A DNA stretch of 64,000 bases from Cohaesibacter haloalkalitolerans (GTDB lineage Bacteria > Pseudomonadota > Alphaproteobacteria > Rhizobiales > Cohaesibacteraceae): positions 1 through 64,000 of the forward strand of contig NZ_QNUM01000007.1 of assembly GCF_003574655.1 (NCBI RefSeq), read 5' to 3'. The notes below the pieces were generated by a model. That model saw nothing but the letters and a program-made list of their open reading frames with translations, did no database searches and was not told the DNA's origin. Positions 1 through 64,000 of this stretch are shown piece by piece (position 1 is the stretch's first letter; the number at the start of each line of letters is the position of its first letter). The position numbers and the translations under genes are program-made.

Positions 1-282
1 AAAAGACCAAAAGCCTTTTCTCAGAACTCAAAGCAAGCACCTAATCACTCGCCAAATTCCAAATTTTGAGGCGAACCGCCCCGCCGCCAGCAGCGCCGCC
101 GCTGTCGATGAACGGACTTATAGACCCCACCCCAATCAGAGTCAAACAATAAAATACATTTTTATGACATCCTTCATAAGAAATCCCCAAACATACAAAT
201 TATACAATAATTCCAACGCTTTAGGTTTTTAACAAGGGGAATTGCGTATTGTATGGCCTCTTTTCTCCTGACTTTCGGGGCA
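1..282. other. Non-coding flank downstream of edd
   Basis: AT-rich sequence with no convincing gene. Short reading frames here overlap the end of edd or lack a plausible start. It lies downstream of edd, the last gene of the minus-strand operon in the window. I do not see a clear hairpin plus T-tract, so the transcript may end further left or by a factor-dependent route. Confidence 0.6.
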
Positions 283-2097
283 TTAAAATTGCGTTGCGCC
301 GGTTTCCACCGAGCTGACGGAAGCACGGAAAGTGGCAAACAATTCACGGCCCATGCCAACATGCTGGGCAGACAGGTCTGCACTCACCGCTTCTCGCTCA
401 AGAACGGTCGGATCGAGGATCTCCAGTTTGCCTGCCGCAGCATCCACGCGGACCACATCGCCATCACGCAGTTTCGCAATCGGACCACCATCCAACGCTT
501 CGGGGCAAACATGAATCGCGGCCGGGACCTTGCCTGACGCCCCGGACATCCGACCATCGGTAACCAGAGCCACCTTGAGCCCCCTCTCCTGCAAGATGCC
601 CAGGAGAGGCGTCAGGCTATGCAGTTCCGGCATACCGTTGGCCTTTGGCCCCTGGAACCGCACCACAACAATGGTGTCCGAAGTAAACTCGCCATTCTTG
701 AAGGCGTCCTTGACAGCCCCCTGATCCTGAAAGAGTCGCACCGGTGCCTCAATGACATGGCGCTCTGGAGCTACCGCCGAAACCTTCATGACTGCCGTTC
801 CAAGAGAACCGACGAGTTTCCTGAGCCCTCCCTTGCTTTGAAACGGATTGCTGATGGCTCGGATGATCTTGTCATCCAGCGATGCCCCCGCGCCCTCTCG
901 CCACTCAGCCTCGCCATTGGCATCAAGGTGCGGCTCGCGTGTATAGTCCTGCATGCTCTCGCCGACTACAGTTGTCACCTCGTCATGCAAAAGCCCATCG
1001 CTCAACAACTGCCCGATGACCACGCCCAGACCGCCTGCAGCATGGAACATATTCACATCGGCCAAACCGTTCGGATAGACACGGGCGAGAAGCGGTGTCA
1101 CTTCCGATATCGCTTCGAAGTCTTCCAGACTGATGATCAACCCGGCAGCCTTGGCCATGGCGACAAGATGGATGAGCAGGTTGGTGGAGCCGCCGGTGGC
1201 GTTGAGGCCGACCATGCCGTTGACAAAGGCTCGCGCGTCCAGAATATCCGCAACCGGCCGATAGTCATCGCCACTGGCGGTGATGGAAAGCGCGCGCTTG
1301 ACGGCAGCTCGGGTGACAGCATCGCGCAGCTCGGTGCCCGGGTTGATGAAACTGGTGCCCGGCATATGCAGGCCCATGAACTCCATCAACATCTGATTCG
1401 AGTTGGCCGTTCCATAGAAAGTGCAGGTGCCCGCGCCGTGATAGGAGGCCATTTCGGAGGCCAGCAAGGCATCCCGCCCCACAAGACCCTTGGCATAGTC
1501 CTGCCTCACCTTGGTCTTTTCCTCGTTGCCCTGCCCTGTTGTCATCGGACCTGCGGGCAGAAATACCGCGGGCAGATGGCCAAATGTGGCCGCACCGATG
1601 ACGAGACCGGGGACAATCTTGTCGCAGACGCCGAGGAAAACCGTGCTGTCGAAAACATCATGAGAGAGCGCAACGCCGGTGGCCATGGCGATCAGGTCGC
1701 GCGAGAACAGCGAAATATCCATGCCATCCTGCCCCTGGGTGACGCCATCGCACATGGCCGGCACACCACCGGCAACCTGCGCGGTGCCACCAAAGCTGCG
1801 CGCGGTCTCCCGAATGAGCTGCGGATAATGTTCATAGGGCTGGTGGGCAGAGAGCATGTCGTTATAGGCGGTGACGATACCCAGATTGGGGACCCGGGCG
1901 CTGGCGAGGTCCGGCTTGTCCATCTCGGGGGATGCTGCAAAGGCATGAGCAAGGTTGCCACAGGCCAGATGCGCACGACCCGGGCCTTTCTTCTTTGCAG
2001 CCTCGACCTTGGCAAGATAGGCGGCGCGACTGTCGCGGCTGCGATCCATGATGCGGTCGGTCACACGTTTCAAGGTGTCATGAAGCGGTTTGCTCAT
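283..2097 (-). CDS. edd: Phosphogluconate dehydratase (Entner-Doudoroff)
   Basis: Dehydrates 6-phosphogluconate to 2-keto-3-deoxy-6-phosphogluconate in the cytoplasm, the first committed Entner-Doudoroff step. The 604 aa length matches the Edd branch of the IlvD/Edd family. Visible motifs include the CDGVTQG cysteine near residue 116 and GVCDKIVPG near 156-164; a third family-type cysteine follows near 223, fitting a 4Fe-4S dehydratase. The ATG is preceded by AGGAGA. It is the last gene of the minus-strand galactonate/gluconate operon, 123 bp after gntK. The spacer contains a weak 7-bp hairpin (2173-2195). No eda gene follows in this window, so the KDPG aldolase must lie elsewhere. Confidence 0.96.
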
Positions 2098-2220
2098 GGT
2101 TGTCTCCTGGTCCTGTAGTGGCCCTCGTTGCAGGGCCGGGATATGAGGTCTGATGAGAAGTGCGCTCCGGTGGGGCGAATGACTGGCCTTCGCCCGCTGC
2201 CGGGTGCGTCTTTGCGTGCT

Positions 2221-2721
2221 TCAGAGAAGCGGTTTGACCTTGCCGAGCAATTCGGCGGCCATGGCTTCGGGGTCTCTGGAAATGTCGATACGAATGACAT
2301 CAGTCTCGCCATCGGGCACTTCCAATGCGGCGATCTGGCTTTCGATCAGTTTGACCGGCATGAAATGGCTGCGCCGCTCGGCCATTCGGGCACGGACAAG
2401 CTCCTTGGCGCCATCCAGAAAGATGAAGCGCAGGTTCGTTGTCGCAGCCCGGAAGATGTCCCGGTAGGATTTGCGCAAGGACGAACAGCTGAGTACCCGC
2501 GTCTCGCCGTTGGCATCCCATTGGCGCATGGCGGAGGCCAGGGTTTCCAGCCAAGGCTTGCGATCATCGTCCGTCAGCGGGATTCCGGCGGCCATCTTCT
2601 TGACATTCGCCTCTGAATGATAGGCATCGCCCTCTTCAAACGGAACATTCAGATGGTCAGCCAGCAGCTGTCCAAGTGTCGATTTTCCGCTTCCGGAAAT
2701 TCCCATGACCACGATAATCAT
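2221..2721 (-). CDS. gntK: Gluconokinase
   Basis: Phosphorylates D-gluconate with ATP to 6-phosphogluconate. The 166 aa protein is a typical small P-loop gluconokinase: Walker A GISGSGKST at residues 7-15, followed by the family-typical EGDAYH and NVKKM stretches that bind substrate. It sits between gnd and edd, so its product feeds directly into the enzymes encoded on either side (oxidative pentose phosphate or Entner-Doudoroff). ATG start with a GAGG a little upstream. The 104 bp between gnd and gntK holds nothing recognisable. Confidence 0.95.
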   Translation of the reverse strand: MIIVVMGISGSGKSTLGQLLADHLNVPFEEGDAYHSEANVKKMAAGIPLTDDDRKPWLETLASAMRQWDANGETRVLSCSSLRKSYRDIFRAATTNLRFIFLDGAKELVRARMAERRSHFMPVKLIESQIAALEVPDGETDVIRIDISRDPEAMAAELLGKVKPLL

Positions 2722-2825
2722 TTCTCTGGCCTCACAGTCTCGTTTCGTTGCGTTGCAGACGACAGGCGTCTCTTCCTATTGTTTTTCTTATTTGGTTTTG
2801 GCTTCCGGTCGCTCACGCATTCAGA

Positions 2826-4223
2826 TCATTCCGGCGTCACGTTCCAGTCGAAGTGGAAATGCCCGGAACGATCTGTGCGTTCAAAGGTGTGGGCGCCGAA
2901 ATAATCGCGCTGCCCTTGAATGAGATTGGCACCGACACACTGGCTGCGCCGTCCATCAAGCCAGGACAGGGCGGAATAGAAGCAGGGAATCGGTGTTCCC
3001 GTGGCAGCAGCAACGCCCGCAACGGCCCGCATCGCCGTTTCAGAAGCATTGAGGACGCCACCGGCAAAGGAGCTTGCCAGCATATCGGTGTCCTGAGGCA
3101 TGGAGGCGATCGGGTCCAGCATGACCGAACGGATGATGCAACCGGCACGCCAGCCGCGGGCGACTGCGGCAAGATCCGTGTTCCAACCATTGGCTTTGGA
3201 AGCAGCCGCAATCAGCTCAAGCCCCTGAATATAACAAGCGAGCATGGCAGCAGGCAACGCCGCGCCGATCTGCTCGGCCATGGCTTCACCATCGATAGCC
3301 TGCAACGGAGACAGGCGTTTTTCAAGCGCAAGGCGCTCACGGCCCGAAAGCGCCCGGGCCAGAAAGGCGGCAGCAATCGTCGGTATGGCCACGCCATATT
3401 CAAGTCCGGCTTCAGTTGTCCAGCGGCCAGTGCCCTTATGTCCTGCCGCATCCTTGATGATTTCGAGGATCGGGCGATCCGTTTCCGGATCGATGGTATT
3501 GGCAATGTCTGCAGAGATTTCAAGAAGATAGGAAGCTGCCGGGCCACGATTCCATCTGGAAAAGAGGGAGGAAATTTGTCCGTGGTCGCGCCCGGCAGGC
3601 CCAGACAGCAGCAGATAGGCTTCCGCCAGAATCTGCATCTGGGCATATTCGATTCCGTTGTGTACGGTCTTGACAAAGTGCCCTGCTCCGCCAGCCCCGT
3701 GGGCGGCATAGCAGGCCTCACCATCAGGAGCCTTGGCGGCAATGGCCGAGAACAGGTCATCAACATGGGCAAGCGCCTCGCGATCACCACCCGCCATGAG
3801 AGCTGGCCCAAAGCGCGCGCCGGTTTCTCCTCCGGAGACCCCTAGACCCACGAAGACAAGATCTCTGGCTTCGAGCAGCGCGGCGCGGCGCTCCGTATCC
3901 CGATAAAAGGAGTTGCCCCCGTCCATCACGATATCCCCTGCAGACAGCAGAGGAGACAAGCGGGCGATCATCTCGTCCACCGGCTCTCCGGCCTTGATCA
4001 TCATCAGGATCCGGGCCGGTTTTTTCAAAGAGGCCACAAGACCTTCAAGGCTGTCGTGCAGCCCGACACTCGCACCCAGCGCCTCACGCGCCCCTTCCAA
4101 TGCCTCGGGGAAGGCATCGTAAGCGGAAACGGAGAACCCGTGGTCAACGAAGTTGAGCGCGAGATTGCGCCCCATGACACCGAGTCCAATAATGGCAATG
4201 TCTGCGAGTGTGCGGGTTTGCAT
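2826..4223 (-). CDS. gnd: 6-phosphogluconate dehydrogenase, decarboxylating
   Basis: Oxidises 6-phosphogluconate to ribulose-5-phosphate and CO2 with NADP. The 465 aa length is near the usual 470. The dinucleotide loop GLGVMG is at residues 13-18, the substrate signature GVSGGETGAR at 128-137, and the catalytic Lys185 and Asn189 lie in FVKTVHNG. The start has AAAGGTG 9 nt upstream and lies 12 nt after the dgoK stop, so it is translated as part of the same operon. Its presence beside edd gives the operon both fates of 6-phosphogluconate. Confidence 0.96.
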   Translation of the reverse strand: MQTRTLADIAIIGLGVMGRNLALNFVDHGFSVSAYDAFPEALEGAREALGASVGLHDSLEGLVASLKKPARILMMIKAGEPVDEMIARLSPLLSAGDIVMDGGNSFYRDTERRAALLEARDLVFVGLGVSGGETGARFGPALMAGGDREALAHVDDLFSAIAAKAPDGEACYAAHGAGGAGHFVKTVHNGIEYAQMQILAEAYLLLSGPAGRDHGQISSLFSRWNRGPAASYLLEISADIANTIDPETDRPILEIIKDAAGHKGTGRWTTEAGLEYGVAIPTIAAAFLARALSGRERLALEKRLSPLQAIDGEAMAEQIGAALPAAMLACYIQGLELIAAASKANGWNTDLAAVARGWRAGCIIRSVMLDPIASMPQDTDMLASSFAGGVLNASETAMRAVAGVAAATGTPIPCFYSALSWLDGRRSQCVGANLIQGQRDYFGAHTFERTDRSGHFHFDWNVTPE

Positions 4224-4235
4224 CGAATTTCACCT

Positions 4236-5159
4236 TTACTTGCTGTTTACGCCATGCAGGGCTGCCAGAGCGCGAACCCCGGCGAGCGTTGCATCCTTGG
4301 AGGATATGTGTCGGCTGGACAAGCCCATATGGGTCAGCGCATGGCTGTAGGGCTTTGCTAGCCGGTCGGCACAAACAAGCAAAATTTCTCTGCCTTCGCA
4401 TTCATAAATGGCGCGCATAGCCCGGATTTCCGAGCCAATGAGCATGCCGGACAGGAAACTGGCGGTCTGGGACTGTTCAAGATCGCCATAGAGCACCCGT
4501 GCCCGAGCCTTGAACAGGTGGTTGAGCAGTCCACCGGCTCCTTCCACCTGCGCGAGGCCCTTTTCAAAGCCATCCGAGTCGAACTCTGCAGACGGGTCAG
4601 CCATCAGGCCGAGGATCGAGTGTTTGCTCATCACCTCGTAAACTTCCCCTGTCATCGAGGTATGGAACCGGGTGAAGACACCATCCTGCACTTCGCACCA
4701 TTTGCTGTGGGTGCCGGGCAGGCAAACCAGTCCGCTCTCAAGGCCAAGGCTTGCCAAGGCTCCAAAGATCTGGACCTCCTCGCCACGAATGACGTCGGCG
4801 TCCTGTGGCGCTCCGGACTGGCGAACGCCGGGGATGATGTAGGTATCGGCCATATCGGCAACAGGCACAATATCGCGGACAAGCTCCTCGCCCCGCATCG
4901 GCAGCGGTGGTTGCGGTGCCTGTTGCCAGCCCTGGGGCGCCCCGACCATACCGGCAAGATAAACCGGAATGGTCTCGGCGCTGTCAGCACGCCAGCCATC
5001 GAGCTGGCTTCTGGCATAGTCGGCGAATTCGCTGCGCTGCAACGCCCGCATGCCCTTGCCTTCGGTGATTTCGGCAAGAATGGTGCCCGTGTCGGCTTCC
5101 AGCAGCCACGCCCTGAAGGAGGTGGTGCCCCAGTCGACAATGATCAGCTTGTTGGTCAT
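4236..5159 (-). CDS. dgoK: 2-dehydro-3-deoxygalactonokinase
   Basis: Phosphorylates 2-dehydro-3-deoxy-D-galactonate (KDGal) to the 6-phosphate, the second step of the De Ley-Doudoroff galactonate pathway. The N-terminal phosphate-binding motif DWGTTSFRAW starts about residue 9. I use the ATG at 5159, which overlaps the dgoA stop as ATGA and has GGAAGGG 7 nt upstream, giving 307 aa. An in-frame ATG at 5174 is less well placed. Immediately follows dgoA and precedes gnd. Confidence 0.94.
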   Translation of the reverse strand: MTNKLIIVDWGTTSFRAWLLEADTGTILAEITEGKGMRALQRSEFADYARSQLDGWRADSAETIPVYLAGMVGAPQGWQQAPQPPLPMRGEELVRDIVPVADMADTYIIPGVRQSGAPQDADVIRGEEVQIFGALASLGLESGLVCLPGTHSKWCEVQDGVFTRFHTSMTGEVYEVMSKHSILGLMADPSAEFDSDGFEKGLAQVEGAGGLLNHLFKARARVLYGDLEQSQTASFLSGMLIGSEIRAMRAIYECEGREILLVCADRLAKPYSHALTHMGLSSRHISSKDATLAGVRALAALHGVNSK

Positions 5160-5797
5160 TTCATGCCCTTCCATTTGCTTACCAGAGCACGGGCTGCATT
5201 TCTGACTTCTTCGTCAGTCCGTCCCGGCTTCCACAGATCGGAACCGATGCCGAACCCGGCTGCGCCTGCGGCGACATATTCCTCGAACTGGTCAGGCCCC
5301 ACACCGCCAACGGCAAGAACGCGCATGGCGGGTGGCAGGACAACCTTGACGTCCTTGATATATTGACCGCCAAACCGGGCGGCGGGGAAGAATTTGAGCA
5401 CGGTTGCACCCGAGCGGGTTGCCAGTAGGGCTTCGGTCGGCGTCAGGCAACCGATGCAGGACGGCATGCCAAGCGCGTTTGCCTTGCGGATAACGTCCGG
5501 ATCAGTATTGGGTGTTACGATAAACTGCGCTCCGGCATCATATACAGCCTGAGTGTCCTCGGGGCTCAGCACCGTTCCGGCACCAATCATAATGCCTTCG
5601 GGAGCAGCCTCAACCATTTCCCTGATGGCGTTTGTCGCATCCGAAGAGGTCAGCGGCACTTCGATGAGGGTGAAGCCTTCCTCGACAAGGATGCCGAGGA
5701 GGGTTTTGGCACGTTCGGCCGGAACGCCGCGCAGGATGGCCACAAGGGGCATGCTGGCAAAGGCGGTCTCGAACGTGTCCTTGAAGGCTCCTACCAT
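5156..5797 (-). CDS. dgoA: 2-dehydro-3-deoxy-6-phosphogalactonate aldolase
   Basis: Cleaves KDPGal to pyruvate and D-glyceraldehyde-3-phosphate. The 213 aa class I aldolase has the KDPG/KDPGal signatures: AILRGV at 20-25, the proton-transfer Glu46 in LIEVPLTS, and Schiff-base Lys135 in [11 protein letters not shown]. The FFPA..FG..YIK stretch is typical of DgoA rather than Eda, and dgoK/dgoD neighbours agree. The start overlaps the dgoD stop by 7 bp (ATGGTAG). Whether it also serves gluconate-derived KDPG cannot be read from sequence. Confidence 0.94.
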
Positions 5798-6939
5798 TCT
5801 GCCACACTCCCGTCTTCATGACGCCAGATCGGGTTGCGCCAGTTGTGCCCTTCCTTGGAGCGCTCAATGACATACTCCTCGTTGATCTCGACACCAAGGC
5901 CCGGACCGGTCAGAGCATGGACATAGCCATCGACAATGGTCAGCGGGCTCGGATCAACCATATAGTCGAGCACGTCGTTGCCGACATTATAGTGGATGCC
6001 CATGGACTGTTCCTGAATGAAGGCATTGTAGGAGACAAAGTCAAGATGCAGGGAAGCTGCCAGGGTGCATGGGCCAAGCGGGCAATGCGGAGCAACAGCA
6101 ACGTCATAGGCTTCAGCCATGGCGGCAACCTTGAACACCTCGGTGAGGCCGCCGCAGTGGCTGAGGTCCGGCTGGATGATGTCGACCATGCGCTGTTCCA
6201 GCACATCGCGGAAGCCGTAGCGGGAGAAGATGCGTTCGCCCGAGGCGATTGGATAGCCAAGCCCGCCGCCGATTTCCTTGAGGCAGGACAGATGCTCGGT
6301 CAGCACCGGCTCTTCAACGAACATCGGGTGATACTGTTCCAGTTCGCGCAACAGGGCCTTGGCCATCGGGCGATGGACGCGACCGTGGAAGTCGATGGCA
6401 ATGCCGACATCCGGGCCGACGGCCTGCCGGGCTTCGGCAACGCGCGCAACGGCATCATCAATCTTGGCGTGGCTGTCGACGAAGGCCATTTCCGGCGTGC
6501 CGTTCATCTTGAAGGCGGTGAAGCCGCTGGCGACCACTTCCTTGGCCTGACGACCGACGTCGTTGGGGCGGTCCCCGCCAATCCAGCAATACATGCGCAT
6601 CTTGTCGCGCAGCTTGCCGCCGAGCAGTTCATGCACAGGAACGCCCAGAGCCTTGCCCTTGATGTCCCACAGGGCCTGATCGATGCCGGCGATGGCTGAC
6701 ATGAGAATCGGGCCGCCGCGGTAGAAGCCGGTCCTGTAGAGCATCTGCCAGATATCCTGGATGTGGCGCGGGTCGCGGCCAATCAGCTCTTCGGCCATTT
6801 CCTCGACAGCAGCCTTAACCGTGCGGGCGCGGCCCTCGATGACGGGTTCACCCCAGCCGCTGACGCCTTCATCCGTTTCGATTTTTACAAACATCCAGCG
6901 GGGAGGCACCAGCCATGTTTTTACATTCGTGATTTTCAT
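5791..6939 (-). CDS. dgoD: D-galactonate dehydratase
   Basis: Enolase-superfamily (mandelate racemase type) dehydratase converting D-galactonate to KDGal, the pathway entry step. I place the start at the ATG at 6939 ([13 protein letters not shown], 382 aa), which matches the family's usual N terminus. The longer frame to 6990 adds 17 unlikely residues. The metal-binding and acid/base segments are visible around [12 protein letters not shown] and FVEEPVL, then [13 protein letters not shown]. GalD-type length and the neighbouring dgoA and dgoK make the substrate assignment strong. It follows the TRAP large permease by 86 bp. Confidence 0.94.
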
Positions 6940-7025
6940 TTCATCATCCGCCTTTGGGAGAGTTCGGAGCCGGTCCGGCGGTTGGCTCATAATGTGCGGT
7001 GCCGGACCGGTGATGCTTCAGTCTG

Positions 7026-8354
7026 TTAGTTCACCATCCACAACACGAGGTCCGGGAAGGAGAGCATGATGGCCAGAACCGTTAACTGCATGAGGATGAA
7101 TGGCCACAGGGAGGCGAAAATATCGCCCAGCGAGATTTCCGGCGGCGCCACACCCTTCAGATAGAAGGCCGCAGGACCAAATGGCGGGCTGAGGAAGGAA
7201 ACCTGCATGTTGATCGCGAACAGCACACCAAACCAGATAGGGTCATAGCCAAGCTGAATGATGATCGGCACGAAGATCGGCAGGGTCAACATCGCAATGC
7301 CAATCCAGTCGAGGAACAGGCCGAGGACAAGCAGGATCAGCATCATGACCAGAATGATCACGACCGGCGCTGCATCCAGACCGAGGATGGTGTTGGAGAC
7401 GAAGCGGTTACCGCCCATCAGGTTGTAGACACCAACCAGAGTGGCCGCACCAACACCGATCCAGACGATCATGCCGCAGGTGGTCATGGTTTGCATGACG
7501 CTCTGATGGATGAGCTTGAAGTCGAGTTCGCGGCGAAGAGCCGTTGCAGCGAGCACACCGAACACACCCATGGCAGCGGCTTCCGTAACAGAAGCGATAC
7601 CGGCGTAGATGGTGCCCAGCACCATGAAAGCGATGGCAGCGGGCAGCAGGATCGACTTGATGGCCTGACGGCGGGCGACCTTGCGCTCTTCAGGAGGCAT
7701 CGGAGCCATCGGCGGAGCCAGTTCGGGATTGAGCAGGCAGCGCCCAAGCACGTAAGCCATATAGAGACCGGCAAGCATGACACCCGGAATGATGGCAGCC
7801 GTGAAGAGGTCGGCGATGGAAACAGACGCGATGAGACCATAGATGATCAGCACGATGGACGGCGGGATCATGGTGCCCAGCGAACCACCACCGCAGACCA
7901 CGCCGATGGCGATCTTGCGATCATAGCCCAGGCGCAGCATCTGTGGCAGGGCAAGGATACCCAGAAGAACGATTTCGCCACCAATGATGCCGGACATGGC
8001 AGCCAGAAAGACCGACACGATCAGGGTCTGGATGGCAACACCGCCAGGAAGACGCCCTGCGAGCACTCTCATGCCCGAGAACAGATCCTTGGCTATTCCC
8101 GATCGGTCTAACAATGACGCCATGAAGACGAACATCGGCACCGCGACAAGGGAATATTCCGTGACAAAGCCATAGACGCGGCTGATGACGAGAGGAATTG
8201 CGTTGGGACCGAACCAGCCGACGGTGAAGACCAGAGCGACGAGACCGGTGACGAATGCGAGAGGAAGGCCGGTAAGCAGCAGAAGGAAGATGCTACCGAC
8301 GAGTACATATGTGCCCCATTCAATACCCAGGGCTTGCAGGCCAAGACCACCCAT
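7026..8354 (-). CDS. TRAP transporter large permease (DctM type)
   Basis: The 12-TM subunit of a tripartite ATP-independent periplasmic transporter that moves substrate with the ion gradient. The 442 aa protein is hydrophobic throughout and carries the family segments GGGSLGTMIPPSIVLIIYG and SFLSPPFGPAAFYLKG. The start is 2 nt after the dctQ stop with AGGAGAG upstream. Context with dgoD, dgoA and dgoK points to D-galactonate, and possibly gluconate, as substrate. That is inference. Confidence 0.93.
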   Translation of the reverse strand: MGGLGLQALGIEWGTYVLVGSIFLLLLTGLPLAFVTGLVALVFTVGWFGPNAIPLVISRVYGFVTEYSLVAVPMFVFMASLLDRSGIAKDLFSGMRVLAGRLPGGVAIQTLIVSVFLAAMSGIIGGEIVLLGILALPQMLRLGYDRKIAIGVVCGGGSLGTMIPPSIVLIIYGLIASVSIADLFTAAIIPGVMLAGLYMAYVLGRCLLNPELAPPMAPMPPEERKVARRQAIKSILLPAAIAFMVLGTIYAGIASVTEAAAMGVFGVLAATALRRELDFKLIHQSVMQTMTTCGMIVWIGVGAATLVGVYNLMGGNRFVSNTILGLDAAPVVIILVMMLILLVLGLFLDWIGIAMLTLPIFVPIIIQLGYDPIWFGVLFAINMQVSFLSPPFGPAAFYLKGVAPPEISLGDIFASLWPFILMQLTVLAIMLSFPDLVLWMVN

Positions 8355-8356
8355 GA

Positions 8357-8962
8357 TCAGCTCTCCTCATTCTTTTTGTTTTCATTGACTGCGCGGATTG
8401 CCTTGATGACATGCAGGATGGACTGCACTGTCATGATGGCCAGAGCCATGAGGATGATGCCCTTGGTGAGGGCGGGGAACGGCGGGTTCCAGCTGGTGCC
8501 AGACCGTTCCAGTTGCCATGCACCGGACGGATTGTGCGAAGCGCGCCAGAAAAGGACGAAGGCGGCGTAGGACATGGCGATGGAGAAGAGGAAGGTGATG
8601 ATGCTGTTGAAGACATCGAGCCTTTTGCGGACTTTTTCGGACACCGTATCGTAAAGAATGCGAACTCGGATGTGTTTGTCACGCGCAAGAGCGATCGGGC
8701 CGCCCAGAGCAAAAATGATCGCGATCATGAAAACCGTGGTCTCGTGTACCCATGAGGTGGGGCTATCGAAGACATACCGGCTGATAACTTCGGTAACGCT
8801 GATAACCATGGCCAGGAAAACCAGCCAGGCCAGGCCGCGTCCGCACCAGTCGATGGCAGCATCAAGCGGCGTGCGGATCTCACCATCCACGCCGACCGGC
8901 TCTGCCGTAGCGGGAGTGTTGGAATCAATTGACATTTGAGAAACTTTCGCAGGATCGGCCAT
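8357..8962 (-). CDS. TRAP transporter small permease (DctQ type)
   Basis: Small membrane subunit of the TRAP system with four predicted helices and the family feature of a conserved Arg/Glu-rich cytoplasmic turn (IALARDKHIRVRI). The start is uncertain: GTG at 8998, ATG at 8962 and ATG at 8935 are all in frame, and none has a strong ribosome site. I use 8962 (about 201 aa). A hairpin lies just upstream, between dctP and this gene (9016-9040), and could reduce expression of the membrane subunits relative to the binding protein. Confidence 0.88.
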   Translation of the reverse strand: MADPAKVSQMSIDSNTPATAEPVGVDGEIRTPLDAAIDWCGRGLAWLVFLAMVISVTEVISRYVFDSPTSWVHETTVFMIAIIFALGGPIALARDKHIRVRILYDTVSEKVRKRLDVFNSIITFLFSIAMSYAAFVLFWRASHNPSGAWQLERSGTSWNPPFPALTKGIILMALAIMTVQSILHVIKAIRAVNENKKNEES

Positions 8963-9015
8963 GCGACGCATCTGCTCGAGACACGTCAGACGTGACACCA
9001 GAAATCGAGCAATCG

Positions 9016-9040
9016 TCCGGCGGGAGGACCCCGCCGGACA
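9016..9040 (-). other. GC-rich hairpin between dctP and dctQ
   Basis: GTCCGGCGGG (9016-9025) pairs perfectly with CCCGCCGGAC (9031-9040) over a 5-nt loop, about 11 nt after the dctP stop on the minus strand. No U-tract follows, so it is more likely an mRNA 3'-end stabiliser or partial attenuator than a full terminator. The second TRAP operon has a comparable hairpin at the same junction. Confidence 0.7.
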
Positions 9041-9050
9041 TCGGGGTCTT

Positions 9051-10085
9051 TTACATCAGGTCCCGTTTCGTCAGGAAGGCAACGACCGAGTCATAGACTT
9101 TCTGGGTCAGCTCGTTCTTCTTGGCCCAGTTGGCCCATTCTTCCTTGGCGATGTTACGGAATTTCTTGCGTTCTTCCGGAGCCATGTCGATGATCTCGAT
9201 ATTCGGATCAGCGCGGGCTTCGGCGACGGCGTCCAGATCGCGAGCCTTCAGCTTGAAGACCAGATCATAGGCAAGATCGTCGGTAGCAACTTCCATGGCA
9301 GTCTTGATGTCTTCCGGCAGACCGTCCCAGATTTCCTTGTTGATGGAAACGGCAACCATAGGCAGGGAGTGGAAGCCCGGATAGTTCGGATAGCGTGCGA
9401 ACTGGTGCAGCCCCTGAGCCTGGTTGGTGGAGAAGACGGTGTAGTCGGCGGCGTCGATCACGCCTTTTTCAAGACCGGTGTAGACTTCGGAGCCCGGCAG
9501 GTTCACAGGTGAAGCGCCAGCCTTGGAGAAGATCTCATAAACCATGCCTTCAGGAGCGCGGACTTTCAGGCCCTTGAGGTCAGCAACGGTGCGGATCGGC
9601 TTCTTGGTAACAAAGGCTTCCAGACCGGTTGCAGCTGCACCAATAAGATGCACGTTGTAAGGCTCGACCAGTTCGTTATAGAGTTCTTCGCCGCCGCCGT
9701 ATTTCATGTATTCCAGGAATTCGAGCGGGTCGCCCCATGCGCCAACCAGGTTGCCAAGCATGGAGAAGGCAGGATCGATACCAGAGAAATAGCTCGGGTC
9801 GGTGAGATGGCCCTGCAGAATGCCGGAGCGCACTGCATCAAGGGTCTGGTTGTGCGGAACAACAGCGCCGGTTGGCAGGATCTCGATCTTGACGCGGCCA
9901 TCGGTGATCTTTTCGATATTGCTGGCCCAAAGTTTCTTGATCTCGAACTGTGGTTCGCCGGTGTTTTCCGAAGTCTGGAAAGTCCACTCATATTCGGCAG
10001 CAATGGCCTGATGAGCCATTACGAGGCCGAGAGCGGCACCAACGATCAATCCCCCACTTGCGCGAAGCAGTTTTGACAAAGACAT
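9051..10085 (-). CDS. TRAP periplasmic substrate-binding protein (DctP type)
   Basis: Captures the substrate in the periplasm for the DctQM permease. The 344 aa length is usual. A Sec signal peptide ends near Ala30 (AIAA before EYEW). The family's carboxylate-binding region LKGLKVRAPEG (about 166-176) contains the conserved arginine expected to grip an organic acid, in line with a sugar acid substrate. Strong ribosome site AAGGAGG. First structural gene after the regulator; the regulator stop lies 95 bp upstream. Confidence 0.93.
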   Translation of the reverse strand: MSLSKLLRASGGLIVGAALGLVMAHQAIAAEYEWTFQTSENTGEPQFEIKKLWASNIEKITDGRVKIEILPTGAVVPHNQTLDAVRSGILQGHLTDPSYFSGIDPAFSMLGNLVGAWGDPLEFLEYMKYGGGEELYNELVEPYNVHLIGAAATGLEAFVTKKPIRTVADLKGLKVRAPEGMVYEIFSKAGASPVNLPGSEVYTGLEKGVIDAADYTVFSTNQAQGLHQFARYPNYPGFHSLPMVAVSINKEIWDGLPEDIKTAMEVATDDLAYDLVFKLKARDLDAVAEARADPNIEIIDMAPEERKKFRNIAKEEWANWAKKNELTQKVYDSVVAFLTKRDLM

Positions 10086-10180
10086 ATGAGTCCTCCTTGC
10101 TCATTGCCGACCAATCAAGCCGGCGTTTCAAAACACTCCGGGAAATAAGCCCCCCTCCAGGACCCCACAGCAATCGTGCT

Positions 10181-10942
10181 CTAGGTTTCTTTCTCTCCTG
10201 GGGTTTCCTCAAATCCCAAATCGTAGCCTGTCTGAGACAGTATGCGCGTTGCGGCTACATACGCAGCCTCGGAATCCCGCATCCGGATGGCCTCCATCAA
10301 ACGGCGATGGCGCTCCAGACTCTCACGAAGCTCTTCCGCTGTCTCGTTACTGGTCTTGATGACCAGCAAGATTGCCGGGCGCAAAATATGAACGATCTGC
10401 GCCCAAACCAGATTATGCGTCGCCCGATAGATCGCCTCGTGGAAGGCGATGTCGGCATTGGAAAAGCATTCCCGCTCACCCAATGATGCGCGTCTTTCCC
10501 AGTTTGCCTCCATGATGTTGAAGGCATCCTCCATGGCCAGCAGGTCGCGCGCGGTTGCACGCTTCGTTGCCAGCGATGCGATGAGTGGTTCGGTCGTGCA
10601 GCGAAATTCGAACACGTCACGCAGAACCCCAAGGTTCGGCGCGGCATAGTCAGCAATCCACTGGCTGACCTGCCCATCCAGAAAATTCCATTCCCGGAAC
10701 TCCTGAACCGTGGTTCCACGCCCTGCCCGACGTGCCACAATGCCCAACGTCTCCATCATCTGAAGGGCCGAGCGAACAGATGCCCGGCTTATCTGGTAGG
10801 ACGTTGCCAGCTCGGTTTCGGGCGGCAATGTATCCCCCGGAGCCAAAGAGCCATCAAAAACGAGCTTTGCAAGCTCATCAGCAAGCTGGCCACCTACGGC
10901 TTTCGAGCTGTTTGTTTTTGATATTTCCACACTGTTGTTCAT
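10181..10942 (-). CDS. GntR-family (FadR/FCD) transcriptional regulator
   Basis: The 253 aa protein has an N-terminal winged helix with the GntR signature (PPETELATSYQISRASVRSAL at about residues 40-60) and a C-terminal FCD ligand domain. It heads the galactonate/gluconate/TRAP gene run, co-directional, and is probably its local repressor responding to a sugar acid. DgoR of E. coli is the obvious functional parallel, but orthology is not proven by context alone. Repeated TTGTC-type half-sites upstream (10958-11033) suggest autoregulation. Confidence 0.9.
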   Translation of the reverse strand: MNNSVEISKTNSSKAVGGQLADELAKLVFDGSLAPGDTLPPETELATSYQISRASVRSALQMMETLGIVARRAGRGTTVQEFREWNFLDGQVSQWIADYAAPNLGVLRDVFEFRCTTEPLIASLATKRATARDLLAMEDAFNIMEANWERRASLGERECFSNADIAFHEAIYRATHNLVWAQIVHILRPAILLVIKTSNETAEELRESLERHRRLMEAIRMRDSEAAYVAATRILSQTGYDLGFEETPGEKET

Positions 10943-10957
10943 CGTGTTGTTCCACTC

Positions 10958-11033
10958 ATTGTCAGATCAAGTTAGTTCAATTGTCTGACATTTGCAACAT
11001 CTAAATCAGACAAAGATGTTCATTTGTCAGTCC
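10958..11033. promoter_or_regulatory. Candidate GntR operator cluster
   Basis: The 75 bp just upstream of the regulator hold four related elements: ATTGTCAGAT (10958-10967), the 9-bp palindrome TGTCTGACA (10982-10990), ATCAGACAAA (11005-11014) and ATTTGTCAGT (11022-11031). The last two are inverted relative to each other. The TGTC-GACA arrangement resembles operators of the FadR subfamily. No clear -35/-10 pair could be chosen. Confidence 0.5.
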
Positions 11034-11344
11034 GTGAGGAGAAATCCCCGAAATCCGGCACATTCCAGCTACACCAAGCAAGACATGAGCGGAAGGTGGC
11101 ATGTGATCTTTCAAGACAACTATGCTTAAAATGAAGGCTCGCATCAGGCCTTTGAGGTCTGATTGCAGGCCTTTCCAGCCGCTCTACCTCGGAAACCGGC
11201 CTAAAACACCGAGCCAAGGCCGCATCGCGAATCATGCTCTTCAAGAAATGCGCCCCTTGCCCGCCAGCGTCCTCGGTCAAACAAGCAAGGCCCGGAAGCC
11301 ATCATGATTCCGAGCCTTGGACGATGATCACAATCGAGACTTGA
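11034..11344. other. Intergenic stretch between rbsK end and gntR promoter
   Basis: No convincing gene. A minus-strand frame at 11020-11280 (86 codons) has no recognisable domain and runs into the operator region, so I do not call it. The part next to rbsK holds a hairpin listed separately. Confidence 0.5.
11286..11319 (-). terminator. Probable terminator after the ribokinase gene
   Basis: On the minus strand CAAGGCTCGG pairs with CCGGGCCTTG (one G-U pair), loop 14 nt, starting 26 nt after the kinase stop, followed by CTTGTTTG, a weak U-rich tail. It would separate the TTT/ribokinase run from the gntR operon. Confidence 0.5.
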
Positions 11345-12262
11345 TCAGTTGGCGGCGACCAAATCGTCAACCTCCTGGCGCGACGGCACGGCTTCCCCTG
11401 CCCCGCGCCGGGTTGTCGCCAGGGCGCCCGCCGCCGCGGCAAATTTCAGGGCATCCTGCAAGCTCCAGCCCTCGGCAAGAGCGGCAGCCAGCCCGCCGTT
11501 GAAGCTGTCCCCTGCGGCAACCGTATCAATCGCCTTGACGAAATAGGGCTTGATGACTCCCTCACCATCATGTCTTGAGGCATAGGCAAGCCCCTTGGCA
11601 CCAAGCTTGACGATGGCGACCTTCGGCCCCATGGCGACAAGGCTTTTGGCCAAGGTCTGGGCTTCCAGAAAATTGCCGGGCATCGTACCGGTGATGGCGG
11701 CGGTTTCGGTTTCATTCGGTGTCACGATGTCCGCTTCGGCAATCAGCGCCTCCATGTGTCCCTCCGCGATCGGAGCCGGATCAAGGATCACCACGGCTCC
11801 GGCTGCCCTCGCCGCACGCATTGCCGCGAGCGTTGCCGGAATTGGCGTTTCCAGCTGAAAAAGCGCCACCTTGCAGCCCTTGAAAACGTCCGCGCAGGGC
11901 CCGGCATCCGGCCAGGCCATGTTTGCCCCGCCAACGACGGTAATGGAATTCTGCGAACTCTGGTCGACATGGATAAGGGCAATGCCGCTCTCGGCTCCCT
12001 TCATTGTCACCAGATTGGCAGTATCGACAGTCATTTTCTGAAGATCGGCCCGCAGCTTGTCGGCGAAGCTGTCTTCCCCGACCGCCGCGACGAATTTGAC
12101 GGGACATTTGGCCAGCCGGGTGGCGGCAACGGCCTGATTGGCACCCTTGCCACCCAGCCCTGTCTGGAAGCCCGCCGCATGGCTGGTTTCGCCAGCAATT
12201 GGCAAATGGTGAACCGAAACGGTCAGGTCCAGATTGACCGACCCGAAAACCGTGATGCTCAT
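11345..12262 (-). CDS. rbsK: Ribokinase-like PfkB carbohydrate kinase
   Basis: ATP-dependent sugar kinase of the PfkB family, closest in motif pattern to ribokinase. GGKGANQAVA lies at about 37-46, LDPAP mid-protein, PNETE, and the catalytic DTVAAGDSFNGG near the C terminus with the Asp base. I use ATG 12262 (305 aa), which has AAGGAG 6-7 nt upstream, rather than 12295. It lies downstream of the tctC1 gene, with a terminator-like hairpin between. Ribose or another pentose is the default substrate; no ribose transporter is next to it, so the physiological substrate is uncertain. Confidence 0.85.
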   Translation of the reverse strand: MSITVFGSVNLDLTVSVHHLPIAGETSHAAGFQTGLGGKGANQAVAATRLAKCPVKFVAAVGEDSFADKLRADLQKMTVDTANLVTMKGAESGIALIHVDQSSQNSITVVGGANMAWPDAGPCADVFKGCKVALFQLETPIPATLAAMRAARAAGAVVILDPAPIAEGHMEALIAEADIVTPNETETAAITGTMPGNFLEAQTLAKSLVAMGPKVAIVKLGAKGLAYASRHDGEGVIKPYFVKAIDTVAAGDSFNGGLAAALAEGWSLQDALKFAAAAGALATTRRGAGEAVPSRQEVDDLVAAN

Positions 12263-12365
12263 GCTCGTCTCCTTGGCATCTTGGCCATTTTCCATACATC
12301 AACTGTTCGCACTCGTCCGGCGACGTCTAAGGCCGGGGCGACAGACAGGATCATTGACTGGATTG

Positions 12366-12411
12366 AAAAATCGGCGGGCCGCTTGCACCAAAACCGCAAA
12401 CAACCCGCCGA
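12366..12411 (-). terminator. Rho-independent terminator after tctC1
   Basis: On the minus strand TCGGCGGG pairs with CCCGCCGA (8 bp, 25-nt loop) and is followed directly by TTTTTC. It begins 60 nt after the tctC1 stop and would end most transcripts of the TTT transporter operon before rbsK. Confidence 0.65.
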
Positions 12412-12471
12412 AAGTGGGGGAGCTGGCGGCAATGACCAGCTCCGGGAGGTATTCTCGTGCTATCGGGTGGT

Positions 12472-13446
12472 TTACTTGCCGACACCAAGCGCGGTCATGA
12501 CATCCCTGGTTTGGGTTTCATGCTGCTTGATGAAGGCGGCAAAACCTGCAGAATCCATATACTGGGTGCCGAAGCCGCGATCCTTCATGCCTTTCTGGAA
12601 GCTTTCGGATTCATAGGCCGTTTTCAGCTGGGCCTCGATTTCCTTGACCAGAGCAGGATCCATCCCGGCAGGACCAGCCACGCCGCGCCATGTACCACCG
12701 GTCACATCCTTGCCGGTGATTTCCTTGGCGGTCGGTACGTCCGGATAGCGTTCCAGGCGATCGCTGGAAAGAACAGCAACGGTCTTGACCATGCCAGCAT
12801 CGGTCAGGGCATCGGTTTCCGGAATGGAGCAAAGCACGACATCCATGCCGCCCGAGGCCAGTTCCTGAAGGCCAGCGGCGGACCCTGCCGCCGGAATGAG
12901 GTTGATCTTGGCAACATCGATGTCTTCGGCCATCATCAGGGAGATAAAGGGAATGTCCCAGCTGGCGCTGCAGGTTCCGCCACAGGAGATCCGAAGGGAT
13001 GCCGGATCCTTCTTGAGAGCCGCAACGATGTCATCCAGAGACTTCAGCGCAGAATTGACGCCGACATGAATGGCGGACGGATCGACGTTGACCAGCGACA
13101 GCGGAGTGAAGCTTTCGGCCGTAAAGTCGGCCTGGCCAAGGATCTTGAACTGGGCAAACGGCGACAACTGCCCCATGGTATAGCCGTCAGGCTTGGCAGA
13201 GCTATAGGTGGTGTAGCCGACGATGCCGCCGCCCTGAGCTTGGTTGATCACATTGACCGGCTGCTTGGTCTGGGCTTCCAGCTCGCGGGACAGAAGCCGG
13301 AAGGTGAAGTCACTGCCACCACCGGCGCCGGCGACGACAATCATGCTGACGGGCTGATCGGGCCAGGCCAGAGCCGGGCCAGCCAGAAGGGCGGCACATA
13401 CGCTGGTGCAAAGAAGGGTACGGAAATGTCTGCGGGACCTGTTCAT
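12472..13446 (-). CDS. TTT periplasmic binding protein, copy 1 (TctC family)
   Basis: Extracytoplasmic receptor of a tripartite tricarboxylate-type transporter. The 324 aa protein starts at ATG 13446 (GGAGGAG upstream) and has a signal peptide ending at about Ala27. The TctC/Bug features are visible: AGAGGGSD at 40-46, the INQAQGGG stretch near 68-74, and the GPAGMDP segment. It is clearly a paralogue of the protein at 15526-16494; both have a C-x3-C pair (Cys155/Cys159 here). The ligand cannot be assigned. Bug proteins bind many carboxylates and amides. Confidence 0.9.
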   Translation of the reverse strand: MNRSRRHFRTLLCTSVCAALLAGPALAWPDQPVSMIVVAGAGGGSDFTFRLLSRELEAQTKQPVNVINQAQGGGIVGYTTYSSAKPDGYTMGQLSPFAQFKILGQADFTAESFTPLSLVNVDPSAIHVGVNSALKSLDDIVAALKKDPASLRISCGGTCSASWDIPFISLMMAEDIDVAKINLIPAAGSAAGLQELASGGMDVVLCSIPETDALTDAGMVKTVAVLSSDRLERYPDVPTAKEITGKDVTGGTWRGVAGPAGMDPALVKEIEAQLKTAYESESFQKGMKDRGFGTQYMDSAGFAAFIKQHETQTRDVMTALGVGK

Positions 13447-13504
13447 GTTATTCTCCTCCACTCAACAGGATTATTCAAAAATGAAATTGCCCTGTCGGCA
13501 CCGC

Positions 13505-15019
13505 TCAGGCAGCGGTGTCGGCAAGAGAGTCGTCGGTCTTCGCCCTGTTGGCGAAGAGCTTGAGACCGATGATCAGCGCCCACACGAGAATGGTGAAAGC
13601 ACCGATCGTTCCTCCAATCGGTCGGTTGAAGAATGTCACCAGATCGCCCTGGGATTTGAGCATCGTGGTCATGAAAGTCTGTTCGAGCAGCGGCCCGAGA
13701 ATGAGCCCCAGAATGGCCGGTGCGAGCGGCACTTCATTCTCTTCCATCACATAGCCAAGCAGGCCGAACAGTGCGACAAGGCCAACGGCGAACAGGGTAT
13801 TCTCGACGGAGAAGGCACCCAGAATGCAGAACAGCAGGATGACCGGAGAGATGATGCTGGTTGGCAGGCGCAGAATCAGCCCGAAGGCCCGGATGCAGGC
13901 TATCCCCAGCGGCAGCATCAGAAGGTTTGCAAGAAAGAAGATCGCAAAGATCGCATAGATCACCTGCGGCTGGTTGAGAAACAGCGTCGGGCCGGGGTTG
14001 ACCCCCTTGATGAACATGACGCTGATCACTATGGCCGTGATCGCATCGCCGGGGATACCGAACACGGTGGCCGGAATATAGGCCCCGCCGAGGCTGGCGT
14101 TGTTGGCTGCACTGGCCGACATGATCCGCTCGACGGCGCCCTCTTCGGTATCGCTGCCACCGCGCTTTGAGGACTTCTTGGCCAGCGCGTAGGAAATCCA
14201 GGCGGCGATATCAGATCCGGCTCCGGGCAGCGAGCCGACGATCGTACCGAGCAGACTGCCGCGCAGCAGGCCGATCTTGTGGGGCCACATCAGCTTGACA
14301 ACCGTTTTGAGGATCGATGTGGGCTTTGCCTTTTCAGACATCTGCCTGTCCTGCCCATAGCTGTTGCGCAGCAGTTCGGAGACAGCAAACAGACCGATCA
14401 GCACCGGAATGAGCCCCAGCCCGCCGACCAGATTGGTCGAACCGAAGGTGAAGCGCGGCATGCCGGAAATCGGATCAAGCCCCATGGTGGCCAGAAACAG
14501 GCCGAACAACAGCGACGCAAGCCCCTTGAGCAGCGAAGGTCCAGCCACAAAGGTGGCACAACTCAGCCCCAGAACGCCAAGCCAAAAGTATTCGACACTC
14601 GAGAAGGACAGCGCGATCCGGGCAAGCCACGGCGCGGCCAGCGTCAGGATGGTTGCGCTGGCCACCCCGCCGAAGGCCGAGGCAAACAGCCCAGCCCCGA
14701 GCGCCGTTGCCGACTTGCCCTGCCGGGTCAGCTTGAAGGCATCGTCGGTATAGGCCGCCGAGGCCGGTGTGCCGGGCATGCGCAGCAAGGCACCAGGAAT
14801 ATCTCCGGCAAAGATCGCCATCGCGGACGCCGTAATGATCGAGGCAATCGCCGGCAGCGGAGCCATGAAAATGATGAAGGGCACAAGCAGAGCCGTCGCC
14901 ATCAGTGCTGTGAGGCCGGGAATGGACCCGATTGCAAGCCCGTAAGCCGCCGACACCATGATGACCAGCAGCAGATATGGATCGGCGAGCTGCGCCAGAA
15001 TTGAGCCAGCGTCTACCAT
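13505..15019 (-). CDS. tctA: TTT large membrane subunit
   Basis: The 504 aa TctA-family permease has about 12 TM helices. The family signatures are present: AIGSIPGLTALM-type loop near the N terminus, DIPGALLRMPGTPASAAY, and GSLPGAGSDIAAW. The ATG at 15019 overlaps the tctB stop by 7 bp (ATGGTAG). The longer open frame to 15220 is out-of-frame tctB sequence and is not used. It works with TctB and one or both adjacent TctC proteins. Confidence 0.93.
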   Translation of the reverse strand: MVDAGSILAQLADPYLLLVIMVSAAYGLAIGSIPGLTALMATALLVPFIIFMAPLPAIASIITASAMAIFAGDIPGALLRMPGTPASAAYTDDAFKLTRQGKSATALGAGLFASAFGGVASATILTLAAPWLARIALSFSSVEYFWLGVLGLSCATFVAGPSLLKGLASLLFGLFLATMGLDPISGMPRFTFGSTNLVGGLGLIPVLIGLFAVSELLRNSYGQDRQMSEKAKPTSILKTVVKLMWPHKIGLLRGSLLGTIVGSLPGAGSDIAAWISYALAKKSSKRGGSDTEEGAVERIMSASAANNASLGGAYIPATVFGIPGDAITAIVISVMFIKGVNPGPTLFLNQPQVIYAIFAIFFLANLLMLPLGIACIRAFGLILRLPTSIISPVILLFCILGAFSVENTLFAVGLVALFGLLGYVMEENEVPLAPAILGLILGPLLEQTFMTTMLKSQGDLVTFFNRPIGGTIGAFTILVWALIIGLKLFANRAKTDDSLADTAA

Positions 15020-15498
15020 ATGAACCATCCCGAAATTGGAGTGAGCAGGCCCCACGACAGAGGCACATGCAGGATGGAGGCGAACAGGATGTTCACCACC
15101 ACTGAAGTGATCAGCGCAACGGTGACCGCCAGCTTCCAGCGCACTCCGTTTGCTATCTGGATCATCGCGAGCAAAATTGTCGATGTGGCGAGGAAGCCAA
15201 GCGGCGTTACGGCCAGCCAATAGAAGAGAATCGCGATCGGAATGATCCAGAACCGAAAGGTAAAGTCACGGCTGGCCAGCCAGCGTGGGCGCTGGACCAG
15301 CGGCTGCCCGCGACCGGTGACATAGCCCTGCACCATCAGCCCCCCGCCGACAAGCAGGAGACCAATGCCGATGAGCAGAGGAAAGAACCCCGGCCCGTAG
15401 TTCAAATGGCGCGGCGGCACCAGACTCTGGGAGTAGAGCGCGATGGCCCCTCCCAGAATGGCGACGACAAGCCCAACAATACTGTCATGGACTTTCAT
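15013..15498 (-). CDS. tctB: TTT small membrane subunit
   Basis: The 161 aa TctB-family protein has four hydrophobic helices, with the family-typical GPGFFPLLIGIGLLLVG loop about 35 residues in. Start ATG 15498 with AAGAGA 7 nt upstream; a TTG at 15516 is an alternative. It lies between tctC2 and tctA with a 27-bp gap upstream and an overlap downstream. Confidence 0.9.
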   Translation of the reverse strand: MKVHDSIVGLVVAILGGAIALYSQSLVPPRHLNYGPGFFPLLIGIGLLLVGGGLMVQGYVTGRGQPLVQRPRWLASRDFTFRFWIIPIAILFYWLAVTPLGFLATSTILLAMIQIANGVRWKLAVTVALITSVVVNILFASILHVPLSWGLLTPISGWFIW

Positions 15499-15525
15499 TG
15501 GATTGTCTCTTTGCAATGAACCTTG

Positions 15526-16494
15526 CTATTTGCCGTAACCAAGGGCAGCCATCACGCGGGCGGTGTCCTCTTCATGGCGTTTCATCAGCGCGGCAAGATC
15601 TTCGGTGTTCATCCATTTGATGCCGAAATTGGCGGTCTTCATCGCAGACTTGAAACTCTCCGACTGAACAGCCTTCTCTACGGCCTCTTCCCAGGTGCCG
15701 ACGATTTCGGCCGATAGTCCGGCAGGGCCGCCAAGAGCGCGCCATGTGCCTCCATCCACTGGATGACCGACGACATCGCCAGCAAGGGTCACATCTTCAA
15801 AGCCGGGCACGGGAGTGGGGCTGAGGACGCCGAGCGCCCGGACAAGACCGGCGGTCATAAGGGCCGAGGCTTCCGGCAGGGACACTGTCTGGAAGTCAAC
15901 GCCACCAGAGGCCAGTTCCTGCAAGCCGGTGGCAGCGCCCTGCCCTGGAATCCAGGTGATCTTTTCGACATCGATACCATAATCCATCATCATGCCAGCC
16001 ACCGGCACGTCCCAGACGCTGCCACAGCCACCGCTGCAATGGATCTTGTATTTGGCCGGGTCGGCCTTGATCGCGTCGAGCGCCTCGGCAAGGGTCTTGA
16101 ACGGCGAGGATGCCGACGTGACGAGCGAAGATGAGTCACCATTGAAGTTGGCAATCGGCGAGAAGTTCGATCCTTCGAAGGTGGCCTGACCGGTGTATTT
16201 GTAACCGGCATAGGGGAACAGAAGACCGATCGTATAACCATCGGGCGCGGCGTTGACCATGCTCGTCAAACCGACCACGCCTCCACCTTGTCCCTGATTG
16301 ATGATACTGACCGTCCAGCCCATTTCCTGCTCGATGCTGCGCGCAAGGATGCGGGATGTGGTATCGCCTCCGCCGCCAGCTGCGGCGGGAACGATGATCG
16401 TCACTGGTCTTGTTGGAAAATCGGCAGCGCTGGCGGCTGCCACCATTGCCGGCGCACAGGCCAGCAGCAAAAGGGTATTGCGGGGATGAATCAT
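15526..16494 (-). CDS. TTT periplasmic binding protein, copy 2 (TctC family)
   Basis: The 322 aa receptor is the first gene of the TTT operon. The signal peptide ends near Ala23. AAAGGGGD at 37-44 is the usual carboxylate-pinching loop. It aligns along its whole length with copy 1 and shares the C-x3-C pair (Cys153/Cys157) followed by a Trp-Asp. A dyad shared with other promoters in the region lies 57 bp upstream (16551-16567), so IclR control is likely. Confidence 0.91.
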   Translation of the reverse strand: MIHPRNTLLLLACAPAMVAAASAADFPTRPVTIIVPAAAGGGGDTTSRILARSIEQEMGWTVSIINQGQGGGVVGLTSMVNAAPDGYTIGLLFPYAGYKYTGQATFEGSNFSPIANFNGDSSSLVTSASSPFKTLAEALDAIKADPAKYKIHCSGGCGSVWDVPVAGMMMDYGIDVEKITWIPGQGAATGLQELASGGVDFQTVSLPEASALMTAGLVRALGVLSPTPVPGFEDVTLAGDVVGHPVDGGTWRALGGPAGLSAEIVGTWEEAVEKAVQSESFKSAMKTANFGIKWMNTEDLAALMKRHEEDTARVMAALGYGK

Positions 16495-16550
16495 CGAAAA
16501 CCTCCCATTCTTCGATAAGAATAGGAATAAACGATCAACGATGCAATTTC

Positions 16551-16567
16551 AATCCCACATTTCGGAA
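16551..16567 (-). promoter_or_regulatory. Candidate IclR operator, copy 1
   Basis: Minus-strand TTCCGAAATGTGGGATT, a near-palindrome 57 bp upstream of tctC2. It is one of five related sites (consensus TTCCGWAWTGTGGRAT) within 1.8 kb around iclR. Confidence 0.55.
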
Positions 16568-16593
16568 TTAAACCAATTACCCATTTTTTTAAC

Positions 16594-17388
16594 CTACAAA
16601 TTCGGATTCCAACCAAGACTTTTGGAAATGGAGTCAGCAGTATTGACGACCGCAGCCGACAAACCGAGGACGCGCGCCATTGGCATACGGTCTGTCGTGC
16701 CGGAAACGCTCACTGCCGCAAAGACATGACCGCGTGAATCGCGGATCGGCGCACCAACGCAGCGGATGCCGATTTCGTTTTCCTCGTCATCAATGGCATA
16801 GCCCTGATCCCGCACAAGGACCAGTTGCTCTTTAAGTACAGCGAGGTCGGTAATCGTCTTTTCCGTGCGGGCTTCGAGCCCTTCCTGCGTCGCGATCCGG
16901 TTGACCAGCTTGTCGTCCTGAAAGGCCAGAAAAGCCTTGCCCACGCTGGTGCAATAGGTCGGAGCGCCTTCGATGGTTGTCAGGGTGGTCAGGCGGTTTT
17001 CGCCCATCTCTTCCCGTTCGATGCAAACCATATGGCTGCCGTCGAATATATGCAGATGCACCGCTTCGCCGGTCAACTGGTGAAGAGAGAGGATGTGCGG
17101 CCGGGAGTTGCCGGTCAGATCCAGATTGGCGATCACCACGCTACCGAAGTAAAACATTTGCAAACCAAGGCGATAGGTCTGCCGCCGACCGTCCTGGTCG
17201 AGCATGCCGACATCTCTGAGAGACGCCACGATCCGGTGCACCGTCGTCCGCGGAAGTCCCGTCTCTTCCACGATTTCACTGATACTCAATTGGCCTCTGG
17301 CACGGGTAAAACAGTTGAGCACTGTCATCATCTTTGTAAACAGTTTTGCGCCCGCTTCATTTCCACCAGCATCTATTGTTTTGATCAT
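16594..17388 (-). CDS. IclR-family transcriptional regulator
   Basis: 264 aa from ATG 17388 (GGAAAG 7 nt upstream). The N-terminal winged helix-turn-helix is visible (LSISEIVEETGLPRTTVHRI at about residues 34-53), then the IclR effector domain with YCTSVGKAFLAF and the C-terminal GIRCVGAPIRD. It sits between the TTT operon (same strand) and the DapA/TRAP operon (opposite strand). The five shared near-palindromes suggest that it controls both and itself. Confidence 0.92.
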   Translation of the reverse strand: MIKTIDAGGNEAGAKLFTKMMTVLNCFTRARGQLSISEIVEETGLPRTTVHRIVASLRDVGMLDQDGRRQTYRLGLQMFYFGSVVIANLDLTGNSRPHILSLHQLTGEAVHLHIFDGSHMVCIEREEMGENRLTTLTTIEGAPTYCTSVGKAFLAFQDDKLVNRIATQEGLEARTEKTITDLAVLKEQLVLVRDQGYAIDDEENEIGIRCVGAPIRDSRGHVFAAVSVSGTTDRMPMARVLGLSAAVVNTADSISKSLGWNPNL

Positions 17389-17608
17389 TGTTCTTTCCAA
17401 GCATTTTAAAGAGGCGCTAGACCCGAGACCCCCGATCGCCGCGCAATTAGAGGATCTCGCCCTCGATTTGAACTGTTCGCGTTCTCATTTTCTCAGACCA
17501 AAAGCAACCCATCTGGTCCGAGCCTGCTTCGTCCTTTACCTGCCAGCGATCCAGCTCGCGGTGGCTTTAAATCCAAATTTCCCAAAAATGGGCAATTTAT
17601 TTCAGAAA

Positions 17609-17625
17609 TAATCCACAATACGGAA
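17609..17625 (-). promoter_or_regulatory. Candidate IclR operator, copy 2
   Basis: Minus-strand TTCCGTATTGTGGATTA, aligned without gaps to the other four copies. It lies 221 bp upstream of the iclR start. Confidence 0.5.
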
Positions 17626-17899
17626 CATAGCAAGGCAGACTGTCGACGTATTTCTTTCCATAAACCCATTAATAAGTATGACAAATATATAGTAACACTT
17701 AATTAAGACCATCAATAGGCAGGGATTTCGCCCACACTCCAGCCCCGGGGCGCCCGGAATTGATGCGAATCTCGTCAAACGGCACTATTCCGCACGGTTT
17801 TCTTCACTTTTCCCGATGTTGAGCGCAGTTATGCAGCGGAATTCTGCACCCTTTGAAGAGCTTTGCTCCATCAGGTTCAGAAAATGGTATTACGCACTA

Positions 17900-17916
17900 T
17901 TCCGAAATTTGGGATA
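17900..17916 (+). promoter_or_regulatory. Candidate IclR operator, copy 3
   Basis: Plus-strand TTCCGAAATTTGGGATA, the most symmetrical copy (ATTCC...GGGAT arms around AAATTT). It lies mid-region between iclR and the divergent operon. Confidence 0.5.
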
Positions 17917-18282
17917 ACCACTTCTAACATAAGGGCGTCCCAAACTGCAAATCCCATTTTTTTCTTTTCCCGAATTTAAAATCCTGCACAACGGCACCGA
18001 CCCTCAACGATCTGATGGACTGTCCCGGCCCAGAATCACCAACCAAATCCAGCAACCAAAAGTCAATAATACCTAAATAATTACAACAATATAACCGATT
18101 TTCTCCGTCATCAGAACGGGTTGTTCCAGCCAGCCTTCCATCCTTCTGGACATCTTTGAGCAGACTGAAGGCTGGATTTTTCCATGACAATTCCCTGCAC
18201 AATTTTGTTCCCACAAATTTGCTTTCGAACCGGTATCAGCATCACGCCAAAAATGGGTAACAATTCCAAAGGGATTGCCCAA

Positions 18283-18340
18283 TTCCCGATTGTGGATAAT
18301 AATAACCCGGCCAATCTTCTTCATTTCCCACATTACGGAA
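18283..18340. promoter_or_regulatory. Candidate IclR operators, copies 4 and 5
   Basis: TTCCCGATTGTGGATAA on the plus strand (18283-18299) and TTCCGTAATGTGGGAA on the minus strand (18325-18340). Both lie 120-180 bp upstream of the DapA-family gene and just before a TTGACT hexamer (18356-18361), a position suited to promoter control. Confidence 0.5.
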
Positions 18341-18459
18341 TACAAAACAATTAAGTTGACTTAAATTCCGTTTTGGATAAATGTTGCAATCAATCTCAAA
18401 CTCCCAACGTCAACCGGGAGTGCCCGAGGTGACATCCTGAACAACCAAGGAATTTAGAC

Positions 18460-19356
18460 ATGAAACACGCTTCAGGCCTTATGCCAGCATGTATGACGAT
18501 CTGGAACGACGATCAGACCTACAGCAAACCCAAAATGGAAAAGTATCTGCGCTGGTTGATCGATCAGGGCGCGCAGAATCTGTCCATCTGCGGAAGCACC
18601 GGCGAAAACATCGCCATGAACCCGACTGAACAGAAAGAAATCATCGAGCATGTTCTGGGCTTCATCGATGGCGAAGTACCCATCTATTGCGGTACAGGCT
18701 TCTATTCGACCATCAACACCATCGACATGAGCAAGTTCGCTCAGGACAAGGGTGCCGACGGCCTGATGGTGATCCTGCCCTACTATCTCAATCCGCACAA
18801 GAAAGCGGTCATGAACCACTTCCGCGAATTGCGCCAGAATGTCGACATTCCGATCATGGTCTACAACAACCCATGGTTCGCCGGATACGAGCTGACCCCG
18901 CTTGAAGTCAAGACCCTGCTGGATGAGGGCGTTGTCAACGCCATCAAGGCTGCCCATGGCGATGCAAACCGCGTGCATGAGCTGCGCTTCCACTGCGGCG
19001 ATGCTCTCGACATCTTCTATGGCCATGACTATGCCGCCATGGAAGGCATGCTGGCTGGCGCCAATGGCTGGCTCTCCGGTTTCCCTGCCGTTCTGCCAAA
19101 AGCCTGCCGCACCCTGATGGATATCTGCATCACCGAAAAGAACGTCGACAAGGCCCGTGCACAGCAGGCCAAGATGCAGCCTTACATCGACTATTTCTTC
19201 TATGACAAGGAAGCCGGCGTTCCGCACTGGCAGGAAGTCTGCAAATACACCCTGACCGCTCAGGGGCTGGACGTTGGTCTGCCGCGGCATCCACTTGGCG
19301 ATCTGGATGCAGCCAACAAGAAGAAAATCGACAAGCTCCTCGCAGACCTTCTCTAG
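18460..19356 (+). CDS. DapA/DHDPS-family class I aldolase or dehydratase
   Basis: The 298 aa TIM-barrel enzyme of the dihydrodipicolinate synthase/N-acetylneuraminate lyase family acts on alpha-keto acids through a Schiff base. The family residues are in place: GSTGE at 45-49, Tyr135 in YNNP, and catalytic Lys163 in AIKAAHGD. It heads a TRAP plus FAD/Fe-S dehydrogenase operon and lacks lysine-biosynthesis neighbours, so a catabolic role (sugar acid or hydroxy-proline type substrate) is more likely than DapA proper. The exact reaction is unknown. Preceded by candidate IclR sites. Confidence 0.88.
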   Translation: MKHASGLMPACMTIWNDDQTYSKPKMEKYLRWLIDQGAQNLSICGSTGENIAMNPTEQKEIIEHVLGFIDGEVPIYCGTGFYSTINTIDMSKFAQDKGADGLMVILPYYLNPHKKAVMNHFRELRQNVDIPIMVYNNPWFAGYELTPLEVKTLLDEGVVNAIKAAHGDANRVHELRFHCGDALDIFYGHDYAAMEGMLAGANGWLSGFPAVLPKACRTLMDICITEKNVDKARAQQAKMQPYIDYFFYDKEAGVPHWQEVCKYTLTAQGLDVGLPRHPLGDLDAANKKKIDKLLADLL

Positions 19357-19369
19357 GTCTCGCCCCCTT

Positions 19370-19455
19370 CCCGGTGACAGCGGACATCACTGTCGCCGGG
19401 ATGATTAGCTCCCCTCCGAGCAGGTTGCCATCCCGACGGTGTCTGGATGGCAACC
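19370..19455 (+). other. Two tandem hairpins between the aldolase gene and dctP
   Basis: CCCGGTGACAG (19370-19380) pairs with CTGTCGCCGGG (19390-19400), with one G-U pair. GGTTGCCATCC (19423-19433) pairs perfectly with GGATGGCAACC (19445-19455). Neither is followed by a strong U-tract. They could insulate the aldolase mRNA 3' end or attenuate read-through into the TRAP genes. Confidence 0.65.
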
Positions 19456-19582
19456 GATCGAGGGGTTTTCGCAATTCGGTCAATCCGTGCGCCTGCTTTG
19501 GGAGGAAATGAAAGCTGGATCAGGATTGAAAACGCGGTGATGAGGACACCGTCCCGAATAACCAGCAAAAGTGGAGGAAGGC

Positions 19583-20593
19583 ATGAATTTCATTGCAAAA
19601 ACGGCTCACGCGCTCCTGTTTGCAGCAGCCATGACCATCGCCGGTGGTCAGGCCGAGGCAGCCAGCAAGACCATCAAGGTCAGCACGGGTATTTCAGAAC
19701 AGCATTATCAATACAAGGCATTGACCGAATTCAAGAACTATGTCGAAGACAAGTCCGGCGGCGATATCGAGGTCCAGATTTTTCCAAACGCCATGCTGGG
19801 CGGTGACCTTGAAGTGCTCGAAGCCATCAAGCTGGGCACGGTGCAAATGGTGGTCCCGACCCCCTCGGTGCTCGGCAACTATGTAAAAGAATTCCGCCTG
19901 CCAGATCTGCCCTACATTTTCCCGAGCAAGGAAATTTCGGCAAAAGTGGCCCGCAGCCCCTGGGCTCGCCAGCTGATGGACATGCTTGATCCGGTCGGCA
20001 TCCACGGTCTGGCCATTGGCAACTTTGGTGTCCGCCATCTGACCAACCGCGTCCACCCGATCACATCTCTGGCTGATCTCAAGGGTCTCAAGATCCGCGT
20101 CATGCAGAACCCGGTCATTCTCGATGTCTTCCGTGCCCTCGGCACCAACCCGACCCCGATGAGCTTTGGCGAAGTCTTCTCAGCCCTTCAGACCGGCACC
20201 ATCGACGGGCAGGAAAACCCCTATGCCACGATCCTGCTGTCTCGCTTCTACGAAGTGCAGCCTTATCTCTCCAACACCGGCCACATGCACTCCTGGGACG
20301 TTCTGGTCATCGGCAAGAGCTTCTATGACAAGCTGAGCGCCGACCAGCAGAAGATCGTCGATGAAGCCGCCAAGATCTTTGCCGAATATGAGCATGAAGC
20401 CTCGGCCAAGGCCGAGAAGGAAGCCTTGCAGTCCCTGATCGACACCGGCGTCACCTATACGGAAATCTCCAAGGAAAATCTCGCCGAAATGCGGGCCGCT
20501 GCCCTGCCTGTCATTGAAAAGCACGGCAAGGACATTTCCGCTCCGATGTATGACGCGCTTATCGCAGAAATCAAGAAAGTCTCCGAAGAATAA
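19583..20593 (+). CDS. TRAP periplasmic substrate-binding protein (DctP type)
   Basis: 336 aa from ATG 19583 (GGAGGAAGG upstream; a GTG at 19571 is less likely). Signal peptide ending near AEA/A27. The DctP fold features are visible: DLKGLKIRVMQNP with the carboxylate-binding Arg, then FGEVFSALQTGTIDGQENP. The spacing and motif resemble sialic acid/C4-dicarboxylate type receptors, but the ligand is unknown. It is the receptor for the DctQM pair that follows. Confidence 0.93.
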   Translation: MNFIAKTAHALLFAAAMTIAGGQAEAASKTIKVSTGISEQHYQYKALTEFKNYVEDKSGGDIEVQIFPNAMLGGDLEVLEAIKLGTVQMVVPTPSVLGNYVKEFRLPDLPYIFPSKEISAKVARSPWARQLMDMLDPVGIHGLAIGNFGVRHLTNRVHPITSLADLKGLKIRVMQNPVILDVFRALGTNPTPMSFGEVFSALQTGTIDGQENPYATILLSRFYEVQPYLSNTGHMHSWDVLVIGKSFYDKLSADQQKIVDEAAKIFAEYEHEASAKAEKEALQSLIDTGVTYTEISKENLAEMRAAALPVIEKHGKDISAPMYDALIAEIKKVSEE

Positions 20594-20607
20594 AGTCTGA
20601 CGAGAAA

Positions 20608-20650
20608 CTCCTCTCTCCCTTCGGTCTGATCCACCACCAGGAGAGAGGAG
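20608..20650 (+). other. Hairpin between dctP and dctQ
   Basis: CTCCTCTCTCC (20608-20618) pairs perfectly with GGAGAGAGGAG (20640-20650), loop 21 nt, 14 nt after the dctP stop. AAATTT follows, not a true U-tract. It matches the position of the hairpin in the first TRAP operon. Confidence 0.65.
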
Positions 20651-20841
20651 AAATTTGCCTCCGAACCATTGTCTCGCACACCCGGGGTTTGTTGGAGAAG
20701 GCTGTCCCGCAGATGAGCCGCTCCTCGCCCTTCCCCGGAAGGTCTTGAGAAAGAGCAACGGTTCAGCGTCGGCCCCGGGACAGAAGACCGCAGGTGACCG
20801 GCAAAGCAAGTGAATGTCTGCCCAGGAGGAGGTGGCAGGTC

Positions 20842-21336
20842 ATGTTGCGAAAACTGCTTCAATATTCAGAAAAATTCGAGGAGGTCATGAGCGTCATTCT
20901 ATTCTCGCTCCTGGTCATCCTCTGCTTCATGCAGGTCGCCTTTCGGTTCGTCCTCAATTTCTCGCTCTCCTGGACAGAAGAGCTGGCGAACTATGACTTC
21001 ATCCTGCTCGTCTATATCTCCTGCAGTCTCTGCATCCAGAAAGGGGCGCATGTCCGGGTGGAAATCGTCGACCTTTTTGTTGTGGGGCGCGGAAAATACT
21101 GGCTGGATCAGGCGCTCGACCTTGTCTGGACGGTGTTCATCTTCTCGGTCGGCTGGCATGCCGTTGCCATCGCTGAAGATGCGCTGATGGTTGGCAAAAC
21201 CACCCCGGCCCTCGATTGGCCCTATGGCTGGGTCTACAGCATCATTCCCTTCACCTTCGCCCTCATGACCCTGCGGCTTATCCAGCGCCTGGTCGTCCGC
21301 CATCAGCTCTGGGCGGCCAAACAAGAACATCTTTAA
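20842..21336 (+). CDS. TRAP transporter small permease (DctQ type)
   Basis: The 164 aa four-helix DctQ subunit has the family sequence FSLSWTEELANYDFILLVYIS. I start at ATG 20842 (MLRKLLQY), with AGGAGG about 12 nt upstream; the frame is open to 20794 but without a good site. The 248-nt gap to dctP is unusually long for a TRAP operon and holds a hairpin. Confidence 0.9.
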   Translation: MLRKLLQYSEKFEEVMSVILFSLLVILCFMQVAFRFVLNFSLSWTEELANYDFILLVYISCSLCIQKGAHVRVEIVDLFVVGRGKYWLDQALDLVWTVFIFSVGWHAVAIAEDALMVGKTTPALDWPYGWVYSIIPFTFALMTLRLIQRLVVRHQLWAAKQEHL

Positions 21337-21350
21337 AGGAGGATGCAGAA

Positions 21351-22634
21351 ATGAGCGGTACAATCGTCATGTTTGCGGCATTCTTCCTGCTTTTGTTCCT
21401 TGGAATGCCCATTGCCATCTCCATCGGTATCTCGACAGCCATCGCGCTGATGATGACCGATATTCCCTTCAGCTTTCTCTCGCACATCGCCTTTTCGGCG
21501 CTCGACAGTTTTGTCTTTCTGGCCATTCCGCTGTTCATCATGGCGGGCTATGTCATGGAGGTCGGTGGGCTTTCCCAGAGGATCGTCGATTTTGCCTCGA
21601 GCCTTGTGGGCCGGGTGACCGGCGGGCTCGCTGTGGTCACCGTGCTGGCCTGCATGTTCTTTGCTTCCATTTCTGGCTCGTCGCCGGCAACGGTCGCGGC
21701 CATTGGCGCGATGATGATCCCCTCGATGATCCGACGCGGCTATGGAGCCGAGTTTTCCGGCGGCCTTACGGCCTGCGCCGGCTCGCTCGGCATCATGATC
21801 CCCCCCTCGATCCCGATGATCATCTATGCCATCAGCGCCGACCTTTCCATCGGCCAGATGTTCGTGGCAGGCATTGTTCCCGGCTTCCTGATTGGCGCGG
21901 GGCTGATCCTGGTGGCCGTTTTCATCTCGTGGAAACGCGGCTACCATGGATCAGACCAACCGTTTTCCTGGTGTCGGGTGGCCCAGACTGCCTGGGCGGG
22001 CAAATGGGCTCTGCTCACCCCGTTTGTGGTTCTTGGCGGCATCTATTCGGGCGTCTTCACGCCGACTGAAGCGGCCTGCATCACTGTTGTCTACGCTCTG
22101 ATCGTCAGCCTTTTCATCTACAAGGACATGAAGTTCCGCGATCTCTATGAGATCACGTCACGCTCTGCCATGACGACCGGCTCGGTGATGATCATTCTGG
22201 GCTTTGCCATGGCCTTTGCCCGCTACCTGACCATTGCCCAGGTACCCAATCAGGTGGCGGAACTGATCCTACAGATCACAGACAATGGCACGGTCATCCT
22301 GCTGTTCTTCGTGGTGATGATCACCGTGACGGGCATGTTCATGGACACGACGGCGCAGATCCTGATCTACACGCCGCTGCTGCTGCCAGTGCTGGTGAAA
22401 CTGGGCATCAACCCCTATCACTTCGGCATCATTCTGGTGGTTGGTACAGAACTCGGCCTGATCACGCCGCCGGTGGGGGTCAATGTCTTCATAGCCAAAT
22501 CGATCAGCGGTACGCGGCTTATCGATCTGGCCAAGTCGATCCTGCCCTTTGTCGCCAGCATGCTGATCATTCAGGTGATTCTGGTGTTCCTGCCGCAGAT
22601 CATCCTGTTCCTGCCCAATCTGCTCTACCCGTGA
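21351..22634 (+). CDS. TRAP transporter large permease (DctM type)
   Basis: 427 aa from ATG 21351 with AAAGGAGG upstream, 14 nt after dctQ. DctM hallmarks: FFASISGSSPATVAAIGAMM, LGIMIPPSIPMIIYA, and LGLITPPVGVNVFIA near the C terminus. Open frame upstream of 21351 is dctQ sequence in another frame. It transports the substrate captured by the 19583-20593 receptor. Confidence 0.94.
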   Translation: MSGTIVMFAAFFLLLFLGMPIAISIGISTAIALMMTDIPFSFLSHIAFSALDSFVFLAIPLFIMAGYVMEVGGLSQRIVDFASSLVGRVTGGLAVVTVLACMFFASISGSSPATVAAIGAMMIPSMIRRGYGAEFSGGLTACAGSLGIMIPPSIPMIIYAISADLSIGQMFVAGIVPGFLIGAGLILVAVFISWKRGYHGSDQPFSWCRVAQTAWAGKWALLTPFVVLGGIYSGVFTPTEAACITVVYALIVSLFIYKDMKFRDLYEITSRSAMTTGSVMIILGFAMAFARYLTIAQVPNQVAELILQITDNGTVILLFFVVMITVTGMFMDTTAQILIYTPLLLPVLVKLGINPYHFGIILVVGTELGLITPPVGVNVFIAKSISGTRLIDLAKSILPFVASMLIIQVILVFLPQIILFLPNLLYP

Positions 22635-22651
22635 CGGCACTGCACGCCCAA

Positions 22652-22698
22652 CCGGTCCGACTTCTTCGGACCGGCAGGCCGGGTGGCATCATCCGGCC
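22652..22698 (+). other. Two hairpins between dctM and the dehydrogenase gene
   Basis: CCGGTCCGA (22652-22660) pairs perfectly with TCGGACCGG (22666-22674), loop CTTCT. Then GGCCGG (22677-22682) pairs with CCGGCC (22693-22698). No U-tract follows. They probably mark an mRNA 3' end or processing point before the last gene. Confidence 0.6.
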
Positions 22699-22738
22699 CG
22701 ATCCCCCGGTTTGCATTCCATCATGATGGAGAAAGACA

Positions 22739-25705
22739 ATGAATTTGCAGATACCCGATCCCGAATATTTCAAGGCGCTCCCTTCGCTTCTGGACAGCCT
22801 TGCCCGCGGCATCAAGGGGAGTGTCAGAAGCGATGAGGTGAGCCGGACGATCTTTGCCAGCGACGCTTCGGCCTATCAGCAAATGCCGCTCGGCGTGGTC
22901 ACGCCCGAGGACAAGGAGGACCTTGTCACAATCATACGCTTCTGTCAGGACCACAAGCTGCCGCTGATCCCGCGCGGCGCAGGAACGTCACTGGCCGGTC
23001 AAGTGGTCGGTGGCGGTCTGGTTCTTGACATGCGCCGGTTCAACCGGATCCTGGACTTCAGCAAAGAGGAGAAATGGGTCACGGTTGAACCGAGCGTCAT
23101 TCGCAACAGCCTCAATGACTGGCTGGCGCCTCATGGCCTGCTGTTTGGACCGGAAACCAGCACCGCCAACCGGGCCGTCATCGGCGGCATGATCGGCAAC
23201 AACTCCTGTGGCATGCATTCCATCGTCTGGGGCTCGACGCGCGACCATCTTCTGTCCTGCCGCGCCATTCTGGCCGATGGGAGCGAGGCGCTGTTCAAGG
23301 CCCTCACTCCGGAAGCCTTCCACGCCAAGCGCGCGCAGGACACGCTGGAAGGCTCGCTCTACGAGACACTCTATCAGGAACTCAAAAGCGACGAGACCCG
23401 CAGAGAACTGGAGCTTGGCTATCCCAAGACTTCGATCCGTCGGCGCAACAACGGCTATGCGCTGGATCTTCTGGCCCGGTCCAATGTCTTTACCGAAGGC
23501 GGGCCTGACTTCAACATGTGCAAGCTGATTGCCGGATCAGAAGGCACGCTCTGTGTCCTCACGGAAGCGACGCTCAATCTTGTCGAGCCCCTGCCCCCGG
23601 TTATCGGCTGCGTTGCCATGCATTTCCATGATTCCATCGAGTCGCTGGAAGCTACCCTCGTGGCGCTCAAATACAAGCCCACCAGTTGCGAGCTGATCGG
23701 AGCCTTCCATGTGCAGCAGGCCATGGAGAACAACAAGGTCAACAAGTTCAACACCGTTGCCCGCTGCAGCCAGTGGATCATCGGCGCGCCAGAATCGATC
23801 ATCGTGGTAGAGCTGGCCGATGAGACCCGGGAGGCAGTGGAACAACGGGCAGCCGCCCTCATTGCCGAGTTGAAGGACAAGAACATGGGCTATGCCTGGC
23901 CATTGTTCTTTGGCGAGGATGTCGAAAAAATCTGGCAGCTGAGGCGCGATCTGGGGGGCATCAACAGTTCCAAGCCCGGTGATGTCAAACCCTTCGAGGT
24001 AATCGAGGACTGCGCCGTGGATGTGAAGGATCAACCGGCCTATGTGACCGAGCTTGAACGCATCCTGCATCGGGAAGGTGTGCAGTTCACCCACTCGGCC
24101 CATGCGGGTGACGGCGAGCTGCATACCATCCTGTTTGTCAATCACAAGACCCGGGAGGGCATCGCCTCAGTCCGATCCGTGCTGGAGCAGGTGGCAAAGC
24201 TCGTCAAGCGCTTCCGCGGCTCCCTGTCGGGCGAACATGGTGACGGGCGGCTGAGAGCCGAATTTCTGCCCGAGATCCTCGGCGAGCGAAACTATCAGCT
24301 CTGCAAGCGCATCAAGTCGTCCTTCGACGCCAGCCACATCTTCAACCCCAACAAGATCGTCGATGCCCCGCCGATGGACACCTCGTTGCGCTATACGCCT
24401 GGCGAGGAGACACCGGACCTGCCCACCTATTTCAACTGGGACAAGGACATGGGCCTGATGCGCGCGGTGGAACGCTGCTCTGGTATCGGGGAATGCAAGA
24501 AGGTTACCTCCGGCCTGATGTGCCCAAGCTACATGGGCACCCGGGAAGAGAAGGATTCCACCCGGGCTCGCGCCAACATCCTGCGCGCCTTCCTGTCACG
24601 CACAGACAAGGCCAACCGCTATGATCATCGCGAGATCAGGGACATTCTCGATCTGTGCCTGTCCTGCAAGGGTTGCAAGAGCGAATGTCCGGCAGGCGTT
24701 GACATGGCGCGGATGAAGGCGGAATTCCTGCAGCATTATTTCGACCTGCACGGCAGTGGGGTGCGCCCCTGGCTGGTGGCCCATTTTACCACCCTGATGG
24801 GTTTGGCCACGCCCTTCGCGCCGCTTTACAATCTGTTCATGGGCAATCGCATCCTGTCAGCCCCGGTCAAGCTGGTTGCTGGTTTTGCGCTGGACCGCAG
24901 TATGCCCGCCCTGTGCCGCCTGACATTCGAGAAGCAATATGGCAGGCAGATGCCGGTAACCGCCAATGCGATGCGCAAGGTTCATCTGTTCTGTGACGAG
25001 TTTACCAATGTGAATGACGCTCACATCGGCATGGCGACCGTCCAACTCCTCACCCGCCTCGGTTACGAGGTTGTCCTTCTTCGCAACGAGGAGAGCGGGC
25101 GGTCGTCTCTTTCTCAGGGGTTTGTCAAACGCGCCAAAAGCTTTGCCAACAGCAATGTCGCAGCCTTTGGTGATACGGTAACGGATATGGCGCCGATGAT
25201 CGCCGTCGAGCCCTCGACCATCGCCTGCTTCAAAGATGAGTATCCTGATCTTGTCGACGCGCCCTTGCGGGACAAGGCCAAAGCCCTCGCAAGGAACAGC
25301 CTGATGTTCGAGGAATTCATCGCCCGAGAAATGGACGCCGGGTACATCAGGCCGGACCAGTTCTCCGATGCGGCAAGAAACGTCCGGGTGCATGTCCACT
25401 GCCACCAGAAGTCCCTGTCTTCGAGTGATCTGGTGGTCAAGGTCCTGTCTCTGCCGAAGAATTACCACGTCAGCGAAATCCCGAGCAGCTGCTGCGGCAT
25501 GGCGGGGGCCTTCGGCTATGAAAAGGAACATCACACCCTTTCTATGGCCATCGCCGAACAGGTGCTGCTGCCTGCCGTTCGAGCCGCCGACGCAGGAACG
25601 ATCATTGCCGCATCGGGCACCAGCTGTCGCCATCAAATCAAGGATGGCGCCCAGCGTGAAGCCCTGCACAGTGCAGAAATCCTGCTGCAGGCTCTGAGGG
25701 AATAG
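22739..25705 (+). CDS. GlcD-GlcF fusion FAD/Fe-S D-2-hydroxyacid dehydrogenase
   Basis: The 988 aa membrane-associated-type oxidoreductase resembles E. coli YdiJ. The N-terminal FAD_binding_4 domain has PRGAGTSLAGQ at 78-88. The FAD-oxidase C domain has HAGDGELH and GEHGDGR. Next come two 4Fe-4S motifs, one beginning at Cys580 (CSGIGECKK) and one at Cys640 (CLSCKGCKSECP), then CCG-type domains ending in SCCGMAG at about 917-923. This class oxidises D-lactate, D-2-hydroxyglutarate or related D-2-hydroxy acids and passes electrons to quinone or another acceptor. As the last gene of the aldolase/TRAP operon it probably acts on the imported substrate or a product of it. Good start, with GGAGAAAG upstream. 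Confidence 0.9.
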   Translation: MNLQIPDPEYFKALPSLLDSLARGIKGSVRSDEVSRTIFASDASAYQQMPLGVVTPEDKEDLVTIIRFCQDHKLPLIPRGAGTSLAGQVVGGGLVLDMRRFNRILDFSKEEKWVTVEPSVIRNSLNDWLAPHGLLFGPETSTANRAVIGGMIGNNSCGMHSIVWGSTRDHLLSCRAILADGSEALFKALTPEAFHAKRAQDTLEGSLYETLYQELKSDETRRELELGYPKTSIRRRNNGYALDLLARSNVFTEGGPDFNMCKLIAGSEGTLCVLTEATLNLVEPLPPVIGCVAMHFHDSIESLEATLVALKYKPTSCELIGAFHVQQAMENNKVNKFNTVARCSQWIIGAPESIIVVELADETREAVEQRAAALIAELKDKNMGYAWPLFFGEDVEKIWQLRRDLGGINSSKPGDVKPFEVIEDCAVDVKDQPAYVTELERILHREGVQFTHSAHAGDGELHTILFVNHKTREGIASVRSVLEQVAKLVKRFRGSLSGEHGDGRLRAEFLPEILGERNYQLCKRIKSSFDASHIFNPNKIVDAPPMDTSLRYTPGEETPDLPTYFNWDKDMGLMRAVERCSGIGECKKVTSGLMCPSYMGTREEKDSTRARANILRAFLSRTDKANRYDHREIRDILDLCLSCKGCKSECPAGVDMARMKAEFLQHYFDLHGSGVRPWLVAHFTTLMGLATPFAPLYNLFMGNRILSAPVKLVAGFALDRSMPALCRLTFEKQYGRQMPVTANAMRKVHLFCDEFTNVNDAHIGMATVQLLTRLGYEVVLLRNEESGRSSLSQGFVKRAKSFANSNVAAFGDTVTDMAPMIAVEPSTIACFKDEYPDLVDAPLRDKAKALARNSLMFEEFIAREMDAGYIRPDQFSDAARNVRVHVHCHQKSLSSSDLVVKVLSLPKNYHVSEIPSSCCGMAGAFGYEKEHHTLSMAIAEQVLLPAVRAADAGTIIAASGTSCRHQIKDGAQREALHSAEILLQALRE

Positions 25706-25896
25706 ACCCGCCATCCTGTCACAGTCGCCAAAACGGTGGTGGCCACCGGCGCCATGGATCTTACGGGTGGAACGTCCATGTCGCACACGGAGCCCTCTTT
25801 CCCTCACCGGAAAGGGGGCTTGTCGCTGCAAGGACTGGACGTAGCTGTGACCTGCATTTCGTAGCCCGAGCTTTCCGGCTCTTGGTTGTTTGGTTC

Positions 25897-26514
25897 TCAG
25901 TTATCCGATTGGGCGATGTGGGCGCGAATAACGGCCTTGAGCCTTGCTGCGTCCTTGTCGGCCAGAGCGTCAACCATGGCAAAATGCTCCTGACCCGATT
26001 TCTCGATCCTTGCGTAACTCGACCATTGGGACGCCGGGGCGGGCGGTGTCCTCAGCCGCAGTTCGGAGATGAGATCGACCAGACTTGCATTGCCCGACGT
26101 CGCCAGAAGGGCGGTGTGAAAGGCGATATTGGTCTCGTAGATTTCCATGATCTTGTCGCTGCGGATCTGATCTACGAAGCGCTGGGCCAGAGTATAGAGA
26201 CCATTGATCTGGTCCTGCTGCACCTTCTCGACCATGACCTCGGCGGCGGACGTCTCCAGCATGATGCGGATGTCACGAATTTCGTCGGTTGCGGCCCCGT
26301 CCTCTCGGTGAACGTAATAGCCGCGGTTCGGCTCGTAGCGGATGATCCGCTTGGTGAAGAGCGTTTCAAGCGATTTTCTGATCTCGGACCGGCTGGCGTC
26401 ATAGCGCCGCTGCAGATCAATCTGCTTGAGCCAGCTTCCGGGAGAGTATACACCTGCCCTTATGTCAGCCGCCAAAAGGTCGGACAGGTCCTTGTTGGGT
26501 TTTCTTCTCCGCAA
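25897..26514 (-). CDS. GntR-family regulator (FCD type)
   Basis: 205 aa with an N-terminal winged helix (YDASRSEIRKSLETLFTKRI at about 38-57) and a short FCD-like C-terminal domain. It is divergent from the M20/ABC operon and is its likely regulator. No ATG is available: the only start I can support is TTG at 26514, with GGGAG about 12 nt upstream. It converges with the dehydrogenase gene, from which 191 bp of featureless sequence separate it. Confidence 0.85.
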   Translation of the reverse strand: MRRRKPNKDLSDLLAADIRAGVYSPGSWLKQIDLQRRYDASRSEIRKSLETLFTKRIIRYEPNRGYYVHREDGAATDEIRDIRIMLETSAAEVMVEKVQQDQINGLYTLAQRFVDQIRSDKIMEIYETNIAFHTALLATSGNASLVDLISELRLRTPPAPASQWSSYARIEKSGQEHFAMVDALADKDAARLKAVIRAHIAQSDN

Positions 26515-26731
26515 AACTATCCACCGCTCCCGTCATGTCAAATGGCGATATATGCATCAGAATCTCGCTTGCCTCATTTTTCACCATGCACAGAGATTGC
26601 GCAACCCCAAAAATTGTGCTCAATATTGGCACCAATTCAGCAAATTCTTTTAATCTCATTGTTTTGATAGATTTAAATTTGCAAACACCACCAACAAGCT
26701 CTCCAAGTTGCAATCCGAAGGAAAGACCCAA
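26515..26731. promoter_or_regulatory. Divergent promoter region, gntR / M20 operon
   Basis: The 217 bp between divergent starts holds no gene. A quasi-palindrome GTGCTCAATATTGGCAC (26616-26632) lies 100 bp upstream of the M20 gene and could be the GntR operator. Symmetry is offset by one base, so support is weak. Confidence 0.35.
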
Positions 26732-28153
26732 ATGAAAAACAGCGATGAAATCTGGTCTCGCGTCGACAAACTGTCCGAAGACTTCCGCGGCCTGTCCGAT
26801 CGCGTTTGGGACACTCCCGAATTGAACTTTCACGAATTCAGCTCATCAGCCGAACATCTGGCCATGCTCAAAAAGCATGGCTTCGACACCCAGAAGGGGG
26901 TTGCTGGTATGCCGACTGCGGTGATGGGAGAAGCGGGAAGTGAAGGACCGGTCATTGCCATTCTGGGTGAATATGATGCCCTGCCCGGCCTCAGCCAGGA
27001 ACATGGTGTTGCCGAACGACGCGAGATTGTTGAAGGTGGTAGCGGCCATGGCTGCGGTCACAACCTGCTCGGCGCGGGCTCCATGCTGGCCGCCGCAGCC
27101 GTCAAGGACTGGCTGGCGGAAAACGGCATCAAGGGCCGCGTGCGCTATTATGGCTGCCCGGCGGAAGAAGGCGGCTCGGCCAAGGGCTTCATGGTGCGCG
27201 AAGGCCTGTTCGATGATGTCGATGTGGCCATCTGCTGGCACCCTGCCCCGTTTGCTGGCGTCAACAAGCCCATTTCACTGGCCTGCAACGAACTGATTTT
27301 CACCTTCACCGGCCGCGCCTCCCATGCGGCCGCGTCGCCGGAGCTCGGCCGAAGCGCCCTTGATGCGGTGGAGCTGATGAGTGTCGGCGTCAACTATATG
27401 CGTGAGCACATGGCCTCGACGGCTCGCGTGCACTATGCGGTCATCGACAGTGGCGGCATCGCCCCGAACGTCGTCCAGCCGCGCGCCGTTGTGCGCTATC
27501 TGGTGCGGGATCGCGAATTGCCGGACATGCAGGCTCTGGTTGAGCGCGTCAAGAAGATTGCCGACGGCGCGGCCCTGATGACCGAAACCACGGTGGAAAG
27601 CACCATCGTTTCCGGTGATGGCAACCTCATCGGCAACGATCCGCTGGAAGCCCTGATGCACCAGATGCTGGAGCGCCTCGGTCCGCCGCAATATTCCGAG
27701 GAAGACAAGGCCTTTGCCCGTGAAATTCAGGCAACCCTCAGCCGCGAGGATATCGAGGCCGCCTACAAGCGCTTCGGCCTCAAGCCCCGGTTTGACGAGC
27801 CTCTTTGCGAGGGCATCACGCCGCTCAATTCCGGCGATGGCCGCCATGTCGGCTCAACCGACGTAGGCACCGTGAGCTGGGTTGTTCCCACTGTCCAGAT
27901 GCGCGGCGCAACCTATGCCGTTGGCACGCCGGGCCATTCCTGGCAGCTGGTGGCGCAGGGCAAGACCCCCGCAGCCCATGCAGGCATGGAACACACCGCC
28001 AAGGTGATGGCAGCAACGGCCTGCGAGCTGTTCCTTGATCCGGCCAAGATCGAAGCAGCCAAGGCCGACTTTGCCGAAAAGCTCAACGGACGCCCGTTCA
28101 TCAATCCGATCCCTGACTATTGCAACCCGGAGCTTCCCGACGCTGCAGAATAG
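26732..28153 (+). CDS. AbgB-like M20 family amidohydrolase
   Basis: 473 aa metal-dependent amidohydrolase. ATG 26732 has GAAGGAAAG upstream. GGSGHGCGHNLLGAG (around residues 104-118) supplies the metal His/Cys ligands, and YGCPAEEGGSAKG the catalytic Glu pair. The C-terminal GSTDVGTVSWVVPT and GTPGHSW are characteristic of AbgB, the p-aminobenzoyl-glutamate hydrolase subunit. No abgA partner is present. It is followed by an amino-acid-type ABC importer, so it probably releases an amino acid from an imported N-acyl conjugate. Substrate not determined. Confidence 0.88.
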   Translation: MKNSDEIWSRVDKLSEDFRGLSDRVWDTPELNFHEFSSSAEHLAMLKKHGFDTQKGVAGMPTAVMGEAGSEGPVIAILGEYDALPGLSQEHGVAERREIVEGGSGHGCGHNLLGAGSMLAAAAVKDWLAENGIKGRVRYYGCPAEEGGSAKGFMVREGLFDDVDVAICWHPAPFAGVNKPISLACNELIFTFTGRASHAAASPELGRSALDAVELMSVGVNYMREHMASTARVHYAVIDSGGIAPNVVQPRAVVRYLVRDRELPDMQALVERVKKIADGAALMTETTVESTIVSGDGNLIGNDPLEALMHQMLERLGPPQYSEEDKAFAREIQATLSREDIEAAYKRFGLKPRFDEPLCEGITPLNSGDGRHVGSTDVGTVSWVVPTVQMRGATYAVGTPGHSWQLVAQGKTPAAHAGMEHTAKVMAATACELFLDPAKIEAAKADFAEKLNGRPFINPIPDYCNPELPDAAE

Positions 28154-28274
28154 GCAGTTCCAGCAACAGACGGACCCAATGACGGGAACCCGGCTCCGGC
28201 CTGCATCCCGTCAATCCTGACTTCCCGATTGCGCGCTGTTCGACGATGCAATCCCGACGAGGAGAAAGCAACCC

Positions 28275-28985
28275 GTGAACTTCTTTCAACTGATGGGCTT
28301 CGGCGAAGGCGGCTGGGGAGCCTTCATGCTGCTGGGAGCCCTGGTCACCATGGTGCTGGCGCTTTGCGGCTTCACCATCGGTGCTATCTTTGGTGCCTTT
28401 GCCGCATGGGCCAAGATATCGGGCAACCGCTTCTCTCGAGCGCTGGCCGATGTCTACACCACGGTCTTGCGCGGCATTCCGGACCTTCTGGTCATCTATC
28501 TGTTCTATTTCGGCGGCAGCGCGTTTCTCACATGGCTTGGTCGTCTGTTCGGCTCGGATGGTTTCATCGGCCTGCCCGGCTTTGTGGCCGGTGCCATGGC
28601 CATTGGCATCACCTCGGGCGCCCAGCATACGGAAGTGTTCCGCGGCGCTTACCGGGCCGTTGCCAAGGGCGAGATTGAGGCTGCTGTTGCCTGCGGCATG
28701 CCGCGGATGATGCGGTTTCGCCGCATCGTTGCACCGCTGGTCCTGCGCCATGCCCTGCCGGGGCTGGGCAACGTCTGGCAGATCGTGCTGAAGGAGTCGG
28801 CGCTGGTGTCGGTTACGGGCGTTGTCGAGCTACTCAGGCAAAGTCAGGTCGGTGCCGGGTCCACCCGCCAACCGTTTGACTTCTATTTCGCGGCGGCCAT
28901 TCTCTATCTGGTGATCACAACCATCTCCAGCATCAGTTTCCACACCGCCGAGAAGCGGTTCAGCAAAGGGGTGAGACGAAGCTGA
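28275..28985 (+). CDS. Polar amino acid ABC transporter permease (HisQ type)
   Basis: 236 aa inner-membrane permease with about five helices. The family EAA motif is present in EIEAAVACGMPRMMRFRRIV. Start GTG 28275 with GAGGAG about 10 nt upstream. It forms the channel with the next permease (stop and start share one base). The 121-bp gap to the M20 gene holds a weak 7-bp hairpin (28180-28213). Confidence 0.9.
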   Translation: MNFFQLMGFGEGGWGAFMLLGALVTMVLALCGFTIGAIFGAFAAWAKISGNRFSRALADVYTTVLRGIPDLLVIYLFYFGGSAFLTWLGRLFGSDGFIGLPGFVAGAMAIGITSGAQHTEVFRGAYRAVAKGEIEAAVACGMPRMMRFRRIVAPLVLRHALPGLGNVWQIVLKESALVSVTGVVELLRQSQVGAGSTRQPFDFYFAAAILYLVITTISSISFHTAEKRFSKGVRRS

Positions 28986-29722
28986 TGGATATCCAATTCT
29001 TCTGGGAGTCGCTGATCACCCTGATCCCCGGCATCCCATTGACCCTGCTGCTGGCCTTCCTTTCGACCTTCCTCGGTGCCTTCCTTGCGCTGCTGCTGGC
29101 AACGATGCGCCTCTCGGGCATTCGGCCACTGGGCTGGTTTGCGCAGGGCTATCTCTTCGTGTTCCGCGGCTCGCCGCTGCTGGTGCAGCTGTTCCTCATC
29201 TATTACGGGCTCAGCCAGTTTCCGGCAGTGCGCCATTCCTTCGCATGGACATTCCTGAGGGATCCCTACTGGTGTGCCATCATCGCGCTGACCCTCAACA
29301 CCGCAGCCTATGCCAGTGAGGTCATTCGCGGCGGCCTGCTCTCGGTGCCCCATGGGCAGGTGGAAGCAGCCCGTGCCTCGGGCATGTCGGGCTTCATGCT
29401 GTTCCGCCGCATCGTCTTCCCTCTGGCCATCCGGCAGGCTCTGCCAGCCTATGGCACCGAGCTTATCCTGATGGTCAAGGCCACCTCACTGGCTTCCATC
29501 ATCACCATCATGGAGATCACCGGGCTTGCCGCCAAGCTGGTCTCAGAGACCTATCGGGTGATCGAGGTCTTCATCGTGGCCGGTGCCATCTATCTGGCCA
29601 TCAACTTCATCCTCACCCGTATCGTCATGGCGCTTGAATACAGGCTGACGCCGCATCTGCGCGAGCCACGCATTCTCACCGCCCTTGCCCTTGAAAATGA
29701 ATCTGCTGGAGAAATCTCGTGA
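28985..29722 (+). CDS. Polar amino acid ABC transporter permease (HisM type)
   Basis: 245 aa permease with the EAA loop [20 protein letters not shown] and the typical HisM N terminus. Start overlaps the previous stop (TGATG) and its stop overlaps the ATPase start (GTGA), showing translational coupling. The partner of the preceding permease. Confidence 0.91.
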
Positions 29723-30501
29723 CCGGTCCCGCATCCCCAAACAGCGCTGTCGCTGTCAGCCTCACTGATCTGCACAAGTATTTCGGCGATCTCGAAGTCC
29801 TCAAGGGCGTCACCCTGAAAGCCCATGAAGGCGAAGTGGTCTCCATTCTGGGCTCTTCGGGCTCTGGCAAGTCGACGATGCTGCGCTGTATCAACATGCT
29901 GGAAATCCCGACTTCCGGCACGGTCACGGTTGGTACGGAAACCATCAGGCTGGTGACCGACCGCAAGGGCGTCGTCAAACCCGCAGACCGCAAGCAGGTC
30001 GATCGCCTGCGCACTCGCGTCGGCATGGTGTTCCAGTCGTTCAATCTCTGGTCCCACAAGACAATCCTCGAGAATGTCATCGAGGCGCCGATCCATGTGC
30101 AGGGGCGTGACAAGCAGGACTGTATCGAGGAAGCCAAGGAAATCCTCGACAAGGTCGGCATTGCCAACAAGCGCGACTTCTACCCCTCGCATCTTTCGGG
30201 CGGCCAGCAACAGCGCGCCGCCATCGCCCGTGCGTTGGCACAGCACCCGGATGTGCTGCTGTTTGACGAGCCGACATCGGCGCTCGACCCGGAACTGGTC
30301 GGCGAAGTGTTGCGCGTCATGCGGGGGCTCGCTGAGGAAGGCCGCACCATGCTGGTCGTCACCCACGAAATGGGCTTTGCACGGGATGTCTCCAACCGCG
30401 TCGTCTTCTTGCATCAGGGGCAGATCGATGCCGAAGGCAGCCCGGAAACTCTCTTCAATGACAAGAGCAACGAGCGTTTTCAAAAATTCATTGCAGGCTG
30501 A
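29719..30501 (+). CDS. Polar amino acid ABC transporter ATP-binding protein (HisP type)
   Basis: 260 aa ATPase with Walker [10 protein letters not shown] at 45-53, Q-loop VFQSFNLW, signature LSGGQQQR at 159-166, Walker B VLLFDEP at 179-185 and H-loop THEMGF. GTG start within the preceding stop. It powers the two permeases encoded just before it. Confidence 0.95.
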
Positions 30502-30571
30502 CAGGCCGCAATCAATACCTCCGGCCAAGCCATCCCGGTCGGCCGGCGATCACCACAGAAGGGAAAGCGAA

Positions 30572-31420
30572 ATGAAAATCTGGACCCGACTTCTCGGGGT
30601 GGCCATGACAGCAGCAATGCTGGCGGCAGGGCCTGCCCTCGCTTCGGACATCAAAACCGTCAAACTGGGCACCGAAGGGGCATTCCCTCCGTGGAACTCC
30701 ACCAATGCTGATGGCACGCTGGAAGGCTTTGAAATCGACCTTGGCAAGATCCTCTGCGAACGCATGAAAGTGGAATGCGAATGGGTCGTGCAGGACTGGA
30801 AAGGCATCATTCCGGCGCTCAACGCTGGCAAGTTCGACGCCATCATGTCCGGCATGTCCGCAACGGCCAAACGCGCTGAAGTGATCGACTTCTCGATCCC
30901 TTATGGCTCCACCGGCCAGACCTTCGGCGTGCTTGAAGATTCCGATCTCGCCAAACTGCCGCTGAATGGCGACGTCTTCCCGCTTGCTTCCAAACCGGAA
31001 GAAGCCAAGAAAGCCATCGAAGAAATCAAGCCCCTGTTGAAGGGCAAGATCATCGGCGTGCAGTCTTCTGCCATTGCAGAACGTTTCCTGCAGGAAAATC
31101 TGGCTGACGTTGCCGAGATCCGTGAATATGGCAAGACTCAGGAGCATGACCTCGACCTGATGTCCGGCCGTGTCGATGCCATCATGGCTTCCACCGCCTA
31201 CATCTCCACCGCCATGAAAGACCCGGCAAACAAGGGCATGATCCTGGCTGGCCCCCGTTTCCAGGGTGGTATTCTGGGCAAGGGCAGCTCGCTCGGCCTG
31301 CGCAAGGGCTCCGACGAACTGAAAGCCATGTTCGACGAAGCCATCGCTTCGGCTCGCGACGACGGCACCATCAAGGAACTGTCGATGAAATGGTTCGGCT
31401 TTGACGTGACCGTCTACTAA
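30572..31420 (+). CDS. Amino-acid-type ABC periplasmic binding protein (HisJ type)
   Basis: 282 aa with a signal peptide ending at about Ala24 and the SBP family 3 sequence GTEGAFPPWN and GFEIDLGKILCERM. ATG 30572 with AAGGGAAAG upstream. It is the last gene of the operon, closed by a terminator. The fold suits cationic amino acids, opines or amino acid conjugates. The neighbouring AbgB-like hydrolase favours a conjugated amino acid. Confidence 0.93.
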   Translation: MKIWTRLLGVAMTAAMLAAGPALASDIKTVKLGTEGAFPPWNSTNADGTLEGFEIDLGKILCERMKVECEWVVQDWKGIIPALNAGKFDAIMSGMSATAKRAEVIDFSIPYGSTGQTFGVLEDSDLAKLPLNGDVFPLASKPEEAKKAIEEIKPLLKGKIIGVQSSAIAERFLQENLADVAEIREYGKTQEHDLDLMSGRVDAIMASTAYISTAMKDPANKGMILAGPRFQGGILGKGSSLGLRKGSDELKAMFDEAIASARDDGTIKELSMKWFGFDVTVY

Positions 31421-31467
31421 GAACCGTCTCCTTCGCCAGTCTGAAGCATCAGTCCGGCACAAACGAA

Positions 31468-31506
31468 AAACACCCGGGGCGGTTCTCGCTTCCGGGTGTT
31501 TCTTTT
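31468..31506 (+). terminator. Rho-independent terminator of the M20/ABC operon
   Basis: AAACACCCGG (31468-31477) pairs perfectly with CCGGGTGTTT (31492-31501), loop 14 nt, followed by TTCTTTT-type sequence. It starts 47 nt after the binding protein stop. Confidence 0.85.
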
Positions 31507-31567
31507 GCTCGGTGCTTGTTATTTTATGAGCGCTTGCACGCGTTTCTTCAAGGCACGAGGCCATTAT

Positions 31568-32539
31568 TCAGGGTTTGAGAATGGTCGCGCCGGTGGTCTT
31601 GCGGCCTTCCAGCGCCTTGTGGGCCTCGGCGGCATCCTTGAGCGGCATGGATGCGACGACATCAGCCTTGACCGCTCCACTGACGAGCCGGTCAAACAGG
31701 TCGGCTGCCCGCATTTCCAGATCAGCCCGTTTGGCCACATAATCGAACAGAACGGGACGACAGGCGGCCTTAGACCCGCTGGCCAGATCTGAGAGCTTGA
31801 AATCATCGATCATGCCGGACGACTGGCCGAAGTTTGCGAACATGCCGAAAGGCTTGAGACATGCGATGGAGCCGCGCCATGTGTCCTTGCCGACACTGTC
31901 GTAGACCACTTCGCACCCCTGCCCGCTGGTCAGGTCCATGACTTTCTCGGCAAAATTCTCTTCGCGGTAATTGATCACGTCGCTGTAACCATGCTTGAGC
32001 GCCAGTGCCACCTTGTCGGCTGAACCTGCCGTGCCGATAGCGCGGGCGCCAAGCGCCTTCAACCACTGGCCCAGAATCAGCCCGACCCCGCCAGCAGCGG
32101 CATGCACCAGCACCGTGTCCCCGGCCTTGACGGCATAGGATGAGGTGACGAGATACTGCGCGGTCAGGCCCTTGAGCATGACCGATGCTGCAAGGTCATC
32201 CGAGACGCCATCAGGCAGCACGACCAGACGATCAGCAGCCAGCACCCGGCGCTCGCGATAGGCGCCGAACTTGAGCACGTAGGCAACCCTGTCGCCAACC
32301 TTGAGACCTTCGACCCCTTCACCGATGGCTTCGACCACACCCGCAGCCTCGGCTCCCGGGATCATGGTGCTATCCGGCCAGGGGTAGAGCCCCGTGCGGT
32401 TGTAGACGTCGATAAAGTTGACGCCAATCGCGGTGTGGCGTACCAGCGCCTCGTTCGGGCCGGGTGTGCCAGTTTCCAGCGCGCACCACTCCATGACTTC
32501 CGGACCGCCAGGTCTGGAAGCGACAAGTGCCATATCCAT
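31568..32539 (-). CDS. NADPH:quinone oxidoreductase (MDR/zeta-crystallin type)
   Basis: The 323 aa medium-chain reductase lacks the zinc-ligand pattern and carries the nucleotide loop AAGGVGLILGQW. ATG 32539 has GGAG 6 nt upstream; the frame extends to 32560. It reduces quinones or enone-like compounds with NADPH. It is the last gene of the sugar-ABC/propeller operon (77 bp after the AhpD-like gene), where it may serve a catabolic reduction or detoxification. Convergent with the plus-strand terminator. Confidence 0.88.
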   Translation of the reverse strand: MDMALVASRPGGPEVMEWCALETGTPGPNEALVRHTAIGVNFIDVYNRTGLYPWPDSTMIPGAEAAGVVEAIGEGVEGLKVGDRVAYVLKFGAYRERRVLAADRLVVLPDGVSDDLAASVMLKGLTAQYLVTSSYAVKAGDTVLVHAAAGGVGLILGQWLKALGARAIGTAGSADKVALALKHGYSDVINYREENFAEKVMDLTSGQGCEVVYDSVGKDTWRGSIACLKPFGMFANFGQSSGMIDDFKLSDLASGSKAACRPVLFDYVAKRADLEMRAADLFDRLVSGAVKADVVASMPLKDAAEAHKALEGRKTTGATILKP

Positions 32540-32616
32540 TTTCTTCTCCGCTTTTTGCACCGACGCCAGCTCCCCAGAGCGGCGACGGCGCCAAAGTCAT
32601 TTGGTCAAGCTGGCGA

Positions 32617-33024
32617 TCAGGCCAGGAATTCGGGGTCGACGGGGACCTGCATAGCAGTCACCAGGTGGTTGGTCTGGGCAGCCAGACCCACAATCGACAA
32701 CAACTCCGCATAGGTGTCGTCCGTCATGCCCTTGGCCCGGGCCTGAGCAGTGTGGGAATGGAGGCAGTAGGAGCAGGAGTTGGCTGCCGATACGGCGATA
32801 TAGATCATCTCGCGGGTCATCGGGTCGATGTTGCCCGGCGTCATCATGACAGCCTTGAGGCCTTCCCATGTGCGTTTCAGCAGGGCAGGATCGGCTGCAC
32901 CCAGAGCCCGCCAGAAATTGTTGATGAAGTCGGTTTTGCGCAATTCGCGGATTTCGTCAAAGACTTCCTTTACGGCCGGGATCTTGTCGGCTTCTTCATT
33001 GGTGAGCAATTTGACAGTTGCCAT
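32617..33024 (-). CDS. Carboxymuconolactone decarboxylase/AhpD-like protein
   Basis: 135 aa all-helical protein of the CMD superfamily. The redox-type motif Glu72, Cys84-x2-Cys87 and His91 (SCSYCLHSH) is that of AhpD-like peroxidase/disulfide proteins rather than of true carboxymuconolactone decarboxylase. Strong ribosome site AGGAGG. It lies 12 nt after the aminotransferase gene. Its role in this operon is unclear: peroxide protection or an uncharacterised reaction on the imported compound. Confidence 0.85.
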   Translation of the reverse strand: MATVKLLTNEEADKIPAVKEVFDEIRELRKTDFINNFWRALGAADPALLKRTWEGLKAVMMTPGNIDPMTREMIYIAVSAANSCSYCLHSHTAQARAKGMTDDTYAELLSIVGLAAQTNHLVTAMQVPVDPEFLA

Positions 33025-33036
33025 CTTGGTTTCCTC

Positions 33037-33891
33037 CTAGGCGTGTGCCCATTCCATGTACAGAGAGCGGGCCTTCTTGGTGATAGGCCCGTATGCGAGT
33101 TCCCGGTCTTCTATGCGAGATACCGGAATCACCTTGGAGATGTTGCCGGTAGAAAAGATTTCGTCCGCTTCCATGAAATCCTGAACCGTCAGGGTCATTT
33201 CGTGGACGGTGTAGCCAGCGCCGCGCAGCAATCCAAGCACGCGCTTGCGGGTGATGCCAGCAAGGAAGGTGCCGTTCGGGATGGAGGTGAAGACCTCGCC
33301 GCCGCGCACCATGAAGACGTTGGCGGTGGCAAGCTCTGCCACGTTACCGGCACAATCGGTCACCAGCGCATTGTCGAAGCCCTTCCGCTGGGCCTCACGC
33401 ACCATGCGGGCGTTGTTGGCATAGAGGCAGGCGGCCTTGGCATTGGTTGGTGCAACGGCGATGGTGGGGCGGCGATACTGGGTCGTGGTGATGGAAAAGC
33501 CGGTCGGTTCAACCATCGGAATTTCCTCAAGGCAGAGCGCAAAGTCGGTTGAGGATGCAAGCGGCGGCAGTGTTCCGATATCGCTTTCCTCGGCCCAGTA
33601 CATCGGACGGATATAGACGTCGGTGTTCGGCGCAAATTTCTTGATACCTTCCTTGGCCAGAGCCTCGATTGCCTCGCCCGTGAAGGTCGGTTCCAGCATC
33701 AGCGCCTCGGCGGAGCGGTTGATCCGCTGACAATGCAGATCAAGGTCCGGAGAGACACCTTCAAACAGGCGAGCGCCATCGAACACCAGCGATCCCAACC
33801 AGGTTGCATGAGACGCCGCACCCAAAATGCGCACATCGCCCTCGTGCCACTCACCCTTGTAGTAGGTCCACATTGCGCGCTTGGCAGCCAT
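33037..33891 (-). CDS. Fold-type IV PLP aminotransferase (IlvE family)
   Basis: 284 aa from ATG 33891, which has AAGGAG 7 nt upstream; ATG 33897 is too close to that site. The branched-chain/D-amino-acid transaminase family features are present: the Schiff-base lysine in PTNAKAACLYANN (Lys152 of this start) and the cofactor Glu in GNVAELATANVF. Its place in a sugar-type ABC operon suggests transamination in a catabolic pathway rather than branched-chain amino acid synthesis, but the substrate is not readable. Confidence 0.86.
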   Translation of the reverse strand: MAAKRAMWTYYKGEWHEGDVRILGAASHATWLGSLVFDGARLFEGVSPDLDLHCQRINRSAEALMLEPTFTGEAIEALAKEGIKKFAPNTDVYIRPMYWAEESDIGTLPPLASSTDFALCLEEIPMVEPTGFSITTTQYRRPTIAVAPTNAKAACLYANNARMVREAQRKGFDNALVTDCAGNVAELATANVFMVRGGEVFTSIPNGTFLAGITRKRVLGLLRGAGYTVHEMTLTVQDFMEADEIFSTGNISKVIPVSRIEDRELAYGPITKKARSLYMEWAHA

Positions 33892-33924
33892 TGTCATTCT
33901 CCTTGATAAAGTCCGGCAGGTCCG

Positions 33925-35421
33925 TCAATGGACCGCCGCATACATGATTTTCTCTTCAGTTGCCTCGGAGGGCGAGAACTCCTCCACAATGCGCCCCTGT
34001 CGGCAGACAAGAATGCGATCGGACAGATTCATGATCTCCGGAAGGTAGGACGAAATCACCACCACAGCCAGCCCCTGATCGGCCAGATCGTTGATGATCT
34101 GGTGAATTTCGGCAATCGCGCCGACGTCCACGCCGCGGGTCGGTTCATCGAAGATGACCAGCTTCGGCTGCTGCACGAGGCCCTTGCCGATCACCACCTT
34201 CTGCTGGTTGCCGCCGGACAATTCGACCACGCGAGCATTGTCGTTGATAGCCCGGACGTTGAGTTTTCCCGACCAGTCGGCTGCGACGGCCTTCATCTCC
34301 TTGTGGCTGACATACCATGCCTTGTCGTGTCCGGCAGCGATCAGCCCGGCATAGATATTCTCGGCAATCGACATGGTCTCGAAGAAGCCCTCGCTCTTGC
34401 GGTCTTCTGTCACATAGACAATGCCGTCATTGACCGCTTCGCGCGGCACATAATAGCGGGTCGGCTTTTCGTTGAACACGATGGTGCCACCACGCAGGAA
34501 GTCGCGCTTGTAGATTCCAGAAACGATCTTGAAGGTCTCGGTGCGGCCCGAGCCGATCAACCCGAAGACGCCGGTGATCTGGCCGGCAAAGATCGAAAAG
34601 GAGTTGTTGCGAACCATGGCTCCCATCGAGATGTCCTGCACGGACAGCACCTTCTTGCCAGCCTTGCGCACGCCGCTTTCGCCCCGGTCGCGGTAGAGCG
34701 CACCGGAGAGGGTCCGGCCGACCATGGCGGCAATGATGGACTCGCGGGTGAAGGTCTCGGTCCTGTCGCTGGCCACCAGCTCGCCATCACGCAGGATGGT
34801 GATGCGGTCGGAAATCTGCAAAGCTTCCTCCAGCGCGTGACTGATGAAGATGATCGATACGCCGCTTTGCTTGAGCCGCTCGATGAGCGCGAAAAAATGA
34901 CGCTTCTCTTCCGGCGTCAGGGTTGCCGTCGGTTCGTCGAAGATGATCACTTCGGCCTTGTGATGCACCGCACGGGCGATTTCGACCATCTGCCGCTTGG
35001 CCGCCCCCAGCGTTGCCACCAGCGCCGTGGGGTCGACCGAGAAGTTCAGCGATTGCAGGAACTGCTGGGCGGAAATGAAGGTGCCGCGCAGGCGGTTGAG
35101 GAAATTCTCCGAGCCCAGATAAAGATTCTGCGCCACGGTCATCGATGGCACCAGACTGGTCTCCTGAAACACCATGGCGATCCCGGCGTCCAGCGCTTCG
35201 TTCGGGTTGGCAAAGACCGTTTCCTTGCCGTGGTGGAACATCTTGCCAGCGGTCGGTTCGACAACACCAGCCATCATTTTGGTGAGGGTCGATTTGCCCG
35301 CACCATTTTCGCCAAGCAGGGCATGGACCTCGCCCTTGTGCAGTTCGAAATCCACGTCCTTGATGGCAGGCACGCCACGGTAGGCCTTGGTGATCTTTTC
35401 CATGCGAATGATGGGATCCAT
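33925..35421 (-). CDS. Sugar-type ABC importer ATPase with two nucleotide domains
   Basis: 498 aa RbsA/MglA-type double ATPase. Domain 1: Walker A GENGAGKST at 37-45, Walker B VIIFDEPTATLTPEE, and a signature reading LGAAKRQMVEIA rather than LSGGQ. Domain 2: degenerate Walker A GLIGSGRTE, signature LSGGNQQKVVIGKG, Walker B LVIFDEPTRGVDVG. ATG 35421 lies 4 nt after the propeller stop; the longer frame to 35502 is discarded. It serves the permeases at 36478-38601 and 39929-40900. Confidence 0.93.
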   Translation of the reverse strand: MDPIIRMEKITKAYRGVPAIKDVDFELHKGEVHALLGENGAGKSTLTKMMAGVVEPTAGKMFHHGKETVFANPNEALDAGIAMVFQETSLVPSMTVAQNLYLGSENFLNRLRGTFISAQQFLQSLNFSVDPTALVATLGAAKRQMVEIARAVHHKAEVIIFDEPTATLTPEEKRHFFALIERLKQSGVSIIFISHALEEALQISDRITILRDGELVASDRTETFTRESIIAAMVGRTLSGALYRDRGESGVRKAGKKVLSVQDISMGAMVRNNSFSIFAGQITGVFGLIGSGRTETFKIVSGIYKRDFLRGGTIVFNEKPTRYYVPREAVNDGIVYVTEDRKSEGFFETMSIAENIYAGLIAAGHDKAWYVSHKEMKAVAADWSGKLNVRAINDNARVVELSGGNQQKVVIGKGLVQQPKLVIFDEPTRGVDVGAIAEIHQIINDLADQGLAVVVISSYLPEIMNLSDRILVCRQGRIVEEFSPSEATEEKIMYAAVH

Positions 35422-35425
35422 GTCC

Positions 35426-36481
35426 TTAGCCCTCCACCTTGATATCTGCAATGTCGAGCAGGACATCCCCGCCCTTGGAGGCCACAATGATCTGGCCATC
35501 ATGTTCGATGGCGCAGCAGACGCCGTGGCGGTTGCCGTTGGCGCGGCTGTGCATGCTGGTGAGCGGGTTCATGGCCTTGCCGAGCCGCACCACCATGCCG
35601 TAGGAACGGGCCGGAGCCCATGCCTTGTAGACGCCCATGGTGCGGATGCCACCACACTGCAGCGGCTCAAGGAAACTGCGGTTGGAATAGAGCGCCGGAG
35701 CAATCCAGTATTCACGCGGCACGCTTTCCATCATGTCATGGCGATAGTGCTTTTCCTGCAGCACCAGCTCGACAAGCCGGTTGCGCGGCGCGAACACCGA
35801 CAGGATGGCACCGCCCTCGGCAGTCGGCACAATGCGGGCGGGATAGCCCGGGATCTGGTCGATCAGCACGGAGATATTCTTCTCCGCGTCCATGATCATC
35901 ACCCTGTGGCGCCAGCTTTCCGAGAAAGCCACGCGGCCACCGCTCAGCGGGCAGAGGCCATAGGGATAGGCCAGCCCTCCGGCAACCTTCTCAAAGGCCT
36001 CCTTTGGCGAATGCCGCACCCAGATGGACCCGCAGGCCTTCTTGCTCATCAGGTCGGCCGCCCAGTCCGAGCAGGCATGTTCGGATGAGCCATTGGCCAG
36101 CCACAAGGAGCCGTCGTAGGAATAGGCCAGCGCCGTGATTGCCTTGATTTCCTCCAGCAGACGGACGGGTTCACCGTCGACAAACAGCTGTCCGGTTTCC
36201 AGAGCAACCGCCAGCTTGTCATCGATTGACACGGCAAGGGCCGTGATTGGTGCTTCAAAGGAGCGCAGCAGTTTCGGCTCGGCCCCCTTGTTGACGACAT
36301 AGATGGCATTGCCTGATGTGGCAATCAGTTCGCCCTTGTAGATGGCCAGATTGTCCGGCTCGGACAGATGGGTGAGGATATCGGCTTCATCGAGCACCGT
36401 GTTGGGGCGGAAGGCACCATCCATGGGCGGAATGGTCACCGCCTTGCCGCGGAAAATGTCGAGGATGGGATCGAGGATCAT
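35426..36481 (-). CDS. Stand-alone strictosidine-synthase/SMP-30-like beta-propeller
   Basis: The 351 aa protein starts at ATG 36481, overlapping the previous stop (ATGA). Repeating blades are visible, with FSESWRHRV and IPGYPARI segments that mirror FSESWRSRI and MPGYTDNI in the C-terminal half of the upstream fusion. It is thus a diverged paralogue. No signal peptide, so cytosolic. Members of this fold hydrolyse lactones or act as sensors, but several putative metal-site positions differ from the fusion's, so catalysis is uncertain. Confidence 0.75.
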   Translation of the reverse strand: MILDPILDIFRGKAVTIPPMDGAFRPNTVLDEADILTHLSEPDNLAIYKGELIATSGNAIYVVNKGAEPKLLRSFEAPITALAVSIDDKLAVALETGQLFVDGEPVRLLEEIKAITALAYSYDGSLWLANGSSEHACSDWAADLMSKKACGSIWVRHSPKEAFEKVAGGLAYPYGLCPLSGGRVAFSESWRHRVMIMDAEKNISVLIDQIPGYPARIVPTAEGGAILSVFAPRNRLVELVLQEKHYRHDMMESVPREYWIAPALYSNRSFLEPLQCGGIRTMGVYKAWAPARSYGMVVRLGKAMNPLTSMHSRANGNRHGVCCAIEHDGQIIVASKGGDVLLDIADIKVEG

Positions 36482-38601
36482 GCTTTTTCTCCCCAATAGG
36501 ACGTCATGCCGGTCCATGTCGGGTCGGCACCTTCGATGTCGAACAGCCCGATGCGGTTGTTCAGAATGCCGCCGATGAAGAGTTTGCCCTTGTGCTCGCG
36601 CATCGAGGTCACCATCGGGTGGTTCTGACCGGTGAGGTCGCCCATGGTCTGGATGATCTTGCCGTTGTCATCGAATTTGACGATGCCGCCGGTGTTGATG
36701 TTCGGGAACAGCCAGTCATCCTGTGGCAGGCGGCGGGTCATGCGCTTGCGCATGTCCGGATGACGCAGCGACAAGTCAAAGCTCGGAGTGCGCATGCCAA
36801 GCCAGGCCATCCAGTAGGTGCCGTCGGAAGCACGGTTGATGTTGTCGGTGTAGCCCGGCATGTCCTTGATGACGCATTCCACGGTGCCCGCCTTGGGGCC
36901 TGCGATCCAGTAGCGATGAATGCGGCTTCTCCAGCTCTCTGAGAAATACAGCGACTGACCGTCATGGGCGATGCAGACACCGTTGGTGTAACGATAACCG
37001 TCGAGCAGGGTCTTGGTGGAGCCATCCTTGGGATCATAGACCAGCAGGCGACCGGTGCCACGGTTCTCGATGGAATCGAGCATCCATTCATGGGCATCGT
37101 AGCGCTTGGTACTGTCGGTAAAATAGATCTTGCCATCAGGCGCGATGTCTAGATCGTTGGGATCGCGCATACGGGCATCATCGACAATGGAGGTCAGCGA
37201 GCGTCTGGTCTCGGCTGAAAGCCGCGTAACCTCGCGATCCGGTGAAATCTTGTAGAGCCCCATGGCACCGACGCAAGAGATGAGGTTTTCATCCTTGTCA
37301 AAGGCCAGCCCGAGCGGGAAGCCGCCAACATGGGCGAAGACTTCCGAGCGCTTGTAGTCCGGAGCAAAGAAGCGGACGATCTCGCCGTGCCGCGTGCCGC
37401 AATAGAGGTTGTCATTGCGGTCGAGAATGACGTCTTCCGGCCCTTCCAGCTCGCCAAGGCCGATATGCCGGGCCGAGGACAGCTTGTTGTTGAGGGCATA
37501 GGCGGAGCCAGACCCCGGCTCTGCGGATTCGGCCTTGCCCATTTTGAGGTAGACCGGCGCGACATAGATCTCGTTGAGGACCTTGTGGCGGTTCTTCAGC
37601 CAGCGGATATCGATGGTCACCGCAAAGGCCAGCATGATGCCGAGCACCATCTGGTTGGTGCCAGTACCAAAACCGAGGCGGATGAGGCCGTTGGTCATCA
37701 CCAGAACGATGACCGCCCCCATGATGCCCTTGGCCACCGAGCCACGCCCACCGCCAAGGGAGTTGCCACCGACCACCGCAGCCGTCAGCGCAAGGATTTC
37801 CAGCCCGTTGCCGGTGCCGGGGCCAGCACTGGACAGGCGTGTTGCCATCAGGAAGCCGGATACTCCGGCGCAGAAGCCGGAAAAAATGTAGGTCATGAAG
37901 ACGATGCGCCGCACCCGGATACCAGCATTGTGCGCGGAGCGGCGCGATCCGCCGACCGCTTGCACATGCCAGCCCGGACGGGAGCGCGTGAGAGCAATGT
38001 GGGTGATCAGCGCGAACACGATGGCGGTCAGAACCGGCATCGAGAAGCCGAACAGCGTGCCGTCACCGATGAAGTCCCAAAGGTCCGAGGAGGCAAAGGA
38101 CATCTGGGTCGCAGCGCCATATTGCACGACCAGAATGTCGAACAACGCACGCCCGATGATGAAGGTCACCAGCGTGGTCAGGAAGGCACGCAGACGCAGG
38201 AAGCCGATGAGATAGCCATTGATCGCACCGCAAGCGACGCCGGTAGCGATGGCAGCCAGCAAGCAGACCCAGACCGGGGCTTCGAAAATGAAGAAAGTGG
38301 CAACGGACGCAAAGGTCGCAAGCGCAAAGATGGAGCCGACCGACAGGTCGATACCACCCCCCAGCATGACAACCGTAAGCCCGGTCACGACAAGCGAGAA
38401 TTCACCGAGCTGGCGCGTCGACTCCTGCAAGGAATAGGGTTTGAAGAAGCCCGGAATCGCCGATCCGAAGGCAGCCACTGTGATCACCAGGGCAAGAAAG
38501 GGAATGGCGTTATCCGTCCATCTCTTGGTCAGAATCTCCCCGATGAGGTGATCGGGAATGGCATTGTAGCGCCATGCTTGCAGTTTTTCACGAAAGGCCA
38601 T
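36478..38601 (-). CDS. ABC sugar permease fused to a beta-propeller (SMP-30/strictosidine synthase-like)
   Basis: 707 aa. Residues 1-335 are an RbsC-type permease with about ten helices and the motif VMLGGGIDLSVGSIFAL (78-94) and VVGGNSLGGGRGSVAKG (276-292). A basic segment DIRWLKNRHK (331-340) follows the last helix, which predicts a cytosolic C terminus. Residues about 375-707 form a six-bladed propeller with GPED (387-390), PND (481-483), NGV (540-542), FSESWR (553-558) and GYTDNI (583-588). These are the positions that carry metal ligands in gluconolactonase/SMP-30 enzymes. The frame is continuous with no sign of error. The role may be lactone processing at the pore exit or substrate sensing (inference). 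Confidence 0.9.
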   Translation of the reverse strand: MAFREKLQAWRYNAIPDHLIGEILTKRWTDNAIPFLALVITVAAFGSAIPGFFKPYSLQESTRQLGEFSLVVTGLTVVMLGGGIDLSVGSIFALATFASVATFFIFEAPVWVCLLAAIATGVACGAINGYLIGFLRLRAFLTTLVTFIIGRALFDILVVQYGAATQMSFASSDLWDFIGDGTLFGFSMPVLTAIVFALITHIALTRSRPGWHVQAVGGSRRSAHNAGIRVRRIVFMTYIFSGFCAGVSGFLMATRLSSAGPGTGNGLEILALTAAVVGGNSLGGGRGSVAKGIMGAVIVLVMTNGLIRLGFGTGTNQMVLGIMLAFAVTIDIRWLKNRHKVLNEIYVAPVYLKMGKAESAEPGSGSAYALNNKLSSARHIGLGELEGPEDVILDRNDNLYCGTRHGEIVRFFAPDYKRSEVFAHVGGFPLGLAFDKDENLISCVGAMGLYKISPDREVTRLSAETRRSLTSIVDDARMRDPNDLDIAPDGKIYFTDSTKRYDAHEWMLDSIENRGTGRLLVYDPKDGSTKTLLDGYRYTNGVCIAHDGQSLYFSESWRSRIHRYWIAGPKAGTVECVIKDMPGYTDNINRASDGTYWMAWLGMRTPSFDLSLRHPDMRKRMTRRLPQDDWLFPNINTGGIVKFDDNGKIIQTMGDLTGQNHPMVTSMREHKGKLFIGGILNNRIGLFDIEGADPTWTGMTSYWGEKA

Positions 38602-38766
38602 CTATCAAAATTCCGACGACTTGAGCCATCCGTCACGGAGGGAGGGTTCCGAAAGGGACGGATTGGGAAATGAATTTCATCAACACCGACGCAGAGAGAC
38701 CGAACATCCGGCTTCCTGATCGGTGGGGTTTCGGGCAGGCGATCTGTCCGGAACTGGCGAATGAAA

Positions 38767-38791
38767 GGCAGAGGCCACAAGGGCCCCTGCC
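38767..38791 (-). other. Hairpin after the sugar-binding protein gene
   Basis: On the minus-strand RNA GGCAGGGGCC pairs with GGCCUCUGCC (one G-U), loop CUUGU, followed by UUUC. It lies 10 nt after the binding protein stop and before the fused permease gene. It could be a partial terminator or an mRNA stabiliser favouring the binding protein. Confidence 0.6.
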
Positions 38792-38800
38792 CGCATGACA

Positions 38801-39829
38801 TTATTGTCCGGCTTCGGCCTGAAGAGCCGAGAGATCCCAGCAGCTGTCAGGCTTCATGTTTTCCTTGGTGGTGGCCTTCAGCAGCGTGTAGATGTAAGGC
38901 GCAGCGGTGCCAGCCGGCTGGCCGCTCTGGAGCAGATACTTGATGATCGCCACCATGTTGTGGGTTTCCTGAGCAAGGTCGGTCATGACCACGGCGCCAT
39001 AGGTGCCATCGGCAATCAGGTCACAGTCGGCGGCCTTCTCGCCGCCACCGGTGGTGACGAGGAAGACGCTATCCTGTTTGCCTGCTTCGCGAATGGCAGC
39101 AGCAGCGCCCGAGGCATCGCCATCCCAGAAGTCGATGACACCGCAGATTTCAGGATTCTGCTGCAGCATGGTGGTGGTCACGTTGCGCGAGGTGGTGGCG
39201 TCCCAGTTGGAGTCGGGTTTTGCAACCACTTCGAACTCGGGATATTTGGCCAGCACTTCCATGATGCCCGCATACTGGAAGAGGCTGGTTGCGTTGACCT
39301 GATCGCCCTGCACCAGACCGATCTTCTTGGAGGAATCCGGACCGCAGCCCTTGACGACGGCTTCTGCTTCGAGACGACCCAGCTGTGTCCAGTCACTGCC
39401 GACATAGGCATCTGCCTTGAAGTTGGCCGGATTGTCCACGAGGATCACATAGATGCCAGCCTTCTGGGCGCGCTTCATCAGCTTGGAATAGGAGTTCATG
39501 TCAGGTGACATGATGATCAGCACGTCCGGTTTGTTCTCGGAGGCAATGGCCTCGGTGATCGCCTGCGCACCGGCTTCAACGCTCCAGTTGGGGTCGCGGG
39601 TTTCGAAGATGCCGCCGAAGGCGTCGACTTCGCGCTTCAGGATGGCGGCCCAGCCCTGCGCAAGGTCGAAGCCCATGGCCATCGGCACCAGCATGATGCG
39701 CTTGCCAGCCATGGCCTTGGCATAGATTTCCGGTGCCGGGTCGCCTGCGGCCGACACTTGGGTGACGAGCGTAGCGGAGCTGATGGTGAGCGCCGCGGAG
39801 GCGGCCATAAGGGTCTTGATGATGTTCAT
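38801..39829 (-). CDS. Sugar-type ABC periplasmic binding protein (RbsB family)
   Basis: 342 aa with a signal peptide ending near Ala27/28 and the periplasmic binding protein type 1 fold: the DVLIIMSPDMNSYSKLMKRAQKAGI and DFWDGDASGAAAAI regions, the latter being the usual aspartate-rich sugar contact. Second gene of the operon, between the two permease genes. The ligand is unknown; the fold suits sugars, autoinducer-2-like or polyol compounds. Confidence 0.9.
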   Translation of the reverse strand: MNIIKTLMAASAALTISSATLVTQVSAAGDPAPEIYAKAMAGKRIMLVPMAMGFDLAQGWAAILKREVDAFGGIFETRDPNWSVEAGAQAITEAIASENKPDVLIIMSPDMNSYSKLMKRAQKAGIYVILVDNPANFKADAYVGSDWTQLGRLEAEAVVKGCGPDSSKKIGLVQGDQVNATSLFQYAGIMEVLAKYPEFEVVAKPDSNWDATTSRNVTTTMLQQNPEICGVIDFWDGDASGAAAAIREAGKQDSVFLVTTGGGEKAADCDLIADGTYGAVVMTDLAQETHNMVAIIKYLLQSGQPAGTAAPYIYTLLKATTKENMKPDSCWDLSALQAEAGQ

Positions 39830-39928
39830 GTCTGTCCCTCTCTGGAAAGGTGTGTTGATTGCGATTGTTTTCAGATGTTGTTTTGACTTCTGGCGTCTGG
39901 TGCCCGGACTACGCGGGGTTAGGAAAGT

Positions 39929-40900
39929 TCAGATATCCCCCTGCTGCGCGGTCTGTTCGTCACGCGGATTGAGGATGCCATCAACGATGATGGCGCCGAG
40001 CAGGATCCCCGCCTTGATGAGATTCTGATAAAGCAGTGGAATGTCGATGATCGTCATGGCGTTGAGCATGATGCCGATGAGCGCCGCACCGAACAGCACG
40101 TTGCGCACGCCGCCCTTGCCGCCGGACAGCCCGATGCCGCCGATCACCGTGATCAGCACGATGTCATAGAGCAGGTTGGAGTTGACGATGCGGGTGTTGA
40201 TGGAATGCAGGCTGGCAGCGGTCAGTACACCGGCAATGAAGGCAATGAGCGCCGAGATGACATAGCGCAGAACCATCATTGGCCGCACCGGCATACCGGA
40301 GTTGCGCGCGGCTTCCGGATTGTCACCGGCGTAATAGACATAACGGCCCCATTTGCTGTAGCGCAGGAACAGAAAGGTGGCGAACGCCAGCCCGGCAAAG
40401 ATGAAGACTTCCACCGGCACGCTGAAAAAGCGCAAGCCGCCGAGGATCTCCACCCAATGGGCGGTCGGGACCGGGACTGCATCGGTGGTGATCAGCTGGG
40501 AACGCACAAAGCCGAATACGAAGGAAGAACTGGCAAGGGTCACGAAAATGGCCGGAACATCGGCATAGGCGACCAGAATACCGTTGATGAGGCCCATGGC
40601 AATAACACCGGCAAGCGTCAGCAGCAGGGCCGTGCCCTCCCCCATGCCCGATCCGAGCATCTGCAGATAACAGGCAACAGACATCGCCATGATGGCAACC
40701 ATCGACAGGTCGATGCCACGGCCGATGATAATCATCGCCATTCCCAACGCCAGAATACCCAGTACGGAGACCGAGCGCACGATGGCAACCAGATTGTTCG
40801 CGGTGAAGAACCCGGGCAGCATTAGCGAGGCCAATGCGAAGATCGCGATGGTAATCGCCAGAACGATGCTCTCCTGATTGAGGTTTTTCAAGAAACTCAT
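39929..40900 (-). CDS. Sugar-type ABC permease (RbsC family)
   Basis: 323 aa, about ten helices, with MAMIIIGRGIDLSMVAIMAM and IGGIGLSGGKGGVRNVLFGA as the family markers. First gene of the operon, and unfused, unlike its partner at 36478-38601. The two would form a heterodimer carrying only one propeller domain. Confidence 0.91.
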   Translation of the reverse strand: MSFLKNLNQESIVLAITIAIFALASLMLPGFFTANNLVAIVRSVSVLGILALGMAMIIIGRGIDLSMVAIMAMSVACYLQMLGSGMGEGTALLLTLAGVIAMGLINGILVAYADVPAIFVTLASSSFVFGFVRSQLITTDAVPVPTAHWVEILGGLRFFSVPVEVFIFAGLAFATFLFLRYSKWGRYVYYAGDNPEAARNSGMPVRPMMVLRYVISALIAFIAGVLTAASLHSINTRIVNSNLLYDIVLITVIGGIGLSGGKGGVRNVLFGAALIGIMLNAMTIIDIPLLYQNLIKAGILLGAIIVDGILNPRDEQTAQQGDI

Positions 40901-41070
40901 ATGCGCGACCCTACTCCATGCCCAGAGCGCGCCAGTCGTTCTCTTGTTACAGGACCCGCTCTGTTTTCATTGTTGGGGCGTATGTCTTTTGCCTGTATCT
41001 TTGGCCAGCCCGCTTTCCTTTGGCCTGCCGGAGGGCAGCCAACAGAGCGGGAGAAAGACATATGCCGAAA

Positions 41071-41091
41071 GCTGCATAATATTGATGCAGC
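41071..41091. promoter_or_regulatory. 21-bp dyad, candidate LysR operator
   Basis: GCTGCAT (41071-41077) and ATGCAGC (41085-41091) are perfect inverted repeats around AATATTG, 170 bp upstream of the first permease gene. The 15-bp core (4-7-4) has the geometry of LysR-family sites, although the strict T-N11-A bases are not at the standard positions. Confidence 0.45.
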
Positions 41092-41160
41092 CACCCATCT
41101 TGCCTAAACAATGAGCAACGTAGCGTCAGTTTATTCTGCGCGTCCAATGAATATTTTTAT

Positions 41161-41193
41161 CTCAAATCCATGCGCAATTTGCATGGATTTGAG
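41161..41193. repeat. 13-bp perfect inverted repeat after lysR
   Basis: CTCAAATCCATGC (41161-41173) and GCATGGATTTGAG (41181-41193) around GCAATTT, 22 nt beyond the lysR stop. It would form a stable hairpin at the end of the lysR message but lacks a U-tract on that strand. It may be a weak terminator or a protein-binding site. Confidence 0.6.
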
Positions 41194-41214
41194 TTTCGCG
41201 CAAAAAACAACAGA

Positions 41215-42162
41215 TTATATGACCTGAAGGTATCCATATTGTGCGAATTGAGCCGGAAATTCTTCCTGATGTTGCTCAGAGAAAATGTGCTCTCCGAGGG
41301 AATCAATGAAACGCTGGCCGTAGGCCGGGAGCGGCTGGCGGATGTTCCACATCGCGCAAATGCCGAAATGGATCGGTTCTCCCTTGAGGGAAATGGGCCT
41401 GCTGCGCAATTTTGGCTCCCGTGGCCGGGTTGAGGAAGGAACAACGGCGACGCCGTTACCTCCGATCGCCATGGCAAGCAGGGTATGGGGGGAATTGCTC
41501 TCCAGAACAACGCGCGGCACCACGCCGCTGACGCGACAGGCCGCATCAAAGACCTCACGCGACACATGCTTGGTGTTCAGCGTCAGCACGGGAAGCGACA
41601 GCAGTTCCTCGATCTCGATCGGCTCCTGGGTATCGCCAAGGAATTCGGCGTTGCCAACAGCAAGAAACCCGAGCTGGCCCAGCGGGCGGCTTTCCAGAAT
41701 GTCGATCGGGGCCGATGGTTCGGCGCTGATCGTCAGATGAAAGACCCCGTCCACCAGCTTGCTGGCCAGTTCCGGGCCGCCGCCATCTTCAAGACGGATC
41801 TCGATATCTGGGTTGTCTTCCGTCCACTGTTTGAGAAAAGTCGGCATATAGCGCTCGATCAACTGGGAACAGGCGCCGATCTTCAGCAGCCCGGATTCTC
41901 CACCCGTCAGATCACCGGCAAAGGTTCTGAGCTCCCGATCTGCGACCAGAACATTGTTGATCTTGGCCAACAGCGCCTCACCCTGCGGGGTGAAGCGGAT
42001 GTTGCGGCCCGTCTTCTCGAACAGTTTGACCCCGAGATAATCCTCAAGCGCCTTGACCTGTCGGGAAAGGGCCGACTGGGTGATATTGAGACGCTCGGCA
42101 GCCTTGGTAAAATTCATCAATTCGGCAACAGCGACAAAGCTGGTGTAATTGCGAATATCCAT
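41215..42162 (-). CDS. LysR-family transcriptional regulator
   Basis: 315 aa from ATG 42162 (MDIRNYTSFVAVAE...). N-terminal winged helix with FTKAAERLNITQSALSRQVK at about 18-37 and a C-terminal type 2 periplasmic-fold effector domain. The frame runs on to 42225 but only this start gives the family's N terminus. It is oriented with, and directly upstream of, the ABC/propeller operon and is its likely activator. No strong ribosome site seen. Confidence 0.92.
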   Translation of the reverse strand: MDIRNYTSFVAVAELMNFTKAAERLNITQSALSRQVKALEDYLGVKLFEKTGRNIRFTPQGEALLAKINNVLVADRELRTFAGDLTGGESGLLKIGACSQLIERYMPTFLKQWTEDNPDIEIRLEDGGGPELASKLVDGVFHLTISAEPSAPIDILESRPLGQLGFLAVGNAEFLGDTQEPIEIEELLSLPVLTLNTKHVSREVFDAACRVSGVVPRVVLESNSPHTLLAMAIGGNGVAVVPSSTRPREPKLRSRPISLKGEPIHFGICAMWNIRQPLPAYGQRFIDSLGEHIFSEQHQEEFPAQFAQYGYLQVI

Positions 42163-42704
42163 TGAACATGACCTGTTTTGAAAAGACGGCAAAAAATTGA
42201 CCCCATGAGCTAAGGCGAAATTCAAATTTTTGTCAAATCTTCTTGCTCGGTGGGGTCAAATACGGTGCTTCGGCGGTGGCAGGATCAAGTCTCGACGCGA
42301 CCATCCACAGGTTCCCCTGTCGCGGTCACGGCCTATGCGGAAACCCGTAACCTTGGCTTATTCGCCTGTTTCTGCCAACAAAGGAGGATCACACCACCAG
42401 TCAGGGCGGCCGAAAGAGGTTTCCGGTTGTTTCCGCCCCTTGCCCTCTGTGCTCTATGGGACGGTTTCTGCCTGCAAAGCTTTCTCAATAAAATTCAATG
42501 TGCTATTGAATCTGCATGGAACAAGGCCATTTCTGATGAAAAGATACATTTTATTTGGAAAGTTTGGTTAAGCTAAGGTTAGCTGATCAGGCTAACGTGC
42601 CATTGAGTTTGGAGTTTGCAGTTTTGCTGTCTCGGCTGACATTGCGGAAAGACCACAGGTTCGGTGCGCTTTCGGGGCGCAACCGAGGCTGGCGTGCGTC
42701 CACG
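42163..42704. other. Divergent intergenic region lysR / tamA
   Basis: No gene supported. A 9-bp inverted repeat, TTGACCCCA (42197-42205) and TGGGGTCAA (42251-42259), flanks 45 bp just upstream of lysR and could be a regulator site. The right part may contain the true tamA start: a TTG at 42624 has GGAG 9 nt upstream and would give the signal peptide a basic N-region. Confidence 0.5.
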
Positions 42705-44588
42705 ATGTCCTTATGCCTTGCAACCACCATGCTCTCGGCAAGCTGGAGCGGACAGGCCTCGGCCTTTGAGCTGTTTGGCTACAAGTTTAGCACCAGCGGC
42801 GTCGAGGCAGTATCCAAAGCCAAGCCGACAGCCGACATTCCTGATCCAGTCACCTACAGTGTTTCACTCACCAGCGCCGACGAGGCCCTGACCGATGAGC
42901 TGAAAGCGGCTTCCCTGCTGATCGAGAAGAAGGAAGAGCCAGCCTCCGGCACGACGGGCCTTTTGATGCGCGCCCGCAATGACCAGAAGAGGCTGATCGC
43001 AGCCCTCTATCGCAAGGGGCTCTATGGCGGCACCGTCGACATTACCGTCAATGACGTGCGCTATGACAAGGTTCCGCTGGATGAGGACCTGACCAAGGCC
43101 TCGTCCGTCAAGGTCGCCATTGCCGTCAAGCCGGGGCCGGTGTTCACCTTTTCCAAACCGGACGCCCAGTTGAGCGACGGCGCGCCGGTCGACCTTCAGC
43201 GCTATGGCGTGATTGCCGGGGCTCCGGCCTATTCCCAGCTTGTACTTGATGCCGAAGACGCCATTCTCGCGGACTATCGCGACCGCGGCTTCGCCCTTGC
43301 CAAAATCGAAGAGCGGTCCCTCGCCGCAGATCACAAGACTGGCAAGCTGGATGTTACCCTGCGCGTTGATCATGGCCCCCTGGCCCGCTTCGGTCAGGTG
43401 ACGATCACCGGCAACGAAGATGTCGACACCGACCTCATTGTCCAGCAGGCCGCCATTCCGGTTGGCGAGACCTACAGCCCGGTCGCCGTTGCCAAGGCCA
43501 ACCGCAACCTTCGGGCGCTCGGCGTGTTCGACAGCGTCATTGTCAAGCCGGCGGATGCCGTGCTTGAGGATGGCTCGCTGCCCATCGAGATTTCGGTCAA
43601 GGAGCGCAAGTTCCGCACCATTGGCGCCGGTATCACCATCGGCAACCTTGATGGCGTCGGGCTCGAAGGTTACTGGGTCCATCGCAACCTGTTCGGCGGC
43701 GCGGAAAGCCTGCGCATTCAGGGCTCCATCGCCAATATCGGACAGGATGATGTCAAGGACCTCGACTATAACGCCGACATCATCTTCAAGAAGCCCGGCG
43801 TGATTGGTCCTGCCAGCACGTTTGACGCCAAATTGTCGGTCGACTTCACCAACCCGGACGCCTATCAGAAGCGGGCCGTCAGCGGCGAGGTCGGGCTGAG
43901 CTACCAGTGGACGGACGCGCTTTCGACCCGCGCAGCGTTCAAGACCGAATATGCCCGCATTACCGACAGCACCGGCACCGACAGCAACCTGCTGTTCTCA
44001 ACGCCGCTGGAACTGGCCTATGACAAGCGCGACAGCAAGCTCGATCCGACCGAGGGCTTCTATGCGCTCATCGACGCCGAGCCGACCATCAGCAGCGATG
44101 GCTCGCTCGCCTTCCTGAAGACAAGCGCCACCCTGTCCGCCTATCAGGCAATTGATCAGGCCAAGCGCTTCGTGCTTGCCGGGAAGATCTCCGCAGGCTC
44201 CATTGTCGGCGCCTCCAAGAGCGATGTGCCCACCGACCGCCGCTTCTTTACCGGTGGGGGCGGCAGCATTCGCGGCTATTCCTATCAGATGGCAGGCCCG
44301 AGGGATTCCAACAACGATCCGACCGGTGGCCGCTCCTACATCACCGCTTCGCTTGAGGCGCGCATGAAGGTCACAGACACCATCGGCCTTGCCGCCTTTG
44401 TCGATGCGGGCAACACCTTCAACAGCTCGATGCCGCAATTCAAGGATGAATGGTACACCGGCGTTGGCGCAGGCCTGCGCTACCTGACCCCGATCGGCCC
44501 GCTGCGGCTCGATGTCGCCGTACCGCTCAAGAAAATCAAGGACGAGCCCAAATTTGGTGTTTATTTGGGCCTAGGTCAGGCTTTCTAG
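42705..44588 (+). CDS. tamA: Translocation and assembly module outer membrane protein TamA
   Basis: BamA/Omp85-family outer-membrane protein with N-terminal POTRA domains and a C-terminal 16-strand barrel. It works with TamB to insert autotransporters and to move lipids or proteins across the periplasm. The lid-lock motif GGGSIRGYSYQ is near residue 522-532, and the protein ends in an aromatic residue (GLGQAF). From ATG 42705 it is 627 aa with signal peptide MSLCLATTML...GQASA. That peptide lacks a basic head, so a start further upstream (TTG 42624 or 42555) is quite possible. tamB follows after 52 bp. Confidence 0.9.
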   Translation: MSLCLATTMLSASWSGQASAFELFGYKFSTSGVEAVSKAKPTADIPDPVTYSVSLTSADEALTDELKAASLLIEKKEEPASGTTGLLMRARNDQKRLIAALYRKGLYGGTVDITVNDVRYDKVPLDEDLTKASSVKVAIAVKPGPVFTFSKPDAQLSDGAPVDLQRYGVIAGAPAYSQLVLDAEDAILADYRDRGFALAKIEERSLAADHKTGKLDVTLRVDHGPLARFGQVTITGNEDVDTDLIVQQAAIPVGETYSPVAVAKANRNLRALGVFDSVIVKPADAVLEDGSLPIEISVKERKFRTIGAGITIGNLDGVGLEGYWVHRNLFGGAESLRIQGSIANIGQDDVKDLDYNADIIFKKPGVIGPASTFDAKLSVDFTNPDAYQKRAVSGEVGLSYQWTDALSTRAAFKTEYARITDSTGTDSNLLFSTPLELAYDKRDSKLDPTEGFYALIDAEPTISSDGSLAFLKTSATLSAYQAIDQAKRFVLAGKISAGSIVGASKSDVPTDRRFFTGGGGSIRGYSYQMAGPRDSNNDPTGGRSYITASLEARMKVTDTIGLAAFVDAGNTFNSSMPQFKDEWYTGVGAGLRYLTPIGPLRLDVAVPLKKIKDEPKFGVYLGLGQAF

Positions 44589-44640
44589 TTGTAATCATCT
44601 GCTGAACTGATTCTTCCGGCTCTCCAGAAATGAGGGAACT

Positions 44641-47600
44641 ATGACGTCTGCACGCACCTTGGCGACCCGAGGTCTTTTCATCCTGCTTTTCACGCTGCTG
44701 GCGCTTTTGCTGGTTGGCTATCTGATGCTGTCGACGCGCTTCGGCCTGTCGATGACAGCCTCGATGGTCAACGCTTTGGCCAGCAGTGACGAACAGCAGG
44801 TAGAATTGTCAGGCGTTGACAGCCTTCTGGGTGAGGTCAAGATCGGCAAGATTGCGCTGTCTGACAAGGACGGCACATGGCTCGAAGCCAAAGGTCTGTC
44901 CGGTCACTATTCGCTGTCCGATCTTCTGCGCCTTTCCCTGTCAGTGGATGACTTGTCGCTTGCAGAGCTTTCGGTTGTTCGTCCCCCCAAAGCCAGCACC
45001 CAACCTGCAGACACCAGCAGCGATGGCTCGCTCATCCCGACCCTGCCCGCAGTCGCTGCGCGGATCGACAGCCTTTCCATCGCGAAAATCTCGCTTGGCG
45101 AGGCGCTGCTCGGCAAGGCCGCAGACCTCACCCTGTCAGGCAACATGGCACTGCTGGGCAGCCCGTTTCTGACCGAGGGGTCGCTCGACATTCATCACCT
45201 GGGTGCCGATGAGGGAGGCTTTACTGCCAGTTGGGATATCAACCCGACCGACAATCGCCGTGAGCTGTCGCTCAGCCTTTCGGAACCACGCGGCGGTCTT
45301 GCGGCCCGGCTGATCGACATTGCCGATCTTCCTGCCATCGATGTTGCGATGAAGGGCGACGGACCGGCCAATGACTGGCGCTCCGACCTGACGGTCAAAC
45401 TGGACGGCCAAACCACAGTCAGCGGGCAGGTGATCGTGGGGATTGCCAATGGCAGCTCTCGGGTCAATGCCAAACTGCTCGGCAAGCTTTCGCCCTTCCT
45501 GCCGAAGGCCGTCATTCCACTGGTCGCAGGCACCAGCAATGTCGACCTCTCGGTCGAACAGTCCAGCGACAATGTGATCGCGCTCAAGAAATTCTCCTTC
45601 GTCTCCGGGCTGGCCAGCCTCACGGCCAGCGGCTTTGTCGACAACCGGAACAAGAGCCTCGACATGGCGATGCAGTTCGACCTTGGCTCCGAAGGCACAC
45701 GGATCGAAATGCAGCAACAGGACGCCCCGTCCCTGATCATCGGCCATGTGGGTCTCAAGGGACGGATGACCGGCACGCTGACCAAGGCGGCCTTGACGCT
45801 TGATGGCTCCGTCGACAGCCTGTCTCAGGATGCCCTCACTCTCGATGGGGCCTCCCTGTCGGTGACTGCGCCGGAACTCGATATCGAAAACCGCAAAGGA
45901 GCCATCACGGCCAACCTTGCGATTGCTGATCTTGCCACCGGCTCGACTCCGGTTGATGCCATCCTCAAGGGCGACAAGACAGTGGTCATTGAAAGCGTGC
46001 TCGATGGCGAGGCCATTCGGCTCGACAAGGCAGAGCTGACTGCGGGACAGGCCTCCCTTGCAGCCGAGGGCAGCTACAGCCCAGATGCTCTGGCGCTGAA
46101 GGGCAAGCTGGGACTTGCCAATCTCAGACCACTGAACGAGGGGCTCACCGGAGCTCTGTCCGGCGACTTTGCCGTTGACGGCTCGGCACAGGCACCGCGT
46201 CTGATCCTTGCCATGCGGGGACAGTCTCTCAAGGTCTACGACAAGCCCATCACCGATCTGAAGCTGGATCTTGCGTCCACCGCCGCCCCCGACGCGACCC
46301 TTACCCTGTCGGCTCTCTATGACGGGTCGCCCCTTGAAAGCGCCATCGAACTGGCAACCAACGAGGATGGCAGCCGGTCCATCAAACGCCTGTCCGTTTC
46401 GGCTCCCGGCGCAGAGGTAACCGGAGCACTGGCTCTGACGCCTGAAGGGCTGGCCTCAGGCAATCTTGTTGCCTCCGTCGCCGATTTTGCCGCTTTCGGC
46501 CCGCTGTTGCTGCAGCCGGACCTTACTGGTTCGCTCAAGGCGGATGTTGGCCTTACGGCAGCCGATGGCAAGCAGTCTGTCTCGGTCGAGGCAACCCTGC
46601 CGCAGCTCACCATGAAAGCCGTGTCGCTGTCGGCGCTCAAGCTCAGTTCGGCCATCACGGATGCAACCGGTGTGATGGCGATGAAGTCCAGTCTTGCAGT
46701 CGACCGGATCACTGCCTCGGGAGAGACCATTCGCTCGCTCAACGCCAAGATGACCGGCGGCAACGGCTCCTTGCCCTTCTCGATGACAGCCAGAGTCTCG
46801 AACGCCCCCGTTACGCTCGAAGGCGCTCTGTTGCAGCAGAACGGCCAGACCGCCCTTGCCCTCAAGCACTTCACCGGCAGCTGGAAATCCATCGCGCTAG
46901 CTCTGGTCGACCCGGTCGACATCGATCTGACCAACGGGGCTGCGCTCGACTCGCCTCTGAAACTGAAGGTCGACAATGGCCTTGTCACGGTGTCCGGCTC
47001 GGCCGGTGAGCAACTGAACCTCGGCGTCACACTTAAGGCTCTGCCGCTGGCAATTGCCGAAAAGGTCGCCCCGACCGGCGAGACACCCACCGGACAGCTT
47101 GACCTCACTGCGACAATCACTGGCCCGTCGGCCAACCCGTCAGCCAGCTGGAAAGGCGCCGTCAGCGGCCTTTCCGTGCGCTCAACGCGACAGGCCGGTG
47201 TGCCGCAAATGGCCATCAGCACGTCGGGCCGCTTCGAGAGCAATGCCATCACCATGCAGAACCATCTGAGTGGCGGCGGTGCCGACCTCGATGTCAATGG
47301 CAACGTCGGGCTTGCGCGCCAGACCATGAGCATTGCCGCCAAGGGCTCGGTGCCTTTTTCGCTTGCGGCCAGAAGCCTCGCCGATGCTGGATTGCAGCTT
47401 GATGGTGGCGCGACGCTCTCGGCCAATGTGACCGGCAGCTTCTCCGCCCCCACCATCAACGGCACCATCACCACCAAGGGTGCCCGCTTCTCCGAATTCT
47501 CCTCCGGGCTTGTGCTGCGCGATCTGGGCGGCACCATCCGGCTTGAAGGACAACAGGCCAGCATTCAGAATGTCACCGGTCGCCTTGGTCAGAAGGGGAC

Positions 47601-48630
47601 GCTGACGGTCAATGGCACCGTCGGGATTGATGCCAAAGCCGGATTGCCGGCAGACATCACCGTTTCCATCAAGGATGGCGCCTATAAATACGAAGAGATT
47701 CTGAGCAGCCTGTTCAACGGAACCGTGACCCTCAAGGGGCCGCTCACCGGCAATTCGGTGATCTCCGGCCGCATCGACCTCAAGACAACAGAAATCCTGA
47801 TCCCGGAAAAGCTGCCCGAAACCCTGTCGCCGGTCGATGTGTCCCACAAGAACGCCCAAGGGCGGGTTGCCGAACAGGCGGAGAAATTCGCTCCCAAAGA
47901 TAGTAGCACCGCTAGCTCCGGACCGGCCATGCAGCTTGATCTTGATATCCGCGCACCACGCAGCATCTATATTCGCGGTCGCGGCATGGATGCCGAGCTT
48001 GGTGGCACCATCAAGATCGGCGGCACCACATCAGATCCACGTCCGTTGGGTACGATTGCCATGCAGCGGGGTCGGTTGGAAATTCTGACCAAGCGGCTCG
48101 ACTTCGACAATGGCACGGTGAGCTTTGCCGGAACGCTCGATCCGGCGCTCGATTTCTCGGCCAGCTCCACCAACAGCGGCACTACCTACACGGTTACGGT
48201 CGGGGGCTATGCTTCTGCCCCGGAAATCGCGCTGAGCTCCTCTCCGACCCTGCCGGAAGACGAAATCCTGGCACATCTGTTCTTCGACAAGGAGCTTTCC
48301 GAGCTTTCTGCCATCCAGCTGGCGCAGCTGGCCAATGCAGTGGCAACTCTGAGCGGGGTCAATTCGGGACCGGGTGTGCTCGACCGCCTGCGCAATATGG
48401 CAGGTATCGACAACATCGACATCAAGTCCGATGCGGAAACCAACGAGACCACAGTCGGTGTCGGGCGCTACATCAACGACCGGACCTATATCAATGTCGA
48501 GAAGAGCACGGCGAGTGACGCAGGCAAGGTGAGCATCGATCTCGATATCACCAATCAGATCAAGGCCCACGGCGAAGCAAGCTCGGATGGTGAAACCAAG
48601 GCCGGTCTGTTCTTCGAACGGGATTACTGA
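44641..48630 (+). CDS. tamB: Translocation and assembly module inner membrane protein TamB
   Basis: 1329 aa AsmA/VPS13-like bridge protein. A single N-terminal anchor (about 8-30) is followed by a long series of beta-rich repeats forming a periplasmic groove, and a C-terminal TamB/DUF490 domain from about 970 with SPTLPEDEILAHLFFDKELS and the terminal GLFFERDY that contacts TamA. Length is within the family range. Directly downstream of tamA, as usual. Confidence 0.95.
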   Translation: MTSARTLATRGLFILLFTLLALLLVGYLMLSTRFGLSMTASMVNALASSDEQQVELSGVDSLLGEVKIGKIALSDKDGTWLEAKGLSGHYSLSDLLRLSLSVDDLSLAELSVVRPPKASTQPADTSSDGSLIPTLPAVAARIDSLSIAKISLGEALLGKAADLTLSGNMALLGSPFLTEGSLDIHHLGADEGGFTASWDINPTDNRRELSLSLSEPRGGLAARLIDIADLPAIDVAMKGDGPANDWRSDLTVKLDGQTTVSGQVIVGIANGSSRVNAKLLGKLSPFLPKAVIPLVAGTSNVDLSVEQSSDNVIALKKFSFVSGLASLTASGFVDNRNKSLDMAMQFDLGSEGTRIEMQQQDAPSLIIGHVGLKGRMTGTLTKAALTLDGSVDSLSQDALTLDGASLSVTAPELDIENRKGAITANLAIADLATGSTPVDAILKGDKTVVIESVLDGEAIRLDKAELTAGQASLAAEGSYSPDALALKGKLGLANLRPLNEGLTGALSGDFAVDGSAQAPRLILAMRGQSLKVYDKPITDLKLDLASTAAPDATLTLSALYDGSPLESAIELATNEDGSRSIKRLSVSAPGAEVTGALALTPEGLASGNLVASVADFAAFGPLLLQPDLTGSLKADVGLTAADGKQSVSVEATLPQLTMKAVSLSALKLSSAITDATGVMAMKSSLAVDRITASGETIRSLNAKMTGGNGSLPFSMTARVSNAPVTLEGALLQQNGQTALALKHFTGSWKSIALALVDPVDIDLTNGAALDSPLKLKVDNGLVTVSGSAGEQLNLGVTLKALPLAIAEKVAPTGETPTGQLDLTATITGPSANPSASWKGAVSGLSVRSTRQAGVPQMAISTSGRFESNAITMQNHLSGGGADLDVNGNVGLARQTMSIAAKGSVPFSLAARSLADAGLQLDGGATLSANVTGSFSAPTINGTITTKGARFSEFSSGLVLRDLGGTIRLEGQQASIQNVTGRLGQKGTLTVNGTVGIDAKAGLPADITVSIKDGAYKYEEILSSLFNGTVTLKGPLTGNSVISGRIDLKTTEILIPEKLPETLSPVDVSHKNAQGRVAEQAEKFAPKDSSTASSGPAMQLDLDIRAPRSIYIRGRGMDAELGGTIKIGGTTSDPRPLGTIAMQRGRLEILTKRLDFDNGTVSFAGTLDPALDFSASSTNSGTTYTVTVGGYASAPEIALSSSPTLPEDEILAHLFFDKELSELSAIQLAQLANAVATLSGVNSGPGVLDRLRNMAGIDNIDIKSDAETNETTVGVGRYINDRTYINVEKSTASDAGKVSIDLDITNQIKAHGEASSDGETKAGLFFERDY

Positions 48631-48650
48631 GCGTTGATGAAGAGTGTTGC

Positions 48651-48667
48651 CAGCGGCTTTGCCGCTG
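48651..48667. other. Short hairpin between convergent tamB and Amt-GGDEF-EAL genes
   Basis: CAGCGGC and GCCGCTG around TTT (7 bp, 3-nt loop), 20 nt after tamB. No T-tract on either side. It may help end both transcripts. Confidence 0.4.
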
Positions 48668-48686
48668 ACACGCCATTAAGGGCGGA

Positions 48687-51600
48687 TCAGCAGCTTGAGA
48701 CTGCGTGATTGTCGCCGGTAGCATCGTCATGATCGTCTCTGGCCTCACCATCACCGGCCAGGTCCCTTGACCGATCCAGCGATCTGAGGGCCGCGACCTG
48801 ACGGTCGGCCTGCAAGTCCCGCTCTGCTTTGAGGATTGCTGTGCGGTCTTCTTCCGGCACCTCTCGCATGATGCTCTCGATGGGCATTGGTCGACTGATC
48901 AAATAGCCCTGCAGCTGGTCGCATTCATGCTCGCGAAGGAATGCGGCTTCTTCAAGCGTCTCGACACCTTCGGCCACGATGTCCATACCGAGGCCCTTGC
49001 CCAGGCCAATGATGACCTTCATGATCGCCGTCGCGCTTTTCTCCTGACCAAGTGCCACAACGAAGTTGCGGTCGATCTTGATGGTATCGAACGGATATTT
49101 GGACAGGTAGGACAGCGACGAATAGCCGGTGCCGAAGTCATCCAGCGCCAGCGCCAGTCCCAGCGCCTTCAGTTGCTTCATGACGGCAAGTCCGCGCTCG
49201 TCATCCTCAATGAGCATGCTTTCCGTCAGTTCCAACTCGATCTGCTCGGGTGCTGCACCGGTTTGCTCAAGCATAGACTGGATTGACTTCACGAAATCAC
49301 GCTGCAGGAAGGCGAGCGGGCTGATGTTGACGCTGATCCGATAGCCGTTGAGATGCTTGGCAGCATCTTCGCAGGCCCGCCGGAAGACCCATGCATCAAT
49401 CCCGACGATCAGACCGCTGGCTTCTGCAACAGGGATGAACTCACCGGGGCTGATGACCCCCTTCTCCGGGTGGTTCCAGCGCAACAGGACCTCATAGGAA
49501 TTGATTTCGAGCGTTCTGGCATCAACCCGCGGCTGATAGTAGAGCTCGAACTCATCGTTCTTGAGCGCCTTTTCAAGGCTGGCCTGCAGTGCGCGCCGTT
49601 TCTCCATCAGCTTGTTGAGGCCAGAGCGATAGAGATTGGAGATGTTGCGGCCAGTGTTCTTGGAATGATAGAGCGCGATGTCGGCGCGAGAGAAGATGGT
49701 CTCTGCGTCCTTGGCATGTTCCGGGCTGAGGGCTATGCCGACACTGGCCCCGATCAGAACAGACGTGTTCTCGTCGATCTGGATCGGTCGCGACAACTCG
49801 TTGACGATCCGGTGCCCGGTATCAGCAGCCTGGTTGGTGAATAGGATATTGCGCTGGATGATGGCGAATTCATCACCACCAAGACGGGCGACGCTGTCAT
49901 TGACCCCGGCGATTGCCTTGAGGCGCGCTGCTGTTTCCTTGATGACGATGTCCCCTGCCGGATGGCCATAGACGTCGTTGACATTCTTGAAGCGATCAAG
50001 ATCAACAAGGATCAGGGCAATGGCACGCTGCTCTGTTGCGGTTCTGACAGCGTTTTCAAGCTGGGTGTTGAACAGCGACCGGTTGGCAACGCCGGTCAGC
50101 GCATCGTGCTGCGCCATGATGCGGATGTGCTCTTCTGCTGCCTTGCGTTCCCTCAGGTCAACAAAGCAGGAAATGCGAACATCTCGCCCCCGGTAGTTGA
50201 TCATGCGGCCGCGGATGGCAACGGGAATCCGTTCACCGGATTTGGACAGCAGCACGGCTTCATAGGGTTCAACGCAGTTTTCGGCAATCGAGCGCTCGAT
50301 GCGTCCGCGATGCTTTTCATCGGCAAACTGCATGATGTTCTTGCCAATGACCTCATCAAGGCTGTAGTCGAGTAATTCCGCGATCTGGCGATTGCCATCG
50401 ATCACCATGCCATTGTGGTGGATGGCGATGCCTTCGAATGTAGCATTCGAGAGGGCGGCGATGCGTTCGGATTCTTCCGACTGCGCCTTGAGCAATTCCA
50501 GCTCGCTCAGCTTGTTATGCTCAGCCTCGAGATTGACCATGAGATTGTTGAACAGACTGGTCAGGTTCTCGGCTTCGTCACCGGCCACGGCCGGCAAACG
50601 CTGTGAAAACCCGCTTTGGCCGGAGAGCAGTTTTTCCATTGCTTCCTCGACATGGCCAACACCGATGCGGGTGGCATGTTCGGCAATATTGAGGCCGACC
50701 AGCTCCTCTTCCGGGCTGGCACGCAGACGCAGGAAGCGCTTGAGGAACCAGAAGCAGAGCAAGCCGAGCCCGAAGCTGACAACGAAATTGAGACCTGCAC
50801 CGAGCATCTGGATCAGGATCTGGTGTTGACGACCATGTTCGAACAGATGGGCCGGTGCCAGCAGAGCAAGGCCTATGGTGCCGACCAGCCCGGCAAAGCC
50901 ATGCGCCCCGATTGCCCCGACCGCGTCATCAATCTTCCAACGGGTCTCCAGCATGCGGTTGGCGATGACGGCAACCAGACCGCCCAGCGTGCCAATGACA
51001 ATCGCGCCAAGTGGCGTGAGAACGGCGCAACCAGCCGTTACCGCAACCAGACCACCGATAAGACCTGCAAGAGACTTCTCTGGCAGATAGTGGCGGTCCT
51101 GGAAATACCCTAGGCTGAACCCGGCGATGGTGCCAAAGCCGCCTGCGAGCACGGTGTTGAGGATAATATAGGCGACATTCTCGCTTGCCGTCAGCGTCGA
51201 GCCGCCATTGAAACCGAGCCAGCCAATGAACAGCAGCAACGCGCCGGTGGTCGCCAGAACAGGGCTGTGGCCGGCAAGGCGCACCGGTTTGCCCTTTGCA
51301 TCAAAGCGCCCGTCGCGCGGGCCGAGCAGGAGGCAGCCCGCCAACGAGACCCAGCCGCCCGTCGAGTGAACGACCGAAGACCCGGCAAAATCGATAAAGC
51401 CCATGTTGGCCAGAAAGGCGCCTTCGTTGGGGAAGAGCGCACTGCCCCAAACCCAGTGGGCATAAACGGGAAAGATGATCGCCGACAGGAAAACAGATGC
51501 CAGAACATAGGAAGACAGCCGGATCCGTTCGGCAACCGCACCGGAAACAATCGTCGCAGCCGTGCCGCAGAACATGATCTGGAAAACAAAGAAGGCGGCC

Positions 51601-51944
51601 TCGTGCGAGGTCAGTTGCTGGAGGCCGAAATAGCGCCAGTCGAGCCCGATCACGCCGTAGGACCGGCCGAAGGCGATCATGAAGCCTACAATGGTGAAGG
51701 CTGCCACCGAGAAGACGAAATCAAGCAGGTTTTTCTGCGCCACGTTGATGGAGTTTTTCGACCGCACCATCCCGGCTTCCAGCATCAGGAATCCGACCTG
51801 CATAAACATCACAAGCGCAGCCGCCGACATGACCCACGTCAGGTCAATATCAGCCCTCAGTGTTGAAGCGTCGGAAGCATTTGCAGACCCCGTCAAGAAC
51901 ACTGACAATATTAGCAAGGAAACAGTTACAGATTTAATACCCAT
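48687..51944 (-). CDS. Ammonium transporter fused to PAS-GGDEF-EAL (c-di-GMP sensor)
   Basis: 1085 aa from ATG 51944 (TTG 51953 possible). A signal peptide ends near SANA. Residues 35-405 are a complete Amt/Rh channel with the pore histidines His193 (VVHSTGG) and His348 (GAHGFAG). Basic FLKRFLRLR places what follows in the cytoplasm: a linker (about 425-500), PAS (500-600), GGDEF with intact GGDEF at 689-693 and DLDRF at 648-652, and an EAL domain with EVLLRW at 818-823, DDFGTGYSS and QGYLISRP. It would couple external ammonium to c-di-GMP synthesis or breakdown. The EVL in place of EAL keeps the key Glu. Sensing versus transport is not decided by sequence. Confidence 0.93.
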   Translation of the reverse strand: MGIKSVTVSLLILSVFLTGSANASDASTLRADIDLTWVMSAAALVMFMQVGFLMLEAGMVRSKNSINVAQKNLLDFVFSVAAFTIVGFMIAFGRSYGVIGLDWRYFGLQQLTSHEAAFFVFQIMFCGTAATIVSGAVAERIRLSSYVLASVFLSAIIFPVYAHWVWGSALFPNEGAFLANMGFIDFAGSSVVHSTGGWVSLAGCLLLGPRDGRFDAKGKPVRLAGHSPVLATTGALLLFIGWLGFNGGSTLTASENVAYIILNTVLAGGFGTIAGFSLGYFQDRHYLPEKSLAGLIGGLVAVTAGCAVLTPLGAIVIGTLGGLVAVIANRMLETRWKIDDAVGAIGAHGFAGLVGTIGLALLAPAHLFEHGRQHQILIQMLGAGLNFVVSFGLGLLCFWFLKRFLRLRASPEEELVGLNIAEHATRIGVGHVEEAMEKLLSGQSGFSQRLPAVAGDEAENLTSLFNNLMVNLEAEHNKLSELELLKAQSEESERIAALSNATFEGIAIHHNGMVIDGNRQIAELLDYSLDEVIGKNIMQFADEKHRGRIERSIAENCVEPYEAVLLSKSGERIPVAIRGRMINYRGRDVRISCFVDLRERKAAEEHIRIMAQHDALTGVANRSLFNTQLENAVRTATEQRAIALILVDLDRFKNVNDVYGHPAGDIVIKETAARLKAIAGVNDSVARLGGDEFAIIQRNILFTNQAADTGHRIVNELSRPIQIDENTSVLIGASVGIALSPEHAKDAETIFSRADIALYHSKNTGRNISNLYRSGLNKLMEKRRALQASLEKALKNDEFELYYQPRVDARTLEINSYEVLLRWNHPEKGVISPGEFIPVAEASGLIVGIDAWVFRRACEDAAKHLNGYRISVNISPLAFLQRDFVKSIQSMLEQTGAAPEQIELELTESMLIEDDERGLAVMKQLKALGLALALDDFGTGYSSLSYLSKYPFDTIKIDRNFVVALGQEKSATAIMKVIIGLGKGLGMDIVAEGVETLEEAAFLREHECDQLQGYLISRPMPIESIMREVPEEDRTAILKAERDLQADRQVAALRSLDRSRDLAGDGEARDDHDDATGDNHAVSSC

Positions 51945-52380
51945 AGTCGTCAATCAACACAGTACAGAAGTTGAAACGAACTTGATACTATACGGGGTGA
52001 GTTAAATTTCGATTTATTCAAAACTCCGATGAATTTGTACTCTCAATCATTTGATACACTTACTGGATCAGTACCAAGATGCGCCAGTTGACGCCAACAC
52101 GGAAGGCTGGTGGGCCGCTCTTTTGACAACCGGGCAGCAGTCCCTTGCCTCTGGCAACTCCATGCCTCTGGCAAAGCCAGCTCACCCCGATTGGTCTCAA
52201 GTCGCCCGGTCGCCCTGCTCCCTTTCAGGCCAGATCAGAATTTTTTCGGATATCACAGGCTATAAGGAGAGGCTTATTGACCCGGGCCAGCTTGAAACCT
52301 ACTCTGAACCGGCTCTGGGGAGGACAGGTATAGCAAGACAGCCCAGATGCTTGGGAGGGATCAAAGATCTAGCATCAGGA
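51945..52380. other. Divergent intergenic region, Amt-GGDEF-EAL / response regulator
   Basis: No gene supported. The reading frame open from 52051 into the response regulator has no ribosome site or family match before 52381. It holds a tandem pair of TTGCC-N3-GGCAA elements (52145-52174), listed separately. Confidence 0.55.
52145..52174 (+). promoter_or_regulatory. Tandem dyads upstream of the two-component operon
   Basis: TTGCCTCTGGCAA (52145-52157) and ATGCCTCTGGCAA (52162-52174) share 12 identical bases and are each inverted repeats, spaced 17 bp apart. Such direct copies suit a dimeric regulator, perhaps the response regulator itself. Confidence 0.45.
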
Positions 52381-53052
52381 ATGCGCGTACTTTTTGTCGA
52401 AGATAACATGGCGCTGGCGGAAACCGTCGTCGAGCGCTTCCGCAAGGAAGGCCACGTGATCGATCACGAAAGTGACGGCGACGAGGCGGACTTTATCCTG
52501 CGTCACAAGCAATTCGATCTCATCCTGCTGGATATCAACCTGCCCGGTCGCAACGGCTTCGAACTGCTGCGCTCCATAAGGGCGCGCAATCTCGACACGC
52601 CCGTGCTGGTGCTTTCTGCCCGATCGGAAATTGACGATCGCGTGGTCGGGCTTGATGCCGGTGCCGACGACTACATGACCAAGCCCTTCGATTTCCGTGA
52701 GCTGATTGCCCGCTGCCGGGCGCTGGCACGGCGCAAGTCCGGGCTTGCCCGCAATCTGTTCAAGGCTGGCAATCTCACCTTCGACTGGGGCACGAAGCTG
52801 GCCAATGTCGATGGTCAGGACGTCGAGCTGCGCAACAAGGAGGTGCAGCTGTTCGAGCTGTTCCTGACCAATCCGGATCGTGTCCTGACCAAGGAGGAGA
52901 TCGCGGACAAGATCTACAATTTCGACGAAACGCCAAGTCTCAATGCCATCGAACAAACCATCACGCGCCTGCGCAAGAAGCTGGACGGATCGCCCTTTCT
53001 GATCAAGACAATTCGCGGGCTCGGCTACATCGGCCATATCGATGAGAGCTGA
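52381..53052 (+). CDS. OmpR-family response regulator (TctD-like)
   Basis: 223 aa: receiver domain with phospho-acceptor Asp51 (LLDINLPGRNG) and Lys101 (MTKPFDF), then an OmpR-type winged helix ending in LIKTIRGLGYIGHI. ATG 52381 begins the canonical MRVLFVEDN. Paired with the kinase 27 bp downstream. The resemblance to TctD and the nearby cit and tct genes suggest control of citrate/tricarboxylate use. Confidence 0.93.
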   Translation: MRVLFVEDNMALAETVVERFRKEGHVIDHESDGDEADFILRHKQFDLILLDINLPGRNGFELLRSIRARNLDTPVLVLSARSEIDDRVVGLDAGADDYMTKPFDFRELIARCRALARRKSGLARNLFKAGNLTFDWGTKLANVDGQDVELRNKEVQLFELFLTNPDRVLTKEEIADKIYNFDETPSLNAIEQTITRLRKKLDGSPFLIKTIRGLGYIGHIDES

Positions 53053-53079
53053 GCCAGACCGCCGGAGCGCGACGCACAG

Positions 53080-54513
53080 ATGAGACAGTCCTCCAAGCGC
53101 CTCACGCAGAAGTCCATTCGCCACCGGCTTATCCTGAGCATGGGTGCCGGGTTTCTGGCCATTCTGACGGTGATCTGCGTCGGGCTCTGGGGCTATGCGC
53201 AACAGGCGGCGAACGAATCCTATGACCGTTTGCTGCACGGCGCAGCACTGGCGATTCTGGAGCGCGCCAACCTGACGTCAGGCGAGGTGCGGGTCGACAT
53301 TCCCTATTCGGCATTCGAGATCCTTGGCCTTGCCAAACAGGACCGCGTCTTCTATCGGATCTTCACACAGGACAACGAGACCATCACCGCCTCGCACGAT
53401 CTGCGCCCGGCGGCCAATTACAAGCCCAGCGAACGGCCGGTCTACTGGGATGATGCCTATAGCGGCGAGACGGTCCGCTTCATGCAGCAGGCCCGTTTTC
53501 TCACCGGAGACGCCCGCTCCCTCTGGCTGATCGTCGAATTCGGTCAGACCTGCATCGCACGGCACGACATGGTGGCAGATCTCTTCTGGAACGGATTTGC
53601 CGTTGCTCTTTTCATTACCATAGTCGGGCTGCTGTTTGTCTGGATCGCCATCAACCGGGCCCTGCATCCACTGATCGACGTGGAGCAGAATCTGCGACAG
53701 AGGGATATCTCCGATTTCACGGCCCTGCCCGTAACTCCACCGCGCGAGGTGGCCAGCCTGATCCTGTCGATCAACGGCTTCATATCGCGCCTCAAAAATA
53801 ATCTGGACCATTCCCAGATCTTCATCGCCGATGTGACCCATCAGATCCGCACGGCCCTCTCCGCCCTGCAGGGGCAACTGGAGCTGGCCAGCAAGGAGCA
53901 GGATCCCGCCTTGCAGCAAGGTCGGGTCGACAAGGCGGAGCGACAGAGCCGCAAGACCATTCACCTGACCAACCAGCTTCTGGCCCACGCGATGGTGATC
54001 CATCGGGCCGACCAGAAGATCGTATCAGACATTCACCTTGCCGATCTTATCAAGACCGTCTTGCAGTCCCTGCTCCGGGAGCACATGAAATCAGACATCG
54101 ACTTTTCGGTGTCCATCGCCCCGGAGATCGAAGATGGCGGGCCCGATGCCGACCTCATCGCTGGCGATGTGATCTCCATGCGCGAGGCGCTCAGCAACGT
54201 CATCGACAATGCCATCGAGCACGGCCCCGCCAACAACAAGATTGACATCTCCCTGTTCGCCAAGACCGGCAAGAGGCTTAACCAGCTCATCCTCCAGGTG
54301 GATGACGCCGGACCGGGCATTCCCGAGGACAAGCGGTTGAAGGTTCTGGAACGCTTCTACACCACGGAAACTGCCTCCGAGGGCTCGGGTCTTGGCCTCA
54401 GTATCGTTGATGAGGTCATGCGCAGCCACAGGGCCCGTCTGCAACTGGGGGATTCAGCACTGGGAGGCCTCAGTGTGCGCATGATCTTTTCGCGAAAGTC
54501 GGGGGACACATGA
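53080..54513 (+). CDS. Sensor histidine kinase (TctE-like)
   Basis: 477 aa inner-membrane kinase. TM1 at about 18-40, a periplasmic sensor of about 125 residues, TM2 at about 172-192, HAMP-like linker, HisKA with His254 in DVTHQIRTAL, and HATPase with N-box ALSNVIDNAIEHG, G1 VDDAGPGIPEDKR and G2 GSGLGLSIV. The Pro usual after H-x-x-R-T is replaced by Ala (HQIRTAL). Stop overlaps the binding protein start (ATGA), so the three genes are one unit. Confidence 0.93.
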   Translation: MRQSSKRLTQKSIRHRLILSMGAGFLAILTVICVGLWGYAQQAANESYDRLLHGAALAILERANLTSGEVRVDIPYSAFEILGLAKQDRVFYRIFTQDNETITASHDLRPAANYKPSERPVYWDDAYSGETVRFMQQARFLTGDARSLWLIVEFGQTCIARHDMVADLFWNGFAVALFITIVGLLFVWIAINRALHPLIDVEQNLRQRDISDFTALPVTPPREVASLILSINGFISRLKNNLDHSQIFIADVTHQIRTALSALQGQLELASKEQDPALQQGRVDKAERQSRKTIHLTNQLLAHAMVIHRADQKIVSDIHLADLIKTVLQSLLREHMKSDIDFSVSIAPEIEDGGPDADLIAGDVISMREALSNVIDNAIEHGPANNKIDISLFAKTGKRLNQLILQVDDAGPGIPEDKRLKVLERFYTTETASEGSGLGLSIVDEVMRSHRARLQLGDSALGGLSVRMIFSRKSGDT

Positions 54514-55589
54514 TGGTTAGCGCTCACCAAAAGGCGATGATTGCCAGTTGGCGTACCGTGGCCTCGATCATTGCCGGGCTACTCTGTTGCATTCTGTCTC
54601 AAGCCGCTTGGGCACAGGACAGGACCGCAATCGACATATGGAGCACCACCGACACCGCAGCCTTTGAAAGCCTGATCCACGCCTTCGAGCAGGCCAATCC
54701 CGACATTTCCGTCACCTACCATGAAGTGACGACCAATGAGCTCTATGACCATGTCATCACCGCAAGGGAGCGCAGGGACAGCAAGATAGACCTGGTGATC
54801 AGCTCGGCCATGGACCTGCAGGTCAAGCTGGTGAACGAGGGGCTTGCCTCCCCCTTCAGTGCTGACAAGGCAGGCTCGACACCGCTTTGGGCGCAATGGC
54901 GCAACGAGCTTTACGGCTTCACCTATGAGCCGATCGTGCTGGTCTACAACAAGGCCGCCTTCAAGGGCTATCCGCTGCCCCGCACCCATTCGGACCTTGC
55001 CGACCTGTTGATCAATAATCTGCCGACTTTCGAGGGCAAGGTTGGCACCTATGACGCGGCTTCCTCTGGCGCGGGCTACCTGTTTTTCACGCAAGATGCC
55101 ATCCAGAGCGACAAGATCTTCCGGGTTATCGAAGCGCTGAGCCGAGCCAAGATGCGAACCTATGGCTTCACGTCGGCGATTCTGGATGCGGTGGCGTCGG
55201 GCAACCTCATTCTCGGTTACAATGTGATCGGCACCTATGCGCTAGAACTCGCCTCCCGCGATCCGAATGTCGGCATCTTCCAGTTTGAAGACTACACGAT
55301 CGTCATGTCACGCACCGCCTTCATCTACAAATACTCGCACAAGCGGGCAGAGGCGGAGCGCTTCATGGAATATCTGCTGTCGGACGCAGGCCAGCAAAAG
55401 ATGGCGCAAGAAACCTCGCTGATCCCGATTGCGCCGGAGCAGCGGCGGCTCAAGCTGCCACCGAATTCCACCAACGCCTATCTGCCCATCAAGATGGGGA
55501 TTGCGCTGTTGACCTATCAAGACACGTTGAAGCGGCGCTATTTTCTGGATGTCTGGAACAGTCTCTTCAAAAAGCCCGAGACCGAGTGA
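54510..55589 (+). CDS. Periplasmic extracellular solute-binding protein (family 1), kinase partner
   Basis: 359 aa with a signal peptide ending at Ala35 (AAWA before QDR) and an AfuA/FbpA-like family 1 fold, seen in IWSTTDTAAFESLIHAFEQ. It is translationally coupled to the histidine kinase and no permease or ATPase gene accompanies it. It therefore probably acts as a ligand sensor presenting to the kinase rather than as a transport receptor. That role is inference; ligand unknown. Confidence 0.85.
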   Translation: MMVSAHQKAMIASWRTVASIIAGLLCCILSQAAWAQDRTAIDIWSTTDTAAFESLIHAFEQANPDISVTYHEVTTNELYDHVITARERRDSKIDLVISSAMDLQVKLVNEGLASPFSADKAGSTPLWAQWRNELYGFTYEPIVLVYNKAAFKGYPLPRTHSDLADLLINNLPTFEGKVGTYDAASSGAGYLFFTQDAIQSDKIFRVIEALSRAKMRTYGFTSAILDAVASGNLILGYNVIGTYALELASRDPNVGIFQFEDYTIVMSRTAFIYKYSHKRAEAERFMEYLLSDAGQQKMAQETSLIPIAPEQRRLKLPPNSTNAYLPIKMGIALLTYQDTLKRRYFLDVWNSLFKKPETE

Positions 55590-55629
55590 GGAATGGGCGC
55601 CTGATCGTGCGGCAAGACCGGGCGACTTG

Positions 55630-56223
55630 TCAGTCGGCCTTCTGGCTCGCGGCAATGCGGTCGGCCAGTTCCTTGAGGATTGTCAGCCCGTAGGGCCAGC
55701 GGCCAAAGCCAGCTTCGGAATTGATATGGCCCGCTTCGCCCACATCGATGAAATCAGCCCCCCAGCCATCAGCCAGTGCCTTGGCGCGCGCGAAGGATAT
55801 GAGCTTGTCATTGTGGCTGGCGACAACCACAGTCGGAACGGGCAGTGTCTGATGGGGCACACGGTCCTCGGCAGCAAAGCGCATCGGCTCAGCAGGTGCC
55901 ACAAACATGCCGCCGACAATGTCGAGATCACCACTGGCGATGACACAGGATGAGGCCAGCGCACCGAGGGAGTGACCGATGAGTATCGCCGGACGCTTGC
56001 GCTTGGCCAGCATGCGCCCGATGGCGTCGATCCACAGCACGATGTCGCGCTGTTCCCACTTGCTCTGTTCAATCCTGTGAAACAATTCGATTTCCCGTTC
56101 CCAGAAGCTCTGCCAATGCTCCGGGCCGCTGTTCTTGAAACCGGGCACGAGAATGAAGTCAAACTGTTCCGCGTGAGCCTCAAGTGCTTTGAGAACCTCA
56201 GGGTCCGTCAATTTCTTAATCAA
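55630..56223 (-). CDS. RBBP9/YdeN-family alpha/beta hydrolase
   Basis: 197 aa small serine hydrolase: nucleophile Ser85 in GHSLGA, a later Asp in HNDKLISF and a His in AGHINSEAGFG complete the triad. The only start is TTG 56223 (GGAG about 8 nt upstream). It converges with the binding protein gene and lies downstream of citX, from which 171 bp separate it. No link to citrate use is evident. Confidence 0.88.
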   Translation of the reverse strand: MIKKLTDPEVLKALEAHAEQFDFILVPGFKNSGPEHWQSFWEREIELFHRIEQSKWEQRDIVLWIDAIGRMLAKRKRPAILIGHSLGALASSCVIASGDLDIVGGMFVAPAEPMRFAAEDRVPHQTLPVPTVVVASHNDKLISFARAKALADGWGADFIDVGEAGHINSEAGFGRWPYGLTILKELADRIAASQKAD

Positions 56224-56394
56224 AAAGGAACTCCACGAAATACAGTTTCAACCAATGCATCGGTAATCTATTCCCAATGCGCCCAATCTTCAACTCTCGC
56301 CTGAGAGATGTCTCACTGGCTTCGGTCAGACCTCAGCCGGTGCGCCTTGCCCTCGCTTCCATGGCCAAGGGTCTGTTGCCAGAGCCATGTGACC

Positions 56395-56964
56395 CTACGA
56401 TGAAATGTCCGCGCCTTTTTCTGCCCCGCCCTGCCAAGCCCTGACAAGCCTGACCATTGTCGACCAGACCTCTTCCAGCTCATGGCGTCGGGACCGTGCA
56501 CAGGCGTGAGCCGGTTCGTCGCAGACAAGACAGCACCGCGGGGCAAGACCGAGATCGCGACGGGAGATGCTGCGGCCGTCCGCCCTATGCACATCCAGAT
56601 CCCACAACCGCCCCAGCGGATGGGTCTCTTCGAGAGTCACCATGGCTCGTTTGAGATCCTCCACACCGGTATCGACGGCGAACAGCGCTTCCGGGCCGGT
56701 GGCTGGGCTGCCGCTCCAAAGCATCTCGAACGCGATACCGCGCACCGCGAATGCCTGCGGCACAGCCTTCAGGGCCTCTTCAAACAGCAGGCTGGTGAGC
56801 GGACAGAGCTTCACCGGACCTGGCATGACCACGGACAGTGTGAGGGTTGGCTGACGATAATGGGCCAGTCCGTCCTCGCGCCGACGCACCCGAGCTTCGC
56901 GTGCAGCCAGCATGGCCGGAAGCGCGACCGCATCGCCGACAAGCCAGCCATCAAGGTCCACCAT
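56395..56964 (-). CDS. citX: Apo-citrate lyase phosphoribosyl-dephospho-CoA transferase
   Basis: Attaches the prosthetic group to the acyl carrier subunit CitD. 189 aa from ATG 56964, which overlaps the citG stop (TGATG) and has GGGGAGGG upstream; the frame is open to 57021. Family motifs MPGPVK, GRLWDLDV and the cysteine-rich CLVCDEPAHACARSRRHE near the C terminus are clear. Last gene of the cit operon. Confidence 0.92.
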   Translation of the reverse strand: MVDLDGWLVGDAVALPAMLAAREARVRRREDGLAHYRQPTLTLSVVMPGPVKLCPLTSLLFEEALKAVPQAFAVRGIAFEMLWSGSPATGPEALFAVDTGVEDLKRAMVTLEETHPLGRLWDLDVHRADGRSISRRDLGLAPRCCLVCDEPAHACARSRRHELEEVWSTMVRLVRAWQGGAEKGADISS

Positions 56965-58019
56965 CACGCCAGCCCTCCCCGGCCATCGAAACCGAAGGGG
57001 CCGAGCTGGGCCAGAAACCAAGTGATAGCAAGCAGATCCGCGCTGCCGCCCGGACTGAGGTTGCGATCGATCATCGCCTCGTCCAGCGCCATCAAGCGGG
57101 CCAGAAACTGAGGCGAGGACACGCCACCAAGGCGCTTCAGCCGCGCAGCCTCGTTGCGCACAAAAGTCAGACCATCAATTCCGCCACGGGCCACCAGATT
57201 GGTATCCCTATTGTGGATGAGAAGCTCCAGCAGGGCTGCAAGCAGTGCTGTATCGCCATCCTGCCCCGCCCGCCTCGCCGCCAGATAGGCAGGAAGCGCA
57301 CAATGCCGGGCCAGCGCAAAGCCGCTTTCGGCTTCGCCTCGGGCACCGGTGAGACCGTAGCGCCGGTAGATATATTCCCCTGCCGTACTGGCCGTTCTGC
57401 GGCGACAAGCCAGTTCCTTGCCGACAAGACCATCGGCAAGCAGCGCCACCTCGGCACACAGAGCCTCGACCGTGAGGGCGTCGCCACGCCCATGACAGCG
57501 GCCCGCAGCGCCAAGCAAAAGGCCGAAGGCAAAGATGCCGCCCTTGTGAGTGTTGACACCAGCTGTCGCCGTATTCATGGCCTCTTCGCAGACAATACCC
57601 TGTGCCCGCAGCGGCAGCAGCGCATCGGCTGCAGGCTCGAAGGCAGCCTTGACCCCCGCCGTGACGAATGCCGCCAGATGTGGCCTCAGGGCGGCGGCGC
57701 TGGCAAGAAAGGTCGCCAGCGTCATATCCTTGTGGGCGCCGTCGTTGCGCCCGTCGACAAGCCCCGGTTTGGGCGTGAGGGTTGCCTCGATTACGAGCGC
57801 CTCATGGACAAGATGCGCAAGGCGATCCGCCAGTTCCTCCCCCCCCGATACGGGCCTTCCCAGAGGCTCGACCGAGGATAGCCTCGGCAGGGAGAAAGGA
57901 AACTGCGGCAGGACGGGGGAACAGCTCCCGTCCGCCTCCATGCCATCAGACGCTGCGCAGGCGGCATCCTCAGGCACGGCCAGCCTTGTGGTCTTGTCCA
58001 TTGGAGCGCCTGCCGTCAT
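56964..58019 (-). CDS. citG: Triphosphoribosyl-dephospho-CoA synthase
   Basis: Makes the citrate lyase prosthetic group precursor from dephospho-CoA and ATP. The 351 aa protein has TPKPGLVD at 82-89 with NDGAHKDM, the NTHKGGIFAFG stretch, and LSPGGSADLLA at the C terminus. About 65 N-terminal residues precede the usual domain, longer than typical CitG. The ATG at 58019 overlaps the citF stop (ATGA). Translationally coupled to citF and citX. Confidence 0.92.
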   Translation of the reverse strand: MTAGAPMDKTTRLAVPEDAACAASDGMEADGSCSPVLPQFPFSLPRLSSVEPLGRPVSGGEELADRLAHLVHEALVIEATLTPKPGLVDGRNDGAHKDMTLATFLASAAALRPHLAAFVTAGVKAAFEPAADALLPLRAQGIVCEEAMNTATAGVNTHKGGIFAFGLLLGAAGRCHGRGDALTVEALCAEVALLADGLVGKELACRRRTASTAGEYIYRRYGLTGARGEAESGFALARHCALPAYLAARRAGQDGDTALLAALLELLIHNRDTNLVARGGIDGLTFVRNEAARLKRLGGVSSPQFLARLMALDEAMIDRNLSPGGSADLLAITWFLAQLGPFGFDGRGGLA

Positions 58020-59536
58020 TTGGCAACCTGACGCACGGTATCAATCACCGTGCCATCGCGATAGCGCACGACGCCAACCACCTTGTCGAGGAACTCGATC
58101 GGCTTGGGTTCCCCCGTGATCGAGATTGCCCGCTGGTAGAGCTCTTCGATAGAGCGAACCGGCAGGTTTGCCGCGCGCAGACGCTCTTCCACATCGGGCC
58201 GGTTCGGGTTGACCGCGATGCCATGGTCCGTCACCAGAACACCAATGGTTTCGCCCGGTGTCACCCGCGTCGTCACCTTCTTGACCACGGTGGGAATGCG
58301 GGAGCGGATGAGCGGCGCGGTCACGATGGACAGCTTGGCACCGGCTGCGGTGTCGCAATGGCCACCGGAAGCACCACGCATGACCCCGTCAGACCCGGTC
58401 AGAACGTTGACATTGAAATCAAGATCGATTTCCAGTGCCGACAGGATGACCATGTCAAGCCGATCCACCACGGCGCCCTTGGACATCGGGCTGGCATAAT
58501 AATGAGCCGAAATCTCGACGTGGTTGGGAGAGGATTCGAGCGAGCGAGCCGCCACCGCATCAAAGCTCTGGGTATCGAGCAGTGTGCCGATCAGACCCTT
58601 GTTGTGCAGGTCGACCATGCCGCCGGTCTGGCCACCAAGGGCCCACGCGGCCTTGATGTCGAGATGCCGCATGCGTTCTTCAAGGAAGCGCACTGTCGCC
58701 GTGGAAGAACCACCGGTGCCGGTCTGCATGGAGAAGCCGTCGTTGAAGTAGCCACCATATTCCATGACTTCCGCCGACAGGCGGGCAATCAGCAGTTCAC
58801 GCGGGTTGGTGGTGGCGCGGGCCGCCCCGACGGAGATCTTGGCCGGGTCACCGACCTCATCCACCTGCACGATCCAATCCACCTGATCCTGCCGGATGCT
58901 GGCCGGAGCATTGGGATAGGCAACGATCTCTTCGGTCAGCATGATGACGCTCTTGGCGAAATGGGCATCCACCATGGCATAGCCCAGCGAGCCGCAGCGG
59001 GAACGCCCGGAGAAGCCATTGGCGTTGCCATAGGCATCGCAGGCCGACACACCGATGAAGGCAACATCGATATTGATTTCGCCAGTCTCGATAAGAGCGC
59101 AGCGGCCACCGTGGGAATGCACGGTAATCGGTTCATCCATCAGGCCGTGGGAGATGGCGTCAGCCAGCTTGCCGCGCATGCCAGATGTGTAGATTTTCCG
59201 GATGACGCCATTCCTGATATGCTCGATCAGCGGTGCGTTGGCCGAAACCAGCGACGAGGAGGCCAGCGTCAGATCCTTGAACCCCATGTCGGCGAGAATG
59301 GCGACGACCATGTTGATGACCTTGTCCCCCTCGCGATAGGCGTGGTGGAAGGAAATGGTCATGCCATCCTTGAGGCCTACGCGCCGGACGGCCTCCTGGA
59401 CCGTATCAACGAGCTTGCGGTCCAGCTTTGCCACCGGATCAGCCAGATAGGGATTTTTTGCTGCAAAGCCCTGAAACAGTTCCGGTTCAGCCACCGTCTC
59501 GCTCCTCCCCGGAGCCGATTGATTGTTCTTGTCCAT
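58016..59536 (-). CDS. citF: Citrate lyase alpha subunit (citrate:acetyl-ACP transferase)
   Basis: 506 aa from ATG 59536 (GGGAG 9 nt upstream); the longer frame to 59578 overlaps citE and is rejected. The length and segments such as GMTISFHHAYREGDKVINMV and LTGSDGVMRGASGGHCDTAAG are those of CitF, which swaps citrate onto the acyl carrier in place of acetate. It sits 13 bp after citE. Confidence 0.95.
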   Translation of the reverse strand: MDKNNQSAPGRSETVAEPELFQGFAAKNPYLADPVAKLDRKLVDTVQEAVRRVGLKDGMTISFHHAYREGDKVINMVVAILADMGFKDLTLASSSLVSANAPLIEHIRNGVIRKIYTSGMRGKLADAISHGLMDEPITVHSHGGRCALIETGEINIDVAFIGVSACDAYGNANGFSGRSRCGSLGYAMVDAHFAKSVIMLTEEIVAYPNAPASIRQDQVDWIVQVDEVGDPAKISVGAARATTNPRELLIARLSAEVMEYGGYFNDGFSMQTGTGGSSTATVRFLEERMRHLDIKAAWALGGQTGGMVDLHNKGLIGTLLDTQSFDAVAARSLESSPNHVEISAHYYASPMSKGAVVDRLDMVILSALEIDLDFNVNVLTGSDGVMRGASGGHCDTAAGAKLSIVTAPLIRSRIPTVVKKVTTRVTPGETIGVLVTDHGIAVNPNRPDVEERLRAANLPVRSIEELYQRAISITGEPKPIEFLDKVVGVVRYRDGTVIDTVRQVAK

Positions 59537-59549
59537 CTTGAAGCGCTCC

Positions 59550-60422
59550 CTATCGTCTGACGCCGGAGGCCTGAGCACGGCTCAGAACCCGCTTGGCGCT
59601 GTCCACGATGGGCGCATCGATCATCTTGCCGTTGAGCGAAATGACGCCCAGCCCGTCGGCTTCGGCCTTTGCAGCGGCGGCAACCACGCGGTTGGCATAA
59701 TCGACGTCTTCCTGCGTTGGCGCATAGGCGTTGTGCAACAGTTCGATCTGACGCGGGTTGATCAGCGACTTGCCGTTGAAGCCCAGTCGCTTGATGACAT
59801 CCACTTCCTTGAGGAAACCTTCCTCGTTATTAATGTCGGAATAGACCACGTCGAAGGCATCGATCTTGGCGGCACGGGCCGCATGCAGAACGGCGCAGCG
59901 GGCATAAAACAGCTCGGACCCGTCGCCGCGCTCAGTCTGCATGTCAACAACATAGTCGAAGCCGGCAACAGCAATGCCCATCAGGCGCTTCGATGCGTTG
60001 GCGATGGCAACCGAGTTGATCACGCCGGAAGCGGATTCGATGGCGGCCATCAACAAGGTCGAGCCGACCTCGCGACCGCATTTGCGCTCGAGCTCCTCGA
60101 CGCAGGCCTCCAGTTCCTTCACATCATCCGCGGTTTCGGTCTTGGGCAGACGAATGACGTCGGCGCCGCCACGCACGGCTGCCTCGAGATCATCCCTGCC
60201 GAATGGCGTGGACAGCGGGTTGATGCGGACGACGCGCTCGATGCCATCATAAAGCGACGACTTGAGCGTATGATAGACGAGAAGACGGGCGGCATCCTTT
60301 TCGCGCAGGGACACGGCATCTTCCAGATCGAACATGACCGAGTCGGGTTTGAACACGAACGCGGTCGAAATCATTGCGGCGTTGGAGCCCGGAATGAACA
60401 GCATGGAACGACGCAGGGTCAT
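59550..60422 (-). CDS. citE: Citrate lyase beta subunit (citryl-ACP lyase)
   Basis: 290 aa TIM-barrel enzyme of the HpcH/HpaI/CitE family that cleaves citryl-ACP to oxaloacetate and acetyl-ACP. [14 protein letters not shown] starts the protein. [16 protein letters not shown] supplies the metal-site Glu/Asp, and VVRINPLST binds substrate. ATG 60422 overlaps the citD stop (ATGA). Confidence 0.95.
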
Positions 60423-60715
60423 GACATGGACTCCCAATCTACGGATTTGTCACCTGCGGCCCGCAACAGGGCTGCCTCGACGCGGGCTTCGATGACGCAA
60501 TCAAGCGCGCCCTTGTCCTCGATGATCACGGTCGCGCCTTCGGACACGCCCAGTTTGGCCAGGGTCGCTTCCACGACCTTCTTGATCTGGTCGCCAAACT
60601 GGTTCTGGACTTCACTGTTCAGGATCAGTTCGAGCGCTCCCTCGGATGGCGAGACCCTGACGAAGAGATCGCTCGATTCGAGTGTCCCCGCCAACGCCTC
60701 CTGTATGATCTGCAT
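60419..60715 (-). CDS. citD: Citrate lyase gamma subunit (acyl carrier protein)
   Basis: 98 aa carrier. The attachment serine is Ser14 in AGTLESSD, at the position known from Klebsiella CitD. It carries the 2'-(5''-phosphoribosyl)-3'-dephospho-CoA group made by CitG and CitX. Start 61 bp after citC. Confidence 0.95.
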
Positions 60716-60776
60716 GTTTCGCTCCTCTTGATATTCAGAATTTGGTCATGCCGCAGCGGCTATTGCCGTCGGACAG

Positions 60777-61805
60777 TCAGATAGAATTGGCATATTTCTT
60801 CATGATGAGATCGAAGGTCGGCTGTGGCACGAATTCCTTGATCTTCTCGAAATTCCCGGCGGCCAGCAGATGGCGGACATGGGAAGCTGAGACGGCGATG
60901 CCGCTACGCTTGGTCCGCTCCAGCTCGACCACCTCGATCGGATGGGCGACGGCGCTTGGCTCCTGCAGCCAGAATTTCATGTCATTGTTGTATTTGCGCG
61001 TGGTGTCGCAAAAGGGTTCGGTGCCGACGAACCGATGGGTCACCCCGAGCGCCGGTGCGATATATTTGCGGAAAAGCAAAAGGTCGACGGCTGTCCGACA
61101 CTGGCCCACCATGCCCTTGTCCTTGAAGAAATAGGCCGGGAAAGTCGCCCGCGAGACCATGTATTTCGACCCCTCGTGCAGCGTCAGGTTCGCAATATCC
61201 TTTGTCATCTCCTTGGCCAGCTGGAAGCGGTCGTGATAGGAGAACAGCGAGGCGTCTTCCTTGACGATGAACAGATGCAGCCAGTCGCAGGATCTGGCGG
61301 CCTCCTCTATGAGGTAGAGATGGCCAAGCGTGAAGGGGTTGGCGTTGGCCACGACGCAGCCGATCTTGTCTGCCTCGATACGCAGCTTGGCCAGTGAGGC
61401 ACAATAGTTCTTGATACCGACCGGGGTGTTTTCCAGCAAAGCCGTCTGGCCGGGCACCTCCACCAGCGGGTAGAAACCGCAGCCGAGAAAGAAATCGGCA
61501 TTGTGCGGTTCGGTATAGACAAACAGGATCTGATAGCCCTGGCTGTGGGCAAGATAGGTGACTTCACTCACCAGTCTGAGACTGATCGAACTGCCCCTCA
61601 ATGTCTGGCAAATGGCAACATCCTTGATGATGCCCTTTTCGAAACCGGCGCAGGCCACCAGTTTGCCTTCCTGGCGCGCGGTTACGAAGAATTCGATATG
61701 CTTCTCGTAATCGAGACCGCATCTGGCCAGCAGGTCCACGATTTCCTTTCGTGCCGCGGGGTCAGAAGCCGGTTCAACCGTCAAGAATTCCAATCCGTCG
61801 CTCAC
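60777..61805 (-). CDS. citC: [Citrate (pro-3S)-lyase] ligase
   Basis: Acetylates and so activates citrate lyase using ATP and acetate. About 342 aa: an N-terminal GNAT-like acetyltransferase domain and a C-terminal nucleotidyltransferase domain with the HIGH-type motif ANPFTLGH near residue 157-164. No ATG at the start; GTG 61805 has GAGG 9 nt upstream and GTG 61811 is the alternative. First gene of the cit operon. Confidence 0.94.
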   Translation of the reverse strand: MSDGLEFLTVEPASDPAARKEIVDLLARCGLDYEKHIEFFVTARQEGKLVACAGFEKGIIKDVAICQTLRGSSISLRLVSEVTYLAHSQGYQILFVYTEPHNADFFLGCGFYPLVEVPGQTALLENTPVGIKNYCASLAKLRIEADKIGCVVANANPFTLGHLYLIEEAARSCDWLHLFIVKEDASLFSYHDRFQLAKEMTKDIANLTLHEGSKYMVSRATFPAYFFKDKGMVGQCRTAVDLLLFRKYIAPALGVTHRFVGTEPFCDTTRKYNNDMKFWLQEPSAVAHPIEVVELERTKRSGIAVSASHVRHLLAAGNFEKIKEFVPQPTFDLIMKKYANSI

Positions 61806-62272
61806 TAGCACATTCCTCTAGCCGTTTGAGCAATCAGAATTTACATTGTCACGCGGTCTAGACAGATCAGCAGCGTGGCCCGATCAGGCTGCACTGGGAG
61901 CCGGTTTTCCAGAAGCGTTTCGCCTCGTTGCCTTTCCGTGACAATGGTTATTCTCATTCCTTGTTGATTGCGGTTTTATCCACCCTCGACGATTGCCGGT
62001 TTTTCGCCAGCCTTGCTTGCACAAGACGTGGCGGCAATCTTTTTAATAGCCTTTTTATCCGACTTTTCTGTCATGTCCCTGACCAAGGTCATTTTGGGCA
62101 GGTGTTTCGCGGCAAAAAGCTGTGATTTTGACAGGAAAAGTCAACGAAACTGCATTTCGAAGGCCTGTTCAGGCAAGGCAGCGTCACAGGTCGCCGCCTT
62201 GCCCGGTTTCATGGTCTTTGTCCCGTCGGTCGTCTGGTCACGCAGGTTTGTCCGGATCGACCGGAAGGCCCA
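61806..62272. other. Intergenic region tctA / citC
   Basis: 467 bp without a convincing gene. It should contain the cit promoter (minus strand). Two imperfect direct repeats, GATTGCGGTTTT (61966-61977) and GATTGCCGGTTTTT (61991-62004), lie 160-200 bp upstream of citC and could be response-regulator sites. A long hairpin near tctA is listed separately. Confidence 0.5.
62172..62203 (-). terminator. Hairpin downstream of tctA
   Basis: GGCAAGGCAGCG (62172-62183) and CGCCGCCTTGCC (62192-62203) form a 12-bp stem with one mismatch and an 8-nt loop, 70 nt after the tctA stop. No U-tract, so termination strength is uncertain. Confidence 0.4.
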
Positions 62273-63814
62273 TCAGTTGGAGACTTCCTCCTCAACGGTT
62301 TCAGGCAGTTTCTTGGCCTTCTTCGGAATGAAGCGGCCAACGAAGATCGGCAGAACAAATCCGATGATGGAGATCGCCCACAGCGTCATGGACAGCGGGC
62401 TGCTGAACAGCACCGACCAGTCGCCATCGGAAATGGTGATGGCACGACGCAGGTTGCTCTCCATGTTGTTGCCGAGAAGCACCCCGAGAATGATCGGCAC
62501 CAGAGGCACGTCCATCTTGCGGAACAGCCAACCAAGAGCACCGAAGCCAACCATCACGACAAGGTCAAACGTAGAGCCCGCGATGCCGTAGATACCCACG
62601 AAGCTGACCATGGCAACGATCGGCATCAGGATGCGCGGCGGAACAAGCAGAACGCGGATGAAGATACCGACGAACGGAATGTTGAGCAGCAGCAGGATGA
62701 AGTTGCCGATGAACAGGGCAGCAATCAGGCCCCAGACCACATCCGGGTTGTTGGCAAAGAGCAACGGACCGGGCGTGATGTTGAGGGCCAGAAGCACGGC
62801 GAGCAGAACGGCGGTCGTGCCCGAACCGGGAACGCCGAGGGCCAGCATCGGCACCAGAGCACCACCGGCGGCAGCGTTGTTGCCCGCTTCAGGAGCAGCC
62901 ACACCGCGGGGATCGCCCTTGCCGAAAGTGCCTTCCTTGTCGAGCAGACGCTTTTCCATGGAATAGGAAATGAACGAGCCGAGAGAGGCACCGGCACCGG
63001 GCAGAACACCAGCCAGGAAGCCGACCAGACTGGTCCTGATGATCGTCGGGAAGCTGCCCCAGAAGGTTTTCCACGATGGTGTCAGGCGACCAAGCTCGAC
63101 CTTCTTGCCTTCTGCGTCGGCGCTGCCATGGCGGTTCTCGATGAAGATGAAGACTTCCGAGATGGCGAACAGGCCAACGATCGCGACGAGGAAGTCGATA
63201 CCGTCGTAGAAATGCACGATGCCAAAGGTAAAGCGCGGCACACCGGTCTGGGTATCAACGCCGACCATGGCAAGGCCGAGGCCGATCATCGCCGCAAAGG
63301 CCGATTTTGCCTGATTGGTGGATGACACGCCACCCAATGTGGCAAAGGCCAGCGCAAACAGGGCAAAATACTCCGCCGGACCAAAGGCCAGCGCGATTTT
63401 CACCAGCTGCGGAGCCAGCAGCACCAGCCCCCAGGTCGCCAGGAACGAACCGATGAAGGATGCAAAGCCCGACAGTGCCAGGGCTTCGCCGCCTCGCCCG
63501 TTCTGGGCCATCGGATAGCCATCGATACAGGTCATCAGGGCCGGTGCGTCACCGGGGATGTTGAGCAGGATCGAGGAGATACGACCGCCATACATGGCGC
63601 CGTAGTAGACCGATGTCAGCAGGATGAGGGATGGCGTTGCGCCAAGGCCCAGCGAGAAGGCCAGCGGAATGAGGATGGCAACCCCGTTTGATGGGCCGAG
63701 GCCGGGCAATGCGCCCATGATGGTTCCCAGAAAACACCCGAGCAAGGCAAGGATGAGATTCTGAAAGGTCATCGCGATCACGAAGCCGTCCGCGAGAGAC
63801 GAAAGAGTGTCCAT
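62273..63814 (-). CDS. tctA: TTT large membrane subunit
   Basis: 513 aa TctA-family permease. Family motifs: LLGCFLGTIMGALPGLGPSNGV near the N terminus, ILLNIPGDAPALMT, and FLAGVLPGAGASLGSFISY. The start has AAGGAG upstream. It lies between tctB and the cit operon on the same strand, so citrate or a related tricarboxylate is the likely substrate. The binding protein should lie beyond the right edge of the window. Confidence 0.93.
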   Translation of the reverse strand: MDTLSSLADGFVIAMTFQNLILALLGCFLGTIMGALPGLGPSNGVAILIPLAFSLGLGATPSLILLTSVYYGAMYGGRISSILLNIPGDAPALMTCIDGYPMAQNGRGGEALALSGFASFIGSFLATWGLVLLAPQLVKIALAFGPAEYFALFALAFATLGGVSSTNQAKSAFAAMIGLGLAMVGVDTQTGVPRFTFGIVHFYDGIDFLVAIVGLFAISEVFIFIENRHGSADAEGKKVELGRLTPSWKTFWGSFPTIIRTSLVGFLAGVLPGAGASLGSFISYSMEKRLLDKEGTFGKGDPRGVAAPEAGNNAAAGGALVPMLALGVPGSGTTAVLLAVLLALNITPGPLLFANNPDVVWGLIAALFIGNFILLLLNIPFVGIFIRVLLVPPRILMPIVAMVSFVGIYGIAGSTFDLVVMVGFGALGWLFRKMDVPLVPIILGVLLGNNMESNLRRAITISDGDWSVLFSSPLSMTLWAISIIGFVLPIFVGRFIPKKAKKLPETVEEEVSN

Positions 63815-63826
63815 AATCCGAGCTCC

Positions 63827-64000
63827 TTAGAAACCAAGAGGGCCCTTGGCCAGAGACAGGCCAAAGAGAAGGTGGAAAATGATGTAGATGCCGACGGCGA
63901 TGGATATGCCGACCACGACGGACTGGATGGCGGATGTGCCGAGGCGCCAGGTCAGATAGGCGGAGGCCAGCGCAGTCGCAATCACGAACCCGACGATCGG
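63827..64000 (-). CDS. tctB: TTT small membrane subunit, 3' end only
   Basis: The last 57 codons of a minus-strand gene that runs off the window. The translated tail has two hydrophobic helices and ends GISIAVGIYIIFHLLFGLSL then AKGPLGF, the usual TctB C terminus. Its stop is 13 bp before the tctA start, as in other TTT operons. Confidence 0.85.
   Translation of the reverse strand, partial: PIVGFVIATALASAYLTWRLGTSAIQSVVVGISIAVGIYIIFHLLFGLSLAKGPLGF

Follow-up and report, generated by a model that had tools for sequence, protein, structure and literature searches.

The window, a stretch of 64,000 nucleotides from Cohaesibacter haloalkalitolerans, contains a five-gene CUT2/RbsC-type ABC importer, as seen from its domains and gene order. 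The unit encodes a partner permease (PermA), a periplasmic binding protein, a permease fused in frame to a beta-propeller, a second propeller (Prop2), and a double-module ATPase (Table 1). The fixed order permease, binding protein, fusion, Prop2, ATPase on one strand was observed in 129 of 133 loci. The type is assigned by the full PF02653 match of the fusion together with the cognate binding protein and the double-module ATPase within the unit. No clue to the ligand was found in a search with the binding protein. The preliminary description of this DNA had given the fusion frame without its strand, which is minus, and had mentioned neither the Prop2 gene nor the wide spread of the five-gene unit.

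The window unit is accompanied by an aminotransferase, an AhpD-like protein and a quinone reductase, none of which provides a link to lactones. With neighbouring genes called by our own codon-score method and counted irrespective of strand, CMD/AhpD-family genes were found near 80 of the 83 class I copies, NADPH:quinone-reductase-like genes near 30, and class IV aminotransferases near 19, the latter near class I copies only. The CxxCxxxH motif is present in all 90 CMD proteins.

Table 1. Genes of the locus and parts of the fusion protein (positions refer to the window; residues to the protein)
Feature	Position	Strand	Length (aa)	Remarks
NADPH:quinone-reductase-like protein	31568..32560	minus		326.9 bits, below cut-off 348; accessory
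CMD/AhpD-family protein with CxxCxxxH	32617..33024	minus		accessory
Class IV aminotransferase	33037..33897	minus		NF009896, 492 bits, cut-off 262; accessory
Double-module ABC ATPase	33925..35421	minus	498	ORF extendable to 35502
Prop2, second propeller	35426..36481	minus	351	no match in Pfam scan; metal site degenerate
Permease-propeller fusion	36478..38601	minus	707	Pfam, alignment, loop charges, VIA-align
Fusion: RbsC-type permease	residues ~1-335
Fusion: linker	residues 336-378
Fusion: SSL/SGL propeller	residues ~379-707
Periplasmic binding protein (Peripla_BP_4)	38801..39829	minus	342	Pfam/NCBIfam
PermA, partner permease without propeller	39929..40900	minus	323	Pfam/NCBIfam
LysR-type regulator, upstream	41215..42225	minus		start may be nearer 42162

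The fusion protein and its distribution

It is near certain that the fusion comprises a complete permease followed by a propeller in one protein. BPD_transp_2 (PF02653) matches residues 65-327 over almost the whole profile (positions 9-268 of 269; 118.6 bits, cut-off 26.8), which bears out the proposed RbsC-type permease half. With the RbsC equivalog PRK09512 of NCBIfam the score is 148.2 bits, below the curated cut-off of 398, nor does the fusion attain the cut-off of any other NCBIfam equivalog. The second half matches SSL_N (367-411), SGL (412-602) and Str_synth (482-568), each above its gathering score. The strictosidine-synthase-like profiles PF03088 and PF20067 score 80.6 bits (cut-off 25) and 54.9 bits (18.9), and the SMP-30/gluconolactonase profile PF08450 59.2 bits (26.3), covering only its positions 27-203 of 246. 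The nearest solved relatives of the propeller in PDB sequence and fold searches are strictosidine synthases and TGW6. The matches to solved structures, in the sequence searches and among the matches listed by the fold searches, are propellers only and include no permease. Thus, of the original reading as an SMP-30/strictosidine-synthase-like domain, the propeller stands; by Pfam and PDB sequence search it resembles strictosidine-synthase-like proteins more than gluconolactonases, and SMP-30 proper as the nearest family is rejected by the Pfam scores and both PDB searches.

In a sample of 398 genomes of Pseudomonadota, 17 propeller-clade copies were found in 11 genomes, all fused, in frames of at least 707 aa. 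In a sample of 397 genomes of the order, this holds for 59 of the 61 copies; the remaining two (G745 and G566) are truncated at the ends of their contigs. These searches, for both the fusion and Prop2, scored no more than five candidates in each genome. The fusion occurs in alpha-, beta- and gammaproteobacteria, and its recurrence in both samples excludes an oddity of a single genome. The set of loci overlaps in part (e.g. L163 and L024); dereplication at 88% identity leaves 69 fusion proteins. There is no stop or frameshift within residues 335-375, and the relatives carry the fusion in open frames, which argues against an assembly error; the probability that chance read-through or an assembly artefact joined two genes is negligible, as the same fusion is repeated across three proteobacterial classes. 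The in-frame fusion and its presence in relatives, the latter suggested earlier as a check, are therefore confirmed.

Fold, membrane side and metal site

The propeller fold is assigned from homology and from VIA-align, which matches it to strictosidine synthase over 268 residues (Z 22.0, 3.4 A), not from the AlphaFold model of the fusion, which is weak (mean pLDDT 64.4, pTM 0.54) and has poor stretches within the propeller. The earlier statement that the fold is established thus goes beyond these results.

A topology with ten helices and both ends inside fits the loop charges of the 137 fusion sequences. The count agrees with the helices of the model and, as far as the last helix, with the PermA alignment, whereas a hydropathy scan by itself gives eight segments. 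Each fused propeller has four to eight cysteines (69 dereplicated sequences); in 13 of the 14 anchored stand-alone relatives there is no cysteine. These relatives are called SSL here by their match to the fused-propeller profile, and 14 of 23 places were examined. A periplasmic propeller is rejected by the loop charges and cysteine content. The predicted cytosolic side of the propeller, also the original proposal, is thus supported by loop charges, and the cysteine content fits.

Residues E389, N540, D586 and N587 are invariant in all 137 fusion proteins, which come from partly redundant loci, and in all 69 dereplicated ones. Position 482 is N in 98 of the 137, including the window protein, and D in 39; D is the residue of class II, as in the stand-alone relatives. 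The latter share E389, N540 and D586 in all 14 cases and N587 in 11. The window fusion has the complete metal-ligand set E389, N482, N540, D586, and the alignment of the 137 fusions agrees with the earlier suggestion that the gluconolactonase metal-site residues are retained. Such an E/N/N/D set is of the lactonase/DFPase type, according to a study of a related propeller (PMC12362111), and the fused propeller is predicted to bind metal. A separate SGL protein of the same genome, alignable to gluconolactonase XC5397, has N, N and D at positions 482, 540 and 586; the first ligand is not aligned there.

The second propeller and the genomic context

The start of Prop2 overlaps the stop of the fusion by four bases. 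Prop2 has no N-terminal anchor and, by fold comparison, retains the propeller fold. The metal-ligand set is lost: in the window the matching places are occupied by D43, T116, Y174, A215 and R216, and D at the position of D586 was found in none of the 139 Prop2 sequences. Prop2 and the fusion are strictly paired, 17 copies of each lying side by side in one and the same set of 11 genomes out of 398. Prop2 adjoins the fusion in 137 of 138 loci, the exception (L202) being cut by a contig end. A Prop2-profile search of the window's own genome gave matches on C22 alone, within the window.

Residues W506, R618, M621 and W630 are common to the fusion and Prop2 and absent from the stand-alone relatives, a hint that the two may have arisen by duplication. 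In the propeller tree, rooted by a sole and very long outgroup, the fused copies group with the stand-alone relatives. Prop2 stands outside this group, and the hint of duplication runs against such a topology.

The cargo seems to vary. The preliminary label of a sugar permease is sound as to the RbsC-type family, but sugar is a doubtful cargo for part of it, because 12 of 34 class II loci carry (HMG-CoA) reductase or acyl-CoA-ligase-type genes nearby on either strand; 22 have neither. A degradative HMG-CoA reductase (TIGR00532; 424-443 bits, cut-off 260) is encoded upstream on the same strand in three class II copies (L005, L182, L187), that is, in only 3 of the 34 with full neighbourhoods. 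It adjoins PermA in two of these, and in one an HMG-CoA lyase gene lies directly 3' of the ATPase gene. A reductase-linked copy occurs in Shinella sp. HZN7. L168 clusters with two reductase-linked copies; its 7.9-kb contig shows no reductase. In relatives, at the 5 loci inspected, such reductases are accompanied by TRAP or branched-chain-type ABC genes. Since the linked copies occupy the place of these transporters, gene context suggests that they import mevalonate or mevalonolactone. A tblastn search (E 1e-6) detected no propeller gene in 19 of 20 degradative HMG-CoA reductase loci, and in the other a separate SGL propeller follows TRAP genes; therefore, such loci do not generally require a lactonase. 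The window copy has no reductase beside its transporter, and its genome has no degradative HMG-CoA reductase (TIGR00532) at E 1e-60. Different branches probably import different cargo, mevalonate or mevalonolactone probably being that of one. An ascorbate/keto-gulonate reading of locus L203, based on Pfam matches to FGGY and OMPdecase, was rejected, as NCBIfam identifies glycerol kinase, pyrF and trp genes.

Possible function and comparison with known systems

We give about an even chance to a carboxylate or lactone importer in which the cargo is hydrolysed at the exit by the fused propeller, with Prop2 as a docked partner lacking the site. The binding protein, the two permeases and the ATPase would take up a small hydroxy-acid, lactone or ester, as the operon content in some branches indicates. 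A linker of about 43 residues would carry the cytosolic SSL-type six-bladed propeller with its putative metal site intact; acting probably as a metal-dependent lactonase or esterase, it would cleave the cargo leaving the pore, and hydrolysis would trap it as a carboxylate. The one-to-one linkage of Prop2 with the fusion makes it probable that this soluble, site-less paralogue docks either on the fused propeller or on the transporter. All this suggests, without proving, that the pump converts its cargo during entry. More tentatively, and at somewhat less than even probability, it may be a vectorial-chemistry importer, a permease with a built-in hydrolase aided by a dead twin propeller, in which an ancestrally exported propeller moved to the cytosolic face.

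One alternative, rather unlikely in our view, is that no chemistry occurs and the fused propeller is a sensor or gate that binds cargo, product or metal and tunes transport, Prop2 being regulatory. Strict pairing with a site-less paralogue would suit a transport module with a control domain, and varied neighbouring genes would suit a general one. However, the invariance of E389, N540, D586 and N587 exceeds the apparent needs of ligand sensing, and the solved proteins with this site, in the fold-search list and in PMC12362111, include hydrolases (DFPase, lactonases). It is less probable still that both propellers are a scaffold that keeps the ATPase, or enzymes of the pathway, at the pore, with a purely structural metal: Prop2 has lost its site and yet stands beside each fusion found, and W506, R618, M621 and W630 may be contact surfaces, but preservation of a complete site in the fused copy alone is left unexplained. 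Finally, the propeller could be a metal-dependent non-hydrolase (an isomerase, an epimerase, or an enzyme of strictosidine-synthase-like condensation), as its nearest solved relatives might suggest. We consider this quite improbable since strictosidine synthase is not known to have a metal site of this kind. In addition, the ligand set kept here is of the lactonase/DFPase type noted above (PMC12362111).

A widespread importer whose permease bears a conserved enzyme-type domain, with a site-less paralogue alongside, would provide a clean system for studying whether transport is coupled to the first metabolic step, the mevalonate-linked copies offering a defined candidate cargo. Many soil and marine bacteria carry such a permease-propeller pump beside an apparently dead propeller. 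In databases these genes are named either "SMP-30/gluconolactonase/LRE family protein" or "ABC transporter permease", and either name loses half of the protein from the annotation; caution is due where a fusion is hidden under a single-half name. Among the literature matches listed, which cover few subscription journals, none had a permease-propeller fusion as its subject, judged by title and start of abstract.

ABC importers are generally regarded as releasing their cargo into the cell unaltered. Like other CUT2/RbsABC-type systems, the unit has a PF02653 permease, a double-module ATPase and a Peripla_BP_4 protein in one operon; unlike them, in the loci examined, one permease ends in a propeller and a Prop2 gene adjoins. 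Another group in the same genome (L145) also has an SGL propeller gene beside a binding protein, two PF02653 permeases and an ATPase, but there the propeller is a separate gene, and Prop2-profile matches occur only in the window. In peptidase-containing ABC exporters a cytosolic enzyme domain on the transporter processes the cargo by cleaving leader peptides; those are exporters with a peptidase, whereas here an importer bears a propeller. The stand-alone SSL relatives have E, D, N and D at the metal-site columns in all 14 cases, but their hydrophobic N-terminal segment and near absence of cysteine suggest that they are exported, whereas the propeller considered here is permease-borne, predicted to be cytosolic, and cysteine-rich. 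Members of the SMP-30/gluconolactonase/LRE group (XC5397, the DrSOD propeller, regucalcin) share the six-bladed fold and the E/N/N/D set, but the window propeller matches them less well than strictosidine synthases. PMC12362111 describes a natural fusion of such a propeller to an unrelated domain, a Cu/Zn-SOD joined to a propeller lactonase in ten proteins, all from Deinococcus; that protein, however, is a soluble antioxidant enzyme with no transporter.

Domain structure and gene neighbourhood

The preliminary description had claimed one in-frame protein combining an RbsC-type permease with a propeller. A single ORF of 707 aa indeed encodes it, and its permease domain covers almost the entire Pfam profile. 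The permease half scores best with curated equivalog profiles of ribose, allose and galactofuranose permeases and reaches no curated equivalog cut-off, and thus it is of the RbsC type without being RbsC. The first matches of the propeller half in sequence and profile searches are strictosidine synthases and rice TGW6, with gluconolactonases matching weakly. By sequence membership tests, the fusion belongs to the PF02653 permease family and the SSL/SGL propeller superfamily, and to no named equivalog. There is one full-length match in the genome of the window. Among the matches listed, the closest named relative is Cohaesibacter marisflavi (96% identity over the propeller).

The minus strand carries, in order, genes for LysR, a propeller-free partner permease (PermA), a binding protein, the fusion and a 351-aa protein, followed by a two-module ATPase, a class IV aminotransferase, an AhpD/CMD-like protein and a quinone-reductase-like protein. 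No Pfam match was obtained for the 351-aa ORF, whose start overlaps the fusion stop codon by four bases. It encodes a second propeller, here named propeller 2 (AlphaFold model with pLDDT 87.3, pTM 0.87). The best VIA-align matches are TGW6 (Z 30.2, 266 residues at 3.0 A) and strictosidine synthase (Z 30.0, 260 residues at 2.1 A), and a profile comparison pairs it with the fused propeller at 99.7% probability (E 2e-25).

Coordinates of the features discussed
Feature	Position	Strand	Remark
Fusion	36478-38601	minus	707 aa
BPD_transp_2	fusion residues 65-327		Pfam
SSL_N	fusion residues 367-411		Pfam
SGL	fusion residues 412-602		Pfam
Str_synth	fusion residues 482-568		Pfam
Propeller 2	35426-36481	minus	HSRxxGxxHG motif near C terminus, conserved in relatives
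PermA	39929-40900	minus	propeller-free permease
Unfused counterpart, own genome	L145:2022-8943		contig C6
HMG-CoA reductase, TRAP genes, terminal SGL propeller	L241:920-6562	one strand	
Acyl-CoA ligase joined to enoyl-CoA hydratase	L172:1125-3746		single ORF (Pfam)

Distribution of the five-gene unit

The fusion is beyond chance, as it recurs with the same gene order in alpha-, beta- and gammaproteobacteria. The order PermA, binding protein, fusion, propeller 2, ATPase was present in all seven annotated loci first examined, from these three classes, and in fifteen plasmid records the match extends over at least 80% of the query. A propeller-profile scan of one genome per species yielded at least 522 relatives, the best 80 of which were kept.

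In a sample of 398 genomes of the phylum, including that of the window, 32 have a propeller match at E 1e-40 or better. Eleven of them contain 17 fusions (frames of at least 707 aa, E <1e-160), whereas in the other 21 every match is a stand-alone protein (23 places with frames of 354-520 aa, E >1e-83), leaving a clean gap. For six stand-alone places (G077, G391, G406, G280, G322, G034) stop codons are reported within the matched stretch; these may be pseudogenes or match overruns. Propeller 2 was found at 17 places in the same 11 genomes, one adjoining every fusion; the remaining matches of its profile (E >1e-23) are cross-hits to fused or stand-alone propellers.

The order sample contains 61 fusion copies in 52 of 397 genomes, with open frames of at least 707 aa in 59 and two copies cut by contig ends. 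Within the family, 11 of 20 genomes have the fusion, all of them from the genus Cohaesibacter. Four genomes of the order sample (G074, G210, G489, G606) have three diverged copies each, pointing to diversification of the cargo.

We gathered 140 partly redundant loci; two (L039, L201), both at contig ends, lack a fusion frame above 500 aa. In 133 loci the contig spans all five positions, and in 129 of them the exact order is observed on one strand. It is disturbed by contig ends in L034 and L081, by an ORF at the ATPase place that is shorter and unclustered in L165, and by broken ORFs in L084. In this last locus, a Brucella pituitosa record, the genes for the binding protein and for propeller 2 are both broken into two ORFs, and thus this copy looks decayed.

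Location and metal site of the two propellers

The cytosolic location of the propeller, proposed initially from basic residues after the last helix, is well supported by loop charges, alignment with PermA and cysteine content. This alignment runs through the last helix, and hence no extra anchor has been added. The mean charges (basic minus acidic residues, 137 sequences, loop limits chosen by us from the model) are N terminus +1.3, out +0.4, in -1.0, out -0.7, in +2.0, out -2.8, in +3.7, out +0.7, in +1.0, out +0.1, C-tail +2.5. The exceptions are the inside GGGIDLS stretch and two mildly positive outside loops; the large differences agree with a ten-helix topology whose two ends lie inside. 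Loop 207-229, which we take to be the coupling loop that should face the ATPase in this permease family, is separated from the C-tail by four helices in the AlphaFold model of the fusion.

Fourteen of the 23 stand-alone places were used for comparison. A hydrophobic segment is present at their N termini, with a 17-residue hydropathy of at least 1.46 (median 2.66); values reach at most 1.22 in the fused linker and 1.09 in propeller 2, which lack such a segment. Cysteine tends to be scarce in exported bacterial proteins. Thirteen of the 14 stand-alone propellers have none and one has a single cysteine, compared with 4-8 in fused propellers (n=69) and 1-11 in propeller 2 (n=67). Thus both propellers of the unit look cytosolic, and the stand-alone relatives exported.

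In the DrSOD propeller, Glu, Asn, Asn and Asp hold Ca2+, as in DFPase and XC5397 (PMC12362111). The corresponding residues of the fusion are E389, N482, N540 and D586, the last adjoined by N587. Retention of gluconolactonase-type metal positions, noted earlier for the window copy, holds generally: E389, N540, D586 and N587 are identical in all 137 fusions, and position 482 separates 98 fusions with N (class I, the window copy among them) from 39 with D (class II). In the metal columns of a joint alignment, the 14 stand-alone relatives have E, D, N, D; the N587 column has N in 11 of them and G in 3. An SGL protein of the window's genome has N, N, D at 482, 540 and 586 in the joint alignment, its first ligand not aligning to E389; it aligns with XC5397 at the EGP, SPND, PNG and PDG motifs. 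The assignment of ligand motifs across families is partly an assumption.

In propeller 2 (n=139), the first two places are D in 123 and T in 122, the third is Y in 71 and N in 15, and the fourth is A (88), S (27) or G (22), never D; R replaces N587 in 134. Since the ligand residues are kept in the fusion and replaced in propeller 2, the pair combines one propeller with a hydrolase-type site and a partner that has lost it. The arginine or the HSRxxGxxHG motif of propeller 2 may form an anion or partner site.

Candidate cargo and proposed mode of action

Class I (35 of 69 dereplicated rows) is split from the other fusions at SH-aLRT 100 in a quick tree. In full neighbourhoods, an AhpD-like gene occurs near 80 of 83 class I loci (24 of 27 dereplicated), but none of 34 class II loci. 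All 90 AhpD-like proteins contain CxxCxxxH, a motif that points to a redox function like that of AhpD rather than to decarboxylation.

The neighbours of class II are varied. In three of the 34 loci a degradative HMG-CoA reductase, above the TIGR00532 cut-off, is encoded upstream on the same strand, adjoining PermA in L005 and L187 and separated from it by CoA-transferase and enoyl-CoA hydratase genes in L182. HMG-CoA lyase directly follows the ATPase in L187, lies on the opposite strand in L182, and was not seen at the L005 locus. In the quick tree, L005 and L187 group with L168, which has no reductase on its 7.9-kb contig, and L182 is on another branch. Acyl-CoA-ligase-type genes are near nine class II loci, two of which also have acyl-CoA dehydrogenase. 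Neither reductase nor ligase is near 22 of the 34, so a carboxylate cargo covers only part of class II. The joined ligase-hydratase ORF of L172 has counterparts by length (about 870-890 aa) in L174 and L189; the cluster member in L195 (635 aa) is ligase only, and those in L196 and L197 are similarly short.

The reductase occurs in 37 of 397 order genomes. Twenty such loci not beside a fusion contain, within the fetched stretch, a MocR-type regulator (16), the lyase (12) or both (10). Five loci scanned for transporters have TRAP (L229, L232, L240, L241) or branched-chain-type ABC systems (L235), lying between reductase and lyase in L232, L235 and L240, as the fusion system does in L187. That it fills the place held elsewhere by other transporters is fair evidence that reductase-linked fusion systems import what the pathway degrades. 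In one of the 20 loci, L241, the TRAP genes end with a separate SGL propeller gene, a candidate mevalonolactonase. The other 19 have no propeller gene at E 1e-6 (tblastn), and hence the pathway cannot require hydrolysis in general; the requirement may depend on whether the acid or the lactone enters the cell. The order-genome search found no degradative HMG-CoA reductase in the window's genome, so a mevalonate-type cargo is not transferable to the window copy.

In the simplest model, a lactone or ester would be imported and at once hydrolysed at the exit in a metal-dependent step, which would trap the cargo as acid. Propeller 2 would be a dead partner, as is often found beside an active enzyme. 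The data show the architecture, its conservation, the pairing, and the retention of the site in one propeller and its loss in the other; metal binding, hydrolysis and partner docking are what we infer. A fused propeller serving as sensor, or propellers serving as scaffold, would account for the pairing equally well, but would leave the complete metal site unexplained.

Records name such proteins "SMP-30/gluconolactonase/LRE family protein" or "ABC transporter permease"; an open literature search found no paper on the fusion, though one may exist. In L145 of the window's genome, alcohol dehydrogenase, SGL propeller, binding protein, two PF02653 permeases and ATPase are encoded in one stretch, unfused. 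The closest analogue is presumably the peptidase-containing ABC exporter, likewise a fusion of transporter and enzyme.
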